From contig NZ_JAUFPS010000034.1 in assembly GCF_030409315.1 (NCBI RefSeq), positions 76,673 to 140,672 on the forward strand: a DNA stretch of 64,000 nt. Direction: 5' to 3'. Under the pieces are notes generated by a model. That model searched no databases. It was not told where the DNA came from and was given only the letters and a program-made list of their open reading frames with translations. The DNA is from Mucilaginibacter flavus (GTDB lineage Bacteria > Bacteroidota > Bacteroidia > Sphingobacteriales > Sphingobacteriaceae). The position numbers and the translations under genes are program-made. Below are positions 1 to 64,000 of this stretch, piece by piece (within the stretch, counting starts at the first letter, position 1; every line of letters begins with the position of its first letter).

Positions 1-81
1 GCCGATGTTTGGGTTGAATACCAGGGCCGCTTAATGTTGTTGGCCATTGGGGATGTTGAGCTGGTAAGCTTAGCTGCCTGA
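1..81 (+). CDS. C-terminal end of an unidentified protein (partial)
   Basis: An open frame enters from the left edge and stops with TGA at 79-81. It gives 26 residues ending in ELVSLAA. The frame is followed by a bidirectional hairpin terminator shared with the convergent TonB-domain gene, which supports it as the true end of a plus-strand gene. Too little remains to name the family. Confidence 0.5.
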   Translation, partial: ADVWVEYQGRLMLLAIGDVELVSLAA

Positions 82-110
82 TCTTATCCGCAGGTTTGCG
101 GAAATCATTC

Positions 111-150
111 AAAAAGCCTTAATCGAGTACAAATCGGTTAGGGCTTTTTG
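111..150. terminator. Bidirectional intrinsic terminator between convergent genes
   Basis: The arms AAAAAGCCTTAA (111-122) and TTAGGGCTTTTT (138-149) form a hairpin with one mismatch, an A-run on the left and a T-run on the right. It therefore reads as a terminator in both directions. The stop codon of the minus-strand TonB-domain gene (138-140) lies in the right arm. Confidence 0.75.
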
Positions 151-815
151 TTGCAGTATTGTTGAATAAAACTATCCGCTTTATCGCTGCCTATGTTACG
201 GATAAAAGTCCAGTCGGTACAGGCACCTTCCAAATCTTTTTGTTTGAGTTTTTCATTGGCCTGGCTTAGCAAATCGCTTATCAGTTCGTCATCAAAACCC
301 AGTTGCTTTTTTAGGGCGATGATGATTGGCTCTTTACTCAAATCGGCTTTACCCTGGTACTTATTGATGTAATAATTGGTTACGGCGTTCTCCAACTCCT
401 GCCGGTTACGATAATCAGTAATGGCGGCCTGCATATCCTTAGCGGTGGCAGTACGGCAAAGCGCCGGATTAGGGTCAAAACGAATGGGCTGTACCAAGTA
501 AGTACTGCCCACATGATCTACCGGAACCTGCCACATGCCCGATGTAAGTTTTATAACGCGTAAAGCCTCATCATCCAGATCAATCCCCGGTCCCTGCTGA
601 ATTTTGGCATCCATGACATTGCCGTTTTTATCCAACCTGAACGCAACATCAATAACACCAGAGATACAGTTTTGACGGGAATACTCGGGATAAACGATTT
701 TGCTTTTGATAAACTCATCAAGCGCTTGCTGACCGCCCTTAAATGCAGGCTGCGCATAAGCCACGCCCATTATGGACATTGCTAAAACGATACCGATGAG
801 CAGGCGCTTGATCAT
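138..815 (-). CDS. Secreted protein with TonB C-terminal domain
   Basis: This 225-residue protein has a cleavable signal peptide (residues 1-21, ending VAYAQ). A TonB C-terminal-like domain spans about residues 25-115, with the typical pattern AFKGGQQALDEFI, then VYPE, then GVIDVAFRLDKNGNV and a final ALRVIK segment. The C-terminal 100 residues are helical, rich in charged residues, and end with several cysteines (C198 and C221); I do not recognise them. There is no N-terminal membrane anchor or proline-rich linker as in a true TonB, so it is probably a periplasmic protein using the fold for binding rather than an energy transducer. It is monocistronic and shares its terminator with the partial plus-strand gene. 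Confidence 0.7.
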   Translation of the reverse strand: MIKRLLIGIVLAMSIMGVAYAQPAFKGGQQALDEFIKSKIVYPEYSRQNCISGVIDVAFRLDKNGNVMDAKIQQGPGIDLDDEALRVIKLTSGMWQVPVDHVGSTYLVQPIRFDPNPALCRTATAKDMQAAITDYRNRQELENAVTNYYINKYQGKADLSKEPIIIALKKQLGFDDELISDLLSQANEKLKQKDLEGACTDWTFIRNIGSDKADSFIQQYCNKKP

Positions 816-899
816 AGTATAAATATCGACAATAATTAGGGGATAAACGCACCATATTTAAAACGGCTATCTATGACATTTTTGAATTGGTTATTTTTG

Positions 900-997
900 A
901 ATCCCCTCTTGAGAGCCGGACTGGGTGATGGCGGGGTGTGTTAGCCTGCGTTCTATCACCCGTATAACACACCCCTCCGCCCCTCTCAAGAGGGGAT
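900..997. repeat. Palindromic dispersed repeat (MITE/REP-like)
   Basis: An imperfect inverted repeat of about 98 bp lies between two genes. The outer arms AATCCCCTCTTGAGAG (900-915) and CTCTCAAGAGGGGATT (982-997) are perfectly complementary. An inner pair GGGGTGTGTT / AACACACCCC extends the stem. It has no coding potential. Its look (CCCCTC-type ends) resembles the composite repeat at 24704-24840. Confidence 0.75.
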
Positions 998-1097
998 TCG
1001 CACAAACCCTCACTTTTTAAAAGTCATTTCCACTTTCAGAGTCCGTGGATTTAAAAACTCAGCATGACCCCATTTTTATTTGATTTCATGAACGCCC

Positions 1098-1787
1098 CTA
1101 AAACCCCAGCACCAATCCCGGATCGGGCACATTGAGCTTATACTTTTCCATTTCACTGTATTTGCATACGCCGGGGTAATCGCCAAACTTGCCCTCCATA
1201 TCAAACATCAGTTGAAAATGCAGGTGTGGTGGCCAGTGACCATTTTCGGTATTATTGCCCAGGGTGGCTATCTGCTCATCTTTTTTGATGGACTGGCCTA
1301 CCGTTAAACCAATCAAGCTTTCGCGGCTCAGGTGGCCGTAAAGGCTATACACTGTTAAACCATCAAGATTGTGTTGCAGAATAATGCAGGGCCCATAGTC
1401 GCCAAGATTATTGTTATCCCGGAAGCTGTGTACCAGGCCATCAAACGGGCTGTAAATGGGCGTGCCTTCGGGGCCCCAGATGTCTACGCCCAAATGCAGG
1501 CGGCGAGGTTCGTCTTCCGTATCAAAATGGGCGCTTACAGCATAAATGGTACGGTGTTCCAAGTAGCCGCCTATGCCGTAGCGGCAATTATTGGCTTTGA
1601 GCTTATCGCTTACCCATTGGGTAAATTGTTGGGTATCGGCAATAATACCGGTGCTTAGCTCGGTATTGGCGGCGGTAAAATCTAAAGCACAAAGCCGGTC
1701 GGTACCGGCTTTGTAGTCAACCACTTTGCCAATGGCATCGGCGTGGTTTTGCAAATAAGTTTTGAACTGCTGGTTACGGTCCATCAA
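1098..1787 (-). CDS. M23-family peptidase without signal peptide
   Basis: This 229-residue protein carries the M23 (LytM) peptidase fold in its second half. The zinc ligands appear to be H98 and D102 (in RLHLGVD) and H190 (in PPHLHF), with H152 (LYGHLS) and H188 as catalytic partners. M23 enzymes normally cut peptidoglycan cross-bridges in the periplasm. This one has no signal peptide or membrane segment and begins directly with a helical region, so export is not evident. It follows rbfA by 9 bp and is probably the last gene of the permease-lipoprotein-rbfA operon. The protein starts MM; either Met may be used. Confidence 0.8.
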   Translation of the reverse strand: MMDRNQQFKTYLQNHADAIGKVVDYKAGTDRLCALDFTAANTELSTGIIADTQQFTQWVSDKLKANNCRYGIGGYLEHRTIYAVSAHFDTEDEPRRLHLGVDIWGPEGTPIYSPFDGLVHSFRDNNNLGDYGPCIILQHNLDGLTVYSLYGHLSRESLIGLTVGQSIKKDEQIATLGNNTENGHWPPHLHFQLMFDMEGKFGDYPGVCKYSEMEKYKLNVPDPGLVLGF

Positions 1788-1796
1788 AATAAAAAA

Positions 1797-2174
1797 TTAT
1801 TCTTCGGTATCCGGCTGGCGCTCTTCCTTGCTTATTTTATCAAATATTTTGTCCATACGTTCAACGTATTCACTGGTATCGTCAATAAAAAATTCCAGTT
1901 GGGGGATAATCCTTACCTGGTCTTTAATACGGGCACCTAATTTATACCTGATTTCTGACGCATGCAGTTTAATGCTTGCCAATGACTGTTGCAGGTTGAT
2001 GGTGTTACCAAAAAAGCTTAAAAAGATACGCGCGATAGCCAAATCGGGCGTTACACGCACTTTGGTGATGGTTACTAATGTATTGGGCAAATAATTCATG
2101 CCTTCGCGCTGAAATATGGCCGCGAGGTCTTCCTGTATAACTCCGGCAAATTTTTGCTGACGTTTTGATTCCAT
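1797..2174 (-). CDS. rbfA: 30S ribosome-binding factor A
   Basis: This 125-residue protein matches RbfA in length and pattern. It starts ESKRQQKFAGVIQEDLAAI, has the KH-like core VTITKVRVTPDLAIARIFLSFFG, and then LGARIKDQVRIIPQLEFFIDDT. RbfA binds the 30S subunit late in assembly and helps 16S rRNA 5'-end maturation and cold adaptation. It sits 63 bp after the lipoprotein gene and 9 bp before the M23 gene, in one transcription unit. Confidence 0.95.
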   Translation of the reverse strand: MESKRQQKFAGVIQEDLAAIFQREGMNYLPNTLVTITKVRVTPDLAIARIFLSFFGNTINLQQSLASIKLHASEIRYKLGARIKDQVRIIPQLEFFIDDTSEYVERMDKIFDKISKEERQPDTEE

Positions 2175-2237
2175 GGTGATAATTTAACGCCGCTAAGGCA
2201 GATAAGTTTATTTATTCAGATGCTGCAAAGTATGGTA

Positions 2238-2612
2238 TTAGTTACACATATCCTGCGGAATCTCTTTGGTTATTTTTACTACTTTTTTCACTATGAGGGT
2301 ACTATCATACTCGGAGCCTAAACCCTCTTTGCCCGATTTTATTTTTACACCCTGTACTTCAACATATACGGGCTCATAAGGTTTTTCGAAATTCATTTGC
2401 GAGTATCGCAACTCCAGCGTGGCCGAACTATCGGTAACCCAAAACTCCTGGCTGTTATCGCAATCTTTAAATGATTTTATTTCGGGGCCAAAGCTATATA
2501 ATCCTTTAAAAACAACCGGTTTGGCCGGCTCCTTGGGTTTCCTGTTACATGAGGATGCCGCTAAAAAAAGAATAAATAAGAAGGCGAAATACTGAATATA
2601 CCTGATCCTCAT
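2238..2612 (-). CDS. Small lipoprotein of unknown function
   Basis: The 124-residue protein has a lipoprotein signal peptide with lipobox AASSC (lipidated Cys at 22). The mature part of about 100 residues is beta-rich (EFWVTDSSATLELRYSQM; VYVEVQGVKI) and recalls the C-terminal OB-like domain of NlpE-type lipoproteins, but I cannot assign it. It lies 9 bp after the LolC/E-like permease gene, so it may be made together with the lipoprotein-sorting machinery. The function is unknown. Confidence 0.65.
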   Translation of the reverse strand: MRIRYIQYFAFLFILFLAASSCNRKPKEPAKPVVFKGLYSFGPEIKSFKDCDNSQEFWVTDSSATLELRYSQMNFEKPYEPVYVEVQGVKIKSGKEGLGSEYDSTLIVKKVVKITKEIPQDMCN

Positions 2613-2621
2613 ATAACAAAT

Positions 2622-3848
2622 TTACAAATCCTGTTTGATATCGTCCAATCCTTTAATACTTAATCGGGCGCTGATGCCTGCCGCTATCATTGAAATACCG
2701 CCTACGGTTAAAAACACCAGGCCAAAATCGCTTATTTTTAAATCAATGGGATATGAATCGATCATTGAATTGCTTGCACCCATTTTAATAAAACCATAGT
2801 GCTGCTGCAACAGGCAAAAAGCAAGCCCCAACACTAAACCCGCCAAAAAACCGGCTAAGGATATCATCATCCCTTCAAAAAAGAAGATGCCCTGTATGGT
2901 ACGTTTGTTAGCCCCCAGGCTGCTTAAAATGGCAATATCGGCACGCTTATCAATAACCAGCATGGTTAACGAGCCAATGATATTAAATATTGCGATGATA
3001 AGCACAAAGGTTAGGATCATAAAAATACTCCAACGCTCATAATTAAGCGTTTTATATAGCTCGGTGTTTTGCTCTTTTCTACTTTTAACCGTGAATTTAT
3101 CACCTATATCGTCCTTTATTTTGTTCTGAATGGATGATATGTCGGTACCTTTTTTAAAGGTAAGTTCAAGTGAGCTTATTTCTTTAGGCTGGTCGAGCAA
3201 ATCGCGGGCAAACTCAATGGGGGTTACCACAATATCATCAAATTCCTGCTGCAGGTTAAACACACCCGATGGACTGATAGAACGCACCACAAATTCATCT
3301 AATGGGTTTACCGAACTCACCACCGCACGCCTTGGCGAAAAGATTTCGATAGGTGCCAGATCATCATGTACATTGATGCCCAGGCTACCTTGAATAGTAC
3401 CGCCAATAACAGCCATAGGTCTGCCGTTGCTTTTTAGCGTGAAAGAGCCGTTTTGTACGATGCTATCCAGCTGTTTATTCTTCAAAAAATCGTCGCTTAC
3501 GCCTTTTATAGTGCCAATGATGGGCTTATCCCCGTAACGGACCAATACCTTTTCCTGCAAAACCTGCGTGAACGAGAAGATCCGCGCGTCTTTATGCAAA
3601 CTATCAAAATAGGGCGTATTAGGGTCGAAAGTTTTACCCAGCCGGGTTTCTATCTTAAGCTCGGGCGTAAAATTGCTGTATGCCGATAGGATTACTTTTT
3701 CAAAACCGTTAAACACCGATAAGATGATAATGAGCGCCGCGCTGCCAAAAAGCACCCCAAGCGTAGATATCCCAGAGATGATATTGATGGCATGCATCTT
3801 TTTCCCCGAAAACAGGTATCTTTTAGCTATGTATACGGAGGTGTTCAA
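2622..3848 (-). CDS. LolC/E-like (FtsX-type) ABC transporter permease
   Basis: This 408-residue protein shows the FtsX/MacB-type permease layout: a first membrane helix at about residues 20-50 (HAINIISGISTLGVLFGSAALIII), a large periplasmic domain of about 210 residues, and three C-terminal helices. The typical motif LVIDKRADIAILSSLGANKRTI links to the ATPase. This is the subunit type of the lipoprotein-releasing system that extracts lipoproteins from the inner membrane. No ATPase gene is adjacent. In Bacteroidota the ATPase is often unlinked. It heads the operon with a lipoprotein gene, rbfA and an M23 gene. Confidence 0.88.
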   Translation of the reverse strand: MNTSVYIAKRYLFSGKKMHAINIISGISTLGVLFGSAALIIILSVFNGFEKVILSAYSNFTPELKIETRLGKTFDPNTPYFDSLHKDARIFSFTQVLQEKVLVRYGDKPIIGTIKGVSDDFLKNKQLDSIVQNGSFTLKSNGRPMAVIGGTIQGSLGINVHDDLAPIEIFSPRRAVVSSVNPLDEFVVRSISPSGVFNLQQEFDDIVVTPIEFARDLLDQPKEISSLELTFKKGTDISSIQNKIKDDIGDKFTVKSRKEQNTELYKTLNYERWSIFMILTFVLIIAIFNIIGSLTMLVIDKRADIAILSSLGANKRTIQGIFFFEGMMISLAGFLAGLVLGLAFCLLQQHYGFIKMGASNSMIDSYPIDLKISDFGLVFLTVGGISMIAAGISARLSIKGLDDIKQDL

Positions 3849-3869
3849 TTGTGCTTGTAGCTTTTTTAG

Positions 3870-3960
3870 GTTATACGTTGTACGTGATAAGTTATACGTA
3901 ATCTGTGTTTATAGTTATCTTGCTTCGGTTACGTATAACGTAAAACGTTCAACGTATAAC
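3870..3960. repeat. Imperfect palindrome of TTATACGT units
   Basis: The left arm starts GTTATACGTTG (3870-3880) and the right arm ends CAACGTATAAC (3950-3960). The inner units GTTATACGTAA and TTACGTATAAC also pair. The ends are nearly perfect complements with a less well paired middle. It is a non-coding dispersed repeat upstream of the permease operon. Confidence 0.7.
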
Positions 3961-3972
3961 ATCTTCAGCATG

Positions 3973-4611
3973 CTAAGTCAAAAACGGGTTGTTTTGTTTT
4001 TCAAAACCGATGGTTGTTTCGGGGCCGTGGCCGGGGTAAACAGTACAGTCATCTGGCAAGGCAAACAATTTGGTTTCGATATTATCCATCAGGGTTTTAA
4101 AATCGCCGCCCGGCAAATCTGTACGACCGATGCTCATCCTGAACAACACATCGCCCCCAATTAAAATATTGGCAGCCCTATCATAAAAACACAACGAAGC
4201 AGGCGAATGGCCGGGTGCAAAAACAAACTCTAAAGTAGTATTACCAAATTTTATGCTCCCGGTTTCGGGCAAATACGTATCCGGCATAGGAGAAACCTCA
4301 TACCTGATACCCATTTGCGGCGCGTAGGATACTACCGCGGTAAGCACCGGCAGTTCGCCTTCATGAAACTGGGGTTTAAGCCCGTATTTATCAAATACAA
4401 ATTTATTGCCCAGCACATGGTCAATATGGCAATGGGTATTAAGCAGTAAAACGGGTTTTAAATTATTATCCTTTATAAAGTTTGTTACTGCATTTTGCTC
4501 CGGAGCAGTATACATACCCGGATCAATAATCGCGCATTCGCCGGTTTCATCAAACAAAATATAAGTGTTTTCCTGGTAAGGATTATTCACAAATGATTTA
4601 ACTTTTGCCAT
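3973..4611 (-). CDS. MBL-fold metallo-hydrolase (glyoxalase II-like)
   Basis: I chose the ATG at 4611 (MAKVKSFVNN, 212 aa) over the longer frame to 4677, whose extra 22 residues look like leader sequence. The metallo-beta-lactamase zinc site is intact: H60, H62, D64 and H65 (THCHIDH), then GHSPASLCFYD, GGDVLF and YPGHGPET. The size and the short C-terminus match the small glyoxalase-II-like thioesterase/persulfide group common in Bacteroidota. The exact substrate cannot be read from sequence. It would act in the cytoplasm, as there is no signal peptide. Confidence 0.85.
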   Translation of the reverse strand: MAKVKSFVNNPYQENTYILFDETGECAIIDPGMYTAPEQNAVTNFIKDNNLKPVLLLNTHCHIDHVLGNKFVFDKYGLKPQFHEGELPVLTAVVSYAPQMGIRYEVSPMPDTYLPETGSIKFGNTTLEFVFAPGHSPASLCFYDRAANILIGGDVLFRMSIGRTDLPGGDFKTLMDNIETKLFALPDDCTVYPGHGPETTIGFEKQNNPFLT

Positions 4612-4697
4612 GCGGTAAAAGTAATGATTTAATTTGTTGGGGAGGGAAAGGAGTTTAAAGCCACTCATTAAACACATCCCGGCATGTAGCAGATCCC

Positions 4698-4730
4698 AGA
4701 CTTACGAAGTTTTTAAAACTTCGTAAGTCT
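4698..4730. repeat. 33-bp palindrome, copy 1 of 2
   Basis: The arms AGACTTACGAAGTTTT and AAAACTTCGTAAGTCT form a perfect stem around a central T. The same element occurs at 31236-31268 in the opposite orientation. Flanking bases also match (GCGG-GAAAG on one side, GGGA-TCT...ACATGC on the other), so it is a mobile or dispersed unit of about 58 bp rather than a chance terminator. Confidence 0.85.
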
Positions 4731-4794
4731 TTCGCCGCTTTGCCATTTTACCTCATTGCTTCAATTTTATAACTTTCATCTATCTAATTTAAAC

Positions 4795-5406
4795 CTACTC
4801 TTCCACCAGCTCCACCTCGGCCACCGGGCTAAACAAGTAAACCCGTTTGGTTTTTAGCTCCACGCATTTGAAACGTTTACGAAGCTGCTCTTCTTTACGA
4901 AAAACACGATCTCCTTTTATTTTAAACAGCGCTTTCATAGGCAGTTTTTCTACCGTGGTAACCGCTTCTTTAATGGCATCATATTTACGGAGCGAGCGAT
5001 ACAGGTTTAAATCCGAACAGCTGGACGCTGCCGGGTTATCCAGGTAGCTGATGATGGCATGTTTAATATCGGGCGGAAAAACTTCTTTTTCAAAAAAAGG
5101 CTGCATCATTTTTTTGAAGTTATTTTTCCACTCGGTGCCATGTGGCTTGGCTTTTTGCTTATGCTCGTTCCAGGTGTGCAGGTGTGCAAACTCATGTACC
5201 GTGGTTACCAAAAAAGCGTAGGGATTAAGATCGTAATTTACCGAAATACGGTGACCTTTACCGGCATAAGGCGAACGATAGTCGCCAAATTTAGTGCCGC
5301 GGTTGCGCGAAATTTTAAACTCGCATTTAAAGTAGTCAATCCACCTGCCAATGAGCGGGGCAGCATCGGGAGGGAGATACCTTTCTAAAACTTTTACTTT
5401 ATCCAA
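4795..5406 (-). CDS. SprT-like zinc metalloprotease domain protein
   Basis: This 203-residue protein has the SprT/Spartan-type active site HEFAH at residues 71-75, with a further His at 89 (KPHGTEWK) where the third zinc ligand is expected. The SprT-like WIDYF segment and the motif HGTEWKNNFKKM fit the family. The C-terminal zinc-ribbon cysteines of many SprT proteins are not evident; it ends KCVELKTKRVYLFSPVAEVEL. The substrate is unknown. It appears monocistronic, with repeats on both sides. Confidence 0.85.
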   Translation of the reverse strand: MDKVKVLERYLPPDAAPLIGRWIDYFKCEFKISRNRGTKFGDYRSPYAGKGHRISVNYDLNPYAFLVTTVHEFAHLHTWNEHKQKAKPHGTEWKNNFKKMMQPFFEKEVFPPDIKHAIISYLDNPAASSCSDLNLYRSLRKYDAIKEAVTTVEKLPMKALFKIKGDRVFRKEEQLRKRFKCVELKTKRVYLFSPVAEVELVEE

Positions 5407-5440
5407 TTTTTACCTCTAACACAAATATAATGATTTCATC

Positions 5441-5650
5441 AGTTGATGGTTAATGGTTCATAGATCATAGCCGGAAGTTTTCAAGTATTTACAAAGAGAT
5501 TATTATTTATATAGTTGATGGTTCATACCTCATGAAAGTTCATAGTTGATAGTTCATAGATCATAGCCGGAAGTGAGTTATATAACTAATTGGATTCGCT
5601 CAAACCAGGCATACCATGAACCATGATCTATCAACCATGAACCATCAATC
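5441..5650. repeat. Repeat-rich intergenic region (TGATGGTTCAT units)
   Basis: The 280-bp gap between the SprT-like gene and feoB holds repeated units in both orientations. TTCATAGATCATAGCCGGAA occurs at 5457-5476 and again at 5553-5572. GTTGATGGTTCAT (5514-5526) faces ATGAACCATCAA (5637-5648), which makes a long imperfect hairpin. I see no gene in it. Confidence 0.65.
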
Positions 5651-5686
5651 TTGATACTTACTACTTGCTACTTACTACTAAAATCG

Positions 5687-7801
5687 CTACTTCAGCAAAT
5701 GATAAACAATAAAACTTGCCGTATAGGCCAATACCGTCATGTAAGCGAACTGGGCTGCCGGCCAGCGCCAGTTTTTGGTTTCGCGGTATACTACGGCCAC
5801 GGTGCTGGCGCACTGCATGGCAAAGGCGTAAAACATCATGAGCGAGAAAGCCACTGCCAGCGTAAACACCGGCTGGCCCGTATCGGGGTTTTTGGCTTCG
5901 TGCATTTTTTCCTGTACCGATTGTAGCTTATCCGCATCGCCCTCTACACTGTAAATAGTAGCCATGGTGCCCACAAATACCTCGCGGGCAGCAAATGAAC
6001 TTATAAGTGCTATACCTATCTTCCAATCAAAGCCCAACGGTTTAATTACGGGTTCAATTACGTGGCCAAATACACCGGCGTAAGAGTTTTCTAATTTTTC
6101 TGAAGCGATAACCTTGGTGAGGCTATCGGGTGTCATGGTTTTGGCGTATTGAGGCTGGCTGAATGTTTTATCAATCTGGGCAAACTTATCGCCGGGTCCG
6201 TATGATTTAAGTACCCATAAAATAATGGATACCGCAACAATCACTTTACCTGCCTGTAAAACAAAGGTTTTTGAACGATCGTACATGGTAAAGGCAACGT
6301 TTTTCCACCTTGGCATACGATATACTGGTAACTCCATAATGAAGTAACCACGCTCGCGGGCTTTTAAAATGAATTTCATTACAAAGGCCACCAAAACTGC
6401 CGATACAATGCTGAGCAGGTACATGGCCGTAAGCGCGAGGCCTTGCAGATTAAACACCCACCAAACGTTTTTATTAGGTACTACCAAGGCTATTAGCAGG
6501 GTATAAACCGGCAAACGGGCCGAGCAGGCTACCAATGGCGTAACCATAATGGTGATCATCCTATCTTTCCAGTTTTCGATGGTACGGGTACTCATGATGG
6601 ATGGTACCGCGCAGGCAAAACCGCCAATAAGCGGCACTACAGATTTGCCGTTAAGGCCAACCTTGCGCATCACCTTATCCATCATAAACGTAACGCGCGA
6701 CATGTAGCCGGTATCTTCTAAAATGGACAGCAGCGCGAAGAGAATGGCTATTTGAGGTACAAATACCAACACCCCGCTTAAACCGGCCAAGATACCATCA
6801 ACCAATAAACTCACCAGCGGACCGGCAGGCAAAGCTTTGCTAAGCGCGGCCTGCAGCCAGGCAAATAAATCGCCAATAAGCTCCATGGGGTAGGCCGACC
6901 AAGAGAAAATAGCCTGGAAAATAAACAACAGGATGGCAAAAAATATCGCGAAGCCAAATACTTTGTGGGTAAGTATCTTATCTATTTTATTGCTTACAGT
7001 TTCGTCGTGTGCCGTTTCGGGCTTTTTAACTGTATCGTACAGCAGGTCGTTTATAAAATTGTAGCGAGCTATGGTTTCTGTGGCCTGCGCTTTTTGCGAG
7101 TGGAAAGCGTGCTCTTTTTCCAACTCTTCTATGCGGTCGCTTTCCTGTGTCGATAAAAAATCGAGGGTTTCATGCTGATGCGCCAACTGCAGGGCAAAGT
7201 AAGGGTTATCTACCTTGTATTCTTCCCTAATTTGCGCAATCAGTTGTGGAGCAATAGCATCTACATCAATAGTATCCTGCTGTAAGGCAACTTTATTGGC
7301 GTAAGTGATAGCGCTTTTCAGTTCGTCTATCCCTTTTATTTTACGGGCTGAAATGGGCACAACCGGCACACCCAGTTTTTGAGCAAAAAGGTTAACATCA
7401 ATAGTAATACCCGCTTTTTCGGATACGTCTATCATGTTGAGGGCCACCACAACCGGAATTTTAAGATCGGCTATCTGGGTATATAGCAGCAGGTTGCGTT
7501 TAAGATTTGACGCGTCAAGGATCACCACAATCAAATCGGGCACCATGCCTTTGGCTTTATCTGCCAATACCGAAAATACAATGGATTCGTCTTTGCTTTT
7601 GGGATAAACGCTGTAGGTGCCGGGCAGGTCAATAATTTCGGCGGTACGCCCATCAGGCAACTGGCAAAAACCCGTTTTTTTGTCAACAGTAACCCCGGGA
7701 AAATTTCCTATTTTTTGATTAAGACCGGTTAGTATATTAAAAAGAGTTGATTTACCGGTGTTTGGATTTCCTACAAGTGCAACTCTGATATCGGCTTTCA
7801 A
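5687..7801 (-). CDS. feoB: Ferrous iron transport protein B
   Basis: This 704-residue FeoB has the full GTPase domain at the N-terminus: G1 GNPNTGKS (11-18), switch-I NFPGVTVD, G3 DLPG (58-61) and G4 NMID (122-125). Next come the helical regulatory domain and a membrane part with about 8-10 helices, including the two Gate motifs near GGFACAVPSIMSTRTI and AREVFVGTMATIYSV. It imports Fe(II) across the inner membrane. feoA lies 11 bp upstream, so the two are co-transcribed. No FeoC is present. Confidence 0.97.
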   Translation of the reverse strand: MKADIRVALVGNPNTGKSTLFNILTGLNQKIGNFPGVTVDKKTGFCQLPDGRTAEIIDLPGTYSVYPKSKDESIVFSVLADKAKGMVPDLIVVILDASNLKRNLLLYTQIADLKIPVVVALNMIDVSEKAGITIDVNLFAQKLGVPVVPISARKIKGIDELKSAITYANKVALQQDTIDVDAIAPQLIAQIREEYKVDNPYFALQLAHQHETLDFLSTQESDRIEELEKEHAFHSQKAQATETIARYNFINDLLYDTVKKPETAHDETVSNKIDKILTHKVFGFAIFFAILLFIFQAIFSWSAYPMELIGDLFAWLQAALSKALPAGPLVSLLVDGILAGLSGVLVFVPQIAILFALLSILEDTGYMSRVTFMMDKVMRKVGLNGKSVVPLIGGFACAVPSIMSTRTIENWKDRMITIMVTPLVACSARLPVYTLLIALVVPNKNVWWVFNLQGLALTAMYLLSIVSAVLVAFVMKFILKARERGYFIMELPVYRMPRWKNVAFTMYDRSKTFVLQAGKVIVAVSIILWVLKSYGPGDKFAQIDKTFSQPQYAKTMTPDSLTKVIASEKLENSYAGVFGHVIEPVIKPLGFDWKIGIALISSFAAREVFVGTMATIYSVEGDADKLQSVQEKMHEAKNPDTGQPVFTLAVAFSLMMFYAFAMQCASTVAVVYRETKNWRWPAAQFAYMTVLAYTASFIVYHLLK

Positions 7802-7812
7802 GACTTACAAAA

Positions 7813-8028
7813 CTACTGCAAAACTATAGTGGAGGCTTCAAACTTACGCAGGCTTAACTGGTAGCCAGAAACGTGAATGGCGATAGGATCGCCCAATGGT
7901 GCCACGCGCGAAATTCTAACTTCCTCGCCGGGTAAGCAACCCATTTCCATCAACTTTACCGACATTTCAAGGTCGGTAAATTCCTTTACTATTCCTGTTT
8001 CGCCTACTTCAAGTTGTGAAAGTGTCAT
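7813..8028 (-). CDS. feoA: Ferrous iron transport protein A
   Basis: This 71-residue SH3-like FeoA starts MTLSQLEVGETGIVKEF, has the family core LMEMGCLPGEEVRI and ends in a short LRKFEAS strand. It works with FeoB at the inner membrane, probably as a regulator of its GTPase. It is the first gene of the feoAB operon, directly behind a consensus Bacteroidota promoter. Confidence 0.95.
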   Translation of the reverse strand: MTLSQLEVGETGIVKEFTDLEMSVKLMEMGCLPGEEVRISRVAPLGDPIAIHVSGYQLSLRKFEASTIVLQ

Positions 8029-8047
8029 CGTATAATTTTAACCTCAG

Positions 8048-8078
8048 CAAATGTAAGCTTATTTATATTAAATCCAAA
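8048..8078 (-). promoter_or_regulatory. feoAB promoter
   Basis: On the minus strand a -33 TTTG (8075-8078) and a -7 TACATTTG (8048-8055) are 19 bp apart, an exact match to the Bacteroidota -33/-7 consensus TTTG...TAnnTTTG. Transcription would start near 8041, giving a 5' leader of only about a dozen bases before feoA. The element is seen directly; the start site is inferred. Confidence 0.75.
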
Positions 8079-8094
8079 TAAAGCGGTGGTTTAG

Positions 8095-8271
8095 ATGTGC
8101 AAATTTCAGATGTGCAAATGTGCAGATGATGAAAAATGATTTAAAGATGAATCTCTGAATCAGAATTTACAGGATTTAAGAATTAGCAGAATAATAAAAT
8201 CACTTGAAATCTGCATATCTGCAAACTCATTAACTCATCATCTGCGCATTTGAAATCTGCATATCTGCACA
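8095..8271. repeat. Dispersed GATGTGCAGAT-type repeat cluster
   Basis: Units in opposite orientation bracket this gap: GATGTGCAAAT...GTGCAGATGATGA on the left, TCATCATCTGCGCATTTGA on the right. A 20-nt unit beginning TTGAAATCTGCATAT occurs exactly at 8204-8223 and 8250-8269, and again at 60188-60207. The middle part (8155-8200, CTGAATCAGAATTTACAGGA) is a second family that recurs in diverged form at 63409-63447. The right end runs into the lipoprotein gene at 8230-8400. Confidence 0.8.
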
Positions 8272-8400
8272 TCCTTTATTCCCTGCACCTTTGGTTACCC
8301 CAAACGTTGGGCAGCCGCAGCCTTTGTGAAAAATGCCGCAGGAAGAAAAGCTTAAGAGTATAACCGCTCCTGCCAGGATTAAAAATTTACTTTTTTTCAT
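8230..8400 (-). CDS. Very small lipoprotein with repeat-derived C-terminus
   Basis: The ATG at 8400 gives a 56-residue lipoprotein: signal MKKSKFLILAGAV, lipobox SFSSC and a Cys/Gly-rich mature part (KGCGCPTFG). Small CGCPTFG-type lipoproteins are common in Bacteroidota. The last residues (about DMQISNAQMMS) are encoded by the GATGTGCAGATATGCAGATT repeat, so the natural C-terminus has probably been replaced. The start overlaps the 3' end of the vanZ-like gene by 14 bp, which indicates co-transcription. Confidence 0.6.
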   Translation of the reverse strand: MKKSKFLILAGAVILLSFSSCGIFHKGCGCPTFGVTKGAGNKGCADMQISNAQMMS

Positions 8401-8782
8401 TACCAATTGCGCCAATTGTAAACATTACACCAAAAATCCCCATACAGGTGCCCAAGGCATCGCAGAACAGGTCATTCCAATCTGCATCACGCCAGGTAAA
8501 TACCTTTAGCTGTAGTATTTCAATTAAGCCGCCATAAAAAATAGCTGCTATGGTTACTATAGCCAGCTGTTTATACGGAAAAGACGATGGCCTTTGTTGC
8601 CTTATAAAACCATTGCAACAAAAAACCGTAAGGGTAAAAAACAAGCCTGTGTGCGTAAGCTTATCAAACCCGGCAAAAAACATGGGGGACTCGCTTTCTG
8701 CTTTCAGGTCAACGGCGCAGATAATTAAAATAAATAAGGCCCACAAAATTGCGGGCCAGTAATATTTAAAAGTCGCTTTCAT
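8387..8782 (-). CDS. VanZ-like membrane protein
   Basis: This 131-residue protein has four predicted membrane helices and the VanZ-like pattern: AILWALFILIICAV, then FDKLTHTGLFFTLTVF, then FYGGLIEILQ and WNDLFCDALGTCMGI. The conserved acidic and aromatic positions (FDKLTH, GLIEILQ, DWNDLFCDALG) are present. Its function is not established in most bacteria; VanZ itself gives low teicoplanin resistance. It overlaps the last base of gcvH, a gene pair often seen in Bacteroidota. Confidence 0.85.
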   Translation of the reverse strand: MKATFKYYWPAILWALFILIICAVDLKAESESPMFFAGFDKLTHTGLFFTLTVFCCNGFIRQQRPSSFPYKQLAIVTIAAIFYGGLIEILQLKVFTWRDADWNDLFCDALGTCMGIFGVMFTIGAIGNEKK

Positions 8783-9162
8783 TAAGCGCCAACAACAGAT
8801 TTATAGTCATCTGCGGATAATAAGCCGTCAATTTGTGACAAATCGGCAATGCTGATTTTCACCATCCAGCCTTCGCCGTAAGGATCGGAGTTTACCAGGT
8901 CGGGCGCGTTGTTCAAAGCCGCGTTAATTTCGGTTACTGTACCGGTAACCGGCATAAACAGGTCTGACACTGTCTTCACAGCCTCAACCGTACCAAAAAC
9001 CTCGTCTTGGGCAACTTCTTTCCCTAAGGATGCAATATCTATGTAAACGATATCACCCAGCTCGCCTTGTGCAAATTCGGTAATGCCGATGGTAGCTTCA
9101 TTGCCTTCAACTTTTATCCACTCGTGGTCTTTGGTGTATTTTAATTCAGCGGGAAAATTCAT
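8782..9162 (-). CDS. gcvH: Glycine cleavage system H protein
   Basis: This 126-residue lipoyl carrier has the lipoylation site K63 in [12 protein letters not shown] and the start [16 protein letters not shown]. It shuttles the aminomethyl group between the P and T proteins of the glycine cleavage complex in the cytoplasm. The length is normal. It heads a three-gene unit with the VanZ-like and small lipoprotein genes; gcvP and gcvT are not in the window. Confidence 0.97.
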
Positions 9163-9182
9163 GTCAGTAAATTTAATGTGCT

Positions 9183-9212
9183 CAAAAATAATAAAACTTT
9201 AGGCTATCGCAA
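9183..9212 (-). promoter_or_regulatory. gcvH promoter
   Basis: On the minus strand a TTG (9210-9212) lies 19 bp before TATTTTTG (9183-9190), an exact TAnnTTTG -7 element. The predicted start is near 9176, about 14 bases ahead of the gcvH ATG. Confidence 0.6.
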
Positions 9213-9398
9213 TAATTAAAGATTTATTGAATGAACAATACCTTTTGTTGAAAAAACAGCTATCCTGTAAACTTCGATTTTTATTCATAAACAGCTAAAT
9301 ATAAGTAATAAACACGCCCATACTATTGATTTTAATATTGTGTTATTAACGGTTAATTTCCATAAACCGTTAAAAAACACTTATTTTGTAGTCTTTTA

Positions 9399-9971
9399 AT
9401 GACCAATTTTATTAAACCAGGCAAAACAGGCACATCAACAGATGAAGAACTGCTTAGCACATACCGCAAAAACGGCGATGTAGCAGCTTTAGGGGCACTA
9501 TACGAAAGATATATGCCACTGGTTTATGGCGTTTGTTTAAAATACCTGAAAGATGAAGACCTGGCCAAAGACGCGGTGATGGGTGTTTTTGAAGAACTGG
9601 TAGAAAAAGTTAAAAAGCACGATATCAGCATATTCAGAAATTGGCTGTATGTGCTTGGGCGCAACTATTGCTTAATGCAGTTAAGGGCAGGCAAAAAACT
9701 AACTGTGGTTAATTTAGATGATGTTGTGGAATTTACCCCGCTTTTGCATCATGAAGATAATAACCGCGAAGAGGCCTACGCAGCCTTAGAAAAATGCGTT
9801 GATAAACTGGCCGGCGCGCAAAAACAAAGCATCGACTTGTTTTATTTAAAAGAGAAGTGTTACAAGGAAATAGCCGATATAACCGGCTTTACCCTTAACG
9901 AAGTAAAAAGTTATATACAAAACGGCAAACGTAACCTTAAAATTTGCCTGGAGAAGAGCAGTGGAAACTAA
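9399..9971 (+). CDS. ECF-type RNA polymerase sigma factor
   Basis: This 190-residue protein has sigma region 2 at about residues 25-85 (LGALYERYMPLVYGVCLKYL, then DLAKDAVMGVFEELVEKV) and region 4 at about 125-180 (ALEKCVDKL, then CYKEIADITGFTLNEVKSYI). The split ECF layout fits the Bacteroidota sigma-70-like group. It overlaps the next gene by 11 bp, a membrane protein with an anti-sigma-like N-terminus. The pair is therefore probably a sigma factor and its membrane regulator. Confidence 0.92.
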   Translation: MTNFIKPGKTGTSTDEELLSTYRKNGDVAALGALYERYMPLVYGVCLKYLKDEDLAKDAVMGVFEELVEKVKKHDISIFRNWLYVLGRNYCLMQLRAGKKLTVVNLDDVVEFTPLLHHEDNNREEAYAALEKCVDKLAGAQKQSIDLFYLKEKCYKEIADITGFTLNEVKSYIQNGKRNLKICLEKSSGN

Positions 9972-11343
9972 AAAAGCCGACATATTGCAGATCAGGAAGT
10001 ACCTTAACGGGGAACTTGATGCCAAAGCTATGCACCGGCTTGAACGTGAAGCGCTCGATGATCCTTTTTTGATGGACGCGCTGGAAGGCTTTGAAACCGT
10101 GCCAACAAACCAGCAAGCTAACCTTGCAGATTTAAGCAGCCGTTTACAGCAACGTGTTGAGCCACCACAAAAGGGCCGCGTAATTGCCTGGCGAACATGG
10201 GTAGTAGCGGCATCTGTACTTTTGGTATTAACTATAGGCGGTTTGTGGTTAAAGAAAGCCGCTCCTGTTCAGGAAAACAAACAGCTGGCACTTAATAAAG
10301 ATAACGCGGTTGTTATCCCCGCCACACCCGATAATACCAAAGTTGAACTGAAGGATACGGGAGTTGCAAAACCACCGATAGCCCCTTCTGCTGCTTTATT
10401 AGCTAATAATACCCCCAAACATTTTGTAGTTAAACAGGCAGATAAATCTGTATATCAGCAGGAAATTTCGGCAAGCGATAATAAGAATGCCGAAGCGGTT
10501 AATGCCGATGAACTCAAAAAAATGGCTCAGTCGCCCCAACCTGCTGCGGAGTACAAGTCAGAAAATTCGGCATTAAGCGAGATCGTAGCCTTAAACTATA
10601 ATGATAAAAAAGCCGATACCCTGGCTATGCTGGCTAAAAAAGCACGGGAAAAAGCGGCGGCACCGCTGGAGTCAAAACTACAGGGTAAAGTGGAGGGCTT
10701 GACAACGATAACCTCGCGCGAATCAAACTCCGGTTATAGTTATAACAGCATCTCGGGCATTATCAGGGCCAAAGATGACGGAGCGCCGGTAATTGGAGCG
10801 GCCATCAGGATGCAGGGCACCAACAAAAGTACGGTTACCGATGCTAATGGCTATTTTGCCATGCCCGCTACTGCCGGCAAAAAAGCCACTTTAGAAATAG
10901 CTTCCATCGGCTATCAGCCCAAACAAATAAGCGCCAAAAGCGGCGACAGCTTAAAGGTAGAACTTAACCCCAATGGCGCGCTTAACGAGGTTGTGGCTGT
11001 TGGTTATGGCAGCAAAAAAAATAGTGAGGATGAACCTGCTTCCATCGTATCGGCACACCCGCAGGGCGGCATGAGCACGCTCAAAAAATACCTGCAAACC
11101 AACGCGGTATTGCCCGATGGCGACGTAGCCGGCACCGTAAGCGTTACCTTTACTGTTGCAAACGATGGTTCGCTAAGCGATTTCAAAATCAAGAAAAGCC
11201 TTAGCCCCGTAGCCGATCAAAAAGCTATCGACCTGATTAAAGCCGGCCCTACCTGGGTAGCCAACAGCAACGGCAATGCAGAACAGGTTACCGTGAAAGT
11301 AAAGTTTTTTAATAGAGTCAAGAATCAAGACGGAAGCCTTTGA
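9961..11343 (+). CDS. Membrane anti-sigma-like / carboxypeptidase-D-like / TonB-domain chimera
   Basis: This 460-residue protein starts with GTG and overlaps the sigma-factor gene. Residues 1-60 look like a zinc-less anti-sigma helix bundle (IRKYLNGELDAKAMHRLERE). A single membrane helix follows at about 78-97, then a long polar linker. A CarboxypepD_reg-like domain at about 263-340 (SGIIRAKDDGAPVIGAAI) leads into ALNEVVAVGYGSKK, a SusC plug-type signature. A TonB C-terminal domain is at about 375-455. The likely role is sensing or energising a SusC-type receptor and holding the sigma factor. The last residues (RVKNQ) lie in a dispersed repeat. Confidence 0.8.
   Translation: METKKADILQIRKYLNGELDAKAMHRLEREALDDPFLMDALEGFETVPTNQQANLADLSSRLQQRVEPPQKGRVIAWRTWVVAASVLLVLTIGGLWLKKAAPVQENKQLALNKDNAVVIPATPDNTKVELKDTGVAKPPIAPSAALLANNTPKHFVVKQADKSVYQQEISASDNKNAEAVNADELKKMAQSPQPAAEYKSENSALSEIVALNYNDKKADTLAMLAKKAREKAAAPLESKLQGKVEGLTTITSRESNSGYSYNSISGIIRAKDDGAPVIGAAIRMQGTNKSTVTDANGYFAMPATAGKKATLEIASIGYQPKQISAKSGDSLKVELNPNGALNEVVAVGYGSKKNSEDEPASIVSAHPQGGMSTLKKYLQTNAVLPDGDVAGTVSVTFTVANDGSLSDFKIKKSLSPVADQKAIDLIKAGPTWVANSNGNAEQVTVKVKFFNRVKNQDGSL
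11314..11330 (+). repeat. AGAGTCAAGAATCAAGA repeat inside a gene 3' end
   Basis: This 17-nt unit encodes RVKNQ near the C-terminus of the sigma-linked membrane protein. The identical unit occurs at 23503-23519, in the same reading frame, at the end of the PnuT-like gene. Confidence 0.75.
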
Positions 11344-11658
11344 TTATAAATACTCGCTCAATAAATTTCTGAGTATTTCGATCAACTCCGGGTCATTAAA
11401 CTGATAGTTGTCTTCAATATCAAGCACCACCAGCTTTTTACCGCTTAATCTAAAGCGTTGCTTTAGTATTTCTTTGTGGCGGCGTTCCATTACCAATATA
11501 ACATCGGCTTTATCAATCATCTTTTGATTTACGCGGATGCGGGCTTTATCACTTGTACCTGCCGAATAAGCATTATGTTCGGGATGATCTTTAAACAATA
11601 ACTCGGCCGTGAGGCTGCGCCATTGGTTTTTACTACAGATGAAAAGGAGATTGGCCAA
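11344..11658 (-). CDS. Short low-molecular-weight tyrosine phosphatase-like protein
   Basis: This 104-residue protein has the LMW-PTP P-loop at its start: C8-S-K-N-Q-W-R14-S, a CX5R motif after the strand MANLLFIC. A later NDPEL may supply the general-acid Asp. The usual length is about 150 residues, so this is a compact version seen in some bacteria. Its stop codon abuts the stop of the convergent sigma-linked gene with no spacer. The substrate is unknown; it may be a protein phosphotyrosine or a small phosphate ester. Confidence 0.7.
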   Translation of the reverse strand: MANLLFICSKNQWRSLTAELLFKDHPEHNAYSAGTSDKARIRVNQKMIDKADVILVMERRHKEILKQRFRLSGKKLVVLDIEDNYQFNDPELIEILRNLLSEYL

Positions 11659-11667
11659 ATGAGGTTA

Positions 11668-12546
11668 TTATTGTTTAGGGTGCCTTTTAGCCTGATCATC
11701 GGCAATTCTTTTCCAGGCTTCCATTGTTAATACAACAAGGTCGTTCTTTTTACAATCCCATATAGAAATATAGTTTTTTGACATGATGTAGTATTGATTC
11801 CAGGTAGTAAATTTTTCATATAACATCAGCGTGCAAATATCTGTCGCTGTTATAAAATCGCCTGTGGTTGGTAAATGTGAGTGCATTCCGGCCACCTCCC
11901 GTTTGGTGCTATCCTGAATACTGTTGTTATCTTGGGTGTTTTTATAATAAGCCGTTATAATATTTTTATGCAGCCGGTTTATTGTTGTTATTTGGTATTT
12001 ATCATCAAGGTTTACCAAGTAATCGTTTCCAAAAACCACTACCCCATTAACGCCTGGTCCGGTTAGTATATACACCTTTTTTTCCCCATTGGTAATTATG
12101 GGTATCGGGTTAAGCCTGGTATTTTTGTAATACTTAAAAATGGTATCGGTTCCCATTCGTTTGATTACGGCTGCCCTCATGGTAAACAGTTCTTTTTCGG
12201 CCTTAGTGAAGGTTCTTTTTGTGGTATCCAACGTATAATTCTCCGGCACAAAATCCTTTCCGAAGGAGGTAGTTCCAAGTACAAATGGATCATCGCCTTT
12301 AGAATAAAAAACATTGTTTAGACCTGTAGGGGTATCGTATGAAAGATAGCCACCAATTAATTCACGCTTATTTGCGCATTTAGCCAAAAAAATATCTGTC
12401 CCAAACCAGGATGCAAACTCTGATCGATACAGGGCCTTACCTTCGTTAACAATGCTATCTGTTATTCTTTGCGTATCTTTTTGCTGAGCAAAAGCATGGA
12501 ATACAAAAAGCATCGCCAATAATAAAACAACAATTCCTTTGTTCAT
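11668..12546 (-). CDS. Secreted protein of unknown function
   Basis: This 292-residue protein has a signal peptide ending VFHAFAQ. No full domain is recognised. The C-terminal part has GMHSHLPTTGDFITATD (about residues 223-239). This resembles a JAMM-type HxH...S/T-x-x-D metal motif, but with Leu after the second His and one extra residue of spacing. It lies 9 bp before the LMW-PTP-like gene and 9 bp after a DUF2007-like gene, so these three are probably co-transcribed. Confidence 0.6.
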   Translation of the reverse strand: MNKGIVVLLLAMLFVFHAFAQQKDTQRITDSIVNEGKALYRSEFASWFGTDIFLAKCANKRELIGGYLSYDTPTGLNNVFYSKGDDPFVLGTTSFGKDFVPENYTLDTTKRTFTKAEKELFTMRAAVIKRMGTDTIFKYYKNTRLNPIPIITNGEKKVYILTGPGVNGVVVFGNDYLVNLDDKYQITTINRLHKNIITAYYKNTQDNNSIQDSTKREVAGMHSHLPTTGDFITATDICTLMLYEKFTTWNQYYIMSKNYISIWDCKKNDLVVLTMEAWKRIADDQAKRHPKQ

Positions 12547-12555
12547 GCTCGTTTT

Positions 12556-13221
12556 TTAATTGCCTGTAAACACCTGCGAAATCCTGTAAACTACCACCAG
12601 CACCGTAACAGCTATGGCAATGTATAAAATCCATTTCCCTTGCTGCCTGTCACTTTCATTGTATGCGTATACCCGCTCGCCGTTGGGTAGTGTTTTTTTG
12701 AAGGTAACCAGGTACCAGCCTATAAATATACCCAAAGCACCACCCAGCAGGGCAAAAACGTATCCTACAATTATCCACCCGTTTTGCGGCGGCTCAGGCG
12801 TTTTTAGTGCCTTCAGGCGTTCGGCTTTAAGATCGGTCAGGATTTTTTCATTGATGTTAACGCCGCGTTCGGTTAATATTTTGCGGGCAAGCTGGTAATC
12901 AAAAGGGCTCCACTCATCGGCCTTAGCCAGCACCTCAATAAGCTCAGCATCGGTAAAATTAAATAAGTAATGATCTTTATCTGCATTGGTAGCATTCTCC
13001 AATTCGCTTTCGTTCAACAGGTTGGTTACGCGTTCAAAATCATCGGCTTTTATTTTTACTGAATATTGTTTAGTTAAATCATTATTCCTGAAACCGGGAT
13101 CAAAAGAATGATCGCTTTGCTCTGTTACGTAAGCAATGCCATTGGCATCCAACACTTCGGTTAGGGCATTGGCCAGGGCAACGTCATCAAACCGTTTAAA
13201 CAAAATAAATTCGGGTTCCAT
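12556..13221 (-). CDS. Membrane protein with DUF2007-like N-terminus
   Basis: This 221-residue protein starts with a signal-transducer-like ferredoxin-fold segment (FILFKRFDDVALANALTEVL, then GIAYVTEQ), as in DUF2007 proteins. A helical middle part follows, then two membrane helices at about residues 147-170 and 195-215. DUF2007 proteins have no firm function. The short gaps to the genes on both sides suggest an operon. Confidence 0.65.
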   Translation of the reverse strand: MEPEFILFKRFDDVALANALTEVLDANGIAYVTEQSDHSFDPGFRNNDLTKQYSVKIKADDFERVTNLLNESELENATNADKDHYLFNFTDAELIEVLAKADEWSPFDYQLARKILTERGVNINEKILTDLKAERLKALKTPEPPQNGWIIVGYVFALLGGALGIFIGWYLVTFKKTLPNGERVYAYNESDRQQGKWILYIAIAVTVLVVVYRISQVFTGN

Positions 13222-13248
13222 AAAGGAGTTTTAGGTTAGGTTAGTATA

Positions 13249-13755
13249 TCAGAGGGCATTTTTGGGTACCCAGGCCTGGCTTTTAATGAGCCATTTGCCG
13301 CTTACATACCTAAAAACAAAGGAAAAAGCTCCCTCCTCATTAAAAGGATCGCCGTTAATGGTACCGGTATATTCAACAGGGACCACCAGGTAGGCTACCT
13401 CTTCTGTTTGCTGAAAGATTTTGATCTTTTTTACACTCACAAAAAAGTCCCTTATCTTAAAATCTTTAACGGCTTTTTGTACCGAGTTTACCCACTGCAC
13501 ACCGGCCAGTTGCCCATTCCAGGAGTATGGTTCCTGCTCATCTGTCACCACGGCATTGGGGGCATACATATCGGTAACCTTGTCAATATCAAAAGTATAA
13601 GATGCTTTTAAAACGGTATTGATGGTTTGTAAAACTTCGGGCTTTACTTTTTTTACAGTATCCTCAACACTTAAACCTGCCGCAACAGCTTTTTGCCCGG
13701 TTATAAACATTAATAACAAGCCCATGCATATCACAGTTAACGTACCCTTCCTCAT
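13249..13755 (-). CDS. Secreted NTF2-like (SnoaL/DUF4440-type) protein
   Basis: The ATG at 13755 (MRKGTLTVICMG, 168 aa) is preferred to an upstream TTG. A signal peptide ends near KAVAA. The mature protein has an NTF2-like cone fold pattern: helix with VLKASYTFDIDKVTDMYAPNAV, and closing strands EGAFSFVFRYVSGKWLIKSQAW. This fold is used by many small enzymes and binding proteins; the role is unknown. Confidence 0.65.
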   Translation of the reverse strand: MRKGTLTVICMGLLLMFITGQKAVAAGLSVEDTVKKVKPEVLQTINTVLKASYTFDIDKVTDMYAPNAVVTDEQEPYSWNGQLAGVQWVNSVQKAVKDFKIRDFFVSVKKIKIFQQTEEVAYLVVPVEYTGTINGDPFNEEGAFSFVFRYVSGKWLIKSQAWVPKNAL

Positions 13756-13843
13756 GATATTCAATTATTGTATCTCATTTTATTGGCCATTGCGGTTATA
13801 AAGTTAAGCATCAATATGGTATTATACCAATAACAGCGATGTC

Positions 13844-15151
13844 TTATTTTCCTTTACTATTCATGTAATCAAGCGTTAAATTGCATAGCGCCTTTACGCC
13901 CAATGTAAAACCACTTTCATCAATATAAAAATCGGGCGTGTGATGCGATGGCGCTTTAAGTGGGTCGGCCCCTTTTGGCATGCCGCCTAAAAAGATAAAT
14001 AGTCCAGGCACTTTTTCTTGGTAAAAGCTAAAATCTTCGGCACCGGTAACTGGTGGTTTAAGCAACACATTGGCTGCGCCCGCAGTTTGCTGCAAAGTGG
14101 GCAACATTTTTTGTGTTAGCTCGGGATTATTAAAAGTTACCGGGTAATGGCTGCTGTATGGAATTTTCACTTCGGCAATCGCTCCCTGTGCTTCTGCGGT
14201 TTTTGTGGCTATCTGGGTAACGCGCTCAATCAACAGCTTTTCATCGGCAGCGGTAAAAGCACGTAGTGTACCCAGCATTTCTACCTTTTCGGGGATGATG
14301 TTTGAGCGGTTGCCTCCTTTTATAGAACCGATAGTAACCACTGCCGGGTTTTCGGTTACATTTACGTTGCGGCTTACTATAGTTTGCAGATTGTTAATGA
14401 TCTCGGCCGATACCACAACAGGGTCAACGCTCGACCATGGGTACGCGCCATGTGCAGATCGTCCTTTTACAATAATCTGCATATCATTAACACCGGCCAT
14501 TGTTCCACCCGGGCGGTAGGTTATTTTACCAACTTCGGTTTGTGAATTAATGTGCAGGCCAAATACTACGTCGACCTTGGGGTTTTCAAGCACGCCTTCC
14601 TTCACCATCTCTTCAGCGCCGCCTTTCTGTCCTGGCTCTACCCCCTCTTCCGCCGGTTGAAATATAAACTTCACAGTACCATGCAATTCGCTTTTCATTG
14701 ACGAAAGCACCTGGGCCACTCCCATCAGGATAGCCATGTGCGAATCATGCCCGCAGGCGTGCATTACACCTACTTCCTGCCCGTTATACGTGGTTTTTAC
14801 TTTTGATGCAAAAGGCACATCGGTTCGCTCAACCACGGGCAAGCCGTCCATATCTGCACGCAGGGCCACCACCGGGCCGGGCTTCCCTCCTTTTAAAATA
14901 CCCACCACACCGGTTGTAGCAATACCGGTTTGTACCTCAATCCCTAACGACTGTAAATGTTTGGCTATAATGCCCGATGTACGCACCTCATGGTTGCCCA
15001 GCTCGGGATGTTCATGAAAATCGCGTCGCCAGGCTATAACCTGGTTTTGCAGGGCATCGGCCTTACTGCTTACCTGCGCTTTTTGTGCCGAATTTTGCGC
15101 GAATGCCGGTATCGAAAAAAATAAAAAAACGGGGAGTAGGTGTGTTTTCAT
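13844..15151 (-). CDS. M20-family amidohydrolase (secreted)
   Basis: The ATG at 15151 starts a clean signal peptide (MKTHLLPVFLFFSIPAFAQ; 435 aa in total). M20D-type metal-binding motifs are present: RRDFHEHPELG, ADMDGLPV, ACGHDSHMAIL, PAEEG and GAEDFSFY. The lid domain lies between about residues 205 and 320. These enzymes hydrolyse N-acyl amino acids or amino-acid conjugates with two metal ions. The signal peptide puts it in the periplasm, where it could trim peptides or conjugates for uptake. Confidence 0.92.
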   Translation of the reverse strand: MKTHLLPVFLFFSIPAFAQNSAQKAQVSSKADALQNQVIAWRRDFHEHPELGNHEVRTSGIIAKHLQSLGIEVQTGIATTGVVGILKGGKPGPVVALRADMDGLPVVERTDVPFASKVKTTYNGQEVGVMHACGHDSHMAILMGVAQVLSSMKSELHGTVKFIFQPAEEGVEPGQKGGAEEMVKEGVLENPKVDVVFGLHINSQTEVGKITYRPGGTMAGVNDMQIIVKGRSAHGAYPWSSVDPVVVSAEIINNLQTIVSRNVNVTENPAVVTIGSIKGGNRSNIIPEKVEMLGTLRAFTAADEKLLIERVTQIATKTAEAQGAIAEVKIPYSSHYPVTFNNPELTQKMLPTLQQTAGAANVLLKPPVTGAEDFSFYQEKVPGLFIFLGGMPKGADPLKAPSHHTPDFYIDESGFTLGVKALCNLTLDYMNSKGK

Positions 15152-15258
15152 CCAGGGGCGTTTTTGAACAGTTAATATAAGCACAATACTTTGAAATAAA
15201 GCACCATACTTATTTTAAACAGCCCAAAGCCGAATGCAAAAGGCTAAAAGCCCTTTAA

Positions 15259-15720
15259 TTACTTAACCGCGATAACATCGATGTCAAAAACCAAGATGGA
15301 ATTTGCAGGTATTGGGCCGAGATTGGCAGAACCATAACCCAAAGCTGATGGCGCTATCAATAATATACTGCCCCCCGCCTTCACACGCGGAATACCTATT
15401 TGCCATGCCCTGACCAAATTGGATAGCGGACTGGAGAAACCATTGGCGGCATCAAATGGCGGGCCGCTAATAAGCTTACCCTTGTAATTTACAGTAACTG
15501 TTGAGTTTTCGGTTGCGTATGCACCTGTGCCTTCTTTTGTTACCTGGTAATATAAACCCGATGAATCCTTAACTGCTTTGATCAAAGGGTTGTTGGACAG
15601 AAAAATCGTGATGAGCGAGTCGTCCGTACGGGCTTGTTTTATAGCATCAACAGGCGGCGCTGTTTTGCAGGATGCCAAACCAATAATTGTAATAAATATT
15701 ATCAGTAATAAATTCTTCAT
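15259..15720 (-). CDS. FKBP-type peptidyl-prolyl isomerase lipoprotein, copy 1
   Basis: This 153-residue lipoprotein has lipidated Cys at 18 (GLASC). An FKBP domain covers about residues 55-152. The landmarks are VNYKGKL, PFDAA, RAWQIGIP, GYGSANLGPIPANSILVFDI. It probably catalyses proline isomerisation or acts as a chaperone, anchored to a membrane and facing the periplasm. It is the first of three paralogues (15259-16919). Confidence 0.85.
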   Translation of the reverse strand: MKNLLLIIFITIIGLASCKTAPPVDAIKQARTDDSLITIFLSNNPLIKAVKDSSGLYYQVTKEGTGAYATENSTVTVNYKGKLISGPPFDAANGFSSPLSNLVRAWQIGIPRVKAGGSILLIAPSALGYGSANLGPIPANSILVFDIDVIAVK

Positions 15721-15763
15721 CTTTCCTTTAAATCTCAGCTGCTAAAACTACAGAAATATAGCC

Positions 15764-15793
15764 ATAAAAAAGCCCGGAATGTTTATCCCGGGC
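15764..15793 (-). terminator. Intrinsic terminator after FKBP copy 2
   Basis: On the minus strand GCCCGGGATAAACATTCCGGGC folds into a 6-bp GC stem (15772-15793) followed by a run of six or more T. It lies 21 bp past the stop of the 15815-16294 gene. Confidence 0.8.
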
Positions 15794-15814
15794 ACGATAT
15801 TCTAAGCTTGGAAT

Positions 15815-16294
15815 TTACGCCCCGGGGGCTGCAGTATTGATATTAAACACCAATACAGAGTTGGCCGGGATTGTGCTTGTGCCAGATGTACCATATCCAT
15901 AAATTGATGGAATGAACATCAATACCTTTGAGCCTGTAGGCACATGGGGTAATACAATTTGCCATCCATAAATTAAAGTTCCTAATACGGCGCTAAAATC
16001 ATTATTGGTTTCAAACGAAGTTCCGTTAAGTAAACTGCCTGTATAGCTCACATGAATAGTAGAACTTAGGGTAGGATACGGGCCCGTACCCTGGCTGGTA
16101 ATTTGATAATAACAACCCAAGGTATCCTTAACGTTTGTTATTTCGGGATGAGCCGTTAAATAAGCCTGAATGGCGGCGTCATCGGTTTTAGCTTGTTGTA
16201 TAGCGTTTGATATTTCCGGGTCTGTTGATTTTGTGCACGACCAGAATGAGCAAACTGCTAAAGGAAGTAAAATTAAAAATATAATTTTTTTCAT
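15815..16294 (-). CDS. FKBP-type isomerase lipoprotein, copy 2
   Basis: This 159-residue lipoprotein has a Cys-ending signal (lipid Cys at 15 or 20). The FKBP domain runs VSYTGSL, SFETN, YGWQIVLP, GYGTSGTSTIPANSVLVFNI. The FKBP active-site Asp, FD in the other two copies, is Glu here (FETN), so isomerase activity may be altered. It has its own terminator on the minus strand, so it is probably transcribed separately from copy 1. Confidence 0.85.
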   Translation of the reverse strand: MKKIIFLILLPLAVCSFWSCTKSTDPEISNAIQQAKTDDAAIQAYLTAHPEITNVKDTLGCYYQITSQGTGPYPTLSSTIHVSYTGSLLNGTSFETNNDFSAVLGTLIYGWQIVLPHVPTGSKVLMFIPSIYGYGTSGTSTIPANSVLVFNINTAAPGA

Positions 16295-16339
16295 TTCTTA
16301 TAAGTCAGTGTTAACGTTAATAAATCAACCACACTAATT

Positions 16340-16368
16340 ACAAACCGATGGATTGATCATCGGTTTGT
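16340..16368. repeat. Perfect 11-bp stem-loop between FKBP genes
   Basis: The arms ACAAACCGATG and CATCGGTTTGT surround a 7-nt loop. There is no T-run, so a terminator role is weak. It may be a leader structure of FKBP copy 2 or a processing site. Confidence 0.5.
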
Positions 16369-16439
16369 GGTTGGTGATATAAATATACCGAAGCATAAGG
16401 TTTAAACACTCATAACGGTTTGCACCCGGCGGTGTATGG

Positions 16440-16919
16440 TTAATTAGTTACGCCATTCAGGTTAACCGAAAATATCAGCACCGAATTAGGAGGGATAACA
16501 CCAGCCTGGGCATTACCATAAGCATAACGTGAAGGTGTAAGAATAAGCATTTGCCCGCCAACTTTAAGATGGGGCACAGCAACCTGCCATGCCGGAATCA
16601 ATAAATTTAAGCGGTATACTAAATTCGTGCTCGAATCAAAGATAGTTCCATTGGTTAATTTACCAGTATAAGCGGCAGTTATAGTGCTTGTTAAAACAGG
16701 TGCACTTCCTGTGCCGGCGGTAATTACCTGGTAGTATACACCAGTGGTATCTTTTACAGCATGAATTTCGGTATGCGCCGCAAGATACGATTGTATTGTG
16801 GCATCGTCAAGAGCTGCTTGTTTTACAGCGTCGAAAGGGACTATATTATCATTGTTTGACTTGATACAAGATGATAACATAGCGAAGGGTAGTAATAGCA
16901 GCAGTAGCGTTTTTTTCAT
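16440..16919 (-). CDS. FKBP-type isomerase lipoprotein, copy 3
   Basis: This 159-residue lipoprotein has lipidated Cys at 18 (LSSC). The FKBP domain runs TAAYTGKL, IFDSS, IPAWQVAVP, AYGNAQAGVIPPNSVLIFSV. It keeps the FD active-site Asp. The N-terminal linker (DAVKQAALDDATIQSYLAAH) matches the linkers of copies 1 and 2, which indicates a local triplication. It lies 68 bp after aspS. Confidence 0.85.
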   Translation of the reverse strand: MKKTLLLLLLPFAMLSSCIKSNNDNIVPFDAVKQAALDDATIQSYLAAHTEIHAVKDTTGVYYQVITAGTGSAPVLTSTITAAYTGKLTNGTIFDSSTNLVYRLNLLIPAWQVAVPHLKVGGQMLILTPSRYAYGNAQAGVIPPNSVLIFSVNLNGVTN

Positions 16920-16987
16920 TTTTTATACGATCAGGTTACCCCAATACGCTCAAAAATTCTTCAACGCTACAGCTGCCAACAACTTAT

Positions 16988-18733
16988 TTATACGGTTGTT
17001 TTTATTTTAAGCTCATTCATCTGAGTATCAGCGATGGTTGATGGCGAATCAATCATCACATCGCGGCCCGAATTATTTTTAGGGAAGGCTATCACGTCGC
17101 GGATAGAATCTAAACCTGCAAATATTGATACCAGCCTGTCAAACCCAAGCGCTAAACCACCGTGCGGCGGCGCGCCATATTCAAAGGCATCCATTAAAAA
17201 GCCAAACTGTTTTTGTGCTTCCTCTGGCGAAAACCCAAGATGCTTAAACATTAACGATTGTGTAGCTCGATCATGGATACGGATAGAACCGCCGCCAACT
17301 TCGGTACCATTCATTACCAGATCATACGCGTTGGCGCGTACCGCTCCCGGGTTGGTATCCAGCATATCAATATCCTCGGGTTTAGGCGAGGTGAACGGGT
17401 GGTGCATAGCATGGTAACGGTTTGTTTCTTCGTCCCACTCCAGCAAAGGAAAATCCAATACCCAAAGCGGCGCGAATTTATTTTTATCGCGCAGGCCTAA
17501 ACGATTGCCCATTTCTAAACGCAGTTCGTTCAGTTGCTTGCGTACTTTATCTGTCTGACCGGCAAGTACCAACATGATATCGCCTTTTTCGGCGTTGAAA
17601 GCAGCCGCCCAGTTGGTCAGCTCGTCTTCGCTGTAAAATTTATCTACCGATGATTTTAAAGTGCCATCCTCGTTATAACGGCAATAAATCATACCGGTAA
17701 CGCCAATTTGCGGGCGTTTTAACCATTCGGTTAGCTCATCTAATTGCTTGCGGGTATAGCTTGCACAGCCTTTGGCGTTAATACCAACTACCAGTTCGGC
17801 ATTATCAAAAACGCCAAAACCTTTGCCTTTAACAATATCGTTCAGCTCAACAAACTCCATCCCAAACCTGATGTCGGGTTTATCAGAACCGTACAGGCGC
17901 ATGGCATCGGCATATTGCATCCGTGGGAAATCGCCCAGGTCAATCCCTTTTACAGTAGTGAACAAGTGGCGGGTTAAGCCTTCAAATATGTTTAATATAT
18001 CCTCCTGGGTGATAAAAGAAAGCTCGCAATCTATCTGTGTAAACTCCGGCTGACGATCGGCACGTAAATCCTCATCCCTAAAACATTTTACAATCTGGAA
18101 ATAACGATCAAATCCGCTCACCATCAGCAATTGCTTAAAGGTTTGCGGCGATTGCGGCAGGGCGTAAAACTCGCCGGGGTTCATGCGGCTTGGTACCACA
18201 AAATCGCGGGCGCCTTCTGGGGTCGATTTGATGAGTACCGGAGTTTCAACCTCAATAAAATCCAAATCGCTTAAGTACCTGCGAATTTCCTGTGCCATTT
18301 TATGGCGTAAAACCAGGTTGTTGCGGATGGGCGCACGGCGCAAATCAAGGTAACGGTATTTAGCCCTAAGCTCTTCGCCGCCATCGGTTTCATCCTCAAT
18401 CATAAACGGCGGAATTTTAGCCGCGTTCAGGATCTCGATATCTTCTACAATAATTTCAATTTCACCGGTTGGTATTTTGGTGTTTTTGCTGGTACGCTCA
18501 ACTACTTTACCGCTAACTTTTATCACAAACTCGCGCCCAAGCTCACGGCTTTTTTCGCGAATCAGCGCATCGGTATCGGTATTAAAAACCAACTGTGTTA
18601 AACCATAACGATCGCGAACATCAATAAATGTGGTACCGCCCAAATCGCGCGATTTTTGTACCCATCCGCATAAAGTAACAGATTGGCCTAAATTGCTGAT
18701 ATTTAATTCGCCGCAGGTGTGAGTTCTAAGCAT
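16988..18733 (-). CDS. aspS: Aspartyl-tRNA synthetase
   Basis: This 581-residue class II synthetase is of the bacterial type. An N-terminal OB anticodon-binding domain (to about 110) precedes motif 2, [18 protein letters not shown]. The GAD insertion domain lies at about 285-400 and motif 3 is [15 protein letters not shown]. It charges tRNA-Asp with aspartate in the cytoplasm. The length is typical. Confidence 0.97.
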
Positions 18734-18755
18734 AACAATGTTTTATAAAAGTTTG

Positions 18756-18763
18756 CAAAAGTA
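18756..18763 (-). promoter_or_regulatory. aspS promoter -7 element
   Basis: On the minus strand TACTTTTG (18756-18763) matches TAnnTTTG exactly, 23 bp before the aspS ATG. No convincing -33 TTTG is found at the expected distance. A 13-nt direct repeat AAAGCAGAAAGGT (18777-18789 and 18791-18803) occupies that position. Confidence 0.45.
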
Positions 18764-18892
18764 CATTTTTGAGGCGAAAGCAGAAAGGTAAAAGCAGAAA
18801 GGTGATAAATACGATGGGATTAATATTAATTTATTTTTTCAGATGATTTGATAAACAGCCCCTATTAAAATTGAACAACCAGTAAAAACTCA

Positions 18893-19951
18893 TCAATCCG
18901 CTTTAAATAAGGTTATTGTTTTGAGCTTCAATATAGGCTTTTCCATAAAATGCCAGGATAACGCTGCCACAGGCAACACCATAGCATAGGATACAAAGAA
19001 ATTACTAAAGGGGTTTAACAACGCAAACTTTTGCACCACCAATTGCTGAATAGGCATTGCGTAAATGTACAGGCCATATGACAGATCGCCTATTTTATGA
19101 AAGTTTTTTATCTGGAACTTGGGATGATAGGCAAAAGTTAAAATACAGTACATCAGCACCACATCAAATGCTATTTCTATAAATTTAAACCTGAAATGAA
19201 AAAGCAATAAAAAGGCGATAGCCATACCTACAAAAACAGGGACACTCAACACTATTTTACTTCTTAAAAAATAACAGGTCATACCTAAAAAGAACAGTAT
19301 TGTCCAGGAAACTATATACACATTATTTCCCTGTAGCCAATCAACACCCCAAACAAAAGCCAGCACCGCTATTGCTAAAGGCACTATGGTAATTAAAGTT
19401 TTAACGCCCTTTTTTACCATGAGCAATACAGCACCCAAAAACAATACACCTATATACATCATCAATTCGCCGGGCAAAGTCCATACAGGAGAATTTACAT
19501 TATTGGGAATAGGGTTTGATATAAAAACGCCTGGTAGGGTATTAGGATAATTGTGCAGGATAGTTAACCGCCACACAAAACTATACAAAGCCCCATTGTT
19601 AAGATATTGACGCAGGGGCAAAACAGTACATATTGGTCCGATAACAAATGTACAAAATACCGAAGCCATAAGTAAACCGGGAAATATGCGTAATACCCTT
19701 GCCCAAACAAAGCCGGTTAACGTAGGCTGCCTCATTACACTTTTGGTTATCAGGAAACCGCTTATGGCAAAAAACACTTTAACACCTAATGAGCCAAAAT
19801 TAACTATACCACATAATTTACCCAGAGGCTCAATAGATAAGTTACCTGTAAGCCAATAAGAGTGCGAAAAGATAACCATGCTTGCTGCAATAAAACGGAT
19901 TAGATCAAAATTGTTATTACGCCCCGAATCCAGTTGTTGTAAATTATTCAT
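18893..19951 (-). CDS. Acyltransferase-3 family membrane protein
   Basis: This 352-residue protein has about ten membrane helices and the acyltransferase-3 (OafA/YrhL) start: NFDLIRFIAASMVIFSHSY, with the Arg and His proposed for catalysis. The motifs FFAISGFLITKSVM and FSHSYW fit. Such proteins O-acetylate or acylate surface glycans at the inner membrane. The acceptor is unknown and no glycan cluster is adjacent. Confidence 0.88.
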   Translation of the reverse strand: MNNLQQLDSGRNNNFDLIRFIAASMVIFSHSYWLTGNLSIEPLGKLCGIVNFGSLGVKVFFAISGFLITKSVMRQPTLTGFVWARVLRIFPGLLMASVFCTFVIGPICTVLPLRQYLNNGALYSFVWRLTILHNYPNTLPGVFISNPIPNNVNSPVWTLPGELMMYIGVLFLGAVLLMVKKGVKTLITIVPLAIAVLAFVWGVDWLQGNNVYIVSWTILFFLGMTCYFLRSKIVLSVPVFVGMAIAFLLLFHFRFKFIEIAFDVVLMYCILTFAYHPKFQIKNFHKIGDLSYGLYIYAMPIQQLVVQKFALLNPFSNFFVSYAMVLPVAALSWHFMEKPILKLKTITLFKAD

Positions 19952-19959
19952 TATAGAAA

Positions 19960-19967
19960 CAAAGCTA
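19960..19967 (-). promoter_or_regulatory. Possible -7 element of the acyltransferase gene
   Basis: TAGCTTTG on the minus strand matches TAnnTTTG and lies only 8 bp before the ATG, so the transcript would be nearly leaderless. No -33 motif is seen at normal spacing. Confidence 0.3.
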
Positions 19968-20037
19968 TAAATTATATCAACATCAGGCGCTTGTTACCCC
20001 CGCCAATATCCCTTATAACGGCCTGGCCAGCCCCGGG

Positions 20038-20068
20038 TTGCAGGCATCCAACTAAAAAACTATCTTTG
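20038..20068 (+). promoter_or_regulatory. Promoter of the TPP-riboswitch operon
   Basis: TTG (20038-20040) and TATCTTTG (20061-20068, exact TAnnTTTG) are separated by 20 bp. Transcription would start near 20074, just ahead of the first riboswitch bases at 20080. Confidence 0.75.
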
Positions 20069-20079
20069 CGGCATAATTT

Positions 20080-20290
20080 TCTCAAGGGGTGCCTTGCTTT
20101 GGTGTAATCATAAACAAACCACAATTTGTTTTTACCAAACTGAAAGACAGGCTGAGATTAAACCCAGGGCTTCAAAGTCAAAATTCAAAAGTTAAAATTC
20201 AAAAGTCGCTTGTCGACCCAGAACTTAAAACTGAGAACTCAAAACGGAGGAAGCCCGCACCTGATCCGGATAATGCCGGCGTAGGGAGAG
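20080..20290 (+). promoter_or_regulatory. TPP (thiamin pyrophosphate) riboswitch with expanded junction
   Basis: The conserved THI-box parts are all present. P2 is GGGGT (20086-20090) pairing with ACCC (20162-20165), then GCC...GGCTGAGAT (20091-20158). The P4/P5 arm is ACCTGATCCGGATAATGCC to GGCGTAGGGAG (20259-20288). P3 is long (TTTGGT/ACCAAA). Between P2 and P4, where usual aptamers have a few bases, about 90 nt are inserted, closed by GGGCTT (20167-20172) and AAGCCC (20251-20256). It precedes a TonB receptor and PnuT-like transporter, the standard regulon in Bacteroidota. A short 70-nt expression platform follows. Confidence 0.93.
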
Positions 20291-20361
20291 GTAACAAGTT
20301 AAGTGTACTGCCATTGTACCCTGATGAGCAGGTGGTTTAACTAATTTTAGTTTTACAAATT

Positions 20362-22815
20362 TTGAAAAATGTATTCGCGGCGATCTTCGCCCTGCTGCTG
20401 CCTGTTATGGCATCGGCCCAACTTTCTATTTCTGGAAAGGTAACCAACACATCCGGCGAAGCACTGCCCGGCGCTACCATCACTGTTTTAAATCCATCAT
20501 TGAGTGTTGTTGCCGATGCTAATGGCAAGTACGCATTTACCAACCTTAAACCGGGTAGCTACACGCTTCAAGCCAGTTATGTTGGCTATCAAACCATCAA
20601 TAAAAGCATTGTTTTGGGTGCTAACACCATAGTCGATCTATCGTTAAACAATGGAACGTTTACCGCCGAGGAAGTTACAGTTAGCGCAACCCGAGCAGTT
20701 AAAAATTCACCTACGGCCTTTACTAACCTTAGCAAAAAAGATTTAGCCAAAAATAACTTCGGCCAGGATCTGCCCTACCTGTTAAGCTTAACCCCATCTG
20801 TAGTGACCACATCAGATGCCGGCGCTGGCATTGGCTATACGGGTATCCGCATCCGTGGGTCTGACGCGACAAGGGTTAACGTTACCATTAACGGCATCCC
20901 GTTAAACGATGCGGAAAGCCAGGGATCTTATTTTATAGATCTGCCGGATCTGGCTTCCTCCGTCGATAATATCCAGGTTCAGCGTGGCGTGGGCACCTCA
21001 ACCAACGGCGCGGGCGCATTTGGCGGTAGCATCAATATTCAAACAACTACCCGCCGGGATACAGCGTATACCGAAATCAATACATCCGCAGGCTCATACG
21101 GTTCTATTAAAAACACGGTTAATGCCGGTACTGGCTTATTAGGAGGGCATTTTAGTTTAGATGGCCGATTGTCGCGCATTCATTCCAACGGCTATATTGA
21201 CAGGGCATCATCTGATCTTAAATCGCTTTACCTTAGTGCTGCCTGGTACACTAAAAACAGCACGATAAGGGCTAACGTCATATCGGGCCATGAGCGTACT
21301 TACCAGGCCTGGAACGGTATTGCCGATTATGTTATTGGCGATAATACACGCAGTGACAACCGCACCTATAATGAATTGGGCCTGATGAGCAATGGCTCAT
21401 TTTATAAAGACCAAACCGATAACTACCTGCAAAACCATTACCAGTTACTTTACGATCAAAAGATAAGCGATAAGCTTTCTTTTAGCGGTGCGCTGCACTA
21501 CACCAAAGGCAGCGGTTATTATGAAGAATACCGCAATGCCGATAATGTGGCCAACTATGGCCTAAAGCCGGTTATTATTGGTGCCGATACCATCAAAGCC
21601 ACCGATTTGGTGCGCAGGCTTTGGTTAGATAATAAATTTTACGGCGTTACCTATGCCTTAAAATATCAGCCCCAAACTAATTTGAACATGACATTGGGCG
21701 GCGCGTACAACCAATATGAAGGGGCGCATTTTGGCGATGTTATATACACAAAAGAAAGCGCCGGCATAGGCCCCAATTATGAGTACTACCGCGATAACGC
21801 CAAAAAGAACGACTTTAATATTTTTTACCGGGCCGAATGGCACATTAACAAAGTATTACTTTATGCCGATGCCCAGTACCGCCATATTTACTATTCGTTT
21901 TATGGTATTGATAAAAACCTGAACAATGCCCAGCAAAGCGCCGAACTTAACTTTTTTAACCCTAAAGCCGGCATCACCTACCAGCTTACCGAGCATAGTA
22001 ACATTTACGCCTCTTTCGCGGTGGGTAACCATGAACCCAACCGTGACGACTATGTAGATTCGCCGCCGCAAAACAGGCCAAAATCCGAAAACCTGAAAGA
22101 TTTTGAGGCTGGCTACCGTACCGTTGGTAAAATATTTAGCGGGGGTATTAACGGGTTTTACATGCTGTACAAAAACCAGCTGGTGTTAACCGGCTCATTG
22201 AATGATGTAGGATCGGCAGTGCGCACCAATGTGAAAGACAGCTATCGCGCCGGCATTGAGCTTGATGGCAAAGCGAGGTTAGCCAGTTGGGTTAATTGGG
22301 GACTAACAGCAACGTTAAGTACCAACAAAATCAAAAACTACAGCCAGTTTTTCTCTAATTATGATAATGGAAGCTTAGTAGGCGAAACCTTCAAAACTAC
22401 AACCATCGCCTATTCGCCGTCGCTTACCGCGGCAAGCATTATCAGTTTTATTCCGTTTAAAGGGGCCGAGTTTGCTTTTATCAGCAAATACATCAGCAAG
22501 CAATACCTGGATAATACCATGAATCAAAATCCGGCTGGTTTTAGCATTGCGCCCGATAATTTGAGTAACCCTTACGCGACCAACCGTTACCTCAAAGGCT
22601 ATTTTACCAGCGATGTAAGGCTGCGCTATGACTTTAGCATACGTTCGGTAAAAAATATTGGATTGGGCTTGCAGGTGAACAACATTTTCAGCAAAAAGTA
22701 TGAGGCTAACGGCGCTACCTATCCCGATATTGAAGGTGGGCATGTTGTAAACTATAACTACTTTTTCCCGCAGGCACCGCGCAACTTTATGGCATCATTG
22801 AGTTTGAACTTTTAA
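20362..22815 (+). CDS. TonB-dependent outer-membrane receptor (thiamin uptake)
   Basis: This 817-residue receptor appears to start at TTG (20362); no in-frame ATG fits the signal peptide (ending VMASAQ). After it come a CarboxypepD_reg-like domain (about 22-100), a plug (about 115-225: PSVVTTSDAGAGIGYTGIRI, RGSDATRVNVTINGIPLND) and a 22-strand-type barrel ending in Phe. The TPP riboswitch and the following pnuT-like gene indicate thiamin or a thiamin phosphate as substrate. The substrate is inferred from context only. Confidence 0.9.
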   Translation: MKNVFAAIFALLLPVMASAQLSISGKVTNTSGEALPGATITVLNPSLSVVADANGKYAFTNLKPGSYTLQASYVGYQTINKSIVLGANTIVDLSLNNGTFTAEEVTVSATRAVKNSPTAFTNLSKKDLAKNNFGQDLPYLLSLTPSVVTTSDAGAGIGYTGIRIRGSDATRVNVTINGIPLNDAESQGSYFIDLPDLASSVDNIQVQRGVGTSTNGAGAFGGSINIQTTTRRDTAYTEINTSAGSYGSIKNTVNAGTGLLGGHFSLDGRLSRIHSNGYIDRASSDLKSLYLSAAWYTKNSTIRANVISGHERTYQAWNGIADYVIGDNTRSDNRTYNELGLMSNGSFYKDQTDNYLQNHYQLLYDQKISDKLSFSGALHYTKGSGYYEEYRNADNVANYGLKPVIIGADTIKATDLVRRLWLDNKFYGVTYALKYQPQTNLNMTLGGAYNQYEGAHFGDVIYTKESAGIGPNYEYYRDNAKKNDFNIFYRAEWHINKVLLYADAQYRHIYYSFYGIDKNLNNAQQSAELNFFNPKAGITYQLTEHSNIYASFAVGNHEPNRDDYVDSPPQNRPKSENLKDFEAGYRTVGKIFSGGINGFYMLYKNQLVLTGSLNDVGSAVRTNVKDSYRAGIELDGKARLASWVNWGLTATLSTNKIKNYSQFFSNYDNGSLVGETFKTTTIAYSPSLTAASIISFIPFKGAEFAFISKYISKQYLDNTMNQNPAGFSIAPDNLSNPYATNRYLKGYFTSDVRLRYDFSIRSVKNIGLGLQVNNIFSKKYEANGATYPDIEGGHVVNYNYFFPQAPRNFMASLSLNF

Positions 22816-22827
22816 TGCACATGAATG

Positions 22828-22855
22828 GGGCGAATTTGGGCGAATTTCACGAATT
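22828..22855. repeat. GGGCGAATTT repeat
   Basis: The spacer between the receptor and pnuT-like genes holds the tandem units GGGCGAATTT and GGGCGAATTTCACGAATT. Simple dispersed repeats of this look fill several spacers of this operon. Confidence 0.45.
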
Positions 22856-22905
22856 AATACATGACAAATTAATGAGGGTGTTTACAGTAAACAAACGATA
22901 CGCTA

Positions 22906-23538
22906 ATGCATAATCTGATCTCACTTTTTATAGAACAGATAAAGGAAACCACCTGGGTGCAATGGCTTGCCGTTGTACTGGGTGTTGCCGAAGTGTTACT
23001 GGCACGGGTAAACAATATATGGCTTTACCCGGCCGGCATTTTAGGCACAGCTATAGCTATTTATTTGCTGTTGGATGTTGGCCTTTATGCCGAATCTATT
23101 TTGAACGGTTATTACGTGGTGATGAGCATCTACGGTTGGATCTATTGGATAAAAAAGAAGAACGAACCACCTGTAAAAATTAGCTGGCAAACTAAAAACG
23201 AATGGATCATTAGCATCACCATATCTGTTGTGGGCTGGGTATTTTTTTATATGCTGCTTAAAAATCTGCCGGCTAAATATTTTACACCATCAAACGTGCC
23301 GGTTTGGGATGCCCTCATCTCCTCGACAGCCTGGGCGGGCATGTGGCTATTGGCTCGCCGTAAAATAGAAAACTGGGTGTTTTTAAACATATCAAACCTG
23401 TTTGCCATCCCCATCCTGTTTTACAAACACCTGCCCATGTTTGCCCTGCTTACCATATTTTTATTTATCATCGCCTTTTTTGGATACTTCGATTGGGTGA
23501 AGAGAGTCAAGAATCAAGAGTCAGGAATCAAGACGTAA
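22906..23538 (+). CDS. pnuT: PnuC/PnuT-family transporter, probably thiamin
   Basis: This 210-residue inner-membrane protein has about seven helices and PnuC-family motifs: VLLARVNNIWLYPAGI, YGWIYWIKKK, and a second-half NLPAKYFTPSNVPVWDA segment. PnuC proteins move nicotinamide riboside; PnuT proteins move thiamin. The TPP riboswitch upstream supports thiamin. The C-terminal residues (RVKNQESGIKT) are encoded by the AGTCAAGAATCAAGA repeat, so the tail is probably a recent addition. Confidence 0.85.
   Translation: MHNLISLFIEQIKETTWVQWLAVVLGVAEVLLARVNNIWLYPAGILGTAIAIYLLLDVGLYAESILNGYYVVMSIYGWIYWIKKKNEPPVKISWQTKNEWIISITISVVGWVFFYMLLKNLPAKYFTPSNVPVWDALISSTAWAGMWLLARRKIENWVFLNISNLFAIPILFYKHLPMFALLTIFLFIIAFFGYFDWVKRVKNQESGIKT
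23503..23535 (+). repeat. Tandem AGTCAAGAATCAAGA units at a gene 3' end
   Basis: AGAGTCAAGAATCAAGA (23503-23519) is followed by a diverged second unit AGTCAGGAATCAAGACG. The first unit is identical to 11314-11330. Both lie in coding sequence just before a stop codon. Confidence 0.75.
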
Positions 23539-23616
23539 TTTGCGAAAGCTTTTTATCCTTTGTCTTTTGTCCAAAAGTCCTTTATCCAATAGTCCTACAG
23601 TCCCAAAAATCCAACA

Positions 23617-24714
23617 ATGTCTAATAGCCATCCCTTACAACTGCTAAAACCCGAATGGGTAAAAACCATCCGCGATACAGCTGCCGAAGCGGAGCAATTA
23701 GGTGCTTTGCACCCCGATCAGTTAGCGTTGGTTTATGAACAAGGCTGGTTTAAATTCCTGGTGCCGCAGGCTTACTCTGGCTTGCAATTGGCTTTGCCCG
23801 ATATGGTAAGGTTAGAAGAAAGCCTGGCCTGGGCAAACGGTAGTTTGGGTTGGGTGGTAACGCTTTGCAGCGGGGCCGGCTGGTTTGGCGGGTTTTTGTC
23901 GCCGGGCATTGCAAACCAATTGCTAAACAACACTCATTTATGTTTAGCAGGCAGCGGGGCTTCTACCGGCACGGCAACTATTACCGATGGTGGCTACATC
24001 ATTAACGGTACCTGGAAATATGCCAGCGGCGCACACCATGCAACCCACATCACGGCCAATTGCATTATTAAAAACGGGAACGAAACCGTTTTAAATGCCG
24101 ACGGTACCGAGCTGATCCTCCCCTTTATTTTTGAAAAAAAGGATGTGCAGGTTTTTCCGGCCTGGAAATACATCGGTATGGTGGCAACCGGCAGCGACGC
24201 TTATAAGGTAACCAACCTTTTCGTGGAGGCCGACCGCTGTTTTAAAATTGACCCTGAGTTTACTGTTGTAGATGAACCATTATACCGATACCCGTTTTTA
24301 CAATTAGCCGAGGCTACACTCGCGGCCAATATCTCGGGCATGGCTGTTCACTTCCTTGATCTGTGCGCCAGCATCTTTGAAGAAAAACAATTAGCTAAAC
24401 GATTTAGCGCCGATCAAAAAAAGTTTACTAAACAATTATTGGCAGATGCTAAACATTTGCTAAACCAAACCCGCGAAGATTTTTACCAAGCCGTTGATGC
24501 CTCGTGGCAAAGTGGTTTAACGCAGCCTGCAGGGCATCTGCATGAAGTAAGCCAAACCAGCCGCAACCTTGCCAAAACCGCCCGCGAATGTGTTGACCGG
24601 CTATACCCCTACTGCGGCCTGCAAGCCGCAAGCCCCGATACCGAGATTAACCAGGTGTGGCGGGATTTGCATACCGCGAGCCAGCATGCGTTGCTTACGT
24701 TTAGCCTCACCTAA
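23617..24714 (+). CDS. Acyl-CoA dehydrogenase-fold flavin monooxygenase-like protein
   Basis: This 365-residue protein has the acyl-CoA dehydrogenase fold: an N-terminal helical domain (GWFKFLVPQAYSG), a middle beta domain (GTWKYASGAHHATH, WKYIGMVATGSDAYKV) and a C-terminal helix bundle ending WRDLHTASQHALL. The middle-domain and end patterns fit the group D flavin monooxygenase branch (DszC/HsaA-like) better than true acyl-CoA dehydrogenases. The catalytic Glu of the latter is not evident. It lies inside the TPP-riboswitch operon; a role in using thiamin-related compounds is only a guess. The stop codon lies in the next repeat. Confidence 0.75.
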   Translation: MSNSHPLQLLKPEWVKTIRDTAAEAEQLGALHPDQLALVYEQGWFKFLVPQAYSGLQLALPDMVRLEESLAWANGSLGWVVTLCSGAGWFGGFLSPGIANQLLNNTHLCLAGSGASTGTATITDGGYIINGTWKYASGAHHATHITANCIIKNGNETVLNADGTELILPFIFEKKDVQVFPAWKYIGMVATGSDAYKVTNLFVEADRCFKIDPEFTVVDEPLYRYPFLQLAEATLAANISGMAVHFLDLCASIFEEKQLAKRFSADQKKFTKQLLADAKHLLNQTREDFYQAVDASWQSGLTQPAGHLHEVSQTSRNLAKTARECVDRLYPYCGLQAASPDTEINQVWRDLHTASQHALLTFSLT

Positions 24715-24840
24715 ATCCTCTCCAAAGGAGAGGACTTTAAAAAGCAGGTGGAATTAGGTTGCTCCTTTGGCGTAAATCAAAAGCCCTCTCCTTTGGAGAG
24801 GGTTGGGTGAGGCTTCCTTTGGAGAGGATTTAGGTGAGGC
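24704..24840. repeat. Composite palindromic repeat with 26-bp perfect arms
   Basis: The left arm (24704-24729) begins GCCTCACCTAAATCC and the right arm (24815-24840) ends GGATTTAGGTGAGGC; they are exact complements over 26 bp. Inside sits a second hairpin CCCTCTCCTTTGGAGAGGG (24784-24802) followed by TTGGGTGAGGC. The left arm encodes the last residues and the TAA stop of the monooxygenase-like gene. Confidence 0.85.
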
Positions 24841-24919
24841 CGTCTGTAACAATACCCTATAACTTAACACAAAGTTCACACAGCAATTGTGATATTTGGC
24901 CATTCAAAATCGTCATAAA

Positions 24920-26596
24920 ATGAAGTTTAAATATCTGCTGCTTGTTTCCTTATCATTGGTAACCATATCGGTATCGGCACAAAATAAAAAAACTGTTGCC
25001 CCGGCTGCCTCGTCTTCTGTGCCCCGCCCCAAATTGGTGGTTGGTTTGGTGGTTGATCAAATGCGCTGGGATTACCTGTACCGTTATTATGACCGTTACC
25101 AAAGCGGCGGTTTTAAACGCATGCTCAACGAAGGTTTTACCTGCGATAATACCAATATTGATTACATCCCCACTGTAACCGCCGCCGGGCATACTTGTAT
25201 CTATACCGGCTCTATCCCTGCCCTTCATGGCATTGTTGGAAACGATTTTATCATCCAGGCTACCGGCAAATCTATTTATTGTACAGATGATAGCACGGTA
25301 ACCGCGGTGGGCAGTACTTCAAAAGCCGGCCAGATGTCGCCACGCAATTTGCAGGTTACTACGGTTACTGATGAACTAAAACTGGCCACTAACTTCCGTT
25401 CAAAAGTGATCGGCATCGCCTTGAAAGACCGCGGCGGAATTTTACCCGCCGGTCATACAGCAAACGCGGCCTACTGGTTTGATGATGCCAGCGGTAACTG
25501 GATCACCAGCACTTATTACATGAACGATTTACCTGCATGGGTTAAAAAATTCAACGATCAAAAGATTCCAGAAAAATATCTGAAACAGGATTGGAATACA
25601 CTTTACCCAATAAACACTTACCTGCAAAGCGCACCGGATAACAGCCCAAGGTATGAGGGTAAATTTGCCGGTATGGAAGCGCCAACCTTCCCCATCAAAA
25701 CATCAGAATTGTATAAAGGCAAAATGGGATTAATCCGCTCAACACCGTACGGCAACTCCATGACGCTTGACTTGGCCAAAGCCGCCGTAGAAAGTGAACA
25801 ATTAGGCAAAAATACCGTTACCGATTTTTTAGCGGTAAGCCTGTCATCAACCGATTATATCGGTCACCAATTTGGACCAAACTCTGTAGAGGTTGAGGAT
25901 ACTTATTTAAGGCTCGACCGCGACATTGCCGCCTTTCTCAACTATCTCGATGCTACTGTTGGCAAAGGCAACTACACTGTATTTTTATCTGCCGATCATG
26001 GCGCTGCCCACAACCCAACTTTCCTGAAGGATCACAACATCCCGGCAGGTACCTGGGATGATGGCGGTACCCAAAAAGAGCTGAACACCATGCTGAATGA
26101 TAAGTTCAAGGTAGATCATTTAGTAATCAGCATGGATAACTACCAGGTAAACCTTAATAATGCCGCTATTAAAAAAGCGGGCATCAGCGAAGATGCTATT
26201 AAGGCCGAATGCATTGCTTACCTGCAAAATCAAAGCCAGGTTGCCTATGCTATCGATCTGCAAAAAATTCAAACAGCCAATATTCCTGATGACTTGCGCA
26301 GCATGGTCATTAACGGTTACAACGCCGAGCATAGTGGTGTAATCCAAATTATTTTAAAACCAGGTTACTTCACCGGCCATGGTACTAACGACCGCGCGTC
26401 AACAGGCACCACACATGGTACCTGGGCACCGTATGACAGCCACATCCCACTGGTATTTATGGGCTGGGGAGTTAAACACGGCAGTCTTAATCGCCAAACG
26501 CATATGACAGATATTAGCGCCACCATAGCGGCCCTGTTACACATCCAGGCACCTGATGGTAATGTGGGTAAAGTGATCAGCGAGGTTATAAAGTAG
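24920..26596 (+). CDS. PafA-type alkaline phosphatase (secreted)
   Basis: The ATG at 24920 starts the signal peptide (558 aa in total). The alkaline-phosphatase active site is readable: D46 (VVDQM), nucleophile T87 (TVTAAGHT) and N108 (VGNDF). K169 and R171 (ALKDRGG) match the Lys/Arg pair of PafA that favours phosphate monoesters. STDYIGH, ADHGAAH and THGTWAPYD carry the zinc ligands. It acts in the periplasm. Its place between a thiamin receptor/transporter and a ThiE/TenI-like gene suggests that it removes phosphate from thiamin phosphates before inner-membrane uptake (inferred). Confidence 0.9.
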   Translation: MKFKYLLLVSLSLVTISVSAQNKKTVAPAASSSVPRPKLVVGLVVDQMRWDYLYRYYDRYQSGGFKRMLNEGFTCDNTNIDYIPTVTAAGHTCIYTGSIPALHGIVGNDFIIQATGKSIYCTDDSTVTAVGSTSKAGQMSPRNLQVTTVTDELKLATNFRSKVIGIALKDRGGILPAGHTANAAYWFDDASGNWITSTYYMNDLPAWVKKFNDQKIPEKYLKQDWNTLYPINTYLQSAPDNSPRYEGKFAGMEAPTFPIKTSELYKGKMGLIRSTPYGNSMTLDLAKAAVESEQLGKNTVTDFLAVSLSSTDYIGHQFGPNSVEVEDTYLRLDRDIAAFLNYLDATVGKGNYTVFLSADHGAAHNPTFLKDHNIPAGTWDDGGTQKELNTMLNDKFKVDHLVISMDNYQVNLNNAAIKKAGISEDAIKAECIAYLQNQSQVAYAIDLQKIQTANIPDDLRSMVINGYNAEHSGVIQIILKPGYFTGHGTNDRASTGTTHGTWAPYDSHIPLVFMGWGVKHGSLNRQTHMTDISATIAALLHIQAPDGNVGKVISEVIK

Positions 26597-26602
26597 TGAG
26601 AA

Positions 26603-26680
26603 AGTCCGGAAGTCGGAAAGTCCGAAAGATTGTAGTTTTTATTATCTTTCGGACTTCCGGTCTTTACTGACTTCCGGACT
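26603..26680. repeat. GTCCGGAAGTC inverted repeat
   Basis: The units AGTCCGGAAGTC...GTCCGAAAGAT (26603-26630) face ATCTTTCGGACTTCCGG...GACTTCCGGACT (26644-26680). The same family forms the inverted repeat at 62341-62524, where one arm is translated. Confidence 0.8.
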
Positions 26681-26686
26681 AAAATC

Positions 26687-27310
26687 ATGAAAAAATATAT
26701 CTCCCGGTTTCACTACCTCACGCAGGATCTTCCAGATCGCACTCATATTGAACAGGTTGAAACAGCCTGCAGCGCCGGGGCCAACTGGGTGCAATACCGA
26801 TGCCTTACTAAGCCCGATGATGAACTAATAGCCGAGATCAGCCAAATTGCCGGCATTTGTGACGACTGGGGCGCTACCCTCATCGTTACCAATCACTATC
26901 ACCTTATTCATAAGGTTGATGTACAGGGCGTACATATTGAAGATCTTGATGCCGATTTTGCCGCCATCCGTAATTTTATTGGCGAGGATAAAACGCTTGG
27001 CGTATCTGCCACAAATTTGACGGGCCTATTAAAACTACAAAATACCGGCGTTGTTGACTATTGCGGTTACGGCCCGTTTGCGCACACCGATACCAAACCA
27101 AATGACTTTCCTTTATTAGGCTTTAATGGCTACCGCGAATTAGAAAAAGCGCCTATTGATATACCTGTCATCGCGGTAGGCGGCATACAGCTAAAAGATG
27201 TTGAGCAGCTGCTCAAAACCGGCATTTATGGCATAGCGGTTTCATCGGCAATAAATTTATCTCCAAGTCCGGCCAGCATGGTTAAAGAGTTTTACAGATC
27301 GATGTATTGA
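26687..27310 (+). CDS. ThiE/TenI-like protein (thiamin phosphate synthase family)
   Basis: This 207-residue TIM barrel of the ThiE/TenI family has VQYRCL (residues 35-40), IVTNH (66-70), VQGVHIEDLD, GVSATN, the phosphate loop YGPFAHTDTKPN (128-139) and VIAVGGI. In B. subtilis ThiE the corresponding residues are QxRxK and ND. Here the Lys is Leu40 and the Mg-binding Asp is His70, while the T-x-T-K loop is kept. Synthase activity is therefore doubtful, and it may be a TenI-like or other salvage enzyme. It is the last gene of the TPP-riboswitch locus. Confidence 0.85.
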   Translation: MKKYISRFHYLTQDLPDRTHIEQVETACSAGANWVQYRCLTKPDDELIAEISQIAGICDDWGATLIVTNHYHLIHKVDVQGVHIEDLDADFAAIRNFIGEDKTLGVSATNLTGLLKLQNTGVVDYCGYGPFAHTDTKPNDFPLLGFNGYRELEKAPIDIPVIAVGGIQLKDVEQLLKTGIYGIAVSSAINLSPSPASMVKEFYRSMY

Positions 27311-27470
27311 TTTTCAAAGCGTTAACAAATGGCGCTACCAATACTTTTTTTCTGAACAAACTGAACGGGAGTTTATAAAGTCCTTATACACAATATTTTC
27401 GTTGATTAGAATAATTTAAACTGAATTTGTAAATTGCATATAAATCCAATAACCATTATCCCTAATCTTT

Positions 27471-28322
27471 ATGGAAACCTATAACAAAGTGTGGCGTTTG
27501 TTTTTTGCCGTGTCGTTAGTTTCAATCGCGATTTTACAATTCATCTGCACTGGTTTCCGGCCTGTGATTATGCCGCCAGAACCGGCGTTTATTGGGCAAA
27601 GCACGTTTTGCATGTGCGTAGCGGGCATTATGCTCATCCTGGTATCTGTAGCCATCATTTTTGGCATCAACTCACACATTGTGGCCGATTACCTTGGCGC
27701 TTTTATGCTGTTGATCCTTATCGTTTTCCAAATTCCTTATAACATCAAAACCAATCTGCTTTTCCTGGGCGGATGGGGTGATGCCTTTAAGTTATTGGCT
27801 TTTTGCGGCGGGGCGCTGGTGGTGGCCACTTCCTTACCGACCGAAAAAGTGAGCGGCATAGATGCCATTGCCGATAGGCTACGCCCTTATGGCCCCTATT
27901 TTTTTGCAACTACCATGATCGTTTTCGGGATAGAACATTTTGTATACCCTTCTTTTGTTGCAACCCTTGTACCCACCTGGGTGGGCTTCCCTTTATTCTG
28001 GACTTATTTTGCCGCCATCGCGCTCATTGCCGCCGGTACGGCTATCATGTTTAAAATAAAAGTAAAACTGGCGGCTAATTTATTAGGGATAACCCTGTTT
28101 TTATGGCTCATTACGCTGCATATTCCGCGGGCTGTTGCCGCTCAAAAGCAGGATAACCTGAAACGCAGCGCGGCGTTGCTTAAAAACCCTAAAGATGATA
28201 CCGCCAACGGAACAAAAGTAAGCGAATCTACCGCCAACGAGTGGACCAGCGTTTTTGAGGCTTTGGGCTTTAGCGGCATCGCCTTTTTAATTGCCGGTAC
28301 CTATAAACCCGGGGGCGAATAA
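27471..28322 (+). CDS. Membrane protein with duplicated DoxX-like halves
   Basis: This 283-residue protein has eight predicted helices in two similar halves. The first contains FRPVIMPPEPAFIG...ADYLGAFMLLILIVFQIPY. The second contains EHFVYPSFVATLVPTWVG...ANLLGITLFLWLITLHIPR. The second half looks like DoxX/DUF4267-type four-helix proteins, so the gene arose by internal duplication. The function is unknown. It lies 160 bp after the ThiE/TenI-like gene and may be outside that operon. Confidence 0.65.
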   Translation: METYNKVWRLFFAVSLVSIAILQFICTGFRPVIMPPEPAFIGQSTFCMCVAGIMLILVSVAIIFGINSHIVADYLGAFMLLILIVFQIPYNIKTNLLFLGGWGDAFKLLAFCGGALVVATSLPTEKVSGIDAIADRLRPYGPYFFATTMIVFGIEHFVYPSFVATLVPTWVGFPLFWTYFAAIALIAAGTAIMFKIKVKLAANLLGITLFLWLITLHIPRAVAAQKQDNLKRSAALLKNPKDDTANGTKVSESTANEWTSVFEALGFSGIAFLIAGTYKPGGE

Positions 28323-28451
28323 TTAATTTGAGAATGAGCTATTTATTGGGCTTAACTACTTTCAAATTCATGTAAAAACATTTTCAAATGTTTAATTTGC
28401 CGGGGTTTAAAAGTCAGTTTTGCTTATCTTCACGCAAAAAATTTTGATAGC

Positions 28452-28880
28452 ATGACAGCTTACAGCTTTTTACAACATCTTCACTCGGGTTTCAGGTATA
28501 TTGTACTGGCGCTAATTGTGGCAGCCATTATTGGTTCGCTAATTGGCTGGCTGGGCAAAAAATTATACACCAACGGCAATCGCAAGCTTAACTTGTTTGC
28601 CATGATATCGGCCCATACACAATTGCTTATCGGTATTGTGTTGTATTTTGTAAGTCCGTTGGTACAGTTTAACAACGAAACCATGAAGAATAAAGTAACC
28701 CGCTATTTTACTGTTGAACATTGGGTTATTATGATCATCGCGCTGGTTTTAATTACCATTGGCCACAGCAAATCAAAAAAAGCAGCTACTGATGAGGCTA
28801 AGCACAAAACCGTTTTTGTGTTCTATATCATCGCTTTAGTACTTATTTCGGCCGGTATTATACTTATCCCACGTAGCTAA
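28452..28880 (+). CDS. Four-helix membrane protein, possible cytochrome b-like
   Basis: This 142-residue protein has four membrane helices and conserved histidines placed in or near them (LQHLHSGFRY, SAHTQLLIG, VEHWVIM, TIGHSK). Similar small Bacteroidota proteins are sometimes labelled cytochrome b, and the paired His would allow heme binding. That is not shown here. It ends 33 bp before the trp promoter. Confidence 0.6.
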   Translation: MTAYSFLQHLHSGFRYIVLALIVAAIIGSLIGWLGKKLYTNGNRKLNLFAMISAHTQLLIGIVLYFVSPLVQFNNETMKNKVTRYFTVEHWVIMIIALVLITIGHSKSKKAATDEAKHKTVFVFYIIALVLISAGIILIPRS

Positions 28881-28913
28881 TAGGATTTAGCAATAAATAA
28901 AGTTTCAAAAAAA

Positions 28914-28943
28914 TTTGATAATTCATTTTTCTTTATAAATTTG
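28914..28943 (+). promoter_or_regulatory. trp operon promoter
   Basis: The -33 TTTG (28914-28917) and -7 TAAATTTG (28936-28943) are 18 bp apart, an exact Bacteroidota consensus. Transcription would start near 28950, right at the leader peptide ATG (28952). Confidence 0.8.
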
Positions 28944-28951
28944 TGACCTCA

Positions 28952-29020
28952 ATGATTAAAAACACACATACAAACATCTGGTGGCACCAATTAAATTTGG
29001 CAGCCGGGTATGTTTTTTAG
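28952..29020 (+). CDS. trpL: trp leader peptide with tandem Trp codons
   Basis: This 22-residue ORF has the order MIKNTHTNIWWHQ... and ends at TAG (29018-29020). Two adjacent TGG codons are at 28979-28984 (residues 10-11). It starts within a few bases of the predicted transcription start and is followed by a strong terminator before trpE. This is the layout of a ribosome-mediated attenuator: stalling at the Trp codons senses low charged tRNA-Trp. Confidence 0.85.
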   Translation: MIKNTHTNIWWHQLNLAAGYVF

Positions 29021-29088
29021 TCATAGATGATCTAATCAATTGTAAACCTAAGTGAAAACCCGGCGACCCCAATTCGCCGGGTTTTTTT
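29003..29088 (+). promoter_or_regulatory. trp attenuator (antiterminator/terminator switch)
   Basis: The terminator stem AAACCCGGCGA (29056-29066) and TCGCCGGGTTT (29074-29084) is followed by T-rich sequence. GCCGGGT (29003-29009), at the end of the leader ORF, is perfectly complementary to ACCCGGC (29058-29064), the 5' terminator arm, so it forms an antiterminator. ACATAC (28966-28971) can pair with GTATGT (29008-29013) as the protecting 1:2 stem. A ribosome stalled at the Trp codons frees 29003-29009; one at the stop codon covers it. Confidence 0.85.
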
Positions 29089-29115
29089 ATTTATAAAATT
29101 TTTGAAAACATAAAA

Positions 29116-30525
29116 ATGAGCAACTTTAAAATAACAACTACTTATAAAAAGCTATTGGCCGATACCACCACGCCGGTAAGCATTTACCTGCGCCTGCGCG
29201 ATGTATTCCCCAACTCGCTGCTGCTGGAAAGCTCGGACTACCACAGCCGCGAAAACAGTTTGAGCTATATTGTTTGCGAACCTATTGCCGGCCTGGTGCT
29301 CAACAACGGCATCCTTAAAACACAATACCCCGATGGCAGCCAGGAAACCAGCGAAGCCGGGACCTTTGAGCTGATAGAGGAGCTTAATAAATTTGTGGGC
29401 AAGTTTGAAACAGACTCGCTCCCTGTAAAAATGATCACCAATGGCTTGTTTGGTTATTTCACCCACGAGGCTGTTGAACACTTTGAAACCATCAAGCTAA
29501 AAGATAGCGACGACGCAACCCGCCAGATCCCGGTGATGCAGTACCACATATACCGGTACATCATAGCGGTCGACCATTTTAAAAATGAGCTATACATTTT
29601 CCATAACCAGGCAGAAGGCGGACCAACCAACGGCGGTATCGAAAAATTAGAGTACCTGATCAAAAACAAAAACTTCCCCGAGTATAGCTTCAAAAGCAAT
29701 GGCCCCGAGCAATCGAACTTAAAAGACGAAGAGTTTATTGCCATTGTTGAAAAAATGAAGCAGCATATTTACCGGGGCGATGTTTTCCAGATCGTTCCAT
29801 CACGGGCATTTTCCCGCGCTTTTCAGGGCGATGAATTTAATGTTTACCGGGCTTTGCGCTCCATTAACCCTTCGCCATATTTATTCTACTTTGATTATGG
29901 CGATTTCAGGATCTTCGGCTCATCGCCCGAGGCGCAGATCACCATTAAAAACAAAGTGGCCAGCATTTTCCCTATAGCAGGTACATTTAAACGCAGTGGC
30001 GACGACGAAAAAGATGCCGAAATAGCCCGGGCTCTTGAAGCCGATCCCAAAGAATCGGCCGAACACGTGATGCTGGTAGATCTTGCCCGTAACGACCTGA
30101 GCAGGCATTGCGAACAGGTTGAAGTGAAGGCGTTTAAAGAAGTGCAATATTACTCGCACCTCATCCATTTGGTGTCGCACGTGAGCGGTAAACTATTACC
30201 TGCCGTCTCCTCTTTTAAAATTGTGGCCGATACCTACCCTGCCGGTACACTAAGCGGCGCGCCAAAATACAGGGCGATGGAGATCATTGACGAAAACGAG
30301 AAAACCAAACGCAGCTTTTACAGTGGCGCAATCGGCTTCATGGGCTTTAATGGCGATTTTAATCACGCCATCATGATCCGCTCCTTCCTCAGCAAAAACA
30401 ACACCCTGCATTACCAGGCCGGGGCAGGCATTGTAGCCGGCTCGGTTGCCGAAAGCGAGTTAAGGGAAGTGGATACCAAGATATCAGCGCTGAGAAGAGC
30501 TGTGGAGTTGGCGGAAGAACTGTAG
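29116..30525 (+). CDS. trpE: Anthranilate synthase component I
   Basis: This 469-residue chorismate-binding enzyme has LLES (residues 31-34), the Trp feedback site. Active-site motifs follow: GSSPEAQITIKN, PIAGTFKRSGDD, DLARNDLSRHC, TYPAGTLSGAPKYRAMEII and AGAGIVAGSVAESELREV. It makes anthranilate from chorismate with ammonia from TrpG. It is the first structural gene behind the attenuator. Confidence 0.96.
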   Translation: MSNFKITTTYKKLLADTTTPVSIYLRLRDVFPNSLLLESSDYHSRENSLSYIVCEPIAGLVLNNGILKTQYPDGSQETSEAGTFELIEELNKFVGKFETDSLPVKMITNGLFGYFTHEAVEHFETIKLKDSDDATRQIPVMQYHIYRYIIAVDHFKNELYIFHNQAEGGPTNGGIEKLEYLIKNKNFPEYSFKSNGPEQSNLKDEEFIAIVEKMKQHIYRGDVFQIVPSRAFSRAFQGDEFNVYRALRSINPSPYLFYFDYGDFRIFGSSPEAQITIKNKVASIFPIAGTFKRSGDDEKDAEIARALEADPKESAEHVMLVDLARNDLSRHCEQVEVKAFKEVQYYSHLIHLVSHVSGKLLPAVSSFKIVADTYPAGTLSGAPKYRAMEIIDENEKTKRSFYSGAIGFMGFNGDFNHAIMIRSFLSKNNTLHYQAGAGIVAGSVAESELREVDTKISALRRAVELAEEL

Positions 30526-30528
30526 TGA

Positions 30529-30560
30529 TATCGGATTTCGGAATTTCGATTTCGGATTTA
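30529..30560. repeat. ATTTCGG simple repeat between trpE and trpG
   Basis: TATCGGATTTCGGAATTTCG followed by ATTTCGGATTT fills the 77-bp spacer. It is a low-complexity dispersed unit without a gene. Confidence 0.5.
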
Positions 30561-30602
30561 AAAAATTAGAATTTAGGATTTTCCCTTTTAGAATTTAAAG
30601 AA

Positions 30603-31175
30603 ATGAGCAAAATATTAATAATAGACAATTACGATTCTTTCACCTATAACCTGGTGCATTTGGTTAATGAGCTTGGCCTGCAATGCGAGGTTTGGAGGAA
30701 CGATAAATTCTCGCTGGAGGATGTGGACGCTTTTGATAAGATCATCCTTTCGCCGGGCCCGGGCATACCATCTGAGGCTGGTTTGCTATTGGATGTAATT
30801 GAAAAATACGCGCCAACCAAAAGTATTTTCGGTGTGTGTTTAGGCCAGCAGGCTATTGCCGAAGTTTTTGGCGGCAGCTTGTATAACCTTAGTCAGCCAA
30901 TGCATGGCATAGCCACGCCCATAAAAGTCACCGATAAAAGCGAGCAGTTGTTTAAAGACCTACCCGAAAGCTTTAAGGTAGGCCGCTATCACTCATGGGT
31001 GGTAAGCAATGATGGGCTGCCTGAAACATTACAGGTTACCGCCATTGACGAGGCTGATAATTCCATCATGGCGTTATCGCACAAGGAATATGACGTGCGT
31101 GGTGTACAGTTTCACCCGGAATCTATCCTTACCGAGTTTGGTAAAGAAATGATGGGCAACTGGTTAAAGGCGTAA
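30603..31175 (+). CDS. trpG: Anthranilate synthase component II (glutamine amidotransferase)
   Basis: This 190-residue class I amidotransferase has catalytic Cys79 (GVCLGQQ), His172 and Glu174 (FHPES), and the oxyanion loop SPGPGIPSEAG. It supplies ammonia to TrpE. It could also serve PabB, as in many bacteria with one shared amidotransferase. It lies 77 bp after trpE in the same orientation. Confidence 0.95.
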   Translation: MSKILIIDNYDSFTYNLVHLVNELGLQCEVWRNDKFSLEDVDAFDKIILSPGPGIPSEAGLLLDVIEKYAPTKSIFGVCLGQQAIAEVFGGSLYNLSQPMHGIATPIKVTDKSEQLFKDLPESFKVGRYHSWVVSNDGLPETLQVTAIDEADNSIMALSHKEYDVRGVQFHPESILTEFGKEMMGNWLKA

Positions 31176-31235
31176 TTGCCGGATAATGATAACTTTGCGT
31201 TAACATAATAAATATACATCCGTAGTTGCGGTGAA

Positions 31236-31268
31236 AGACTTACGAAGTTTTAAAAACTTCGTAAGTCT
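31236..31268. repeat. 33-bp palindrome, copy 2 of 2
   Basis: This is the same palindrome as 4698-4730, inverted, with matching flanks (GCGG-GAAAG before, GGGA-TCT after). It sits in the trpG-trpC spacer, where trpD would be expected. Confidence 0.85.
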
Positions 31269-31320
31269 GGGAATCTACGACATGCTTTCAAAAACTTCGC
31301 AGGATCACCCTGTGCCGTTT

Positions 31321-31349
31321 GGAGATTGCTTCGTACCTCGCAATGACGG
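31321..31349. repeat. GATTGCTTCGTACCTCGCAA repeat
   Basis: GGAGATTGCTTCGTACCTCG followed by CAATGACGG is a widespread type of intergenic repeat (a 'CGTCATTGCGAGG' unit on the other strand). It is a second repeat family inserted in the trpG-trpC gap. Confidence 0.6.
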
Positions 31350-31370
31350 TTCTTTACAACTTTTAGTCGC

Positions 31371-32153
31371 ATGACCATACTTGATAAAATAGTTGCCAAC
31401 AAAAAAAAGGAAGTAGCTTACGCTAAAAAACGTACATCATACGTAGAACTTGAAGAATCTGATTATTTCCATAGAGAAACCTATTCATTCAAAGATTTTT
31501 TGCTTGATCCAACCTGCAGCGGCATTATTGCCGAGTTTAAGCGCAAATCGCCATCAAAGGGTATTATCAACGATAAAGTTAGGGTAAGCAAAGTCACTAC
31601 CGACTACGCCGCCGCGGGCGCTTCTGCCCTATCGGTACTAACCGACCGCAATTTTTTTATGGGTCGCAAAGCCGATTTAAAAAGGGCACGTTCTGTAAAC
31701 ACCATCCCCGTTTTGCGAAAGGATTTTATGATAGATGAGTACCAGGTAATTGAAGCCAAAGCCTTGGGTGCCGATATCATCCTGCTCATTGCGGCCATCC
31801 TTACCCCCGCCGAAATTGATAAAATGGCCACCCTTGCCAAAAGCATTGGCCTTAACGTACTGCTGGAAGTACACAATCTGGAAGAACTGGAGCGTAGCAT
31901 CCACCCCAAACTTGACGCTATCGGTGTAAATAACCGCAACCTGGCCGATTTTACCGTATCTGTGGATACATCATACCAACTGGCCAAACATATCCCCGCA
32001 GAGTTCCTTAAAATATCCGAAAGCGCCATCAGCGATCCCGAAACCATCAGGCATTTAAAATTAGCCGGCTTTAACGGCTTTTTAATTGGCGAAACATTTA
32101 TGAAGCAGGCTGATCCAGGGCAGGCGATGAAGGATTTTGTGGCGCAGTTGTAA
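31371..32153 (+). CDS. trpC: Indole-3-glycerol phosphate synthase
   Basis: This 260-residue TIM barrel has IIAEFKRKSPSKG with the catalytic Lys, VLTDRNFFMG, VLRKDFMID, LLEVHN, IGVNNRNL and ISESAI. It closes the indole ring from carboxyphenylaminodeoxyribulose phosphate. It is monofunctional; no TrpF domain is fused. It follows trpG by 195 bp of repeats, and no trpD, trpF, trpB or trpA follows. Confidence 0.96.
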   Translation: MTILDKIVANKKKEVAYAKKRTSYVELEESDYFHRETYSFKDFLLDPTCSGIIAEFKRKSPSKGIINDKVRVSKVTTDYAAAGASALSVLTDRNFFMGRKADLKRARSVNTIPVLRKDFMIDEYQVIEAKALGADIILLIAAILTPAEIDKMATLAKSIGLNVLLEVHNLEELERSIHPKLDAIGVNNRNLADFTVSVDTSYQLAKHIPAEFLKISESAISDPETIRHLKLAGFNGFLIGETFMKQADPGQAMKDFVAQL

Positions 32154-32240
32154 TATCGGGCTTATTTATTGCAATACATTTTATTGACTTGTCGTCAATT
32201 GCAGATTATTGCAGTAGAAATTAAAATAAGTTTTTAAACA

Positions 32241-32277
32241 AAAGAGGGAGTTACCATTATGGCAACTCCCTCTTTTT
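32241..32277. terminator. Bidirectional terminator between trpC and susD-like gene
   Basis: AAAGAGGGAGTTACCA (32241-32256) pairs with TGGCAACTCCCTCTTT (32260-32275) with one mismatch; a T-run follows and an A-run precedes. It serves both convergent genes. Confidence 0.85.
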
Positions 32278-32295
32278 GTATGAAATTAACTATAA

Positions 32296-33696
32296 TTAGT
32301 GTTTATCGAAGAATAATTTGGTTGTAACCAAATCACCACCGATAGCAGCAGAAGCCGCTTTATAGTTAGCGCCGTTTACGTTGCTCTCAGCAATTGGGTA
32401 AGGGAAACGTACAGGGAAAGCACTCGTAGCAGTACTTGGTGCAACAAGAGCAGGAATATCTAACCTCCTGGTTTCAATCCATGCATCCCATCCCCTGTTG
32501 TAATCAGCAATCCATTTCTGGTAAGCTAAATTAGCTGTAGAGTAAGGAAGAGCAGCAGTATATACTGTCGCATCGCCAGCTCCCCAATAGGTGAATGAAG
32601 CCTGTATACCGGCAGCATAGTAAGTAGCCGGGGTTCCGGTTATGTAACCTTTATCAGCAGCTTCTGCCTGGTAAAATGCAATCTCGGCATAATCAAGTAA
32701 CAAACCAGGGAATGTTGTTGCTGTTAGTGTAGGATTAACGTGTGAGAAGCTATCATAATTTGATTTAGCTCCCGGATCATTCCCTTTATAAGTACCATCG
32801 GCCAGTGCAGTAAAGTACTTACCTACGCGAGCATCAGTATGTGCATTTAAGTAGTTAACAAATGTGTTACATGCCACGTAGTCAAAACGCCCGCTTTGTA
32901 CTATATCCACCCAAACAGGGTTTGTGTTAGGAGTGGAAGAAGCGTAAGCATAAGTAGCATTGTCTGCATTAGATGTAAATACACCACCTGCAACAGCTGC
33001 AGCCGCAGTTGTTTTAGCAGTAGCCGGATCAGAATCAGAAATGGTCATCGCCATTTTCAATTTGAAAGAGTTGGCAAACTTTTTCCATTTGCTCACGTCG
33101 CCTTTGTAAATTAAATCGGCAGCACCAAAACTGGTTGAGCCGGTATTTAACGCAGCGATATCAGCATCTAAACGCGCCAGCAAATCTTTGTAAATAGTTG
33201 CAGCATCGTCATATTTAGGAAAGTTATTCTTAGCATCAAATGCCTGTGTATAAGGGCAATCTCCAAAAGTAGTCACCAGGTAATAAAATGAATACACCTG
33301 CAAAATATCTAATATGGCGATATCATTTTTTTGAACATCGGCGCCAGTAATTGCAACGTCGGTTGGCACAATCGTTTTTGCCAGCCTTAAGTTGTTTAAA
33401 ACGTCGCGATAAAGAGCATTCCATTCAGCTCCGTTAATATTACGGGTGTTAATGATGTAGTTACTTTCATCTGTATAGGTGGTTTCCTGCCATTGCTGTT
33501 CTATCAATCTGTAAATGTTTGTATTTACACTTGAAGTGGTAACAGTATTGGTAAGCACTCTTTCTGCCTGTGTAAATAACGCAGCGGTAGGTACCGTAGG
33601 GAAAAGCTTCGGGTTCGTATTCAACGAAGCCAGGTCTTTATGGCATGCCCCCAACGTAAGTATAGGAAGCAATGCGGCTAAAAAATATTTTTTCAT
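32296..33696 (-). CDS. SusD/RagB-family glycan-binding lipoprotein
   Basis: This 466-residue lipoprotein has lipidated Cys18 (LGAC). It has the TPR-like SusD fold: KDLASLNTNP at the start, DILQVYSFYYLVTTFGDCPY in the middle, and a C-terminal RGWDAWIETRRLDIP. It belongs to the SusD-like_2 branch. It sits on the cell surface as the lid of the SusC barrel and captures oligosaccharides or peptides. Its stop and terminator face trpC; it follows susC by 5 bp. Confidence 0.93.
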   Translation of the reverse strand: MKKYFLAALLPILTLGACHKDLASLNTNPKLFPTVPTAALFTQAERVLTNTVTTSSVNTNIYRLIEQQWQETTYTDESNYIINTRNINGAEWNALYRDVLNNLRLAKTIVPTDVAITGADVQKNDIAILDILQVYSFYYLVTTFGDCPYTQAFDAKNNFPKYDDAATIYKDLLARLDADIAALNTGSTSFGAADLIYKGDVSKWKKFANSFKLKMAMTISDSDPATAKTTAAAAVAGGVFTSNADNATYAYASSTPNTNPVWVDIVQSGRFDYVACNTFVNYLNAHTDARVGKYFTALADGTYKGNDPGAKSNYDSFSHVNPTLTATTFPGLLLDYAEIAFYQAEAADKGYITGTPATYYAAGIQASFTYWGAGDATVYTAALPYSTANLAYQKWIADYNRGWDAWIETRRLDIPALVAPSTATSAFPVRFPYPIAESNVNGANYKAASAAIGGDLVTTKLFFDKH

Positions 33697-33701
33697 AATC
33701 G

Positions 33702-36700
33702 TTAGAATCTTACTTTTAAATTAAGGTTAAACATTCTCGCAGTTGGGAAAGCACCGCTTTGATAACCTTGTAGGTTACCTGAGCTTAATCCTTCTTCTGG
33801 ATCTGTATAAGGGGTGTTTTTATGGATGATCCATAAGTTACGACCGCTTACACCTAAGTCGATACCTTTAATAGCACCAAGTTTTGAAAGAACGCTTTGT
33901 GGGAATGAATAAGCAAGCGCAGCCTCACGTAGTTTCACATAACCGGCGTCATAAACGAAACCGGCAGCCGGGTTATGCTCATATCCGTATAAGCCAGAAC
34001 CTGTATTATCTGCTCTAACTGTATTTGTAGCACCTGTGCTTGTAACACCCGGTAAAATTACACCACCGCCAGCGCTTAAAGCGTTTCTTGATGGGTTACC
34101 AAGATCATTTTTTCCGGCAGTTTCAGGATACAAGCCAGTATCCATACCGTAATAAGTATCTAAAGAAAATACGCTACCACCTTTTTTGATATCAACAAGG
34201 AAGCTTAAGGTAAACGCTTTGTACCTGAATGAGCTATTGATACCGCCAGTCCAATCTGGGTTAACATTACCTAAAACAACGTTGTTGCTTGATGATAATA
34301 CATAATAACCATCAGTACCTACAACTTGCTGACCAGTTTTAGTAGCAAGTGCATTACCATCTTTATCAACATAGCCATTACCGCGAATATCGCCATAAGC
34401 ATGGTTTAAAGTAGCATTAAGAGAAACACCACCCTGGAATGACCCAATTTGCAGGTTTGTAGCTTGCTGACCAGAACCATCGGTGTAAAGATCTAACACT
34501 TTATTCCTGTTACGGGTAAAGTTTACGTTCAATTTCCAGCTAAAATCCTGAGTTTGTACTGGTGTACCGTTCAATGAAAGCTCGATACCTCTGTTACGGA
34601 TTGTACCAGAGTTGATGTACGCTGCATTATAACCTGTTGCGGTAGATAATGTAACCGGGATAAGCTGATTAACTGTTTTGTTGTTGTAATAAGTGAAATC
34701 GAAACCTAAGCGATTGTTAAAAAACGCCATTTCCACACCAGCTTCAGCCGCTTTTGTACGCTCTGGTTTTAAAGTAGCATTGTTTTGAGTTGTACCAATG
34801 TAAGCCTGAGGATTGCCATTGATAGCAGTGGTAATGGTGTAATAATTATTTGTGCTTTGTGGCGTGCCACCGTTGCCTACTTCGGCGTAGTTAGCTCTTA
34901 CTTTACCGTAAGACAACCAGCTGTATTCCTTAAGCAATTCTGAGAAGGTAAAACCCAAATTAACAGATGGGTAGTAATACTTATTGCTGTATGATGGTAA
35001 AGCCGATGAAGCATCACGCCTTAAAGTTCCATCCAATACCAACATTTTTTTCCAGGTAAATGTAGCACCGGCAAATATACCATCTGTTTCAAACGGAACA
35101 TATGATTCAGTTGGCGCATTAGGTGTATTTACAGAGTTTGATAAACTGAAAATACCAGGAACAATTAAACCACCGTTTGTAGTAGCAGCAATTGACTGGT
35201 AAGTATTTTTCCTGATGTTAACACCTAATAACCCTTTAAAATTAAGGTCTTTAGTTATGTTATTATCTGTTGTAGCAAGGAAATCAAAGTTGGTTTCATT
35301 AAAGCTCAGGTTTCTGCGGGTATAAGAAGGTACACCTACTGAACCTACCTGACGACGTTCTTCCTGAATTTGGCTCCAGTTATCAACCGTAACACGGCCT
35401 AATAAATTTAACCAGCTTGTTGCTTTGTAATTTAAGCTTGCATTACCAAAATAACGATTACGAGTATCAGTCTCGTAGTTTTGATAACGAATAAAATAAG
35501 GGTTATCCCAGTAAATAGGAACTAAGTTTGTTGGGCTTGCCCAGTTCCAGGTAATGTTTTTACCTCCTGAAGCAAAGTATTGATCTTTTAGCTCTTGGAC
35601 ATCATTATTAACCTGGTACCACTGCCTGAAAGAGTTTAAAATGTTATCTGATTGATAACCGCTTCCATAACGGCCTTTACCATCTGTACGGGTGTACGCG
35701 ATGCTTGCAGCAGCTGTTAATTTATTAGTAATGTTATAAGTGCTTGAGAAATCAAGGTTGTTTTTTAACTCATTACTGTTTGGCATAAAACCGGTTTGGT
35801 TATTACGGGTATACCCCAACTTGAAAGTTCCATTATCGCCACCATTGGTAATAAACAAACTCTGGTTGTTAGAAACAGGGTGAGTAAAAAATGTTGTAGG
35901 ATCATTTGCCGCAGCAACCCATGGAGTAGCTTTGCCATAGTTAGGAGAGTATTTGCTGAAAGCATCCCACTGGTAAACTTTCAAATTAGGATCAAAAGCA
36001 TGGCCATAAGAAGCATCTTCAGTTAAAGGATCAACTAAGTCTTTAACACCATCGCCATTAATGTCTCTGTATAAGAAATAACCGCTTGGGTCTTCGTAAT
36101 ACTGTCCGTAACCACCACCATATTGTTTTTGGTAAGTTGGCAAGGTTGATTTATCAACAGCACCGTAACCGTAGCTGGTGTTAAAAGTAATACCTAAACC
36201 TTTTGCAACTTTTTTGGTAGTGATTAAAATTACACCGTTAGCACCAATTGAACCGTATAAAGCGGTTGCAGCAGCACCTTTAAGCACAGTAACAGATTGA
36301 ATATCATCAGGGTTGATATCTGATGCAGGTGAACCGTAATCATAACCACCAGTACCCGATGCTACAGAGCTTGAGTTACTGTTACCCTGGTTACCACCGC
36401 CAGAGCCTCCGTTGTTGTAAGGTACACCATCAACAACAAATAAGGCCTGGTTGTTACCAAGTATTGATTTTGTACCACGTAAAACTACGTTGGTTGATCC
36501 ACCAAGCGCGTTATTCTGCCTGATTTCCAAACCTGCCACTTTACCTGATAAACCGCTTACAAAGTTACTGCCACGCTGTTTGCTTACCTCGTCGCCGCTA
36601 ACTTGCTGCGCCGCGTAAGCTTGTTGATTGCGTGTTCTGTTCAAACCAAGAGCACCGGTTACTACAACTTCACCCAATTGCTGACTTGAAGCCACCAAAA

Positions 36701-36977
36701 CAACATTTAGTGTAGGGCCATTGGCTGGCAAAGTTTGGGTAACGTAACCAATAAAACTGATTGTTAATGAGGAACTTTGTGGTACCGATAAGGAGAACCT
36801 TCCGTTAGAATCGGTTTGGGTACCAGTGGTAGTTCCGTTAATCCTCACCGATACACCTGGTATCGGCAGGCCATCTTCCCTGGCCGTAACCTTTCCGGTT
36901 ACGGTATGGTTTTGCGCAAATAGCTGTGAAGCAGCTAACCACAAAATGCACAAAGTCATTAGTAGACTTTTTTTCAT
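33702..36977 (-). CDS. SusC/RagA-family TonB-dependent transporter
   Basis: This 1091-residue outer-membrane transporter has a signal peptide (to QLFAQ), a CarboxypepD_reg-like domain (about 25-100), and the SusC signature LGEVVVTGALGLNRT. The plug follows (about 115-235, VVLRGTKSILGNNQALFVVDG), then a large barrel ending in FNLNLKVRF. It imports ligands captured by the SusD partner, driven by TonB. GH92 and an unassigned enzyme upstream suggest a mannose-rich glycan as substrate (inferred). Confidence 0.95.
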   Translation of the reverse strand: MKKSLLMTLCILWLAASQLFAQNHTVTGKVTAREDGLPIPGVSVRINGTTTGTQTDSNGRFSLSVPQSSSLTISFIGYVTQTLPANGPTLNVVLVASSQQLGEVVVTGALGLNRTRNQQAYAAQQVSGDEVSKQRGSNFVSGLSGKVAGLEIRQNNALGGSTNVVLRGTKSILGNNQALFVVDGVPYNNGGSGGGNQGNSNSSSVASGTGGYDYGSPASDINPDDIQSVTVLKGAAATALYGSIGANGVILITTKKVAKGLGITFNTSYGYGAVDKSTLPTYQKQYGGGYGQYYEDPSGYFLYRDINGDGVKDLVDPLTEDASYGHAFDPNLKVYQWDAFSKYSPNYGKATPWVAAANDPTTFFTHPVSNNQSLFITNGGDNGTFKLGYTRNNQTGFMPNSNELKNNLDFSSTYNITNKLTAAASIAYTRTDGKGRYGSGYQSDNILNSFRQWYQVNNDVQELKDQYFASGGKNITWNWASPTNLVPIYWDNPYFIRYQNYETDTRNRYFGNASLNYKATSWLNLLGRVTVDNWSQIQEERRQVGSVGVPSYTRRNLSFNETNFDFLATTDNNITKDLNFKGLLGVNIRKNTYQSIAATTNGGLIVPGIFSLSNSVNTPNAPTESYVPFETDGIFAGATFTWKKMLVLDGTLRRDASSALPSYSNKYYYPSVNLGFTFSELLKEYSWLSYGKVRANYAEVGNGGTPQSTNNYYTITTAINGNPQAYIGTTQNNATLKPERTKAAEAGVEMAFFNNRLGFDFTYYNNKTVNQLIPVTLSTATGYNAAYINSGTIRNRGIELSLNGTPVQTQDFSWKLNVNFTRNRNKVLDLYTDGSGQQATNLQIGSFQGGVSLNATLNHAYGDIRGNGYVDKDGNALATKTGQQVVGTDGYYVLSSSNNVVLGNVNPDWTGGINSSFRYKAFTLSFLVDIKKGGSVFSLDTYYGMDTGLYPETAGKNDLGNPSRNALSAGGGVILPGVTSTGATNTVRADNTGSGLYGYEHNPAAGFVYDAGYVKLREAALAYSFPQSVLSKLGAIKGIDLGVSGRNLWIIHKNTPYTDPEEGLSSGNLQGYQSGAFPTARMFNLNLKVRF

Positions 36978-37200
36978 AAATAAATGAGTTAGTTAATAGT
37001 TAAAAACTTAAAACGATAAACCTACAGGAGATTTATAAAATATCAAATAAATAAATGTAACATCTCCATTACATAAGTATTTAAATGCAATTATATTATT
37101 TTTTATTGAATAAATACTAAAACATTTTGTTCCTTTGTTCGTTCTTAACACATGACTAAATCATTTAGTTAATAATAAGACAGTTAATAAAGTTAATTTG

Positions 37201-37232
37201 AACGAGGGAAATACGCGAGGTATTTCCCTCGT
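37201..37232. repeat. Perfect 14-bp stem-loop in the susC leader region
   Basis: AACGAGGGAAATAC and GTATTTCCCTCGTT enclose a short GCGAG loop. On the plus strand it is followed by TTGTTTTATAA, which is weakly terminator-like, yet no plus-strand gene precedes it. It may end a small RNA or act in the susC leader. Confidence 0.55.
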
Positions 37233-37517
37233 TTGTTTTATAATACAATGCATAAAAAACCGTCTTCAGAAAAAGAAACAGTTCAATTATTGTGATTAGT
37301 ACAATCTATTGACTTGACCACCTATTAAGGCTACCTTTTTAAAGCAAATTATTTTACACCTACAAAACCTTCTATCCCGATTGTCTTTCTTTTAAAAAAG
37401 CCCAACCAATCCTCACACCCGTTTAGTTATTATTAATTATTTTAACAATAAATACTTCTTCACTTTAAAGAAACAATATTTTTACAATTTTATTTAACTG
37501 ATAAATAGATGTTTAAA

Positions 37518-37546
37518 CAGAAAAGGCCCGCCAATGGCGAGCCTTC
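37518..37546 (-). terminator. Terminator after the GH92 gene
   Basis: On the minus strand AAGGCTCGCC-ATT-GGCGGGCCTT forms a 10-bp stem with one G-T pair, followed by TTCTGTTT. It lies 25 bp past the GH92 stop codon. Confidence 0.75.
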
Positions 37547-37570
37547 TTAAAAACAGAACAATATTTGAAA

Positions 37571-39850
37571 TTATTTTTCGTTGCTCATCGAATACGGAGC
37601 ATCTGCATCCCTGGTTCCACGCTCTTTATTTGGGGTGGCCTGCATATCAAAATTAAGTTCGGCACCGCCTAATAGACCTTTATGACTTAGCCAGTTATTA
37701 CTATATGGTTTACCATCAATGGTAAGGCTGTTTACGTATTTGTTATCGGCGCTGTTGTTTGGGGCGTTAATAACAATCGTTTTACCATTCTCTAAATTAA
37801 TGGTAACCTTTTTAAATAACGGCGCACCTAACACATACTGGTCGCTTGCCGGCGTTACCGGGTAAAAGCCCATGGCCGAGAAAATGTACCAGGCCGATGT
37901 TTGGCCATTATCCTCATCTCCGCAATAACCATCAGGAGTAGCTTTGTAAAGTTTGTTCATGGTTTCACGTGCCCAGTACTGGGTTTTCCATGGCTGACCG
38001 GCGTGATTGTATAGATAGATCATATGCTGTATAGGCTGGTTACCATGGGCGTACTGGCCCATGTTGGCTATCTGCATTTCACGAATCTCGTGAATAACGC
38101 CACCATAATAGCTGTCATCAAATGTTGGCGGCATGCTGAATACAGAATCGAGCTTGGCCGCGAATTGCTGTTTACCACCCACCAGGTTAATTAAACCCTG
38201 AATATCGTGGAACACCCCCCAGCTGTAGTGCCAGCTATTACCTTCGGTAAAGGCATCGCCCCATTTAAACGGATTGAAGGGCGTTTCAAAACTGCCATCC
38301 TGGTTTTTACCACGCATTAGCTTGGTAGCAGGGTCGAAAATGTTACGATAGTTTTGGCTGCGTTTTTTGTATACTTCAATTTCGGCCTTAGGTTTACCTA
38401 ATGCTTTACCTAATTGGTAAATGGCAAAATCGTCATAAGCATACTCCAAAGTACGGGCGGCGTTTTCGTTAATCTTTACGTTGTATGGCACATAACCTAA
38501 GGTATTATAGTATTGCACGCCTCTACGGCCTGTTGCATTCGGGCCTTCATTATTAGCGCCATGTTTCAGGGCCTGGTATAAAGTTTCGATATCATAACCA
38601 CGCATGCCTTTTAAATAGGCTTCAGATACTACCGATGCTGAGTTGTTACCAATCATACAATCGGCATACCCAGGGCTCGACCACTCGGGCAACCAACCAC
38701 CTTCTTTATAATCGTTAATCAAGCCTTCCTGCATCTCTTTGTTGATAGATGGGTAAACCAGGTTAAGGAACGGATACAACGCCCTGAAGGTATCCCAGAA
38801 GCCTGTACCGGCAAATAAATAACCTGGCATTACTTTGCCATTAAACGGACTGTAGTGTACTTTTTCGCCTTTGGCATCTACCTCATACATCTTGTTTGGG
38901 AAAAACAACATGCGATATAAGCTGGAGTAAAATGTTTTGGTTTGATCAACAGTACCACCTTCAACATTTAAACGGCTCAGGGTTTTATTCCAGGTATCTT
39001 TTGCTTTTTGGCAGGTTGTTTCAAATTTATCATCACCCAATTCACGTTTTAAATTCAGTTCGGCCTGCTCAATGCTGATGAATGATGAGGCCACTTTTAA
39101 ATGAACCTGCTCGCCGTTTTTAGTTTTAAAGGTGATTACCGCGCCGCCGTGGTCGCCGGTGTATTCCAATGCGCCGTCTTTTTTCCAATCGTGCCAGGTT
39201 GAGGCCAGCTCAAAAGGTTTATCTACATAAATAACAAAGTAATCTTTAAAGTTAGCCGGTACAGCGCCGCTGTTTTTGGTGCTGTAGCCCACAATTTTTT
39301 GTTCGCCGGGGATGATCTTTACATATGATCCTTTATCAAAAGCATCAATCACAATGTGCGAGCTATCGCTTTTAGGAAAAGTGATCTTGAAGTTAGCCGC
39401 GCGCTCGGTTGGGGTAATTTCGGTTGTTACATCATAATCGGCCAGGTAAACGCTGTAGTAGTAAGGTTTGGCAATCTCGGCCTTATGCGAAAACCAGCTC
39501 GCGCGTTCTTTTTCATTCAGCTTTAGCTTACCGGTTTCTGGGAATATAGAAAACATCCCATAATCATTCATCCACGGCGAAGGCTGGTGGGTTTGCTTAA
39601 ACCCCAGAATTTTGTCTGAGCTGTAGGTATACTGCCAGCCATCGCCCATTTTACCGGTTTGGGGCGTCCAAAAGTTCATGCCCCAAGGCAGGGCTATTGC
39701 CGGGTAAGTGTTACCGTTTGATAACGATGGCTTTGAATCGGTACCCATTAGCGGGTTGATCAAATCTACCGGGCTACTGATAGGTGTGCTTTGCTGCGCC
39801 ACGCCTGCGAGCGGTAAAAGCGCCAAAGCCAGTTGAATTAGTTTTTTCAT
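37571..39850 (-). CDS. GH92-family alpha-mannosidase
   Basis: This 759-residue exported enzyme has a signal peptide to AGVAQQ. GH92 landmarks in order are VDLINPLMGTDS, NTYPAIALPWGM, FKQTHQPSPWMNDYG, GTGFWDTFRALYPFLNL, KWGDAFTEGNSWHYSWG, and GDEDNGQTSAWYIFSAMGF with the catalytic acidic residues. GH92 enzymes are Ca-dependent exo-alpha-mannosidases acting on N-glycans or yeast mannan, releasing mannose with inversion. It stands between susC and an unassigned hydrolase, in one polysaccharide-use locus. Confidence 0.93.
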   Translation of the reverse strand: MKKLIQLALALLPLAGVAQQSTPISSPVDLINPLMGTDSKPSLSNGNTYPAIALPWGMNFWTPQTGKMGDGWQYTYSSDKILGFKQTHQPSPWMNDYGMFSIFPETGKLKLNEKERASWFSHKAEIAKPYYYSVYLADYDVTTEITPTERAANFKITFPKSDSSHIVIDAFDKGSYVKIIPGEQKIVGYSTKNSGAVPANFKDYFVIYVDKPFELASTWHDWKKDGALEYTGDHGGAVITFKTKNGEQVHLKVASSFISIEQAELNLKRELGDDKFETTCQKAKDTWNKTLSRLNVEGGTVDQTKTFYSSLYRMLFFPNKMYEVDAKGEKVHYSPFNGKVMPGYLFAGTGFWDTFRALYPFLNLVYPSINKEMQEGLINDYKEGGWLPEWSSPGYADCMIGNNSASVVSEAYLKGMRGYDIETLYQALKHGANNEGPNATGRRGVQYYNTLGYVPYNVKINENAARTLEYAYDDFAIYQLGKALGKPKAEIEVYKKRSQNYRNIFDPATKLMRGKNQDGSFETPFNPFKWGDAFTEGNSWHYSWGVFHDIQGLINLVGGKQQFAAKLDSVFSMPPTFDDSYYGGVIHEIREMQIANMGQYAHGNQPIQHMIYLYNHAGQPWKTQYWARETMNKLYKATPDGYCGDEDNGQTSAWYIFSAMGFYPVTPASDQYVLGAPLFKKVTINLENGKTIVINAPNNSADNKYVNSLTIDGKPYSNNWLSHKGLLGGAELNFDMQATPNKERGTRDADAPYSMSNEK

Positions 39851-39951
39851 TATTTATATTGATTCGTCTGTTTGTTTTCAAGTATAAAAACTCCCGCACA
39901 TGAAAATTCATGCACGAGAGCATAGTAATCAACCTTTCTCAAAGGTTTCTT

Positions 39952-42132
39952 TTACCAATTCAAATTAACCTTTATGCCATCCGGGCTATTGGCAAAACCC
40001 AGGTATAAGGTATTTGATGAGGTATCCCATGTTGTTTTAACATCGGCAATAACTTGTCCCTTGCTATCGGTAACTACAATTTGTTTTGGCTGCACTGGCA
40101 ATAGCACCCTGGCGCTATTTAATGTTTTAACCGGGCTTTTGGCAATAAACGAGTAACTATTGGGCGTTACCCCTTCACTGTAAATTCTTGATGCCGATGT
40201 TAAAACCTGGGGTATATTTTTGTTTGCCACGCGCGCCAGATCAATTAATAATGATTGCTCGCCGGGATTAACAACCTTATTAGCCAGCACCGGCAGCTGC
40301 GGATCAAAAAGATCAATAACAGGTCCTTTTACGGTGTAAGGTTTGCTATCGGCGTTTTCATCCAATACAGATATAATATCGTACGGACCACGCTCAAGGT
40401 AAAGGCTATTTTTAAAGCTGAGTTCACCAGCATGGGCGTCTTTTTCATAAGCTTGTTTTACAGTGCTGATGTACGCGCTATCCTTACCTGTTTGCAAAAC
40501 GTATTCTTTAGGATTTTGGCGCATTACATAAACCGCGCCTTTACCTACCTTAAATTGTTGGTTGGTTTTTGTTGGGTTGATGCCAAGCAATTTAAATAAA
40601 TGCTGCGATGGGGCGGTAAATTTATTCCCCTTGGTATCCCACCACTCCATTACCGATTGGTAGGGATCATCATCCCGGCCGCAATAAATTAAAACGCCAC
40701 CTTGTTTTACCCAGGCTGTTAACTGCTGATGGATAGCTGCAGATACCGGTTTCATATTGGCATAGCTAATCACCAAAACTTTAATGTTTTTTAATGATGC
40801 CGCGTATTGTAGGTTTTCCATATGTACAGTTTGTACCGGTACGCCACGCTTTAACAGCGGCAGGGTTTGCCCGTAAAAATTGGAAAACTGCGGATCATCA
40901 TAACCGTTATGCGTTGGGAAGCGCTGAAACATCAATGTGTTACTCATTAACACCCCAATACCGTTAACGCCCGTTACTTTATTGACTGATGGCGGCATGC
41001 TGTTTAAAGCATTCACCATAATTTGCATTTGGGTAGAGTAATACTGTGGAATCAACGTTTTTTCATTTGTACCGGCCACCTTGTAGGGATGGGTATAAAT
41101 ACGTTCGGGCCAGGGCATTACTTCGTAATCTGATACGATTGGGTATAACAACTTGGCCGTAAAGGTTGCCTGGTAATTGCGTTTGTAATCGGCCCAGTCT
41201 TTTTCCCGGTCTTCAATAGGATCTGTCAAAAAAAACATTTTACGGCCGGTTGGCGCGGTCATAGATACCATGGAGCCGTACTCCAGGTAGGCGTTTTCAA
41301 ATACGCGTTCTTTTTGCAAACCGTTAAAGTATGTTGGCTCGCGCGAAGTACCCGTCCACACCTGGGCTATATAACCATCAATCCCCGGCAATGAAGCCAA
41401 ACTGGCCTCCGGACTAACAATTTGCCACGATGAATAATTTACCAGCGAATGGGTAGCAATAAAAACCTTAATATTGACGCCCTTACTTTTACCATAAGCT
41501 TTGGCGTACGATGATACCTGTTTAATGGCATCAAAATACAAGTGATACTTTAATTTGCTGGATAGGTAAGTATTCTCGGCCGATGCATCCTGCGGTTTCC
41601 AGGGAAAGCCGTAAAAGGTTTGCCATTGTTGCTTAAAGCCCGCGCTGTAACCGGCACGTGCCCAAAATTCCGGCTCCTCTAAAAATATATTGGTAATGCC
41701 GGCGTCGATAACCCTTTTTACCACGGCGGTTTTCATGTACTCAATAAACGAGGCATCGGGTACTACGTAGGGCATATCCTTACCATGAAAAATGGTATCG
41801 CCTTTCATAGTAACCTGGCCTACGCCAAGGTGGTTTTTGCCATCCCATTTACCTAAAAAGTAGTCTTTATAATCGCCCCAGGCTATGCCGGTCATGAAAT
41901 TGGTTTGATAGCCATGATCGCGCCAGGTTTGTACGCGTTGCTCAAAGGACATGCCCGGCCGGTCGTTTACGCCGTACACAATGGCGATATCAGCTCTTAC
42001 ATCAATTTCGGGCATCCAGGGACTGGCGGTCTGAAAAGCGGTTTTTTCTTTTACAGTGTCCCCCAACTTTTCCTGGGCAAGCGCCCCCATAGAAAGCGCT
42101 GCCAGAAAACAGGTACTAAAAAAATGTTTCAT
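39952..42132 (-). CDS. Secreted TIM-barrel glycosidase-like protein of unassigned family
   Basis: This 726-residue protein has a signal peptide to GALAQ. The N-terminal 400 residues look like a TIM-barrel glycosidase: TWRDHGYQTNFMTGIAWGDY, then GITNIFLEEPEFWARAGYS with an acidic pair where clan GH-A enzymes carry the acid/base Glu, and YEVMPWPERIY. Residues of about 420-560 look like a flavodoxin/amidotransferase-like domain (LVISYANMKPV, GGVLIYCGRDDDPY). The end is a beta-sandwich. This layout recalls GH42-like enzymes, but I cannot name the family. It precedes the GH92 gene by 101 bp. Confidence 0.65.
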   Translation of the reverse strand: MKHFFSTCFLAALSMGALAQEKLGDTVKEKTAFQTASPWMPEIDVRADIAIVYGVNDRPGMSFEQRVQTWRDHGYQTNFMTGIAWGDYKDYFLGKWDGKNHLGVGQVTMKGDTIFHGKDMPYVVPDASFIEYMKTAVVKRVIDAGITNIFLEEPEFWARAGYSAGFKQQWQTFYGFPWKPQDASAENTYLSSKLKYHLYFDAIKQVSSYAKAYGKSKGVNIKVFIATHSLVNYSSWQIVSPEASLASLPGIDGYIAQVWTGTSREPTYFNGLQKERVFENAYLEYGSMVSMTAPTGRKMFFLTDPIEDREKDWADYKRNYQATFTAKLLYPIVSDYEVMPWPERIYTHPYKVAGTNEKTLIPQYYSTQMQIMVNALNSMPPSVNKVTGVNGIGVLMSNTLMFQRFPTHNGYDDPQFSNFYGQTLPLLKRGVPVQTVHMENLQYAASLKNIKVLVISYANMKPVSAAIHQQLTAWVKQGGVLIYCGRDDDPYQSVMEWWDTKGNKFTAPSQHLFKLLGINPTKTNQQFKVGKGAVYVMRQNPKEYVLQTGKDSAYISTVKQAYEKDAHAGELSFKNSLYLERGPYDIISVLDENADSKPYTVKGPVIDLFDPQLPVLANKVVNPGEQSLLIDLARVANKNIPQVLTSASRIYSEGVTPNSYSFIAKSPVKTLNSARVLLPVQPKQIVVTDSKGQVIADVKTTWDTSSNTLYLGFANSPDGIKVNLNW

Positions 42133-42316
42133 AGGTGTTTATAGGGCGATATCTTAACGGCATTAGCAACAATTACCTTATCGTTAATCACAACTAAAAC
42201 CGTTTAGATGCGCTAATCTATGCTTTTTTTAACATCTGCAAGCATCTGAAATGATTTAATTGATGTTTGTTACAAAGCAACGTTTATCAACATCAAAAAC
42301 AAACGCCTTTAAAATC

Positions 42317-42352
42317 AAAAAGCCCCGTGTTTTACAACACAGGGCTTTTTGA
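42317..42352. terminator. Bidirectional terminator
   Basis: AAAAAGCCCCGTGTT and AACACAGGGCTTTTT form a stem with one mismatch around TTAC, flanked by A- and T-runs. It ends the minus-strand gene at 42370-42744. Confidence 0.8.
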
Positions 42353-42369
42353 TTTTGCTTTAGCAATGC

Positions 42370-42744
42370 TTATTTAGGAGCACTCCAGCCGTCGCTCCAA
42401 CCGTTACCGCCAGAATCTTTGGCACCTTTTACCAGCGCATCGTATTTTGCACCCTGGGCAGGTGTTAACACGCCTTTAATTTGTTTAATAGTGCTTGTGC
42501 GCAACGGCTCAATAGCTACCAGCATTTTGGTGTTATCGCCTTTATTTTCTGCTTTAATTTTATCAAACTTAGCCGATGATGCGGTGTAGATTGCAGCAAT
42601 TTTTTTGCATTGCGGATCGGTTAACTTTAACTTTTTCTGCAACTCCATAGCCTTTTCTTCGGGCTTGCTGGCTGCATGCATCTGGGCGTTGCTTACTGTT
42701 GTTATTCCCAAAAACAGGAAGCATAATAAAAGCAGTTTCTTCAT
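42370..42744 (-). CDS. Small periplasmic helical protein (Spy/CpxP-like)
   Basis: This 124-residue protein has a signal peptide ending TVSNAQ. The mature part is helical and Lys-rich: KAMELQKKLKLTDPQCKKIAAIY, then LRTSTIKQIKGVLTPAQGAKYDAL. The spacing of the LT-x-x-Q and LTPAQ-x-x-KYD motifs fits the Spy/CpxP-like LTxxQ type of periplasmic stress proteins in Bacteroidota. The tail is Gly/Trp-rich. It appears monocistronic. Confidence 0.7.
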   Translation of the reverse strand: MKKLLLLCFLFLGITTVSNAQMHAASKPEEKAMELQKKLKLTDPQCKKIAAIYTASSAKFDKIKAENKGDNTKMLVAIEPLRTSTIKQIKGVLTPAQGAKYDALVKGAKDSGGNGWSDGWSAPK

Positions 42745-42846
42745 TTTTTTAATCAGATTTAGTGTTGTTATTGATTTTACCTTAAAGGTACTTCAATTAT
42801 TTAAAATACCTGCAAGGTTTGTAATAGAAGTATTACAAATCAACCA

Positions 42847-45093
42847 CTATTTTGTTTGGGCCGTCATTGCGGGCATACATGTGGCCATATCCTGTTTATC
42901 AATAAAGGTTAATTTATTTAAGTGAGTTACTTTATATTCACTTGCACCTTCGGTAATTTGCAGGAACTGGTTAGGCGCTACATTGGTAAAATGCTGCACG
43001 GTATTGCTTCCGGCCCATTTTATTTCAATATCGTCGATAATTTTTGCCTGCCCAATACCCATTTCCTGGCGCAAAGGCGATGAACCAAAGCTGCCGCCCG
43101 AGTTTACATCTTTATAAACGCTCCGTTGAACTCCATTTTCTACAAAGGTTAATTTGATATGACTGCCTATGGCCGCCCTGTTGGCTTTTACACCATTAAG
43201 CTTTAAGCTTATCCAGTTGTTATTATCGGTACGTGGGTTAAGGTATAATGAGCTGGTGTATGAATCGCCTATGTAAGCGCCGCCCATTTGCGCGTATATA
43301 TCCTGGTTGCCGGTGTTTCTGAAATCGGCAAAGGCCACGCCATGGCCCTTTTGCAGGTTACCGGTACGCGATGAGTTTGTAATATCAACAAACCTTTTAC
43401 CATCAACATTTTTGAAAAGCTTATTGGGTACCAACGATCTGAAATCGGGGTTTCCTGTACCGAAATACATATCCAGGTAGCCGTCGTTATCAATATCGCC
43501 AAAATTACCACCCATGCTGTACACTACTTTATCTAACCCTGCTTCTTTGGTTACATTGGTAAAAGTACCATCGTGGTTGTTTTTATACAGGAACACGTTA
43601 CCGGCATCTTTAACGGGTTTGCCCACCGCCGCGGCAGCGCTGTAATATCCCAATGTATGATCAAAATTATAATCGCTTACTAGTATGTCCTGCCAGCCAT
43701 CATTGTTATAGTCATAAAACCAAGTAGTAAATGTGCGCTCTTTATTGTTTGCCAAACCGGCCTTGCGGGTAACATCTTCAAAATCTACCTTGCCATTTTT
43801 AAGGCCTTTGTTTTTTAGCAGGTATTTTTCTCCGGTCATAGTCGAAATAAATATATCGGCAAAGCCATCATTATTATAATCGGCAGAGGTTACGCCTTTT
43901 ACAAACGATAAAATATTGCAATGTGCCGACTCTGTAACATTTGTAAACGTACCATTATGGTTGTTGATAAACAGCTTGCAGGTTTGCGCATTTACATCAA
44001 GTGACTGAGTAGATGCCTCGGCCCCTACAAAAACATCCAGCCAGCCGTCATTATTAAAATCGGCCCAGGTGGCGGTTTGCGTAGGTTGAAAATAAAGCAG
44101 GCCGCTTGGAATGGTTACATCGGTAAATGTTCCATCGCCATTGTTGCGTAATAACGAGCTGGGCTGGTTGCCAAACCCTTTGGTAAGCCAGGCGCCGCGC
44201 AATACAAACAAATCAATATTGCCATCATTATTATAATCTGTTTGCTGAATATTTAGCCCCCCGGTTATTCCTTTTAAACCGCTTTGTTCGGTGCGGTCGG
44301 TAAAGGTCCCGTCTTTATTATTCTGAAAATAGTGCATCGGGTCGCTCAGGTCCCATCCCGATGTAATGATATCCAGGTAGCCGTCGTTATTATAATCATC
44401 TACGGCTACGCCACCTGCGCGGCCATTGATGTTAACGCCCAAACTTTTGGCTATATCTTTAAAGGGCTTTATGCTGGCAACGCTATCGGCATTTAAACCG
44501 GGAATCAGCAATTCTTTCGGTACTTTTTGGGGATACTCGCCCAAAGTCATATAAGCGATATTGATAAGCCATTTTGATTCCAGGTCATCGGGGTGCATTT
44601 TTAGCATTAATGTATAGGTTTCAATAGCTTTTCTTGATCCTGTCTGAATTTTGTGTACGCCATCATCCTTAATAGGGAAAATACACGATGATCCTGTATG
44701 GTTAAGCATGCAATTGCTCCGTTCGCCCAGGCGCATATAAGCTATGGCTATATCAGGAAGAATTTGCGTGGTCGACATGTAATCCATTTTGTCAATCAGC
44801 TCTTCATAAATCCCCACTGCTTCCTGTTCTTTTCCTTTTTTTAACAGCAATCCTGCCTTTGAGCTCAAAATGTAATTGCTTTGCATGCCGGGATCAGACC
44901 GGAGTAAGGAATCGCAGAAAGCGATTTTAGCTTCGGGGTTAAACGGGTTGGATATTTTATAGTTTTGGCGGCTTATTTGTTGAAGTAACTGAATCATATC
45001 CTCATGCGATGAGGTTTTGCTGGATGCTATGATGGTAAAGCCCAGCGCTCCGAAAAGCACTACTGCAACGGCTATTTTTATGGTATTTTTCAT
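42847..45093 (-). CDS. CRTAC1-like protein: VCBS/FG-GAP repeats plus ASPIC/UnbV domain
   Basis: This 748-residue exported protein has an N-terminal membrane/signal helix and a TPR-like region of about 150 residues. At least six FG-GAP/VCBS blades follow, each with a calcium loop such as DYNNDGYLDI, DYNNDGNIDLF, DFNNDGWLDVF, DYNNDGFADIF, DYNNDGWQDIL and DIDNDGYLDMY. The last blade is degenerate (DFRNTGNQDIY). The C-terminus is an ASPIC/UnbV domain (GSHIKLTFVENGVQRS; EIKWAGSNTVQHF). Such proteins are common in Bacteroidota, often near SusCD genes; they probably bind glycans or matrix. Confidence 0.9.
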   Translation of the reverse strand: MKNTIKIAVAVVLFGALGFTIIASSKTSSHEDMIQLLQQISRQNYKISNPFNPEAKIAFCDSLLRSDPGMQSNYILSSKAGLLLKKGKEQEAVGIYEELIDKMDYMSTTQILPDIAIAYMRLGERSNCMLNHTGSSCIFPIKDDGVHKIQTGSRKAIETYTLMLKMHPDDLESKWLINIAYMTLGEYPQKVPKELLIPGLNADSVASIKPFKDIAKSLGVNINGRAGGVAVDDYNNDGYLDIITSGWDLSDPMHYFQNNKDGTFTDRTEQSGLKGITGGLNIQQTDYNNDGNIDLFVLRGAWLTKGFGNQPSSLLRNNGDGTFTDVTIPSGLLYFQPTQTATWADFNNDGWLDVFVGAEASTQSLDVNAQTCKLFINNHNGTFTNVTESAHCNILSFVKGVTSADYNNDGFADIFISTMTGEKYLLKNKGLKNGKVDFEDVTRKAGLANNKERTFTTWFYDYNNDGWQDILVSDYNFDHTLGYYSAAAAVGKPVKDAGNVFLYKNNHDGTFTNVTKEAGLDKVVYSMGGNFGDIDNDGYLDMYFGTGNPDFRSLVPNKLFKNVDGKRFVDITNSSRTGNLQKGHGVAFADFRNTGNQDIYAQMGGAYIGDSYTSSLYLNPRTDNNNWISLKLNGVKANRAAIGSHIKLTFVENGVQRSVYKDVNSGGSFGSSPLRQEMGIGQAKIIDDIEIKWAGSNTVQHFTNVAPNQFLQITEGASEYKVTHLNKLTFIDKQDMATCMPAMTAQTK

Positions 45094-45306
45094 TGGAAAT
45101 TAAATTTGTGTGATAACACCGCGGGCGGGTTATTTAGTTTAATGGCACTTATGGCAACCGGCAATCGTAAACAGATGCTTATTCCTGTTTATGAACCTTG
45201 GCTGTTCATTGTCATAAATTAATTCAGATAATTAAGGCTACTCTATCCGTAGATGGTTCATGCTAATCAAAATATGACAGGCAACAAATACCAACATTGA
45301 ATAATA

Positions 45307-45333
45307 AAAACAAGCCTGTTGCAACAACAGGTT
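45307..45333 (-). terminator. Probable terminator of the 45363-45911 gene
   Basis: On the minus strand CCTGTTG-TTG-CAACAGG (45315-45331) is followed by CTTGTTTTTATTAT. The rest of the 45094-45362 gap shows nothing recognisable. Confidence 0.65.
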
Positions 45334-45362
45334 ATTCTTAACGGATTAAAGAGAAAGAAGAA

Positions 45363-45911
45363 TTAGCAGAAACGCTTGGGTGGTTGCTCTGGTATATCCT
45401 GGTGATAATGAACCAGCGGCTGAATGGGTTGTATAAACCTTTCAGTTAATTTCTTTATTGGGCAATAAAACTCAAACTGAACAAATGATAAACTCAGGTT
45501 ATCCAGTAAAACTATTTTGCCAAAAGGCACATGGTCTTTTTGTGGTACGGGAATATCTTTAACTCCCTTGGCATCTAACACGTTATTATCCACAGGCTTG
45601 GTGGTATCGTAATTAGGTATACACATCAGGTGAAGCGCCGTACGCGTAAGCCTCATTTTTACATAATTGTAGCTGGTGCTTCCAAATTGAATTTTCCCGG
45701 CTATGTTTTCAAACCGGGCCCAGTCATGAATGTTGGGCATATTAACCGGTATTGATATTTCGGTTAAATCTTTAACATTATATAAACCTTTGCTTATTTG
45801 CTGGTTATAAAACTTATCTGTTTTGTAAACCAAATATTGATGCAATGCCAGGTGCCCGCCAATATTGAGCAGGTGAACGTTCAGTAAAAGCAAGGCAATA
45901 ATTCTTTTCAA
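45363..45911 (-). CDS. Hypothetical exported or membrane-anchored protein
   Basis: This 182-residue protein has a hydrophobic N-terminus (MKRIIALLLLNVHLLNIGG), then a mostly beta sequence (EISIPVNMPNIHDWARFE; KIQFGSTSYNYVKMRLT) and a C-terminal Pro-rich tail ending RFC. No family is recognised. Its own terminator and the flanking gaps suggest a single-gene unit. Confidence 0.6.
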   Translation of the reverse strand: MKRIIALLLLNVHLLNIGGHLALHQYLVYKTDKFYNQQISKGLYNVKDLTEISIPVNMPNIHDWARFENIAGKIQFGSTSYNYVKMRLTRTALHLMCIPNYDTTKPVDNNVLDAKGVKDIPVPQKDHVPFGKIVLLDNLSLSFVQFEFYCPIKKLTERFIQPIQPLVHYHQDIPEQPPKRFC

Positions 45912-46127
45912 TTTGGTTTATAGGTAATTGAGCAATAAAGATGGCATTTATTATTAAATATTCAAAATATTTAATACGGAATCATATTATACTGGTTAAA
46001 GGTGAATAGCCATATGCCGGTAAATTTTATTCCGAACATAATTAAAGGGTTGATGTTCATTTGTTGTGACCGTAAAATTCACCAAATTTGATATACTATC
46101 TATTTCGGCATTTTTTAACAATTTACC

Positions 46128-47006
46128 GTGAAAACAATACCCACCTTATTAATTTTATTAACGGCCCTTGCCGGGCATGCCCAGGAAAGCATAAAATGGC
46201 CTCAGCATAAAAAAGCTGCCATTGTGCTTACTTATGACGATGCTTTGGTTTCGCAACTAAATGTGGCCGTGCCCCAATTGGAGGCCGCACATTTAAAAGC
46301 TACTTTCTTTTTAACGGGCGATATTGATCCGGCAACTATTCCACGCTGGCGCAAACTTGGCAAACGGGGTTTTGAACTGGCCAACCATACCATTTTTCAT
46401 CCTTGTTTAAGTACAGATGATAACCCGGTTCACTCTGAAAATTATACACCCTACAGCATGATTAGGGAGATTGAGGTAATGAACCACTTTTTATACGCCG
46501 TTGACGGCAAAACAAACCGCACCTACGCCTACCCCTGCACCGAAACAACCGCCGGCGGTAAAGATTATGTCGATTCGCTCAGAAAATTCAACCAGATAAA
46601 ATATGCCCGCGGCGGCGGCGATGCCAGCGATTTTATAACCGACTTTAAGCGCCTTGATCCTATGCTGGTTCCTTCTTTTGGGGTGGAGGATAATACAACC
46701 GGGGCGCAACTCATCGCGTTTGTAAAAAAGGTTCAACAAGCCGGCGGAATGGGCGTGCTGATGATTCATGGCATTGGCGGCGATTATATCACCATATCGG
46801 CCAAAGCGCATCAGGAAATGCTGGATTACATCAGCAAAAACAAAAACGAACTATGGGTGCCAACCTTTCAGCAGGCTATGGATTATATTAAACAAGCCAA
46901 TAAGCCTTTCGGGCCTGTTGGCAGGGTAACGGCAAAGGCCGAGCGATTAAACCCTATTAAACCTAAAACCCCGCCCGCAAAGGCTCAAAAAACAACAGGG
47001 GTATAG
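46128..47006 (+). CDS. Secreted polysaccharide deacetylase (NodB domain)
   Basis: This 292-residue protein starts with GTG (46128) and has a signal peptide to AGHAQ. The NodB domain has motif 1 TYDDAL with the catalytic and metal Asp, motif 2 HTIFHP with both metal His, and later AYPCTE and LMIHGIGG. It would remove acetyl groups from N- or O-acetylated glycans such as peptidoglycan or chitin-like polymers in the periplasm or outside. The tail is Lys/Pro-rich. It converges with the LRR-kinase gene with an 11-bp gap. Confidence 0.9.
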   Translation: MKTIPTLLILLTALAGHAQESIKWPQHKKAAIVLTYDDALVSQLNVAVPQLEAAHLKATFFLTGDIDPATIPRWRKLGKRGFELANHTIFHPCLSTDDNPVHSENYTPYSMIREIEVMNHFLYAVDGKTNRTYAYPCTETTAGGKDYVDSLRKFNQIKYARGGGDASDFITDFKRLDPMLVPSFGVEDNTTGAQLIAFVKKVQQAGGMGVLMIHGIGGDYITISAKAHQEMLDYISKNKNELWVPTFQQAMDYIKQANKPFGPVGRVTAKAERLNPIKPKTPPAKAQKTTGV

Positions 47007-47017
47007 TTTACTACCGG

Positions 47018-48325
47018 TTAGTTTAATTCCAGCAAGCGCCCTAACTCCGCTGTTAAATATTCAAAGCCCGGTCGGGATGATATGGCTGGCGCTAAGCATT
47101 CGTTTTTAAGTTCCGTTATCTTCTTCAAAATGCTTTCATTTCCTTTTTCGTTGCATAAAAAAAGCAGGTCATCCAACAGGTAACCATAGGCGCTCACTTC
47201 TATTCGTTCAAAAGCACGGGCCGGTTGTTCGTCGGTTATATCATAAAAAGATGCCGCGCCAAAATCGCTGAATAGTGTATTTCCGGCTTCGTCTATTAAG
47301 GTATTGTGCGCGTACAAATCGCCGTGCATAATACCGTGCCTGTGCAGCTGGGCGGCTAATGAAGCTATAGTAGTCGCTATTTTCAATACCTGGTTTAACG
47401 AAAGATTAAAGCCCTCTTTAAATACATCCCTTGTACAGCTCGCCAGGCTGGGCGGCATACCCAGGTTAAAAAAGCGGGGAGGTATTAGTTCCATAACCAA
47501 TCCGGTTTTACCTTCGGGGTTGCCTTTGATCTGCCCAATCAATTTTGCCAGGCCGGGATGGTGGCCCGCGGCTATATAGGCATTCATTTCATCTTCGGGG
47601 AAACCATCGCTGGTTACAGCTCCCTTAAACACTTTAACTGCTACTTCTTTACCGCCGGCATTTGTAGCAGCTTTATAGATCATCCCCGAGGCTCCTTCGC
47701 CTAATAGTTGTTTAATTTCCAAATTGGCCCAATCAATAAAGGCCGGTGGCAGCACATCGGGTTTAATATTGAACCGATTCCCGGAGATTGCCAGCCATGC
47801 AAGTTTAGGCATAGTTAAAAGCCATCCCGGTAAAGCCGTAAGCCGATTCGCGGAGACCCGTAAAAGAGAAAGGCCCTGGCAGTTTTTTAATTCATCGGGC
47901 AATTCGGTTAGTTGATTGCCCGCAAGCATCAGCTTTTGCATTCTTGAGCACCTCCCAATCTCGGGCGGTAATACGCTTATTTTGTTATTGGTAAGAATGA
48001 GCCAGCGTAAATTGAGATTAATTGCCCTCCCGGGAACGGTTTCTATCCTGTTTGATTTAAAGCCAACGGTATCAAGCAATGGGCAATCGGCCAATACTTC
48101 GGGTAAAGCGGTAAACAGGTTTTCGGAACAGAAAAAAACCTTTAAATTTTTTAGCCGACCAAAATCTATGGGTAACGCGGTTAGTTTATTGGATGAAAGA
48201 TCAAGCCTTTCTAAAGTATCTGATAGTTCAAAGATCTCTTCCGGAAAATGTTCAAGCCCCTCAGATAGTGTTAGTGAAACAGCCCCTTTAAGCTCGCCCC
48301 GCTTTAATTGTATTAAAGTTTGCAT
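47018..48325 (-). CDS. Leucine-rich-repeat protein kinase
   Basis: This 435-residue cytoplasmic protein (no signal peptide, no membrane helix) has about seven LRRs of the bacterial/plant LxxLxLSxNxLTxLP type over residues 15-190. A complete kinase domain runs from about 203: glycine loop GEGASG (209-214), K231 (VAVKVF), and catalytic loop HGDLYAHN (334-341), with HGD in place of HRD and N341. DFG is at 354-356. All key residues for activity are present. It is a eukaryotic-like arrangement; the target is unknown. A secreted DUF6263-like and a Pro-rich protein are encoded upstream on the same strand. Confidence 0.88.
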   Translation of the reverse strand: MQTLIQLKRGELKGAVSLTLSEGLEHFPEEIFELSDTLERLDLSSNKLTALPIDFGRLKNLKVFFCSENLFTALPEVLADCPLLDTVGFKSNRIETVPGRAINLNLRWLILTNNKISVLPPEIGRCSRMQKLMLAGNQLTELPDELKNCQGLSLLRVSANRLTALPGWLLTMPKLAWLAISGNRFNIKPDVLPPAFIDWANLEIKQLLGEGASGMIYKAATNAGGKEVAVKVFKGAVTSDGFPEDEMNAYIAAGHHPGLAKLIGQIKGNPEGKTGLVMELIPPRFFNLGMPPSLASCTRDVFKEGFNLSLNQVLKIATTIASLAAQLHRHGIMHGDLYAHNTLIDEAGNTLFSDFGAASFYDITDEQPARAFERIEVSAYGYLLDDLLFLCNEKGNESILKKITELKNECLAPAISSRPGFEYLTAELGRLLELN

Positions 48326-48508
48326 ATAATGTTTACCCGGCCCGTTTAAGCGGCTATTTGTATATTCCTGTTACTGACTTATAAGTTGTTGCGTTCGCAA
48401 CAGGTGTGGAACAATACTTACAACACATCGTTAAAAATCAATAAGTTATAAATTGCCATATTTTACAAATCGCAACAGAACCGCAACAAAGCTACAAGAT
48501 TAAGTGTG

Positions 48509-49309
48509 TTATTTTTTGATATTTACTTCTACAGTGGCCGTTCTGCGGGTAGCGGTGTACACAATTCCGTTTACCATTTCGTAACCGGTTGATACACTTT
48601 GCGAACTCCGCTTTAAAATAACGCCGGTATTGTTATTAATTAATATCGATCCGTTAATGCGGCTGTTTAGATTATCGCCCAAAACAGATGTTTTGTAGGT
48701 AAGGGTGGTGGTAAGCGCGTTTACCGCGTAAACGGTATAAACGGTTTCTGATGAGTTGGCGGTATTGGTCCAGGCGTAACCCTTTTTCATTGACGGATTT
48801 ACCGAAAAATTTACCATAAACTGCAAAGTTGTGCCCGGCGTTAAATTCTCTGGCTGAATACCGGTGAATGACAACAAGGTATCATTTACGGTTGATGGTC
48901 GCCTTATGCTTAGCACTTCGCCCTTTTTGTTTACAGATACAACAGCCTGGTTATTTATCATTTTTTGCAAACCAACCTGTATAAACGAATTAGGATCTGC
49001 AGGTTTGGCCGAATTGTATACCAGGTTTTGATCCATGGCATTCACAGTATCCACAAGCTTATCTGTGGTAATAACAACATAAGCTCCTTTGTCTGTAACG
49101 TCGGTTACCTTGTAGGTTTTAATTAGAGTTGAAAATGAACTAACATGTAATGTTTGGCTACCGCGCTGCAATACACAATTTGACCTGGTTAACACCTGCC
49201 TTTGAAATTCATCTCCTTTTTTAAATACAGCTTGCGCAAATGCCAGGCTGCTTATGAAGGTTAGCAGCACCATTAACATATATTTAAACCGGTTGGGGGC
49301 GGTATTCAT
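48509..49309 (-). CDS. Secreted DUF6263-like protein
   Basis: I chose the ATG at 49309 (MNTAPNRFKYMLM, 266 aa), as it fits the signal peptide (ending SLAFAQ); a longer frame starts at 49372. The mature protein is beta-rich with FKKGDEFQRQVLTRSNCVLQ at its start and TGIQPENLTPGTTLQF in the middle, as in the DUF6263 group of Bacteroidota secreted proteins. The function is unknown. It follows the Pro-rich protein gene on the same strand. Confidence 0.65.
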   Translation of the reverse strand: MNTAPNRFKYMLMVLLTFISSLAFAQAVFKKGDEFQRQVLTRSNCVLQRGSQTLHVSSFSTLIKTYKVTDVTDKGAYVVITTDKLVDTVNAMDQNLVYNSAKPADPNSFIQVGLQKMINNQAVVSVNKKGEVLSIRRPSTVNDTLLSFTGIQPENLTPGTTLQFMVNFSVNPSMKKGYAWTNTANSSETVYTVYAVNALTTTLTYKTSVLGDNLNSRINGSILINNNTGVILKRSSQSVSTGYEMVNGIVYTATRRTATVEVNIKK

Positions 49310-49385
49310 TTTTATATTATTGGTTATAATGCCCTGGGGGTAAGCAGCGACACTACTATTATTAAAGCTCATTTAAAAAGCCGGT

Positions 49386-50123
49386 TTATTTAGTTTTTGC
49401 CTTGTTATGGTTTTTATTTGCAGCCCCCTTATTATCAGGCTTTACAAATTGGGCTGCTCCCTGCTTAATCAGCCGCGGATTTTCACTTTGCGGCAAGGCC
49501 GGGATAGACCAAAGATCAAGACCGCTGCTTTGGGGCAATGAAAACTCAGGCGCACAAATCACCGCGGGCATCAACGGGATAATGCTTTTAATTATAACTC
49601 CATTTACCAGCGGAACAGGCTCCTTTGGCGATGGTGGCATTTCCGGCGCTTGCAGTACGGGCAATTCTGTATTTTGAACTACTATAGCATCGGTTAGCTG
49701 TTGTTTGGGCATTGACGGTGCATCTGGCGTATTGGGAGCCGGAAGACCCGGCAGCCCATCACCCCCATCTGAGAGTGCCGGTATATCGGGCTGGTTTGCA
49801 GCCGGAGCACTTGTGCCAATAGCAGCTAAAACCGGTACCTCTATTGCCGGTATCTGTGGCAATGCCGGTACAGGCACATCAATAATTGTTAAAGTATTGA
49901 GCTTTGCGGTGGTGTTTTTGTTGTTGAAACTTCCCTTGGCCTGGCTGTTAGCTGGTACCGGCGATACTGGCGGCGGAACATTCCAATCAGAAAAGGAGCT
50001 GTGTTGTGCAATGGCCCTGTTTAAACAACCTGCTACAATAAATACCGTAAACACAGCGGTCCTTAGCATCCTGCTACGGCCGTAAGTATCCCCGGTTTTT
50101 TTTAGCATGTATAATGTTTCCAT
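49386..50123 (-). CDS. Proline-rich exported protein
   Basis: I prefer the ATG at 50123 (METLYMLKK, 245 aa); a start at 50069 (MLRTAVFTVF) would put the signal peptide at the very N-terminus. Export is suggested by TVFIVAGCLNRAIAQ. The rest is low-complexity and Pro/Ala-rich (VPALPQIPAIEVPVLAAIG; LQAPEMPPSPKEPVPLV) with a basic tail. No domain is recognised. It may be a surface or cell-wall-spanning protein. Confidence 0.55.
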   Translation of the reverse strand: METLYMLKKTGDTYGRSRMLRTAVFTVFIVAGCLNRAIAQHSSFSDWNVPPPVSPVPANSQAKGSFNNKNTTAKLNTLTIIDVPVPALPQIPAIEVPVLAAIGTSAPAANQPDIPALSDGGDGLPGLPAPNTPDAPSMPKQQLTDAIVVQNTELPVLQAPEMPPSPKEPVPLVNGVIIKSIIPLMPAVICAPEFSLPQSSGLDLWSIPALPQSENPRLIKQGAAQFVKPDNKGAANKNHNKAKTK

Positions 50124-50298
50124 TAACTTTTTATTTCTTATGTAAGGGTAGGTATTATCACGTTTTATGGTACTTATATAGCACACGCTAACCTATATTA
50201 AAGATAGCCTTTTTATCAATAACACAACCTTTCCGGTTTGTTTTGGTAATGCGTTAAACCAAGTTATTAATTATTGGGATAAAATTACGGTTTATATA

Positions 50299-50376
50299 CC
50301 ACTCAAAAAATACCAACCGCTTTGTATTGTGTGCCTCTTTACCACTTCATAAAATTGTAATATGAAAGTGGCAAAG
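50299..50376 (+). promoter_or_regulatory. Duplicated promoter/hairpin module, copy A
   Basis: A block CAAAAAATACCAACCGCTTT is followed by TTG (50327-50329), a 20-bp spacer, and TAAAATTG (50350-50357), a near-consensus -7. CCACTT (50342-50347) and AAGTGG (50366-50371) can form a hairpin across it. The same module is at 53337-53415 with identical spacing. It lies ahead of the small membrane ORF at 50423 and the histidine kinase. Confidence 0.65.
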
Positions 50377-50422
50377 TATACCAGCCGGCTTTAATCCATT
50401 GTTTTACCTAAAATAATAGCAT

Positions 50423-50623
50423 ATGAAAACGTTAGAGTATTTGCTTTACGGCTTACCCCTTATTTTTATATACCTTTCACGCGTATATATGCGCAAATTT
50501 AAACGCCTTAATGGCACAGGCAAAATACCCGATATTATAGGGGCCAAACGCAGGCAAAACATATATCTTTTTTTAGCCGTTGTATCTTCGGCATTAATCG
50601 TGTTAGTGGTTATTCAATTTTAG
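50423..50623 (+). CDS. Small membrane protein upstream of a histidine kinase
   Basis: This 66-residue protein has two hydrophobic segments (LLYGLPLIFIYLSRVYM and IYLFLAVVSSALIVLVVIQF) separated by a basic stretch. No family is recognised. It lies 66 bp downstream of the copy A promoter module and 138 bp before the kinase ATG, so it may be part of the kinase unit and act with it. Confidence 0.55.
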   Translation: MKTLEYLLYGLPLIFIYLSRVYMRKFKRLNGTGKIPDIIGAKRRQNIYLFLAVVSSALIVLVVIQF

Positions 50624-50761
50624 CGTTGTCAATATATGTAAGGCTTACAACAGCAACAAGCCTTATCGGGGATGTGTTCAGTAACTGTGAGCAGGTCCCC
50701 TTCATGTGTTTTGCCGGTAAGGTTGAAAAGTATTATCTTTATTTGGGCACATAAACCGATT

Positions 50762-52435
50762 ATGAAATACTTTTTTCTTTATTTATTTCTTTGGGTTGTA
50801 ACTCCGTGCCCTGGGCAAAACATAGATAGTTTAAAAAAAATAGCTTTTCACCAGAAAAAGCTATCAATACAAAAAGGCTTATTGTTAGCCGGCATTGGCA
50901 ATACTTATTTTGCAAAACACAGTTATGATTCATCGGCCCGTTATTTTGATAAGGCAGCTATAGTATTAACCCCTTTTAGTAAACAAGACACGCTTACCGG
51001 CAATTACACCAACTTAGCTAATGCCTATATCGGGCTAAAAAATTATAATAAGGCTATCGCGATGTATAACCAAGTAATTAGCGTGGCCCCAAAAACAGGC
51101 CCCCGTAGAGTGCTTTTGGCCGCGTTTAAACAAATGGGCGCGTTATATGAAAGCAAACATAATTACCGCGAAGCATTAAGCTATTTCAGGCAATCATTTG
51201 ACATTAGCGATTCTTTGGATTTTGCCGAAAAAACCCGTGAAAACACCTCTGAGGCCTACAGCCATAACTTTATGACGGATGTTATGGGAAGCATTAAGCA
51301 CAAAACAGAATCTGAAGAGGATATTCTGAAAACCATTGATACCAAAAAATCATTAAATGATACCCTGGCCGTTACCATCAACTATTTTAACCTGGGCCAG
51401 TTATATAAAAGCAAAAAAATGTACCCGCAGGCGTTGGATGCCCTTGAAACCTGCTTAAACTTTGCCACTGCCATCAACTATACCGATATGCAAACCAGCG
51501 CTGTAAATGAAATTGCCGATTTATATGAGCGCACCGGCAACTATAAACAATCTTTAATTTATTTTAAAAAGCGCGGTGTAATAAGCGCGCTAAACAAGGC
51601 CGGCAAATCCAAAACCATAGATGAGCTGCAAACCAAATATGAGATAACACAACGGGAAGATCAGCTATTACAACAGCAGTTTGAAATAACCAAGCGCAAC
51701 TATTGGGTTACCGGTACTTTTATTATTGTATTGCTGATGCTGCTCATCGGGTTCATTTATTATAAACAAACCCAGCTTAGGCAACGCAATATTGCCATGA
51801 AAGCTATTATTGAAACCGAGGAAAGCGAACGACGGAGAATTGCACAGGATTTGCACGATAGTGTAAGCCAAACCATGTCGGCCGCCAAAATCAACCTTGC
51901 TGTGATTGGAGCCGAACTGCCCTTTGTAAATGATGATCAAAAACGACGGTTTGAAAAAGCCATTACCATGGTTGATGACGGCTTTAAAGAGGTGCGTACC
52001 ATATCGCACAATATGATGCCCTGGGCGCTTAACGAAACCGGCCTGGCGCAGGTGGTTAAACAGTTTTTAGGCAATATTGAAACGGATACCATGGCCGTAA
52101 ACTTTTTCAGTAAAGGATTTGACGCGCCTTTTGATGATACCACCGAGATAATCCTGTACCGGGTATTGCAGGAAAGTGTGCATAATGTAATGAAACATGC
52201 CCATGCCAACAGGCTTGACATCGCGCTGATTAAAGATGAAGAAAACATCAGCCTAACTATTGAAGATAATGGCAAAGGTTTTGACGCTACCAATCCGGCT
52301 ATTTATAATGGCATGGGGCTTAACAACCTCCGGTCGAGGATTAACTTTTTAAAGGGTAAGGTTGAATTTGACTCGCAGGTGGGTAAGGGCACGTTGGTAT
52401 CGGTGTATGTGCCTTTTGCTAAGAAAGGCTTATAG
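50762..52435 (+). CDS. TPR-containing sensor histidine kinase (NarL/LuxR-type partner)
   Basis: The ATG at 50762 starts a signal peptide (557 aa in total); the longer frame is not supported. Periplasmic TPR repeats (about residues 30-290) are followed by one membrane helix (WVTGTFIIVLLMLLIGFIYY). Next come a HisKA_3 box with phospho-acceptor H365 (RRRIAQDLHDSVSQ) and an HATPase domain (VLQESVHNVMKHAHA, IEDNGKGFDATN, GMGLNNLRSRI). It should phosphorylate a LuxR-type regulator; one is encoded convergently at 52662-53303. Confidence 0.93.
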   Translation: MKYFFLYLFLWVVTPCPGQNIDSLKKIAFHQKKLSIQKGLLLAGIGNTYFAKHSYDSSARYFDKAAIVLTPFSKQDTLTGNYTNLANAYIGLKNYNKAIAMYNQVISVAPKTGPRRVLLAAFKQMGALYESKHNYREALSYFRQSFDISDSLDFAEKTRENTSEAYSHNFMTDVMGSIKHKTESEEDILKTIDTKKSLNDTLAVTINYFNLGQLYKSKKMYPQALDALETCLNFATAINYTDMQTSAVNEIADLYERTGNYKQSLIYFKKRGVISALNKAGKSKTIDELQTKYEITQREDQLLQQQFEITKRNYWVTGTFIIVLLMLLIGFIYYKQTQLRQRNIAMKAIIETEESERRRIAQDLHDSVSQTMSAAKINLAVIGAELPFVNDDQKRRFEKAITMVDDGFKEVRTISHNMMPWALNETGLAQVVKQFLGNIETDTMAVNFFSKGFDAPFDDTTEIILYRVLQESVHNVMKHAHANRLDIALIKDEENISLTIEDNGKGFDATNPAIYNGMGLNNLRSRINFLKGKVEFDSQVGKGTLVSVYVPFAKKGL

Positions 52436-52509
52436 GGGCAGGGATGCTTTCAGCATTGCAAACCCGCAAAACTTTGGCTAAAGCCATCTTTTCGGCGACC
52501 CTGTAGACC

Positions 52510-52628
52510 GTTGGCTAAAGCCAAACGGCAACGAATAAAAAAAATTGGGTTCAATAAAAATTGAAAATTCATTGCCGTCCCATTTATGGGGCGGAAAGAA
52601 AAAAAGCAACAAATTGGCTTTAGCCAAA
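52510..52628. repeat. TTGGCTTTAGCCAA-type REP element
   Basis: TTGGCTAAAGCCAA (52511-52524) and TTGGCTTTAGCCAA (52614-52627) bracket a longer stem (ACGGCAACGAAT against ATTCATTGCCGT). It fills the gap between the convergent kinase and regulator genes. Confidence 0.7.
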
Positions 52629-52661
52629 ATCAGTTCTCTATATCTAAAATATCATTTCACC

Positions 52662-53303
52662 TTACAAATTATACTGTAATATAAACTTGGTAAGTTCAAC
52701 CGGGTTTTTCAAATTCAGCTTTTGCATAATATTTTTACGGTGCGTTTCTACCGTGTAAATACTCAGGTGCAGATGATTGGCCATTTGCTGATTGGTAAAA
52801 TCCTGCTTTATAAATTGCAGCAGCTCTACCTCTCTTTTGGTAAGCTGAAACTGTTTTAAAAAAACATCCGGCTCATCAAAGTTTGAATTTACTACAGGCA
52901 CCTTGGTTGGGAAACAAGGAGTACCTTCACTTACAAGGCGCATAACCCTTAACAGCTCGCTCTTCTCGGCATTTTTAAAAAGATAGCCATCGGCACCGGC
53001 AGCCTTTGCCTTTTCAATCAGGTGTTCTTCATTATAGGTAGATAGCATGATCACCTTAATTTTAGGGTGATAATCCTTCACCCTTTTTAGCACGTCAAAC
53101 CCGTTCATACCGGGCATGTTGATATCCAGTAGTATAAGTTTAGGCGTATGGGTGTGTAGCAAACCCAGTACCTCTTTGCCGTTGGCGGCAATATTCATGA
53201 TCTCGATATCGGGTTCGGTTTGCAGGAGCATGCACAGTCCGTTTATGAACAAAGTATGATCATCTGCAATAATCACCGATAGTTTTTCTGTTTTCGTTTC
53301 CAT
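52662..53303 (-). CDS. LuxR/NarL-family response regulator
   Basis: This 213-residue protein has a receiver domain with D14/D15 (IIADDHTLF), phospho-acceptor D60 (LLDINMPGMNG) and a Lys in YLFKNAEK. The LuxR HTH at the C-terminus reads LTKREVELLQFIKQDFTNQQ and LSIYTVETHRKNIMQKL. It is the likely partner of the convergent TPR histidine kinase. Both copies of the duplicated promoter module lie close to this pair, which makes them candidate targets. Confidence 0.93.
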   Translation of the reverse strand: METKTEKLSVIIADDHTLFINGLCMLLQTEPDIEIMNIAANGKEVLGLLHTHTPKLILLDINMPGMNGFDVLKRVKDYHPKIKVIMLSTYNEEHLIEKAKAAGADGYLFKNAEKSELLRVMRLVSEGTPCFPTKVPVVNSNFDEPDVFLKQFQLTKREVELLQFIKQDFTNQQMANHLHLSIYTVETHRKNIMQKLNLKNPVELTKFILQYNL

Positions 53304-53336
53304 CGTACTAATTATCAGTAAATCTAAACTTTATTG

Positions 53337-53415
53337 GCACTTCAAAAAATACCAACTGCTTTGTATTGTGTACCCAGCCGCTGCTCCATAAAATTGTGTT
53401 ACAGAAACGGAGCAA
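53337..53415 (+). promoter_or_regulatory. Duplicated promoter/hairpin module, copy B
   Basis: CAAAAAATACCAACTGCTTT is followed by TTG (53366-53368), a 20-bp spacer, and TAAAATTG (53389-53396). GCTCC (53383-53387) and GGAGC (53409-53413) replace the copy A stem while the loop CATAAAATTGT stays the same. It lies between the response regulator (minus) and a small plus-strand ORF. Confidence 0.65.
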
Positions 53416-53463
53416 AAAAAATCGATCTGTTAATAATTTTTCAGGAATCATAACCTAAATACG

Positions 53464-53607
53464 ATGAGAGATATAATAGGAACCCTGCTGATTATGATAT
53501 TTTGCATAACAGCGCTATCGCGCAACCGCCATCCGGAAAGGGCGATGCCAACAAAACCCAAAAACAAACCATTAAAACCCGGTAGCCATGAGCAGGCGCA
53601 GGGTTAA
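53464..53607 (+). CDS. Possible 47-residue membrane peptide
   Basis: An ATG frame of 47 residues starts MRDIIGTLLIMIFCITALSR (one hydrophobic segment) and continues with a basic, Pro-rich tail. It lies 67 bp after the copy B promoter -7 element and is followed by a hairpin at 53668-53711. Copy A of the module also precedes a small membrane ORF. This may be a real peptide gene or the body of a small RNA. Confidence 0.4.
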   Translation: MRDIIGTLLIMIFCITALSRNRHPERAMPTKPKNKPLKPGSHEQAQG

Positions 53608-53667
53608 TTAAAAGCTGCTTACAGGGAGCATCAACGCCCAAAAACAAACTATATAAATTAGGGGGAT

Positions 53668-53711
53668 GGAGCCCCGTCGGTAGCAATATCGCGGGGTTTC
53701 CTATTTTCTAT
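53668..53711 (+). terminator. Possible terminator of the copy B transcript
   Basis: GGAGCCCCG and CGGGGTTTCC pair across a loop of about 16 nt, followed by TATTTTCTA. It is a modest terminator just before the end of the convergent M28 peptidase gene. Confidence 0.45.
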
Positions 53712-53717
53712 GGTTCT

Positions 53718-55442
53718 TTATTTAAGCCCGGCGTTTATTTTCAAATTCAATTCACTCACCGTTTTTTGTGCCGATGCTATCCTGGTGCTTATTGACGCGG
53801 TAGCTCCTGCGGTGTTAATATCTGTCATCTTTGCAATGGCATCGGTATACCATTTGGCCCAAACATCAATTTTGTGGCGTTCGGCATCTGCCGGCGAACC
53901 ATTTTTTATAGCTTGTAACCCAAGTTCATATTCGGTTTGTAGCCTATCGGTGGCGTTTTTTTGCAACTCATCTATCAGGTTTATTGTGGTTGATTCATTG
54001 GCGGCCGTCAACGCGTAGGCTGTAGCCAGGGCGCTTACGCCAACGTTTTTCATTTCCTGGGCCGATACCATATTTAACCTATCCGCATCGGTGTGGTAAA
54101 ACATATCGGTAAAATGCCACATGAGTAAGCCCGGTATTTTAGCCTGCAAAAATGGGGTATGGTCGCTGCCACCTTCAAAGGGATTACTTTTTACAACCCA
54201 GCCATTTTCCTTACCCTGTTGCCTGCAACGGTTTAACACCAGGTCGTTAAAATAATGCGGAAACATGTCTGATTCCTGCAATACGCTGCCGCCCCACTCG
54301 GTGTGTTTATCCTGGCCACGGGTCCAGATAGCCGAAGGGTCGGGCATTTTTTCGATGAGGAAGGTGCCGCCGGTTTTGCTTACATCCTCGCCAACCATGT
54401 CCAGGCTCAGCCCCCATTTAATGCCCTTGGCGCGTACGGTATCCTCATTAATGTATCTTCCCGTTGATATTATTTCATCGCCCCATAAAAAGGTGATGGT
54501 GCGCTTGGGTTCAAACTTTTTTTGATTGATCAATTGCGCGGTCACTCTTGCCATTTCTGCTAAAGTACCCACACCGGTGGCATTGTCATTTGCGCCGGGC
54601 TCCTGTACGTGCGCGCTGAAAACAAAGCGTTCATCGGGCAACGTGGTACCTCGGGCATTAGCCACTACGGTTAACTCTTTTGATTGATATATTTTGGATG
54701 CTACTTCTACATGTACTTTAACAGTGCCTTTTTGCAGGGCGGCTTTTAACCGTTCTTTAGCGGCGTATGACAGTAAGATCCCAAATTTCTGACTCAAAGA
54801 ATCCTGGTTGGAGATGCCGCCAAACTGGATAGAATTTATGTTTTTTTCGGGCTGGGTGTAGGCAGGCAGGTTATAGGTCATAGCACCCAACGCCCCATTT
54901 TTAACCGCGGCCTGGTAAAACTGGCCGATGTTGCCTTCGCCAAAAACAATCTTTCCTTTTACCTGGGTACTATCAATGCTTTTGATGTTGGCGCGATCAA
55001 CAAAAACCACTTCGGCAGTGATGCCCCCGGCCGGCGTATTGCCCGAATACATGGCCAGCATATTGCGGTTGGTGGCAAATTTCAGCAATGGCTCCTGCTC
55101 GCCCTCAATGGTTAATACGGCGTTTACTGGTTCCCAGGTAAGCCTTTTCATTGGGCGGGTTTCAATGCGATAGGTTAAGGGACCATCGGCTTCACCATTT
55201 ACTTCTTTTTTATAGCCCGCTTGTTGCAGCGTTTTCTCCACCTCAAAAATGCTTTGGTTAAATCCCGAATTACCGGGAACACGCCACCTGCTTTCAACAA
55301 AGGCTACGGTTTTATAAGCGTTGGCTTCAATAAAAGTATTTCGCAGAAGGGGGTAATAGGCATCTACGGTGTTCGGTTTTTTTTGAGCGGATGCAACGCT
55401 GGTAGTTAATGCAAGCAGCGTTACTAAAAAGATGTTTTTCAT
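53718..55442 (-). CDS. M28-family metallopeptidase (secreted)
   Basis: The ATG at 55442 starts a clean signal peptide (MKNIFLVTLLALTTSVASAQ; 574 aa). A PA-like insert domain (about 130-260) precedes the zinc peptidase domain: SAHVQEPGANDNATG with His and Asp ligands, WGDEIISTG with the Glu base, SLDMVGED, and HFTDMFYHTDAD with the last His. It is a two-zinc aminopeptidase acting in the periplasm or outside, probably in peptide use. A longer frame to 55559 runs into a dispersed repeat and is unlikely. Confidence 0.92.
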   Translation of the reverse strand: MKNIFLVTLLALTTSVASAQKKPNTVDAYYPLLRNTFIEANAYKTVAFVESRWRVPGNSGFNQSIFEVEKTLQQAGYKKEVNGEADGPLTYRIETRPMKRLTWEPVNAVLTIEGEQEPLLKFATNRNMLAMYSGNTPAGGITAEVVFVDRANIKSIDSTQVKGKIVFGEGNIGQFYQAAVKNGALGAMTYNLPAYTQPEKNINSIQFGGISNQDSLSQKFGILLSYAAKERLKAALQKGTVKVHVEVASKIYQSKELTVVANARGTTLPDERFVFSAHVQEPGANDNATGVGTLAEMARVTAQLINQKKFEPKRTITFLWGDEIISTGRYINEDTVRAKGIKWGLSLDMVGEDVSKTGGTFLIEKMPDPSAIWTRGQDKHTEWGGSVLQESDMFPHYFNDLVLNRCRQQGKENGWVVKSNPFEGGSDHTPFLQAKIPGLLMWHFTDMFYHTDADRLNMVSAQEMKNVGVSALATAYALTAANESTTINLIDELQKNATDRLQTEYELGLQAIKNGSPADAERHKIDVWAKWYTDAIAKMTDINTAGATASISTRIASAQKTVSELNLKINAGLK

Positions 55443-55540
55443 GGCCTGATATGAGCCACCAAAATACCCATTAATAGCGTTAAAGCAAAATGGGGAGACA
55501 TTGCCATCTAATAGCAGGTTAAGGAAAAGCACGAGTAGAA

Positions 55541-55621
55541 AATATCGGATAATGAACACTAAATATCAAACACCGAAGGTTTTACTTCATTATTCGATAT
55601 TGGACATTCAGTGTTCGATAT
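55541..55621. repeat. AATATCGGA/TTCGATATT-type dispersed repeat
   Basis: AATATCGGATAATGAACACT (55541-55560), AATATCAAACACCGAAG, ATTATTCGATATTGGACATT and CAGTGTTCGATATT are related units in both orientations. The element separates the M28 peptidase and acyltransferase genes. Confidence 0.6.
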
Positions 55622-55634
55622 TAAACCCTTAAAC

Positions 55635-56765
55635 TTACGCCCGTTTTGCCAGGAAACGTTTTTGCAGCCAGTTTCTAACCGGCTCGTCATACAATTTAAG
55701 GCAAGCATAAGCGATAGCAATACTTGATAAAAACAGTACCACACCCATTCCAATACCAGAGTGCAGCGGAATTTTATTATCGCCCACCCAGGCCGTGAAC
55801 GTATATATTAATGCATAGTGGGTGATGTAAATAGGATAAGAAATATCGCCCAATAATTTACAAATACTATTGGCTGTTTTGCCAACAAGCTTGCCGCCCG
55901 CGCCGATAGCAACAATCAGTGGGAAAAGCACAATAATGCAAAACGACTCATACAAGCCATTCATCCATAACTGGTGCTCGTCGCCAATGCGCGGAATGCT
56001 AAAAATAGCAATGATCATTAAGCTACAAATTAAAAACGCGCCTTTAACATGAATTAACTTACCCATTCTTGAAAGCAGCATACCGGCAAAAAAAGGAAAA
56101 AGCAAACGGGTAAAACCAATATTAAGCTGCTCCTCGTTTACCGACCAGCCGCCAATAACATCGCCCTTGGGCCCCATCACCGTATAGTGTACCAGCATGC
56201 AGGCAAATAAAAACACAAACACAGCAAGCACCGTTTTAGAAAACCGGCGAAAAACCACCGCGTAAAGGATATTGGCAATGTATTCAAAAAACAACGACCA
56301 GGCCGGGCCGTTAAGCGGGTGCATTTCCTGCCAGCCCCTGATATCCATAGAAGGGGTTATCGGTATTAATGTAAAGCCAACTACCATCACCAGCAGCATT
56401 TTCCAAACCGGGGTTTGGGCAATGAGCGGAAAGGTAGCTCCGCCCTGGAAATAGAAAAATATAGCACCAATAATTGACCCCATTATAACCATGGGCTGTA
56501 AACGGATAAGCCTGCGTTTGTAAAACTCCCATTGAGTCATTTTTACCCACCTATCATCATAGGCATACGCCACCACAAAGCCCGAAAGCAGAAAAAAGAA
56601 ATCGACCGCTAAATAACCGTGGTTAATAATTTGAGCAAAACGACTACCGCCATTAAAGGTTTCGAGGGTGTGAAAAGCTACCACCATAAGGGCCGCCACG
56701 CCGCGCAGGCCGTCTAAAATTTGATAATGGTTTTTAGGTTCGATGTAAGCAGGAGTTTGAGCCAT
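55635..56765 (-). CDS. Acyltransferase-3 family membrane protein
   Basis: This 376-residue protein has about ten membrane helices and the acyltransferase-3 start YQILDGLRGVAALMVVAFHT with the conserved Arg and His. FFFLLSGFVVAYAYDDRW and GDISYPIYITHY are also typical. It probably acetylates a glycan at the inner membrane. It is not closely similar in sequence to the 18893-19951 protein and is not in a glycan cluster. Confidence 0.9.
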   Translation of the reverse strand: MAQTPAYIEPKNHYQILDGLRGVAALMVVAFHTLETFNGGSRFAQIINHGYLAVDFFFLLSGFVVAYAYDDRWVKMTQWEFYKRRLIRLQPMVIMGSIIGAIFFYFQGGATFPLIAQTPVWKMLLVMVVGFTLIPITPSMDIRGWQEMHPLNGPAWSLFFEYIANILYAVVFRRFSKTVLAVFVFLFACMLVHYTVMGPKGDVIGGWSVNEEQLNIGFTRLLFPFFAGMLLSRMGKLIHVKGAFLICSLMIIAIFSIPRIGDEHQLWMNGLYESFCIIVLFPLIVAIGAGGKLVGKTANSICKLLGDISYPIYITHYALIYTFTAWVGDNKIPLHSGIGMGVVLFLSSIAIAYACLKLYDEPVRNWLQKRFLAKRA

Positions 56766-56972
56766 GAGGTGATCAGGGTTTTGACTTTAATAATAGTTTT
56801 AATTGGTTGCTAAATGTAACGTTTTACCACAAAAAGTCAAAAGGCTTTAGGATTTTAGTAATGCGCCATGGGTAGTTATAAAATGGGGATTAGATGCTGA
56901 TTTTAAAGCCCGGCCAACACACCAATCGAAAATATGTGTAATTTAGAGGTTTAACCTTATTAACCTTGGTAA

Positions 56973-57434
56973 ATGGCTGCATCAGCTACTAAGTCCATCA
57001 AAACGTTCAAATACCTCAGTATTGGCTTGTTCATGATCTCTTTAGCCCTACCCTACTTTGATACCGAGAATGGACGGGGAGAACCGGGGGAAGGGGCCGC
57101 GATATTATTATCCTCTTTTTTTGATTTTTCTTCTTCCTCATTCAATTTAATATGGCTGGCAAATCCCGCCATATGGGTTTCCTGGGGTTGGGCGGTTAAA
57201 AAACCAAAAAGATCTTTAATCGCGAGTGTTGTCGCAGTTTTTATCGGCTCTTTATTTTTGTTTTTCAAGTTTACCGCGGTAAACGGAAAGGGAGACATCA
57301 GATCGTCTATTATATCCTTTCAAATAGGTTATTGGCTTTGGCTTGCCAGCACATTGGTTATGCTGGCAGGACATTTATATTTAATGTTGCGGGAGCGGGG
57401 CTCGCAATTATCTGTTGAGGAAAAGCAATTTTAA
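56973..57434 (+). CDS. Hypothetical four-helix membrane protein
   Basis: This 153-residue protein has four predicted helices (YLSIGLFMISLALPYF; LIWLANPAIWVSWGW; LIASVVAVFIGSLFLFF; WLWLASTLVMLAGHLYLML) and a short acidic periplasmic loop. No family is recognised. It lies 38 bp before the next gene, so the two may be co-transcribed. Confidence 0.6.
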   Translation: MAASATKSIKTFKYLSIGLFMISLALPYFDTENGRGEPGEGAAILLSSFFDFSSSSFNLIWLANPAIWVSWGWAVKKPKRSLIASVVAVFIGSLFLFFKFTAVNGKGDIRSSIISFQIGYWLWLASTLVMLAGHLYLMLRERGSQLSVEEKQF

Positions 57435-57472
57435 TTACCCGCGACTTTATAATAATAGAACGATAGTAAAAC

Positions 57473-58099
57473 ATGAAATACACAGCACTTTTAAGCCTCA
57501 CCTTGGGACTCGTGTTTTTAGGTTACAGCGGTAATGCCAAAACTTTTATAAAAACTCATTCTCAACCGGTAAATACCAATCAAGATAAAAATGAGATCCG
57601 CCTTCTCATCAGGCAGGTGCTTAAATGGACCGCTTCTAAAAGTGTAATTGATTTACACCCGGTGTTGAGCAAAAACAATATTTGCATTGGATTTGACCTC
57701 AAAAAGCACAGGCAAAACCTCGAAAAACTACGTAGGAGCGGATTTTTCGCAGATGAGTTTATTGACAACTACAACAAAATTATACAAACACTCGACAAAA
57801 AAATTAAAAATCACAAATTCGAAAAATGGGATATCCGTGAACTCCCGCCATTTAATTTCGATAACGATGCAAGTGCATGGTGCTTGTGCCAGGATAATCT
57901 TTCCTGGGATAATGTAGATATCGAGGTTGTTAAACTTAGCAGCAACGCCGGAGCCTTAAAATGGAACTGGGGTAAACTGGATTCGGGCACCGATCCAAGC
58001 TGGAAAACTTTTTCTTATCATTTTAGGGTGGTAAAAGTGGCCAACAGGTGGAGAGTTTCCTATTTGGAAGGTTTTGATTACAAAGAGAGCGTTCTGTAA
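57473..58099 (+). CDS. Hypothetical secreted protein
   Basis: This 208-residue protein has a signal peptide ending near SGNAK. The mature part begins with a helix (EIRLLIRQVLKWTASK) and ends in strands (FSYHFRVVKVANRWRVSYLEG), a pattern seen in DUF3828 or NTF2-like secreted proteins. No catalytic motif is visible. Confidence 0.55.
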   Translation: MKYTALLSLTLGLVFLGYSGNAKTFIKTHSQPVNTNQDKNEIRLLIRQVLKWTASKSVIDLHPVLSKNNICIGFDLKKHRQNLEKLRRSGFFADEFIDNYNKIIQTLDKKIKNHKFEKWDIRELPPFNFDNDASAWCLCQDNLSWDNVDIEVVKLSSNAGALKWNWGKLDSGTDPSWKTFSYHFRVVKVANRWRVSYLEGFDYKESVL

Positions 58100-58259
58100 A
58101 AGTTATTAACCATGTTTAGTTGGATGTAGCCTGTGTTTGTGGGATGCCGGATTCCTTCTTATCCCCAACCATGACCTGTAGTGAAGACCACACATGCGCA
58201 TCAATTATCTTTTATTCTCTGCCTGTCTTTTTAAAAGCCTGCTGCCACGCAATCAAAAA

Positions 58260-59597
58260 CTATTTCAGCTCTATAAAAATAAAAAAGTTCGATCCCTTTC
58301 CAAAAACACTGTCAAACCCAATGCGGCCACCTTGCCGCTCTATAAATTCTTTGCACAACAACAAACCCAAGCCAACGCCGCGTTCATTATTGGTACCAAA
58401 GGTTGGCTGAGCTGTTACGCGGAAAATGTTTTCCTGCCCGGCCGGGGCAATACCTTTGCCATTGTCGCTAACTGTTAATTTGCACTCGTTGGCCAACATT
58501 TCGGCATTTATATTTATAGCGCCTCCGTTGGGTGTAAATTTAATGGCATTGCTTACCAGGTTGCGCACTACCAGTTGCAGCATATCTGCATCGGCAATCA
58601 CCGTTGTTTTATTGTCGATATAGTAATTTAAGGCAATACCCTTTTTTTCGGCCAGCATTTTCTCCATATCCAGCGTATTTTTTAGTGCCGAGAAAAGATT
58701 GATTTCCTGTAAGTTTACCGTTGCCCGCTCCATTTGGGATTTTGTCCAGTAAAGCAGGTTTGACAGCATTTGCATGGTGTTGTTGGTAGCAGCAAGCAAA
58801 TCTTTTTCTAACACGGGGCGCTGGGCATTATCCAACTCGTTTTCATTGAGCAGCTCAAGGTAGTTTTGTATGTTGATGAGCGGAGCGCGCATATCATGGG
58901 ATATGATAGACATCAGCCTGTTTTTTTCGGCATTACTTTGTTCCAGCAGGCTTTTTTGCAGCATGATCTCTTCATTTCGCAACTCTACTACGCTCTTTTC
59001 CTTATCGTAACTGCGCCTGATGAATTTGATAATCAGGTAAATAGTAATTACCGGTATGGGAAACGCGGTAAGCCTGTCAACAAGTTGCCCTTTACCTTCT
59101 TTGAATGGATATTGCACCAGCAAGGGGTGCTGGTAAGCCACCAGGTGAAGTACCCAAAAAGCCGACAAATAAATAAGCAACCACATTAAATGTTGCTTAT
59201 AAGGCGAAATGGCAAACAACATTAACAAATAGGCAGGCCATATTAAATCTGTAGAGCCACTGATACCCGAATTGGCAAAATAATTTACCGAAAACAGGAT
59301 AAGCCCTGTTAAACCAAATACAACATTATTATGCTTTTTATGATGATACCTGGAACGGTAATACTGATAAAACAAAACACTGCCGACTATAAAAAACGAT
59401 AGTGAGGCCACGTACATCCCCGAGAAAATATTGTAGGGCACATAAAAACAAGCTAAAAGCATTAAGCAAATACTTATAGAATGAAATATCCTGCTCTCTA
59501 AAGAAAAGCTGGATGTTTCGCCTCTAAGCTCAAGCCAAAAAGTATTTATCTTTTTAACGCCAGGGTAGTTGGCTATCGCGAATTTGTTTTTGGGCAT
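58260..59597 (-). CDS. Orphan sensor histidine kinase
   Basis: This 445-residue kinase has about six membrane helices in its first 200 residues, with no large periplasmic domain. Then come a coiled segment, a HisKA domain with H234 (SIISHDMRAPL) and an HATPase (NLVSNAIKFTPNGG, VSDNGKGIAPAG, GVGLGLLLCKEF). The stimulus is probably sensed in the membrane. No response regulator gene is adjacent. Confidence 0.92.
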   Translation of the reverse strand: MPKNKFAIANYPGVKKINTFWLELRGETSSFSLESRIFHSISICLMLLACFYVPYNIFSGMYVASLSFFIVGSVLFYQYYRSRYHHKKHNNVVFGLTGLILFSVNYFANSGISGSTDLIWPAYLLMLFAISPYKQHLMWLLIYLSAFWVLHLVAYQHPLLVQYPFKEGKGQLVDRLTAFPIPVITIYLIIKFIRRSYDKEKSVVELRNEEIMLQKSLLEQSNAEKNRLMSIISHDMRAPLINIQNYLELLNENELDNAQRPVLEKDLLAATNNTMQMLSNLLYWTKSQMERATVNLQEINLFSALKNTLDMEKMLAEKKGIALNYYIDNKTTVIADADMLQLVVRNLVSNAIKFTPNGGAININAEMLANECKLTVSDNGKGIAPAGQENIFRVTAQPTFGTNNERGVGLGLLLCKEFIERQGGRIGFDSVFGKGSNFFIFIELK

Positions 59598-59897
59598 AAG
59601 TAATTAAAGCAGCTTACGATAGATGAATCTGCAAGTATTTAGCAGCTATACGTAAAAAATGCTTTAAAGTTAATAAAAAAACGAAGGGCAATATTTAAAC
59701 CTGAATGCGACCCGGGAAAATCGTCTTTTAAGGTGGGGGGCTTGAGTGGAGCGTGTACAGAGAGGGTTGTAATCCGCTATTTAGCCCTCCCTCTGGGCAA
59801 TGGTATTAAATAAAGGCTCTTCGCTTCATAGGTGATTAAGCTTTGTAGGAAAAACAAGAGGCAATGTCTCGTTGGGGAGGTACGGAACCGGGCAATC
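59598..59897. other. Intergenic region without recognised genes
   Basis: Between the orphan kinase and the tRNA-Arg terminator I see no ORF, promoter consensus or strong hairpin. Only a short CCCTCCCTCTGGG-type G/C stretch stands out. Confidence 0.4.
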
Positions 59898-59932
59898 AAC
59901 AAAAAACCCTTCAGATTTTACCTGAAGGGTTT
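59898..59932 (-). terminator. Terminator of tRNA-Arg
   Basis: AAACCCTTCAG (59904-59914) and CTGAAGGGTTT (59922-59932) form an 11-bp stem; on the minus strand it is followed by TTTTTTG. It lies 42 bp past the tRNA 3' end. Confidence 0.85.
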
Positions 59933-59974
59933 CAACAATCTTTCTCATGCCGTTCACATGGATGGGTGCAAATG

Positions 59975-60046
59975 TGGTCCCGACGAGAATCGAACTCATA
60001 TCTAGAGTTTAGGAAACTCCTATTCTATCCGTTGAACTACGGGACC
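59975..60046 (-). tRNA. tRNA-Arg (anticodon CCU)
   Basis: On the minus strand a 7-bp acceptor stem GGTCCCG/CGGGACC is followed by discriminator A. The D arm is GTTCAACGGATAGAAT, the anticodon loop TTCCTAA gives CCU, and the T arm is GAGTTCGATTCTC. CCA is not encoded. It reads AGG codons. Confidence 0.93.
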
Positions 60047-60156
60047 GGTTATGGCTGGATGCGGGTAAACCCTCATTCAGCTTGCAAAGGTGCAAATTAT
60101 CCCCGAAAAATCACAGACCTCAACCGCAAATTTTTACCAAGCCAAAAAATCCAAAC

Positions 60157-60225
60157 ATCATCTGCAAATTGCCTTCCATCTGCACATTTGAAATCTGCAT
60201 ATCTGCACATCCATGATCCGCACAT
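60157..60225. repeat. ATCTGCACATTTGAAATCTG repeat downstream of metG
   Basis: CATCATCTGCAAATTGCC...ATCTGCACATTTGAAATCTG and ATATCTGCACATCC match the cluster at 8204-8271 (20 nt exact at 60188-60207). It starts directly after the metG stop codon. Confidence 0.8.
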
Positions 60226-62298
60226 CTACCGTATCACTGATCCATTATGAAAATCTTCTACCGGGGCAACAAAGCTTAATTTGCCTTCGCTGTTCTCGGC
60301 CATCAGGATCATTCCTTGCGATAGGATGCCTTTGATCTCGCGTGGTTCCAGGTTTACCAATATGCTTACCTTTTGCCCTATGATGGCTTCGGGCTCGTAA
60401 TATTCGGCAATGCCCGATACTACCGTACGCTGATCGATGCCGGTATCAATAGTCAGTTTCAGCAGTTTTTTGGTTTTGGCTACTTTCTCCGCCGCAAGGA
60501 TGGTTCCAGTACGGATATCCATGGTGGCAAAGCTTTCGTAGTTGATATTTTCTTTAGCCGCCTGTAAGGTAACAGTTGGCGCAGGCGCGGCTGCGGCTTT
60601 TTTAGCCTGTAGCTTTTGCAATTGCTGCTCTATTACCTCGTCCTCTATCTTTTCAAATAACAGTGAAGCCGGGTTTAACTGGTGGCCGTTGTTGAAATGA
60701 ATCTCCTGGTCGTAAGCAATAGTCTCTTCCGGCCAGTTTAGCATGCCCAGGATCTTTTTAGCCGTTACCGGTAAAAATGCTTGCGCCACGGTAGCCAGGT
60801 GGCCCATGATCAACAAACCATTATGTAAGGCCTCTTTAGTGGCTTCAGGATCTGTTTTAACAGTCTTCCAAGGCTCCTTTTCCGTTAGGTACACATTGCC
60901 AAGGCGGGCAATAGACATTACCGCCTGTAGCGCCTGGCGATAGCGATACGCCTCCAGGTTTTTTTCTATTTCATTGTAAAAAACACCAATTTCTGTTTTC
61001 AGGTATTCGTCATGCAGTTCAATTTTTTCGGTGGCGGCTTCGATCTTACCATCATAAAATTTGTGCATCAAGGTCATTACCCGGTTTACAAAGTTGCCAA
61101 AAATGGCTACCAGTTCATTATTTACACGGGCCTGATAATCTTTCCAGGTAAACTCGCTGTCGCTGGTTTCTGGTAGTATGGAGGTAAGCACATAGCGTAA
61201 TTCGTCTTGTTTGCCTGGCAGTTCTTCCAGGTATTCGTGCAGCCAAACGGCGTGGTTGCGCGAGGTAGAAAGCTTATCGCCCTCTAAATTTAAAAACTCG
61301 TTGGCTGGCACGTTTTGTGGTAAAATGTATTCGCCGTGGGCGTGCAGTATAGATGGGAAAATAATACAGTGGAAAACAATATTATCCTTACCTATAAAAT
61401 GCAGCAGGCAGGCATCATCCTGCTCGTCGGCTTGTTTTTTCCAGTATAGTTTCCAGTCCTTATCATTATCAATAGCCCATTGTTTGGTGGCCGATATATA
61501 GCCTATCGGCGCATCCATCCAAACGTATAGCTTTTTGCCTTTGGCTTCTTCTAAGGGCACATCAATACCCCAATCCAAATCGCGGGTCATGGAGCGGGGT
61601 TGCAAGCCCGATTTTAACCATGACGTACATTGCCCAAACACATTGGTTTTCCATTCACCGTCTTTGGTAGCTATCCATTGCTCCAACCAGGGCTGGTATT
61701 TATCAAGCGGTAGGTACCAGTGTTTGGTTAATTTTAATACCGGGGTTTTACCGCTCAGGGTTGATATGGGGTTAATCAGGTCGGTTGGGTTCAATGACGT
61801 TCCGCAGCGTTCGCACTGATCGCCGTAGGCGTTTTCATTATGGCAATTGGGGCAGGTGCCGGTAATATATCTATCGGCCAAAAACTGCTGGTAATCCTCA
61901 TCGTAATATTGCTCGCTCAGCTTTTCTACAAACTCATCTTTTTCATATAGGTTCAGGAAAAACTCCTGCGAAAGATCATGATGTATTGGCGACGATGTGC
62001 GGTGGTAAATATCAAAAGCGATCCCAAAATCTTCAAAGCTTTGTTTGATCTGGGCGTGGTATTTATCAATGATAGCCTGCGGCGTGGTACCTTCTTTTTT
62101 GGCTTTGATGGTGATGGCCGCGCCATGCTCGTCTGAACCGCAGATGTACACCACATCCTTTTTTTTGAGCCTTAAATGACGTACAAAAATATCGGCAGGC
62201 AAATAAGCCCCGGCAAGGTGACCAATATGCAACGGCCCATTGGCATAAGGCAGTGCCGAAGTAACAGTATATCGTTTATATTTGTTGAGTTGTGACAT
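60226..62298 (-). CDS. metG: Methionyl-tRNA synthetase
   Basis: The ATG at 62298 (MSQLNKYKRYTVTSALPYA, 690 aa) is chosen over a frame 10 codons longer. HIGH is H24-H27 (GPLHIGH). A zinc knuckle reads CPNCHNENAYGDQCERCG, the KMSKS loop is DKLSTSRN, and a C-terminal tRNA-binding OB domain (about 585-690) starts DIRTGTILAAEKV. It charges tRNA-Met. The C-terminus ends FHNGSVIR right at a dispersed repeat. Confidence 0.96.
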   Translation of the reverse strand: MSQLNKYKRYTVTSALPYANGPLHIGHLAGAYLPADIFVRHLRLKKKDVVYICGSDEHGAAITIKAKKEGTTPQAIIDKYHAQIKQSFEDFGIAFDIYHRTSSPIHHDLSQEFFLNLYEKDEFVEKLSEQYYDEDYQQFLADRYITGTCPNCHNENAYGDQCERCGTSLNPTDLINPISTLSGKTPVLKLTKHWYLPLDKYQPWLEQWIATKDGEWKTNVFGQCTSWLKSGLQPRSMTRDLDWGIDVPLEEAKGKKLYVWMDAPIGYISATKQWAIDNDKDWKLYWKKQADEQDDACLLHFIGKDNIVFHCIIFPSILHAHGEYILPQNVPANEFLNLEGDKLSTSRNHAVWLHEYLEELPGKQDELRYVLTSILPETSDSEFTWKDYQARVNNELVAIFGNFVNRVMTLMHKFYDGKIEAATEKIELHDEYLKTEIGVFYNEIEKNLEAYRYRQALQAVMSIARLGNVYLTEKEPWKTVKTDPEATKEALHNGLLIMGHLATVAQAFLPVTAKKILGMLNWPEETIAYDQEIHFNNGHQLNPASLLFEKIEDEVIEQQLQKLQAKKAAAAPAPTVTLQAAKENINYESFATMDIRTGTILAAEKVAKTKKLLKLTIDTGIDQRTVVSGIAEYYEPEAIIGQKVSILVNLEPREIKGILSQGMILMAENSEGKLSFVAPVEDFHNGSVIR

Positions 62299-62325
62299 TA
62301 AAATCGCGGCTTTATAAATAATTTG

Positions 62326-62333
62326 CAAAGATA
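62326..62333 (-). promoter_or_regulatory. metG promoter -7 element
   Basis: TATCTTTG on the minus strand matches TAnnTTTG exactly, 27 bp before the metG ATG. The region where a -33 motif should lie is the GTCGGAAAG repeat at 62341, so the upstream element is unclear. Confidence 0.45.
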
Positions 62334-62340
62334 ACTTTTT

Positions 62341-62524
62341 AGTCGGAAAGTGTGAGGAAGTCGGGAAAGTCCGGAAGTCCGCATAAGTCCGAAAGAAAAA
62401 AGTTTTTGAAATATGAATAAATCAGATTCCATAGAAAATACACCCAACGGAGCGTCTTCCGGACTTCCGGACTTTCCGACTCCCGGACTTCCCGACTTCC
62501 GGACTTCCCGACTTCCGGACTTTT
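62341..62524. repeat. GTCCGGAAGTC inverted repeat spanning a gene start
   Basis: The left arm (62341-62394) has AGTCGGAAAG...AGTCCGGAAGTCC units; the right arm (62455-62524) has GGACTTCCGGACTTTCCGAC and related units in the opposite orientation. The spacer holds the ATG (62413) of the LD-carboxypeptidase gene. The right arm is translated in that gene. Confidence 0.8.
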
Positions 62525-63402
62525 TAAAAAAAGGAGATAAAATAGCCATCACCTGTCCGGCCAAAAAGTTACCCAACCCAATGACCGATGCCATCGCGCT
62601 TTTACAATCATGGGGACTGGAAGTTGTTTTGGGCGAAACCCTAAATTTATCATACCATCAGTTTGCCGGCGACGACGATCAGAGAGCTCGAGACCTTCAA
62701 CGTTTTATTGATGACGATAGTATAAAAGCCATTATAGCCGCCCGCGGCGGATATGGAACGGTGCGGATGATTGATAAAGTCGATTTTAGCCGTTTTGCTA
62801 AGCATCCTAAATGGCTCATCGGCTTTAGCGATATCACCGTACTGCATACCCATTTATTTGCAAATTACCAGGCGCAAACCATACACGGGCAAATGCCGGT
62901 GAATATACCTGACGCTTCTGCCCGCTCGCTGGAAACTTTGCGCAAAGCCCTGTTTGGCGAAGCGCTGAGTTATGAATTTACAACGCATAACCATAACCGC
63001 CCAGGAAACGCCAAAGGCATTCTTGTTGGCGGCAATTTATCGTTGTTGGTGGCGGTTTCTGGCTCGGTATCAGATATTGATTATACCTGTAAAATACTTT
63101 TTATTGAGGATGTAGGCGAATACCTGTACAGTATTGACCGTATGCTGCGCTGCCTTGATCGTGCCGGTAAGCTTAAAAACCTGGCAGGGCTTGTTGTTGG
63201 CGGCTTTACCGATGCCAAGGATAATGATATCCCCTTTGGCCAAACCGTGCCGGATATTATTATGGATATTGTAAAAGCTTATGATTATCCCGTATGCTTT
63301 GATTTCCCGACTGGGCATGTTCCCGATAATTGTAGTTTGATATTTGGACGTATGGTTACATTGAGCGTTCAGGAACACGGGGGGGCATTAAACTTTGTCT
63401 GA
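62413..63402 (+). CDS. LD-carboxypeptidase with repeat-encoded N-terminal extension
   Basis: This 329-residue S66-family peptidase trims the terminal D-Ala from recycled murein tetrapeptides, normally in the cytoplasm. Core motifs are present: LKKGDKIAITCPA, AARGGYGT, GFSDITVLH with the nucleophile Ser, FIEDVGEY with the Glu, and PTGHVPDN with the His. The family core starts near residue 37. Residues of about 15-37, including two GLPDF and one RLPDF, are encoded by the GGACTTCCGGACTT repeat. No in-frame ATG lies between the repeat and the core. Confidence 0.88.
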   Translation: MNKSDSIENTPNGASSGLPDFPTPGLPDFRTSRLPDFLKKGDKIAITCPAKKLPNPMTDAIALLQSWGLEVVLGETLNLSYHQFAGDDDQRARDLQRFIDDDSIKAIIAARGGYGTVRMIDKVDFSRFAKHPKWLIGFSDITVLHTHLFANYQAQTIHGQMPVNIPDASARSLETLRKALFGEALSYEFTTHNHNRPGNAKGILVGGNLSLLVAVSGSVSDIDYTCKILFIEDVGEYLYSIDRMLRCLDRAGKLKNLAGLVVGGFTDAKDNDIPFGQTVPDIIMDIVKAYDYPVCFDFPTGHVPDNCSLIFGRMVTLSVQEHGGALNFV

Positions 63403-63476
63403 ATCAGAATCTTCAGAATTAAAGAATTAACAGAATAATAATCATCACTCATTAAATAAATTTCAATCTACCAGAT

Positions 63477-63884
63477 ATGGCATTATTAAGCAATTTAGGC
63501 AATTACAGAAATTTAGGTTTATTAATTATCCGCGTTGGTTTGGGTATTATGTTTATATATCATGGCTACCCCAAACTAATGGGAGGCCCTAAAGAATGGA
63601 CCGAACTTGGCGGCTCTATGAAATATGTGGGTATTCATTTTTTACCGGTGGCCTGGGGTTTCCTGGCTGCAGCCACCGAACTTTTAGGCGGTTTTTTACT
63701 CATCATTGGCCTCGCCTTCAGGCCGGTGTGTATATTGATGCTGATTAACCTTATCGTGGCTGCATTAATGCACTTTGGCAGCGGCGGCAATTTAGGCGAT
63801 GCGGCCCACGCTATTGAAGATGCTATAGTATTTGCCGGGCTGATATTTATTGGGCCAGGGAAATATAGTGTGGATAAAAAGTAA
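63477..63884 (+). CDS. DoxX-family membrane protein
   Basis: This 135-residue protein has four helices and DoxX motifs: LLIIRVGLGIMFIYHGYPKL, LAAATELLGGFLLIIGLAFR and AIEDAIVFAGLIFIGPGKYS. DoxX proteins are linked to redox or sulfur stress, but the biochemistry of this subgroup is unsettled. It lies 74 bp after the LD-carboxypeptidase gene, with a CTGAATCAGAATC-type repeat between. Confidence 0.85.
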   Translation: MALLSNLGNYRNLGLLIIRVGLGIMFIYHGYPKLMGGPKEWTELGGSMKYVGIHFLPVAWGFLAAATELLGGFLLIIGLAFRPVCILMLINLIVAALMHFGSGGNLGDAAHAIEDAIVFAGLIFIGPGKYSVDKK

Positions 63885-63910
63885 TATTTGCAATAAACAT
63901 TTTCAGCCGT

Positions 63911-63973
63911 TGTTTTTATAGTCATAATGAATGATATTTTTTATAAATATCATTCATTATGACTATAAAAACA
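63911..63973. repeat. Perfect inverted repeat with 29-bp arms
   Basis: The arms TGTTTTTATAGTCATAATGA... (63911-63939) and the exact complement (63945-63973) flank a 5-nt TTTAT loop. It is AT-rich, unlike the terminators nearby. Each arm contains an ATGACTATAAAAACA start-like sequence pointing outward. Confidence 0.9.
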
Positions 63974-64000
63974 CTTATCACTATTGGGGGTTCTTACCCT
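63959..64000 (+). CDS. Possible gene start at the right edge (partial)
   Basis: An ATG at 63959 inside the right arm of the inverted repeat opens a frame of 14 codons to the window end (MTIKTLITIGGSYP). The short length leaves this open. The opposite arm offers the same first five codons on the minus strand, where they lead into a shadow frame of the DoxX gene. Confidence 0.35.
   Translation, partial: MTIKTLITIGGSYP

Follow-up and report, generated by a model that had tools for sequence, protein, structure and literature searches.

A predicted ribosome-mediated attenuator upstream of trpEGC in Mucilaginibacter, with a leader start codon close to the predicted 5′ end and a linker complementary to a candidate small-RNA family

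The trpEGC leader of Mucilaginibacter

The region upstream of trpE in a soil Mucilaginibacter very probably encodes an attenuator that controls transcription of the trpEGC operon through a ribosome on its leader ORF and responds to charged tRNA-Trp, as judged from sequence comparison and modelling. Attenuation of the E. coli type is very well supported by the parts of the element, their conservation, covariation and modelled pairing; the transcription start site, the translation of the leader and the dependence on tryptophan are what we infer from there on. The stretch of DNA that was analysed (hereafter the window, 64,000 nucleotides) carries, in this order, a promoter, a 22-codon leader with TGG-TGG, segment 2, a terminator and trpEGC. 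The initial annotation had noted the promoter and the leader ORF and placed the TGG TGG pair, segment 2 with its complement, the terminator and the stop codon, and all of its coordinates proved correct on direct reading. The features are as follows.

28914-28943, plus strand: promoter, with the -33 element TTTG (28914-28917) and the -7 box TAAATTTG (28936-28943) 18 nt apart; read directly
28948-28949, plus strand: predicted transcription start, 3-4 nt 5′ of the leader ATG, placed from Flavobacterium box-to-start distances
28952-29020, plus strand: leader peptide ORF MIKNTHTNIWWHQLNLAAGYVF, 22 codons followed by the stop codon TAG (29018-29020); read directly
28979-28984, plus strand: tandem Trp codons TGG TGG, unchanged across all 40 aligned Mucilaginibacter leaders
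28978-29007, plus strand: predicted 1:2 hairpin, with a CUGGU/GCCGG outer stem that includes the Trp codons and a CCAA/UUGG apical stem; from folding and covariation
29003-29009, plus strand: segment 2, predicted partner of 29058-29064 in the antiterminator (2:3); from complementarity, cross-genus comparison and modelling
29032-29051, plus strand: single-stranded linker CTAATCAATTGTAAACCTAA between segment 2 and the terminator, complementary at 20 of 20 positions (two of them G-U) to a small-RNA core
29054-29086, plus strand: terminator hairpin (3:4) of 13 pairs, with 5′ arm ACCCGGCG (29058-29065) and 3′ arm CGCCGGG (29075-29081)
29082-29088, plus strand: T-run of the terminator; read directly
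29116-30525, plus strand: trpE, anthranilate synthase component I; by HMM
30603-31175, plus strand: trpG, glutamine amidotransferase of anthranilate synthase; by HMM
31371-32153, plus strand: trpC, indole-3-glycerol phosphate synthase; by HMM

The end of the attenuator lies 28 nt from trpE, and trpG and trpC come next. The best matches of this trpE are NCBIfam TrpE equivalog models, though its scores fall under their cut-offs; among the genomes of the collection, the trpE of M. dorajii is closest to it (99%). Two hallmarks of an attenuator are thus present, namely, a short leader ORF with at least two clustered Trp codons and an intrinsic terminator before the first trp gene. The latter, annotated initially at 29056-29084 plus a T-run, was detected independently as the 13-pair hairpin listed above, with its T-run reaching 29088. 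Folding of the leader region gave a z-score of -5.2, none of 200 shuffled sequences being as good.

To assess conservation, the window was compared with 80 trpE loci from public genomes, for a total of 81 Sphingobacteriaceae upstream regions (64 from Mucilaginibacter and 17 from other genera, the set also used for the pairing model). All 81 showed an in-frame Trp pair or triplet near the ATG (L077 was assigned by hand) as well as a terminator hairpin with a T-run. The Trp codons are adjacent in 73 leaders and arranged as Trp-x-Trp in eight from Pedobacter. The distance from the ATG to the first of them is 21, 24, 27 or 30 nt; indels in this spacer thus come in multiples of three and keep the reading frame. 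In the leader alignments, the ATG is invariant and the frame is preserved across these indels. Beyond the Trp codons, neither the sequence nor the length of the peptide is conserved, an indication that translation itself, rather than its product, is what matters. The tandem Trp codons, which the initial annotation expected close relatives to retain, were present in all of them.

Covariation and modelling of the switch

Structural conservation was examined in an alignment of 40 distinct Mucilaginibacter leaders. Over the terminator and the 1:2 hairpin, 96.6% of the aligned pairs were standard, six pairs had changed on both sides, and the covariation score was reached by none of 500 shuffles; versions of the pairing slid along the same alignment collapsed in this test. 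The apical stem of the 1:2 hairpin, just 3′ of the Trp codons, takes many alternative yet complementary forms between species, with compensatory changes at three of its four pairs.

For the antiterminator, direct reading bore out the observation that GCCGGGT (29003-29009) is the exact complement of ACCCGGC (29058-29064). This 7-bp form is special to the present lineage, as only 4 of the 40 Mucilaginibacter leaders form the sixth-base pair. The conserved 2:3 core in Mucilaginibacter is GCCGG/CCGGC, which is so nearly invariant that 2:3 covariation among the 40 leaders is uninformative. Complementarity between segment 2 and the arm was found about 50 nt from the ATG, at a near-constant offset in most leaders. 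Across genera, segments 2, 3 and 4 mostly change together. Twelve leaders have the arm CCCGAC or CCGAC; all 12 carry a U in place of C in segment 2, and most of them also carry a U in the 3′ terminator arm. In leaders of the CCCG[G]C type, segment 2 mostly has a C, with a U in two from Pedobacter (L072 and L075). This cross-genus change amounts to a few events on the tree, not 12 independent ones. When arms were swapped between the two types, the leader's own arm was preferred in 68 of 69 G-type leaders and in 7 of 12 A-type leaders. The latter tolerate both arms through G-U pairs, so the compensatory case rests on base identities. In a few leaders (L064, L074 and L077), 2:3 pairing is weak, for L074 also in the modelling described below. 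Taken together, covariation of the segments, proposed initially as a check on attenuation, was found for the terminator within the genus and for segments 2, 3 and 4 across genera.

The switch was next modelled from the partition function of the nascent RNA, with a ribosome placed on the second Trp codon and masking about 12 nt beyond it. In the 64 Mucilaginibacter leaders, the median probability of 2:3 pairing was 1.0 with the stalled ribosome versus 0.08 for naked RNA, and in the 17 leaders from other genera the corresponding values were 0.80 and 0.23. The window's own naked-RNA probability was 0.61, plausibly because of its 7-bp form; this may give the window a leakier switch than its relatives have. 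The three mutually exclusive pairings of an attenuator (1:2, 2:3 and 3:4) are hence all predicted here, 2:3 through the cross-genus comparison and the modelling.

In the mechanism proposed from these elements, RNA polymerase would begin a few bases 5′ of the leader ATG and a ribosome would load on the nearly 5′-terminal AUG. Under scarcity of charged tRNA-Trp, this ribosome would stall at codons 10-11 and mask segment 1, leaving segment 2 (29003-29009) free to pair with segment 3 (29058-29064); 2:3 pairing would then block the terminator and allow trpE to be transcribed. With plentiful tryptophan, the ribosome would pass over segment 2 towards the stop codon at 29018-29020 and the terminator (29054-29088) would form. 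If the leader were not translated, the 1:2 hairpin would occupy segment 2, and the terminator would form as well. The initial annotation had a ribosome terminating at the leader stop cover segment 2. The stop is close enough to segment 2 for this in the present genome, but its exact placement varies among close relatives, in which the leader has 18 to 27 codons and the stop lies 4 to 31 nt beyond the start of segment 2. In the longer leaders, the stop is far enough past segment 2 that a ribosome waiting there would leave it uncovered.

The terminator could also act as a constitutive brake beside an incidental small ORF, with read-through either fixed or set by factors other than tryptophan. 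An upstream terminator alone would indeed reduce trpE expression. However, such a brake gives no reason for in-frame Trp clusters in all 81 leaders, for a compensatory 1:2 hairpin overlapping the Trp codons or for the modelled switch, and the same genome carries a WWW leader with a terminator before trpD and a His-rich leader before hisG. We thus consider a constitutive brake highly improbable, and translation-dependent attenuation the far better account of the trpEGC leader.

Other leader peptides in the same genome

The second Trp leader of this genome, MKMNTLNNNWWWLNEIS and a stop codon, precedes trpD and has its own terminator (L091:2574-2695, minus strand), so that trpEGC and the trpD operon would be under separate attenuators. 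This leader gives a weak, sub-threshold match (41.8 bits) to the Bacteroid-trp RNA model RF01692. In Sphingobacteriaceae, the RF01692 matches that were inspected are this second leader before trpD. They were considered as possible instances of the window's element and rejected, none of the eight loci holding trpE.

Upstream of hisG, on the minus strand of L092 at about 2250-2170, lies the His-rich leader ORF, MNGIALHHLHLHHHHVVIS and a stop codon. A TATATTTG-like box precedes it by roughly 35 nt. This leader is a candidate his attenuator, without an obvious strong terminator.

A leader start codon close to the predicted 5′ end

An exact TAnnTTTG was found 4-10 nt before the leader ATG, most often at 8 nt, in 78 of 81 leaders, compared with 9 of 281 (3%) other intergenic starts from the same loci. 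Furthermore, 66 of the 79 leaders having an exact -7 box carry TTTG exactly 18 nt upstream of it. The -7 box was measured at -12 to -5 in F. psychrophilum (PMC9723704), and the spacing from box to start is 4-5 nt in F. johnsoniae (PMC6847099). From the position of the box and these Flavobacterium distances, the 5′ UTR is predicted to be 0-6 nt long, with 3-4 nt for the leader in the window. The comparison therefore upholds, as a prediction, the very short 5′ UTR of the initial annotation, while its start about 2 nt before the ATG is better placed at about 3-4 nt.

We also weighed whether the leader ORF could have a normal 5′ UTR from another promoter further upstream, the closeness of box and ATG being coincidental. 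Very short UTRs are a minority in the phylum, leaderless mRNAs amounting to 5.5% in F. psychrophilum (PMC9723704) and 5′ UTRs under 10 nt to 3.7% of mRNAs in B. thetaiotaomicron, which speaks for such a promoter; the enrichment of the box at 4-10 nt over other starts and the recurrent -33 TTTG speak against it and make it unlikely. The near-5′ start codon thus remains the favoured reading. The his leader of the same genome does not have the near-5′ box arrangement.

In a wider sample of the phylum, Trp-rich leaders were present in 48 of 60 distinct trpE upstream regions, of which 13 had been selected through RF01692 and a few others were cut by contig ends. The box lies at most 10 nt from the ATG in 31 of the 46 leaders with a recognisable box, a count in which the start was picked among in-frame ATGs by the best box, favouring its detection. 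Leaders of the Flavobacterium type have the box 16-20 nt before the ATG, giving a predicted 5′ UTR of about 12-16 nt. In distant members of the phylum (L117-L121), a WWW trpE leader was seen close behind a TATCTTT box, with the peptide MRHVAYHSAHY(F/Y)GWWW... in L118-L121. The presence of a near-5′ Trp leader in such distant members suggests that the arrangement is old or recurrent.

Attenuation requires prompt loading of a ribosome behind RNA polymerase. Since Bacteroidota hardly use Shine-Dalgarno pairing, a leader AUG predicted near the 5′ end across much of the phylum offers a concrete candidate answer to how this ribosome is loaded.

A conserved linker complementary to a candidate small-RNA family

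Among Mucilaginibacter leaders, the linker at 29032-29051 shows an identity of 0.91, compared with 0.69 and 0.64 for its flanks, and is conserved almost to the level of the stems. It had no pairing partner in the leader states modelled. When the linker was used to search the genome, designated G000, in which the window occupies C28:76673-140672, one element was matched in three copies, each on the opposite strand.

G000:C28:59178-59247 (L172): small-RNA family copy, core and terminator
G000:C10:6020-6081 (L159): small-RNA family copy, core and terminator
G000:C31:44134-44194 (L162): small-RNA family copy, core and terminator

The element consists of a 24-nt core, TAATTTAGGTTTATAATTGGTTAG, followed by a terminator, and from its sequence looks like a conserved RNA gene. 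The core was found in 60 of 61 Mucilaginibacter genomes, where it sits in the trailer of a tRNA-Leu-like RNA and in stand-alone genes; structure prediction leaves it unpaired. In Parapedobacter, 14 copies share an unchanged core, while their promoters and terminators differ. The family had no match in Rfam, and a literature search on the core sequence and on Mucilaginibacter small RNAs returned nothing relevant.

Several observations concern the genes that carry the core. The tRNA-Leu-like RNA (L172 and L221-L247) was not recognised by ARAGORN or by the Rfam tRNA model; its acceptor-like TGTAGGA/TCCTACA is compensated to TGTTGGG/CCCAACA in L181, and it often stands behind a similar tandem copy. 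Stand-alone copies (L266-L285) carry the terminator and are preceded by a conserved palindrome-like TTAGTGTTACTTTTACACC, or TAGTGTAAAAAATACACTA in Parapedobacter, which is possibly the binding site of a regulator. Between two tRNA-Leu-like genes of a Pedobacter (L249), AATCAACCTAAACCAAA resembles the Pedobacter trp-leader linker ATCAACCTAAACCAAA in the sense direction.

The conserved block of the linker coincides with the block complementary to the core. In 58 of 64 Mucilaginibacter leaders, at least 20 of 22 positions pair with the core, and the median linker-core duplex energy over the 64 is -26 kcal/mol versus -6.5 for shuffled sequences. Among distinct linkers, 46 interior changes are G-U-compatible with the core versus 16 incompatible, the first two and last positions of the table being excluded from this count. 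Genome-wide statistics were based on pattern searches. With the element itself excluded, no site in the 6.96-Mb genome other than the linker can pair fully with the core, and the rest of the 64-kb window contains no 20-mer that is fully pairable with the leader in any register. Across the genus, trpE leaders are the only recurrent core match among the sites inspected, with a reversed-pattern control of about 0.6 per genome. The remaining core-complementary sites that were inspected lie in coding sequence or are scattered and resemble chance matches, and a link between the core and susC 5′ ends, suspected from one match, was unsupported in the window. We also set aside the linker as a DNA operator or an opposite-strand promoter: it lacks a promoter consensus, and with a partner located in a tRNA-like trailer, RNA pairing is the simpler reading.

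These data raise the prospect of a trans-acting layer compatible with attenuation, in which the linker would pair with the small-RNA core and the small RNA would tune the attenuator, or the terminated leader would act as a sponge. The complete pairing in the window, its singularity in the genome and, among the sites inspected, in the genus, and a core that is widespread, unpaired and, in stand-alone copies, framed by a palindrome and a terminator argue for it. Against it, a central pair is broken by CAAATG or CAAATA in 11 of 64 leaders, and no co-evolution of the core with these variants was seen, the core being unchanged in the genomes checked. Moreover, the core stays invariant even in genera without a matching trp leader, which indicates that its main job is elsewhere. 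On balance, we hold such a layer to be possible and somewhat doubtful. If it exists, the Mucilaginibacter trp attenuator could tentatively be viewed as an RNA-RNA hub with a multi-copy small RNA that comes in part from a tRNA-Leu-like trailer; amino-acid attenuation would then be linked to a conserved tRNA-linked small RNA, and the trp leader would be the first candidate target of this family. The attenuator reading itself is unaffected, the two being compatible.

Relation to known trp leaders

Leader-peptide trp attenuators have already been predicted in Bacteroidota, so the class is not new: Bacteroid-trp (RF01692) was described as a cis-regulatory candidate by Weinberg et al. in 2010 (PMC2864571) and called Trp-leader-like before the F. 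psychrophilum trp operon (PMC6414381). Any novelty of the present element would come from the leader start codon predicted close to the 5′ end and from a linker that could pair with a candidate small RNA. RF01692 matched one family among 148 genomes of the phylum, taken as Flavobacteriaceae, and lies directly before trpE in those genomes of the family that were also searched for trpE. In the window, it gave no match at the gathering threshold (49 bits) or among matches up to an E-value of 10, and the trpE leaders of ten relatives gave none either. An Rfam scan of the leader by E-value returned sub-threshold matches to unrelated families only. Trp_leader (RF00513, cut-off 41 bits) had no match in the window; one relative's leader (L066) scores 28.4 bits. 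The RNA model thus misses the Sphingobacteriaceae branch, and trp control in this family is under-annotated.

Like Bacteroid-trp, the window's element has a Trp-codon leader peptide and a downstream terminator upstream of trp genes in Bacteroidota. It differs in that the leader of most species carries WW or WxW in place of WWW, the predicted 5′ UTR is near zero rather than about 12-16 nt as in Flavobacterium, and the Mucilaginibacter leader has an extra conserved linker. The F. psychrophilum transcriptome gave clues to leader-peptide attenuation at amino-acid biosynthesis operons in the same phylum (PMC9723704); such attenuation was deduced from transcriptome data, in work that covered F. psychrophilum and not Sphingobacteriaceae. 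In Sinorhizobium meliloti, the Trp leader ORF of trpL/rnTrpL is leaderless, and the terminated leader RNA has been shown experimentally to act in trans (PMC7298713). The present leader is similar in its ORF at or near the (here predicted) 5′ end and in a possible trans role; unlike in S. meliloti, this role is predicted from base pairing and the partner is another small RNA, and no sequence relationship is claimed. In Bacteroidota, leaders are not expected to rely on Shine-Dalgarno pairing (PMC6847099).

With E. coli trpL (RF00513), the element shares tandem Trp codons in segment 1 and exclusive 1:2, 2:3 and 3:4 pairings. In E. coli, trpL is preceded by an ordinary 5′ UTR that contains a ribosome-binding site, and the leader ORF stops before segment 2, whereas here the stop lies past segment 2. 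Taken together, these comparisons provide good support for the window's element as a divergent, E. coli-like branch of a known kind of attenuator.
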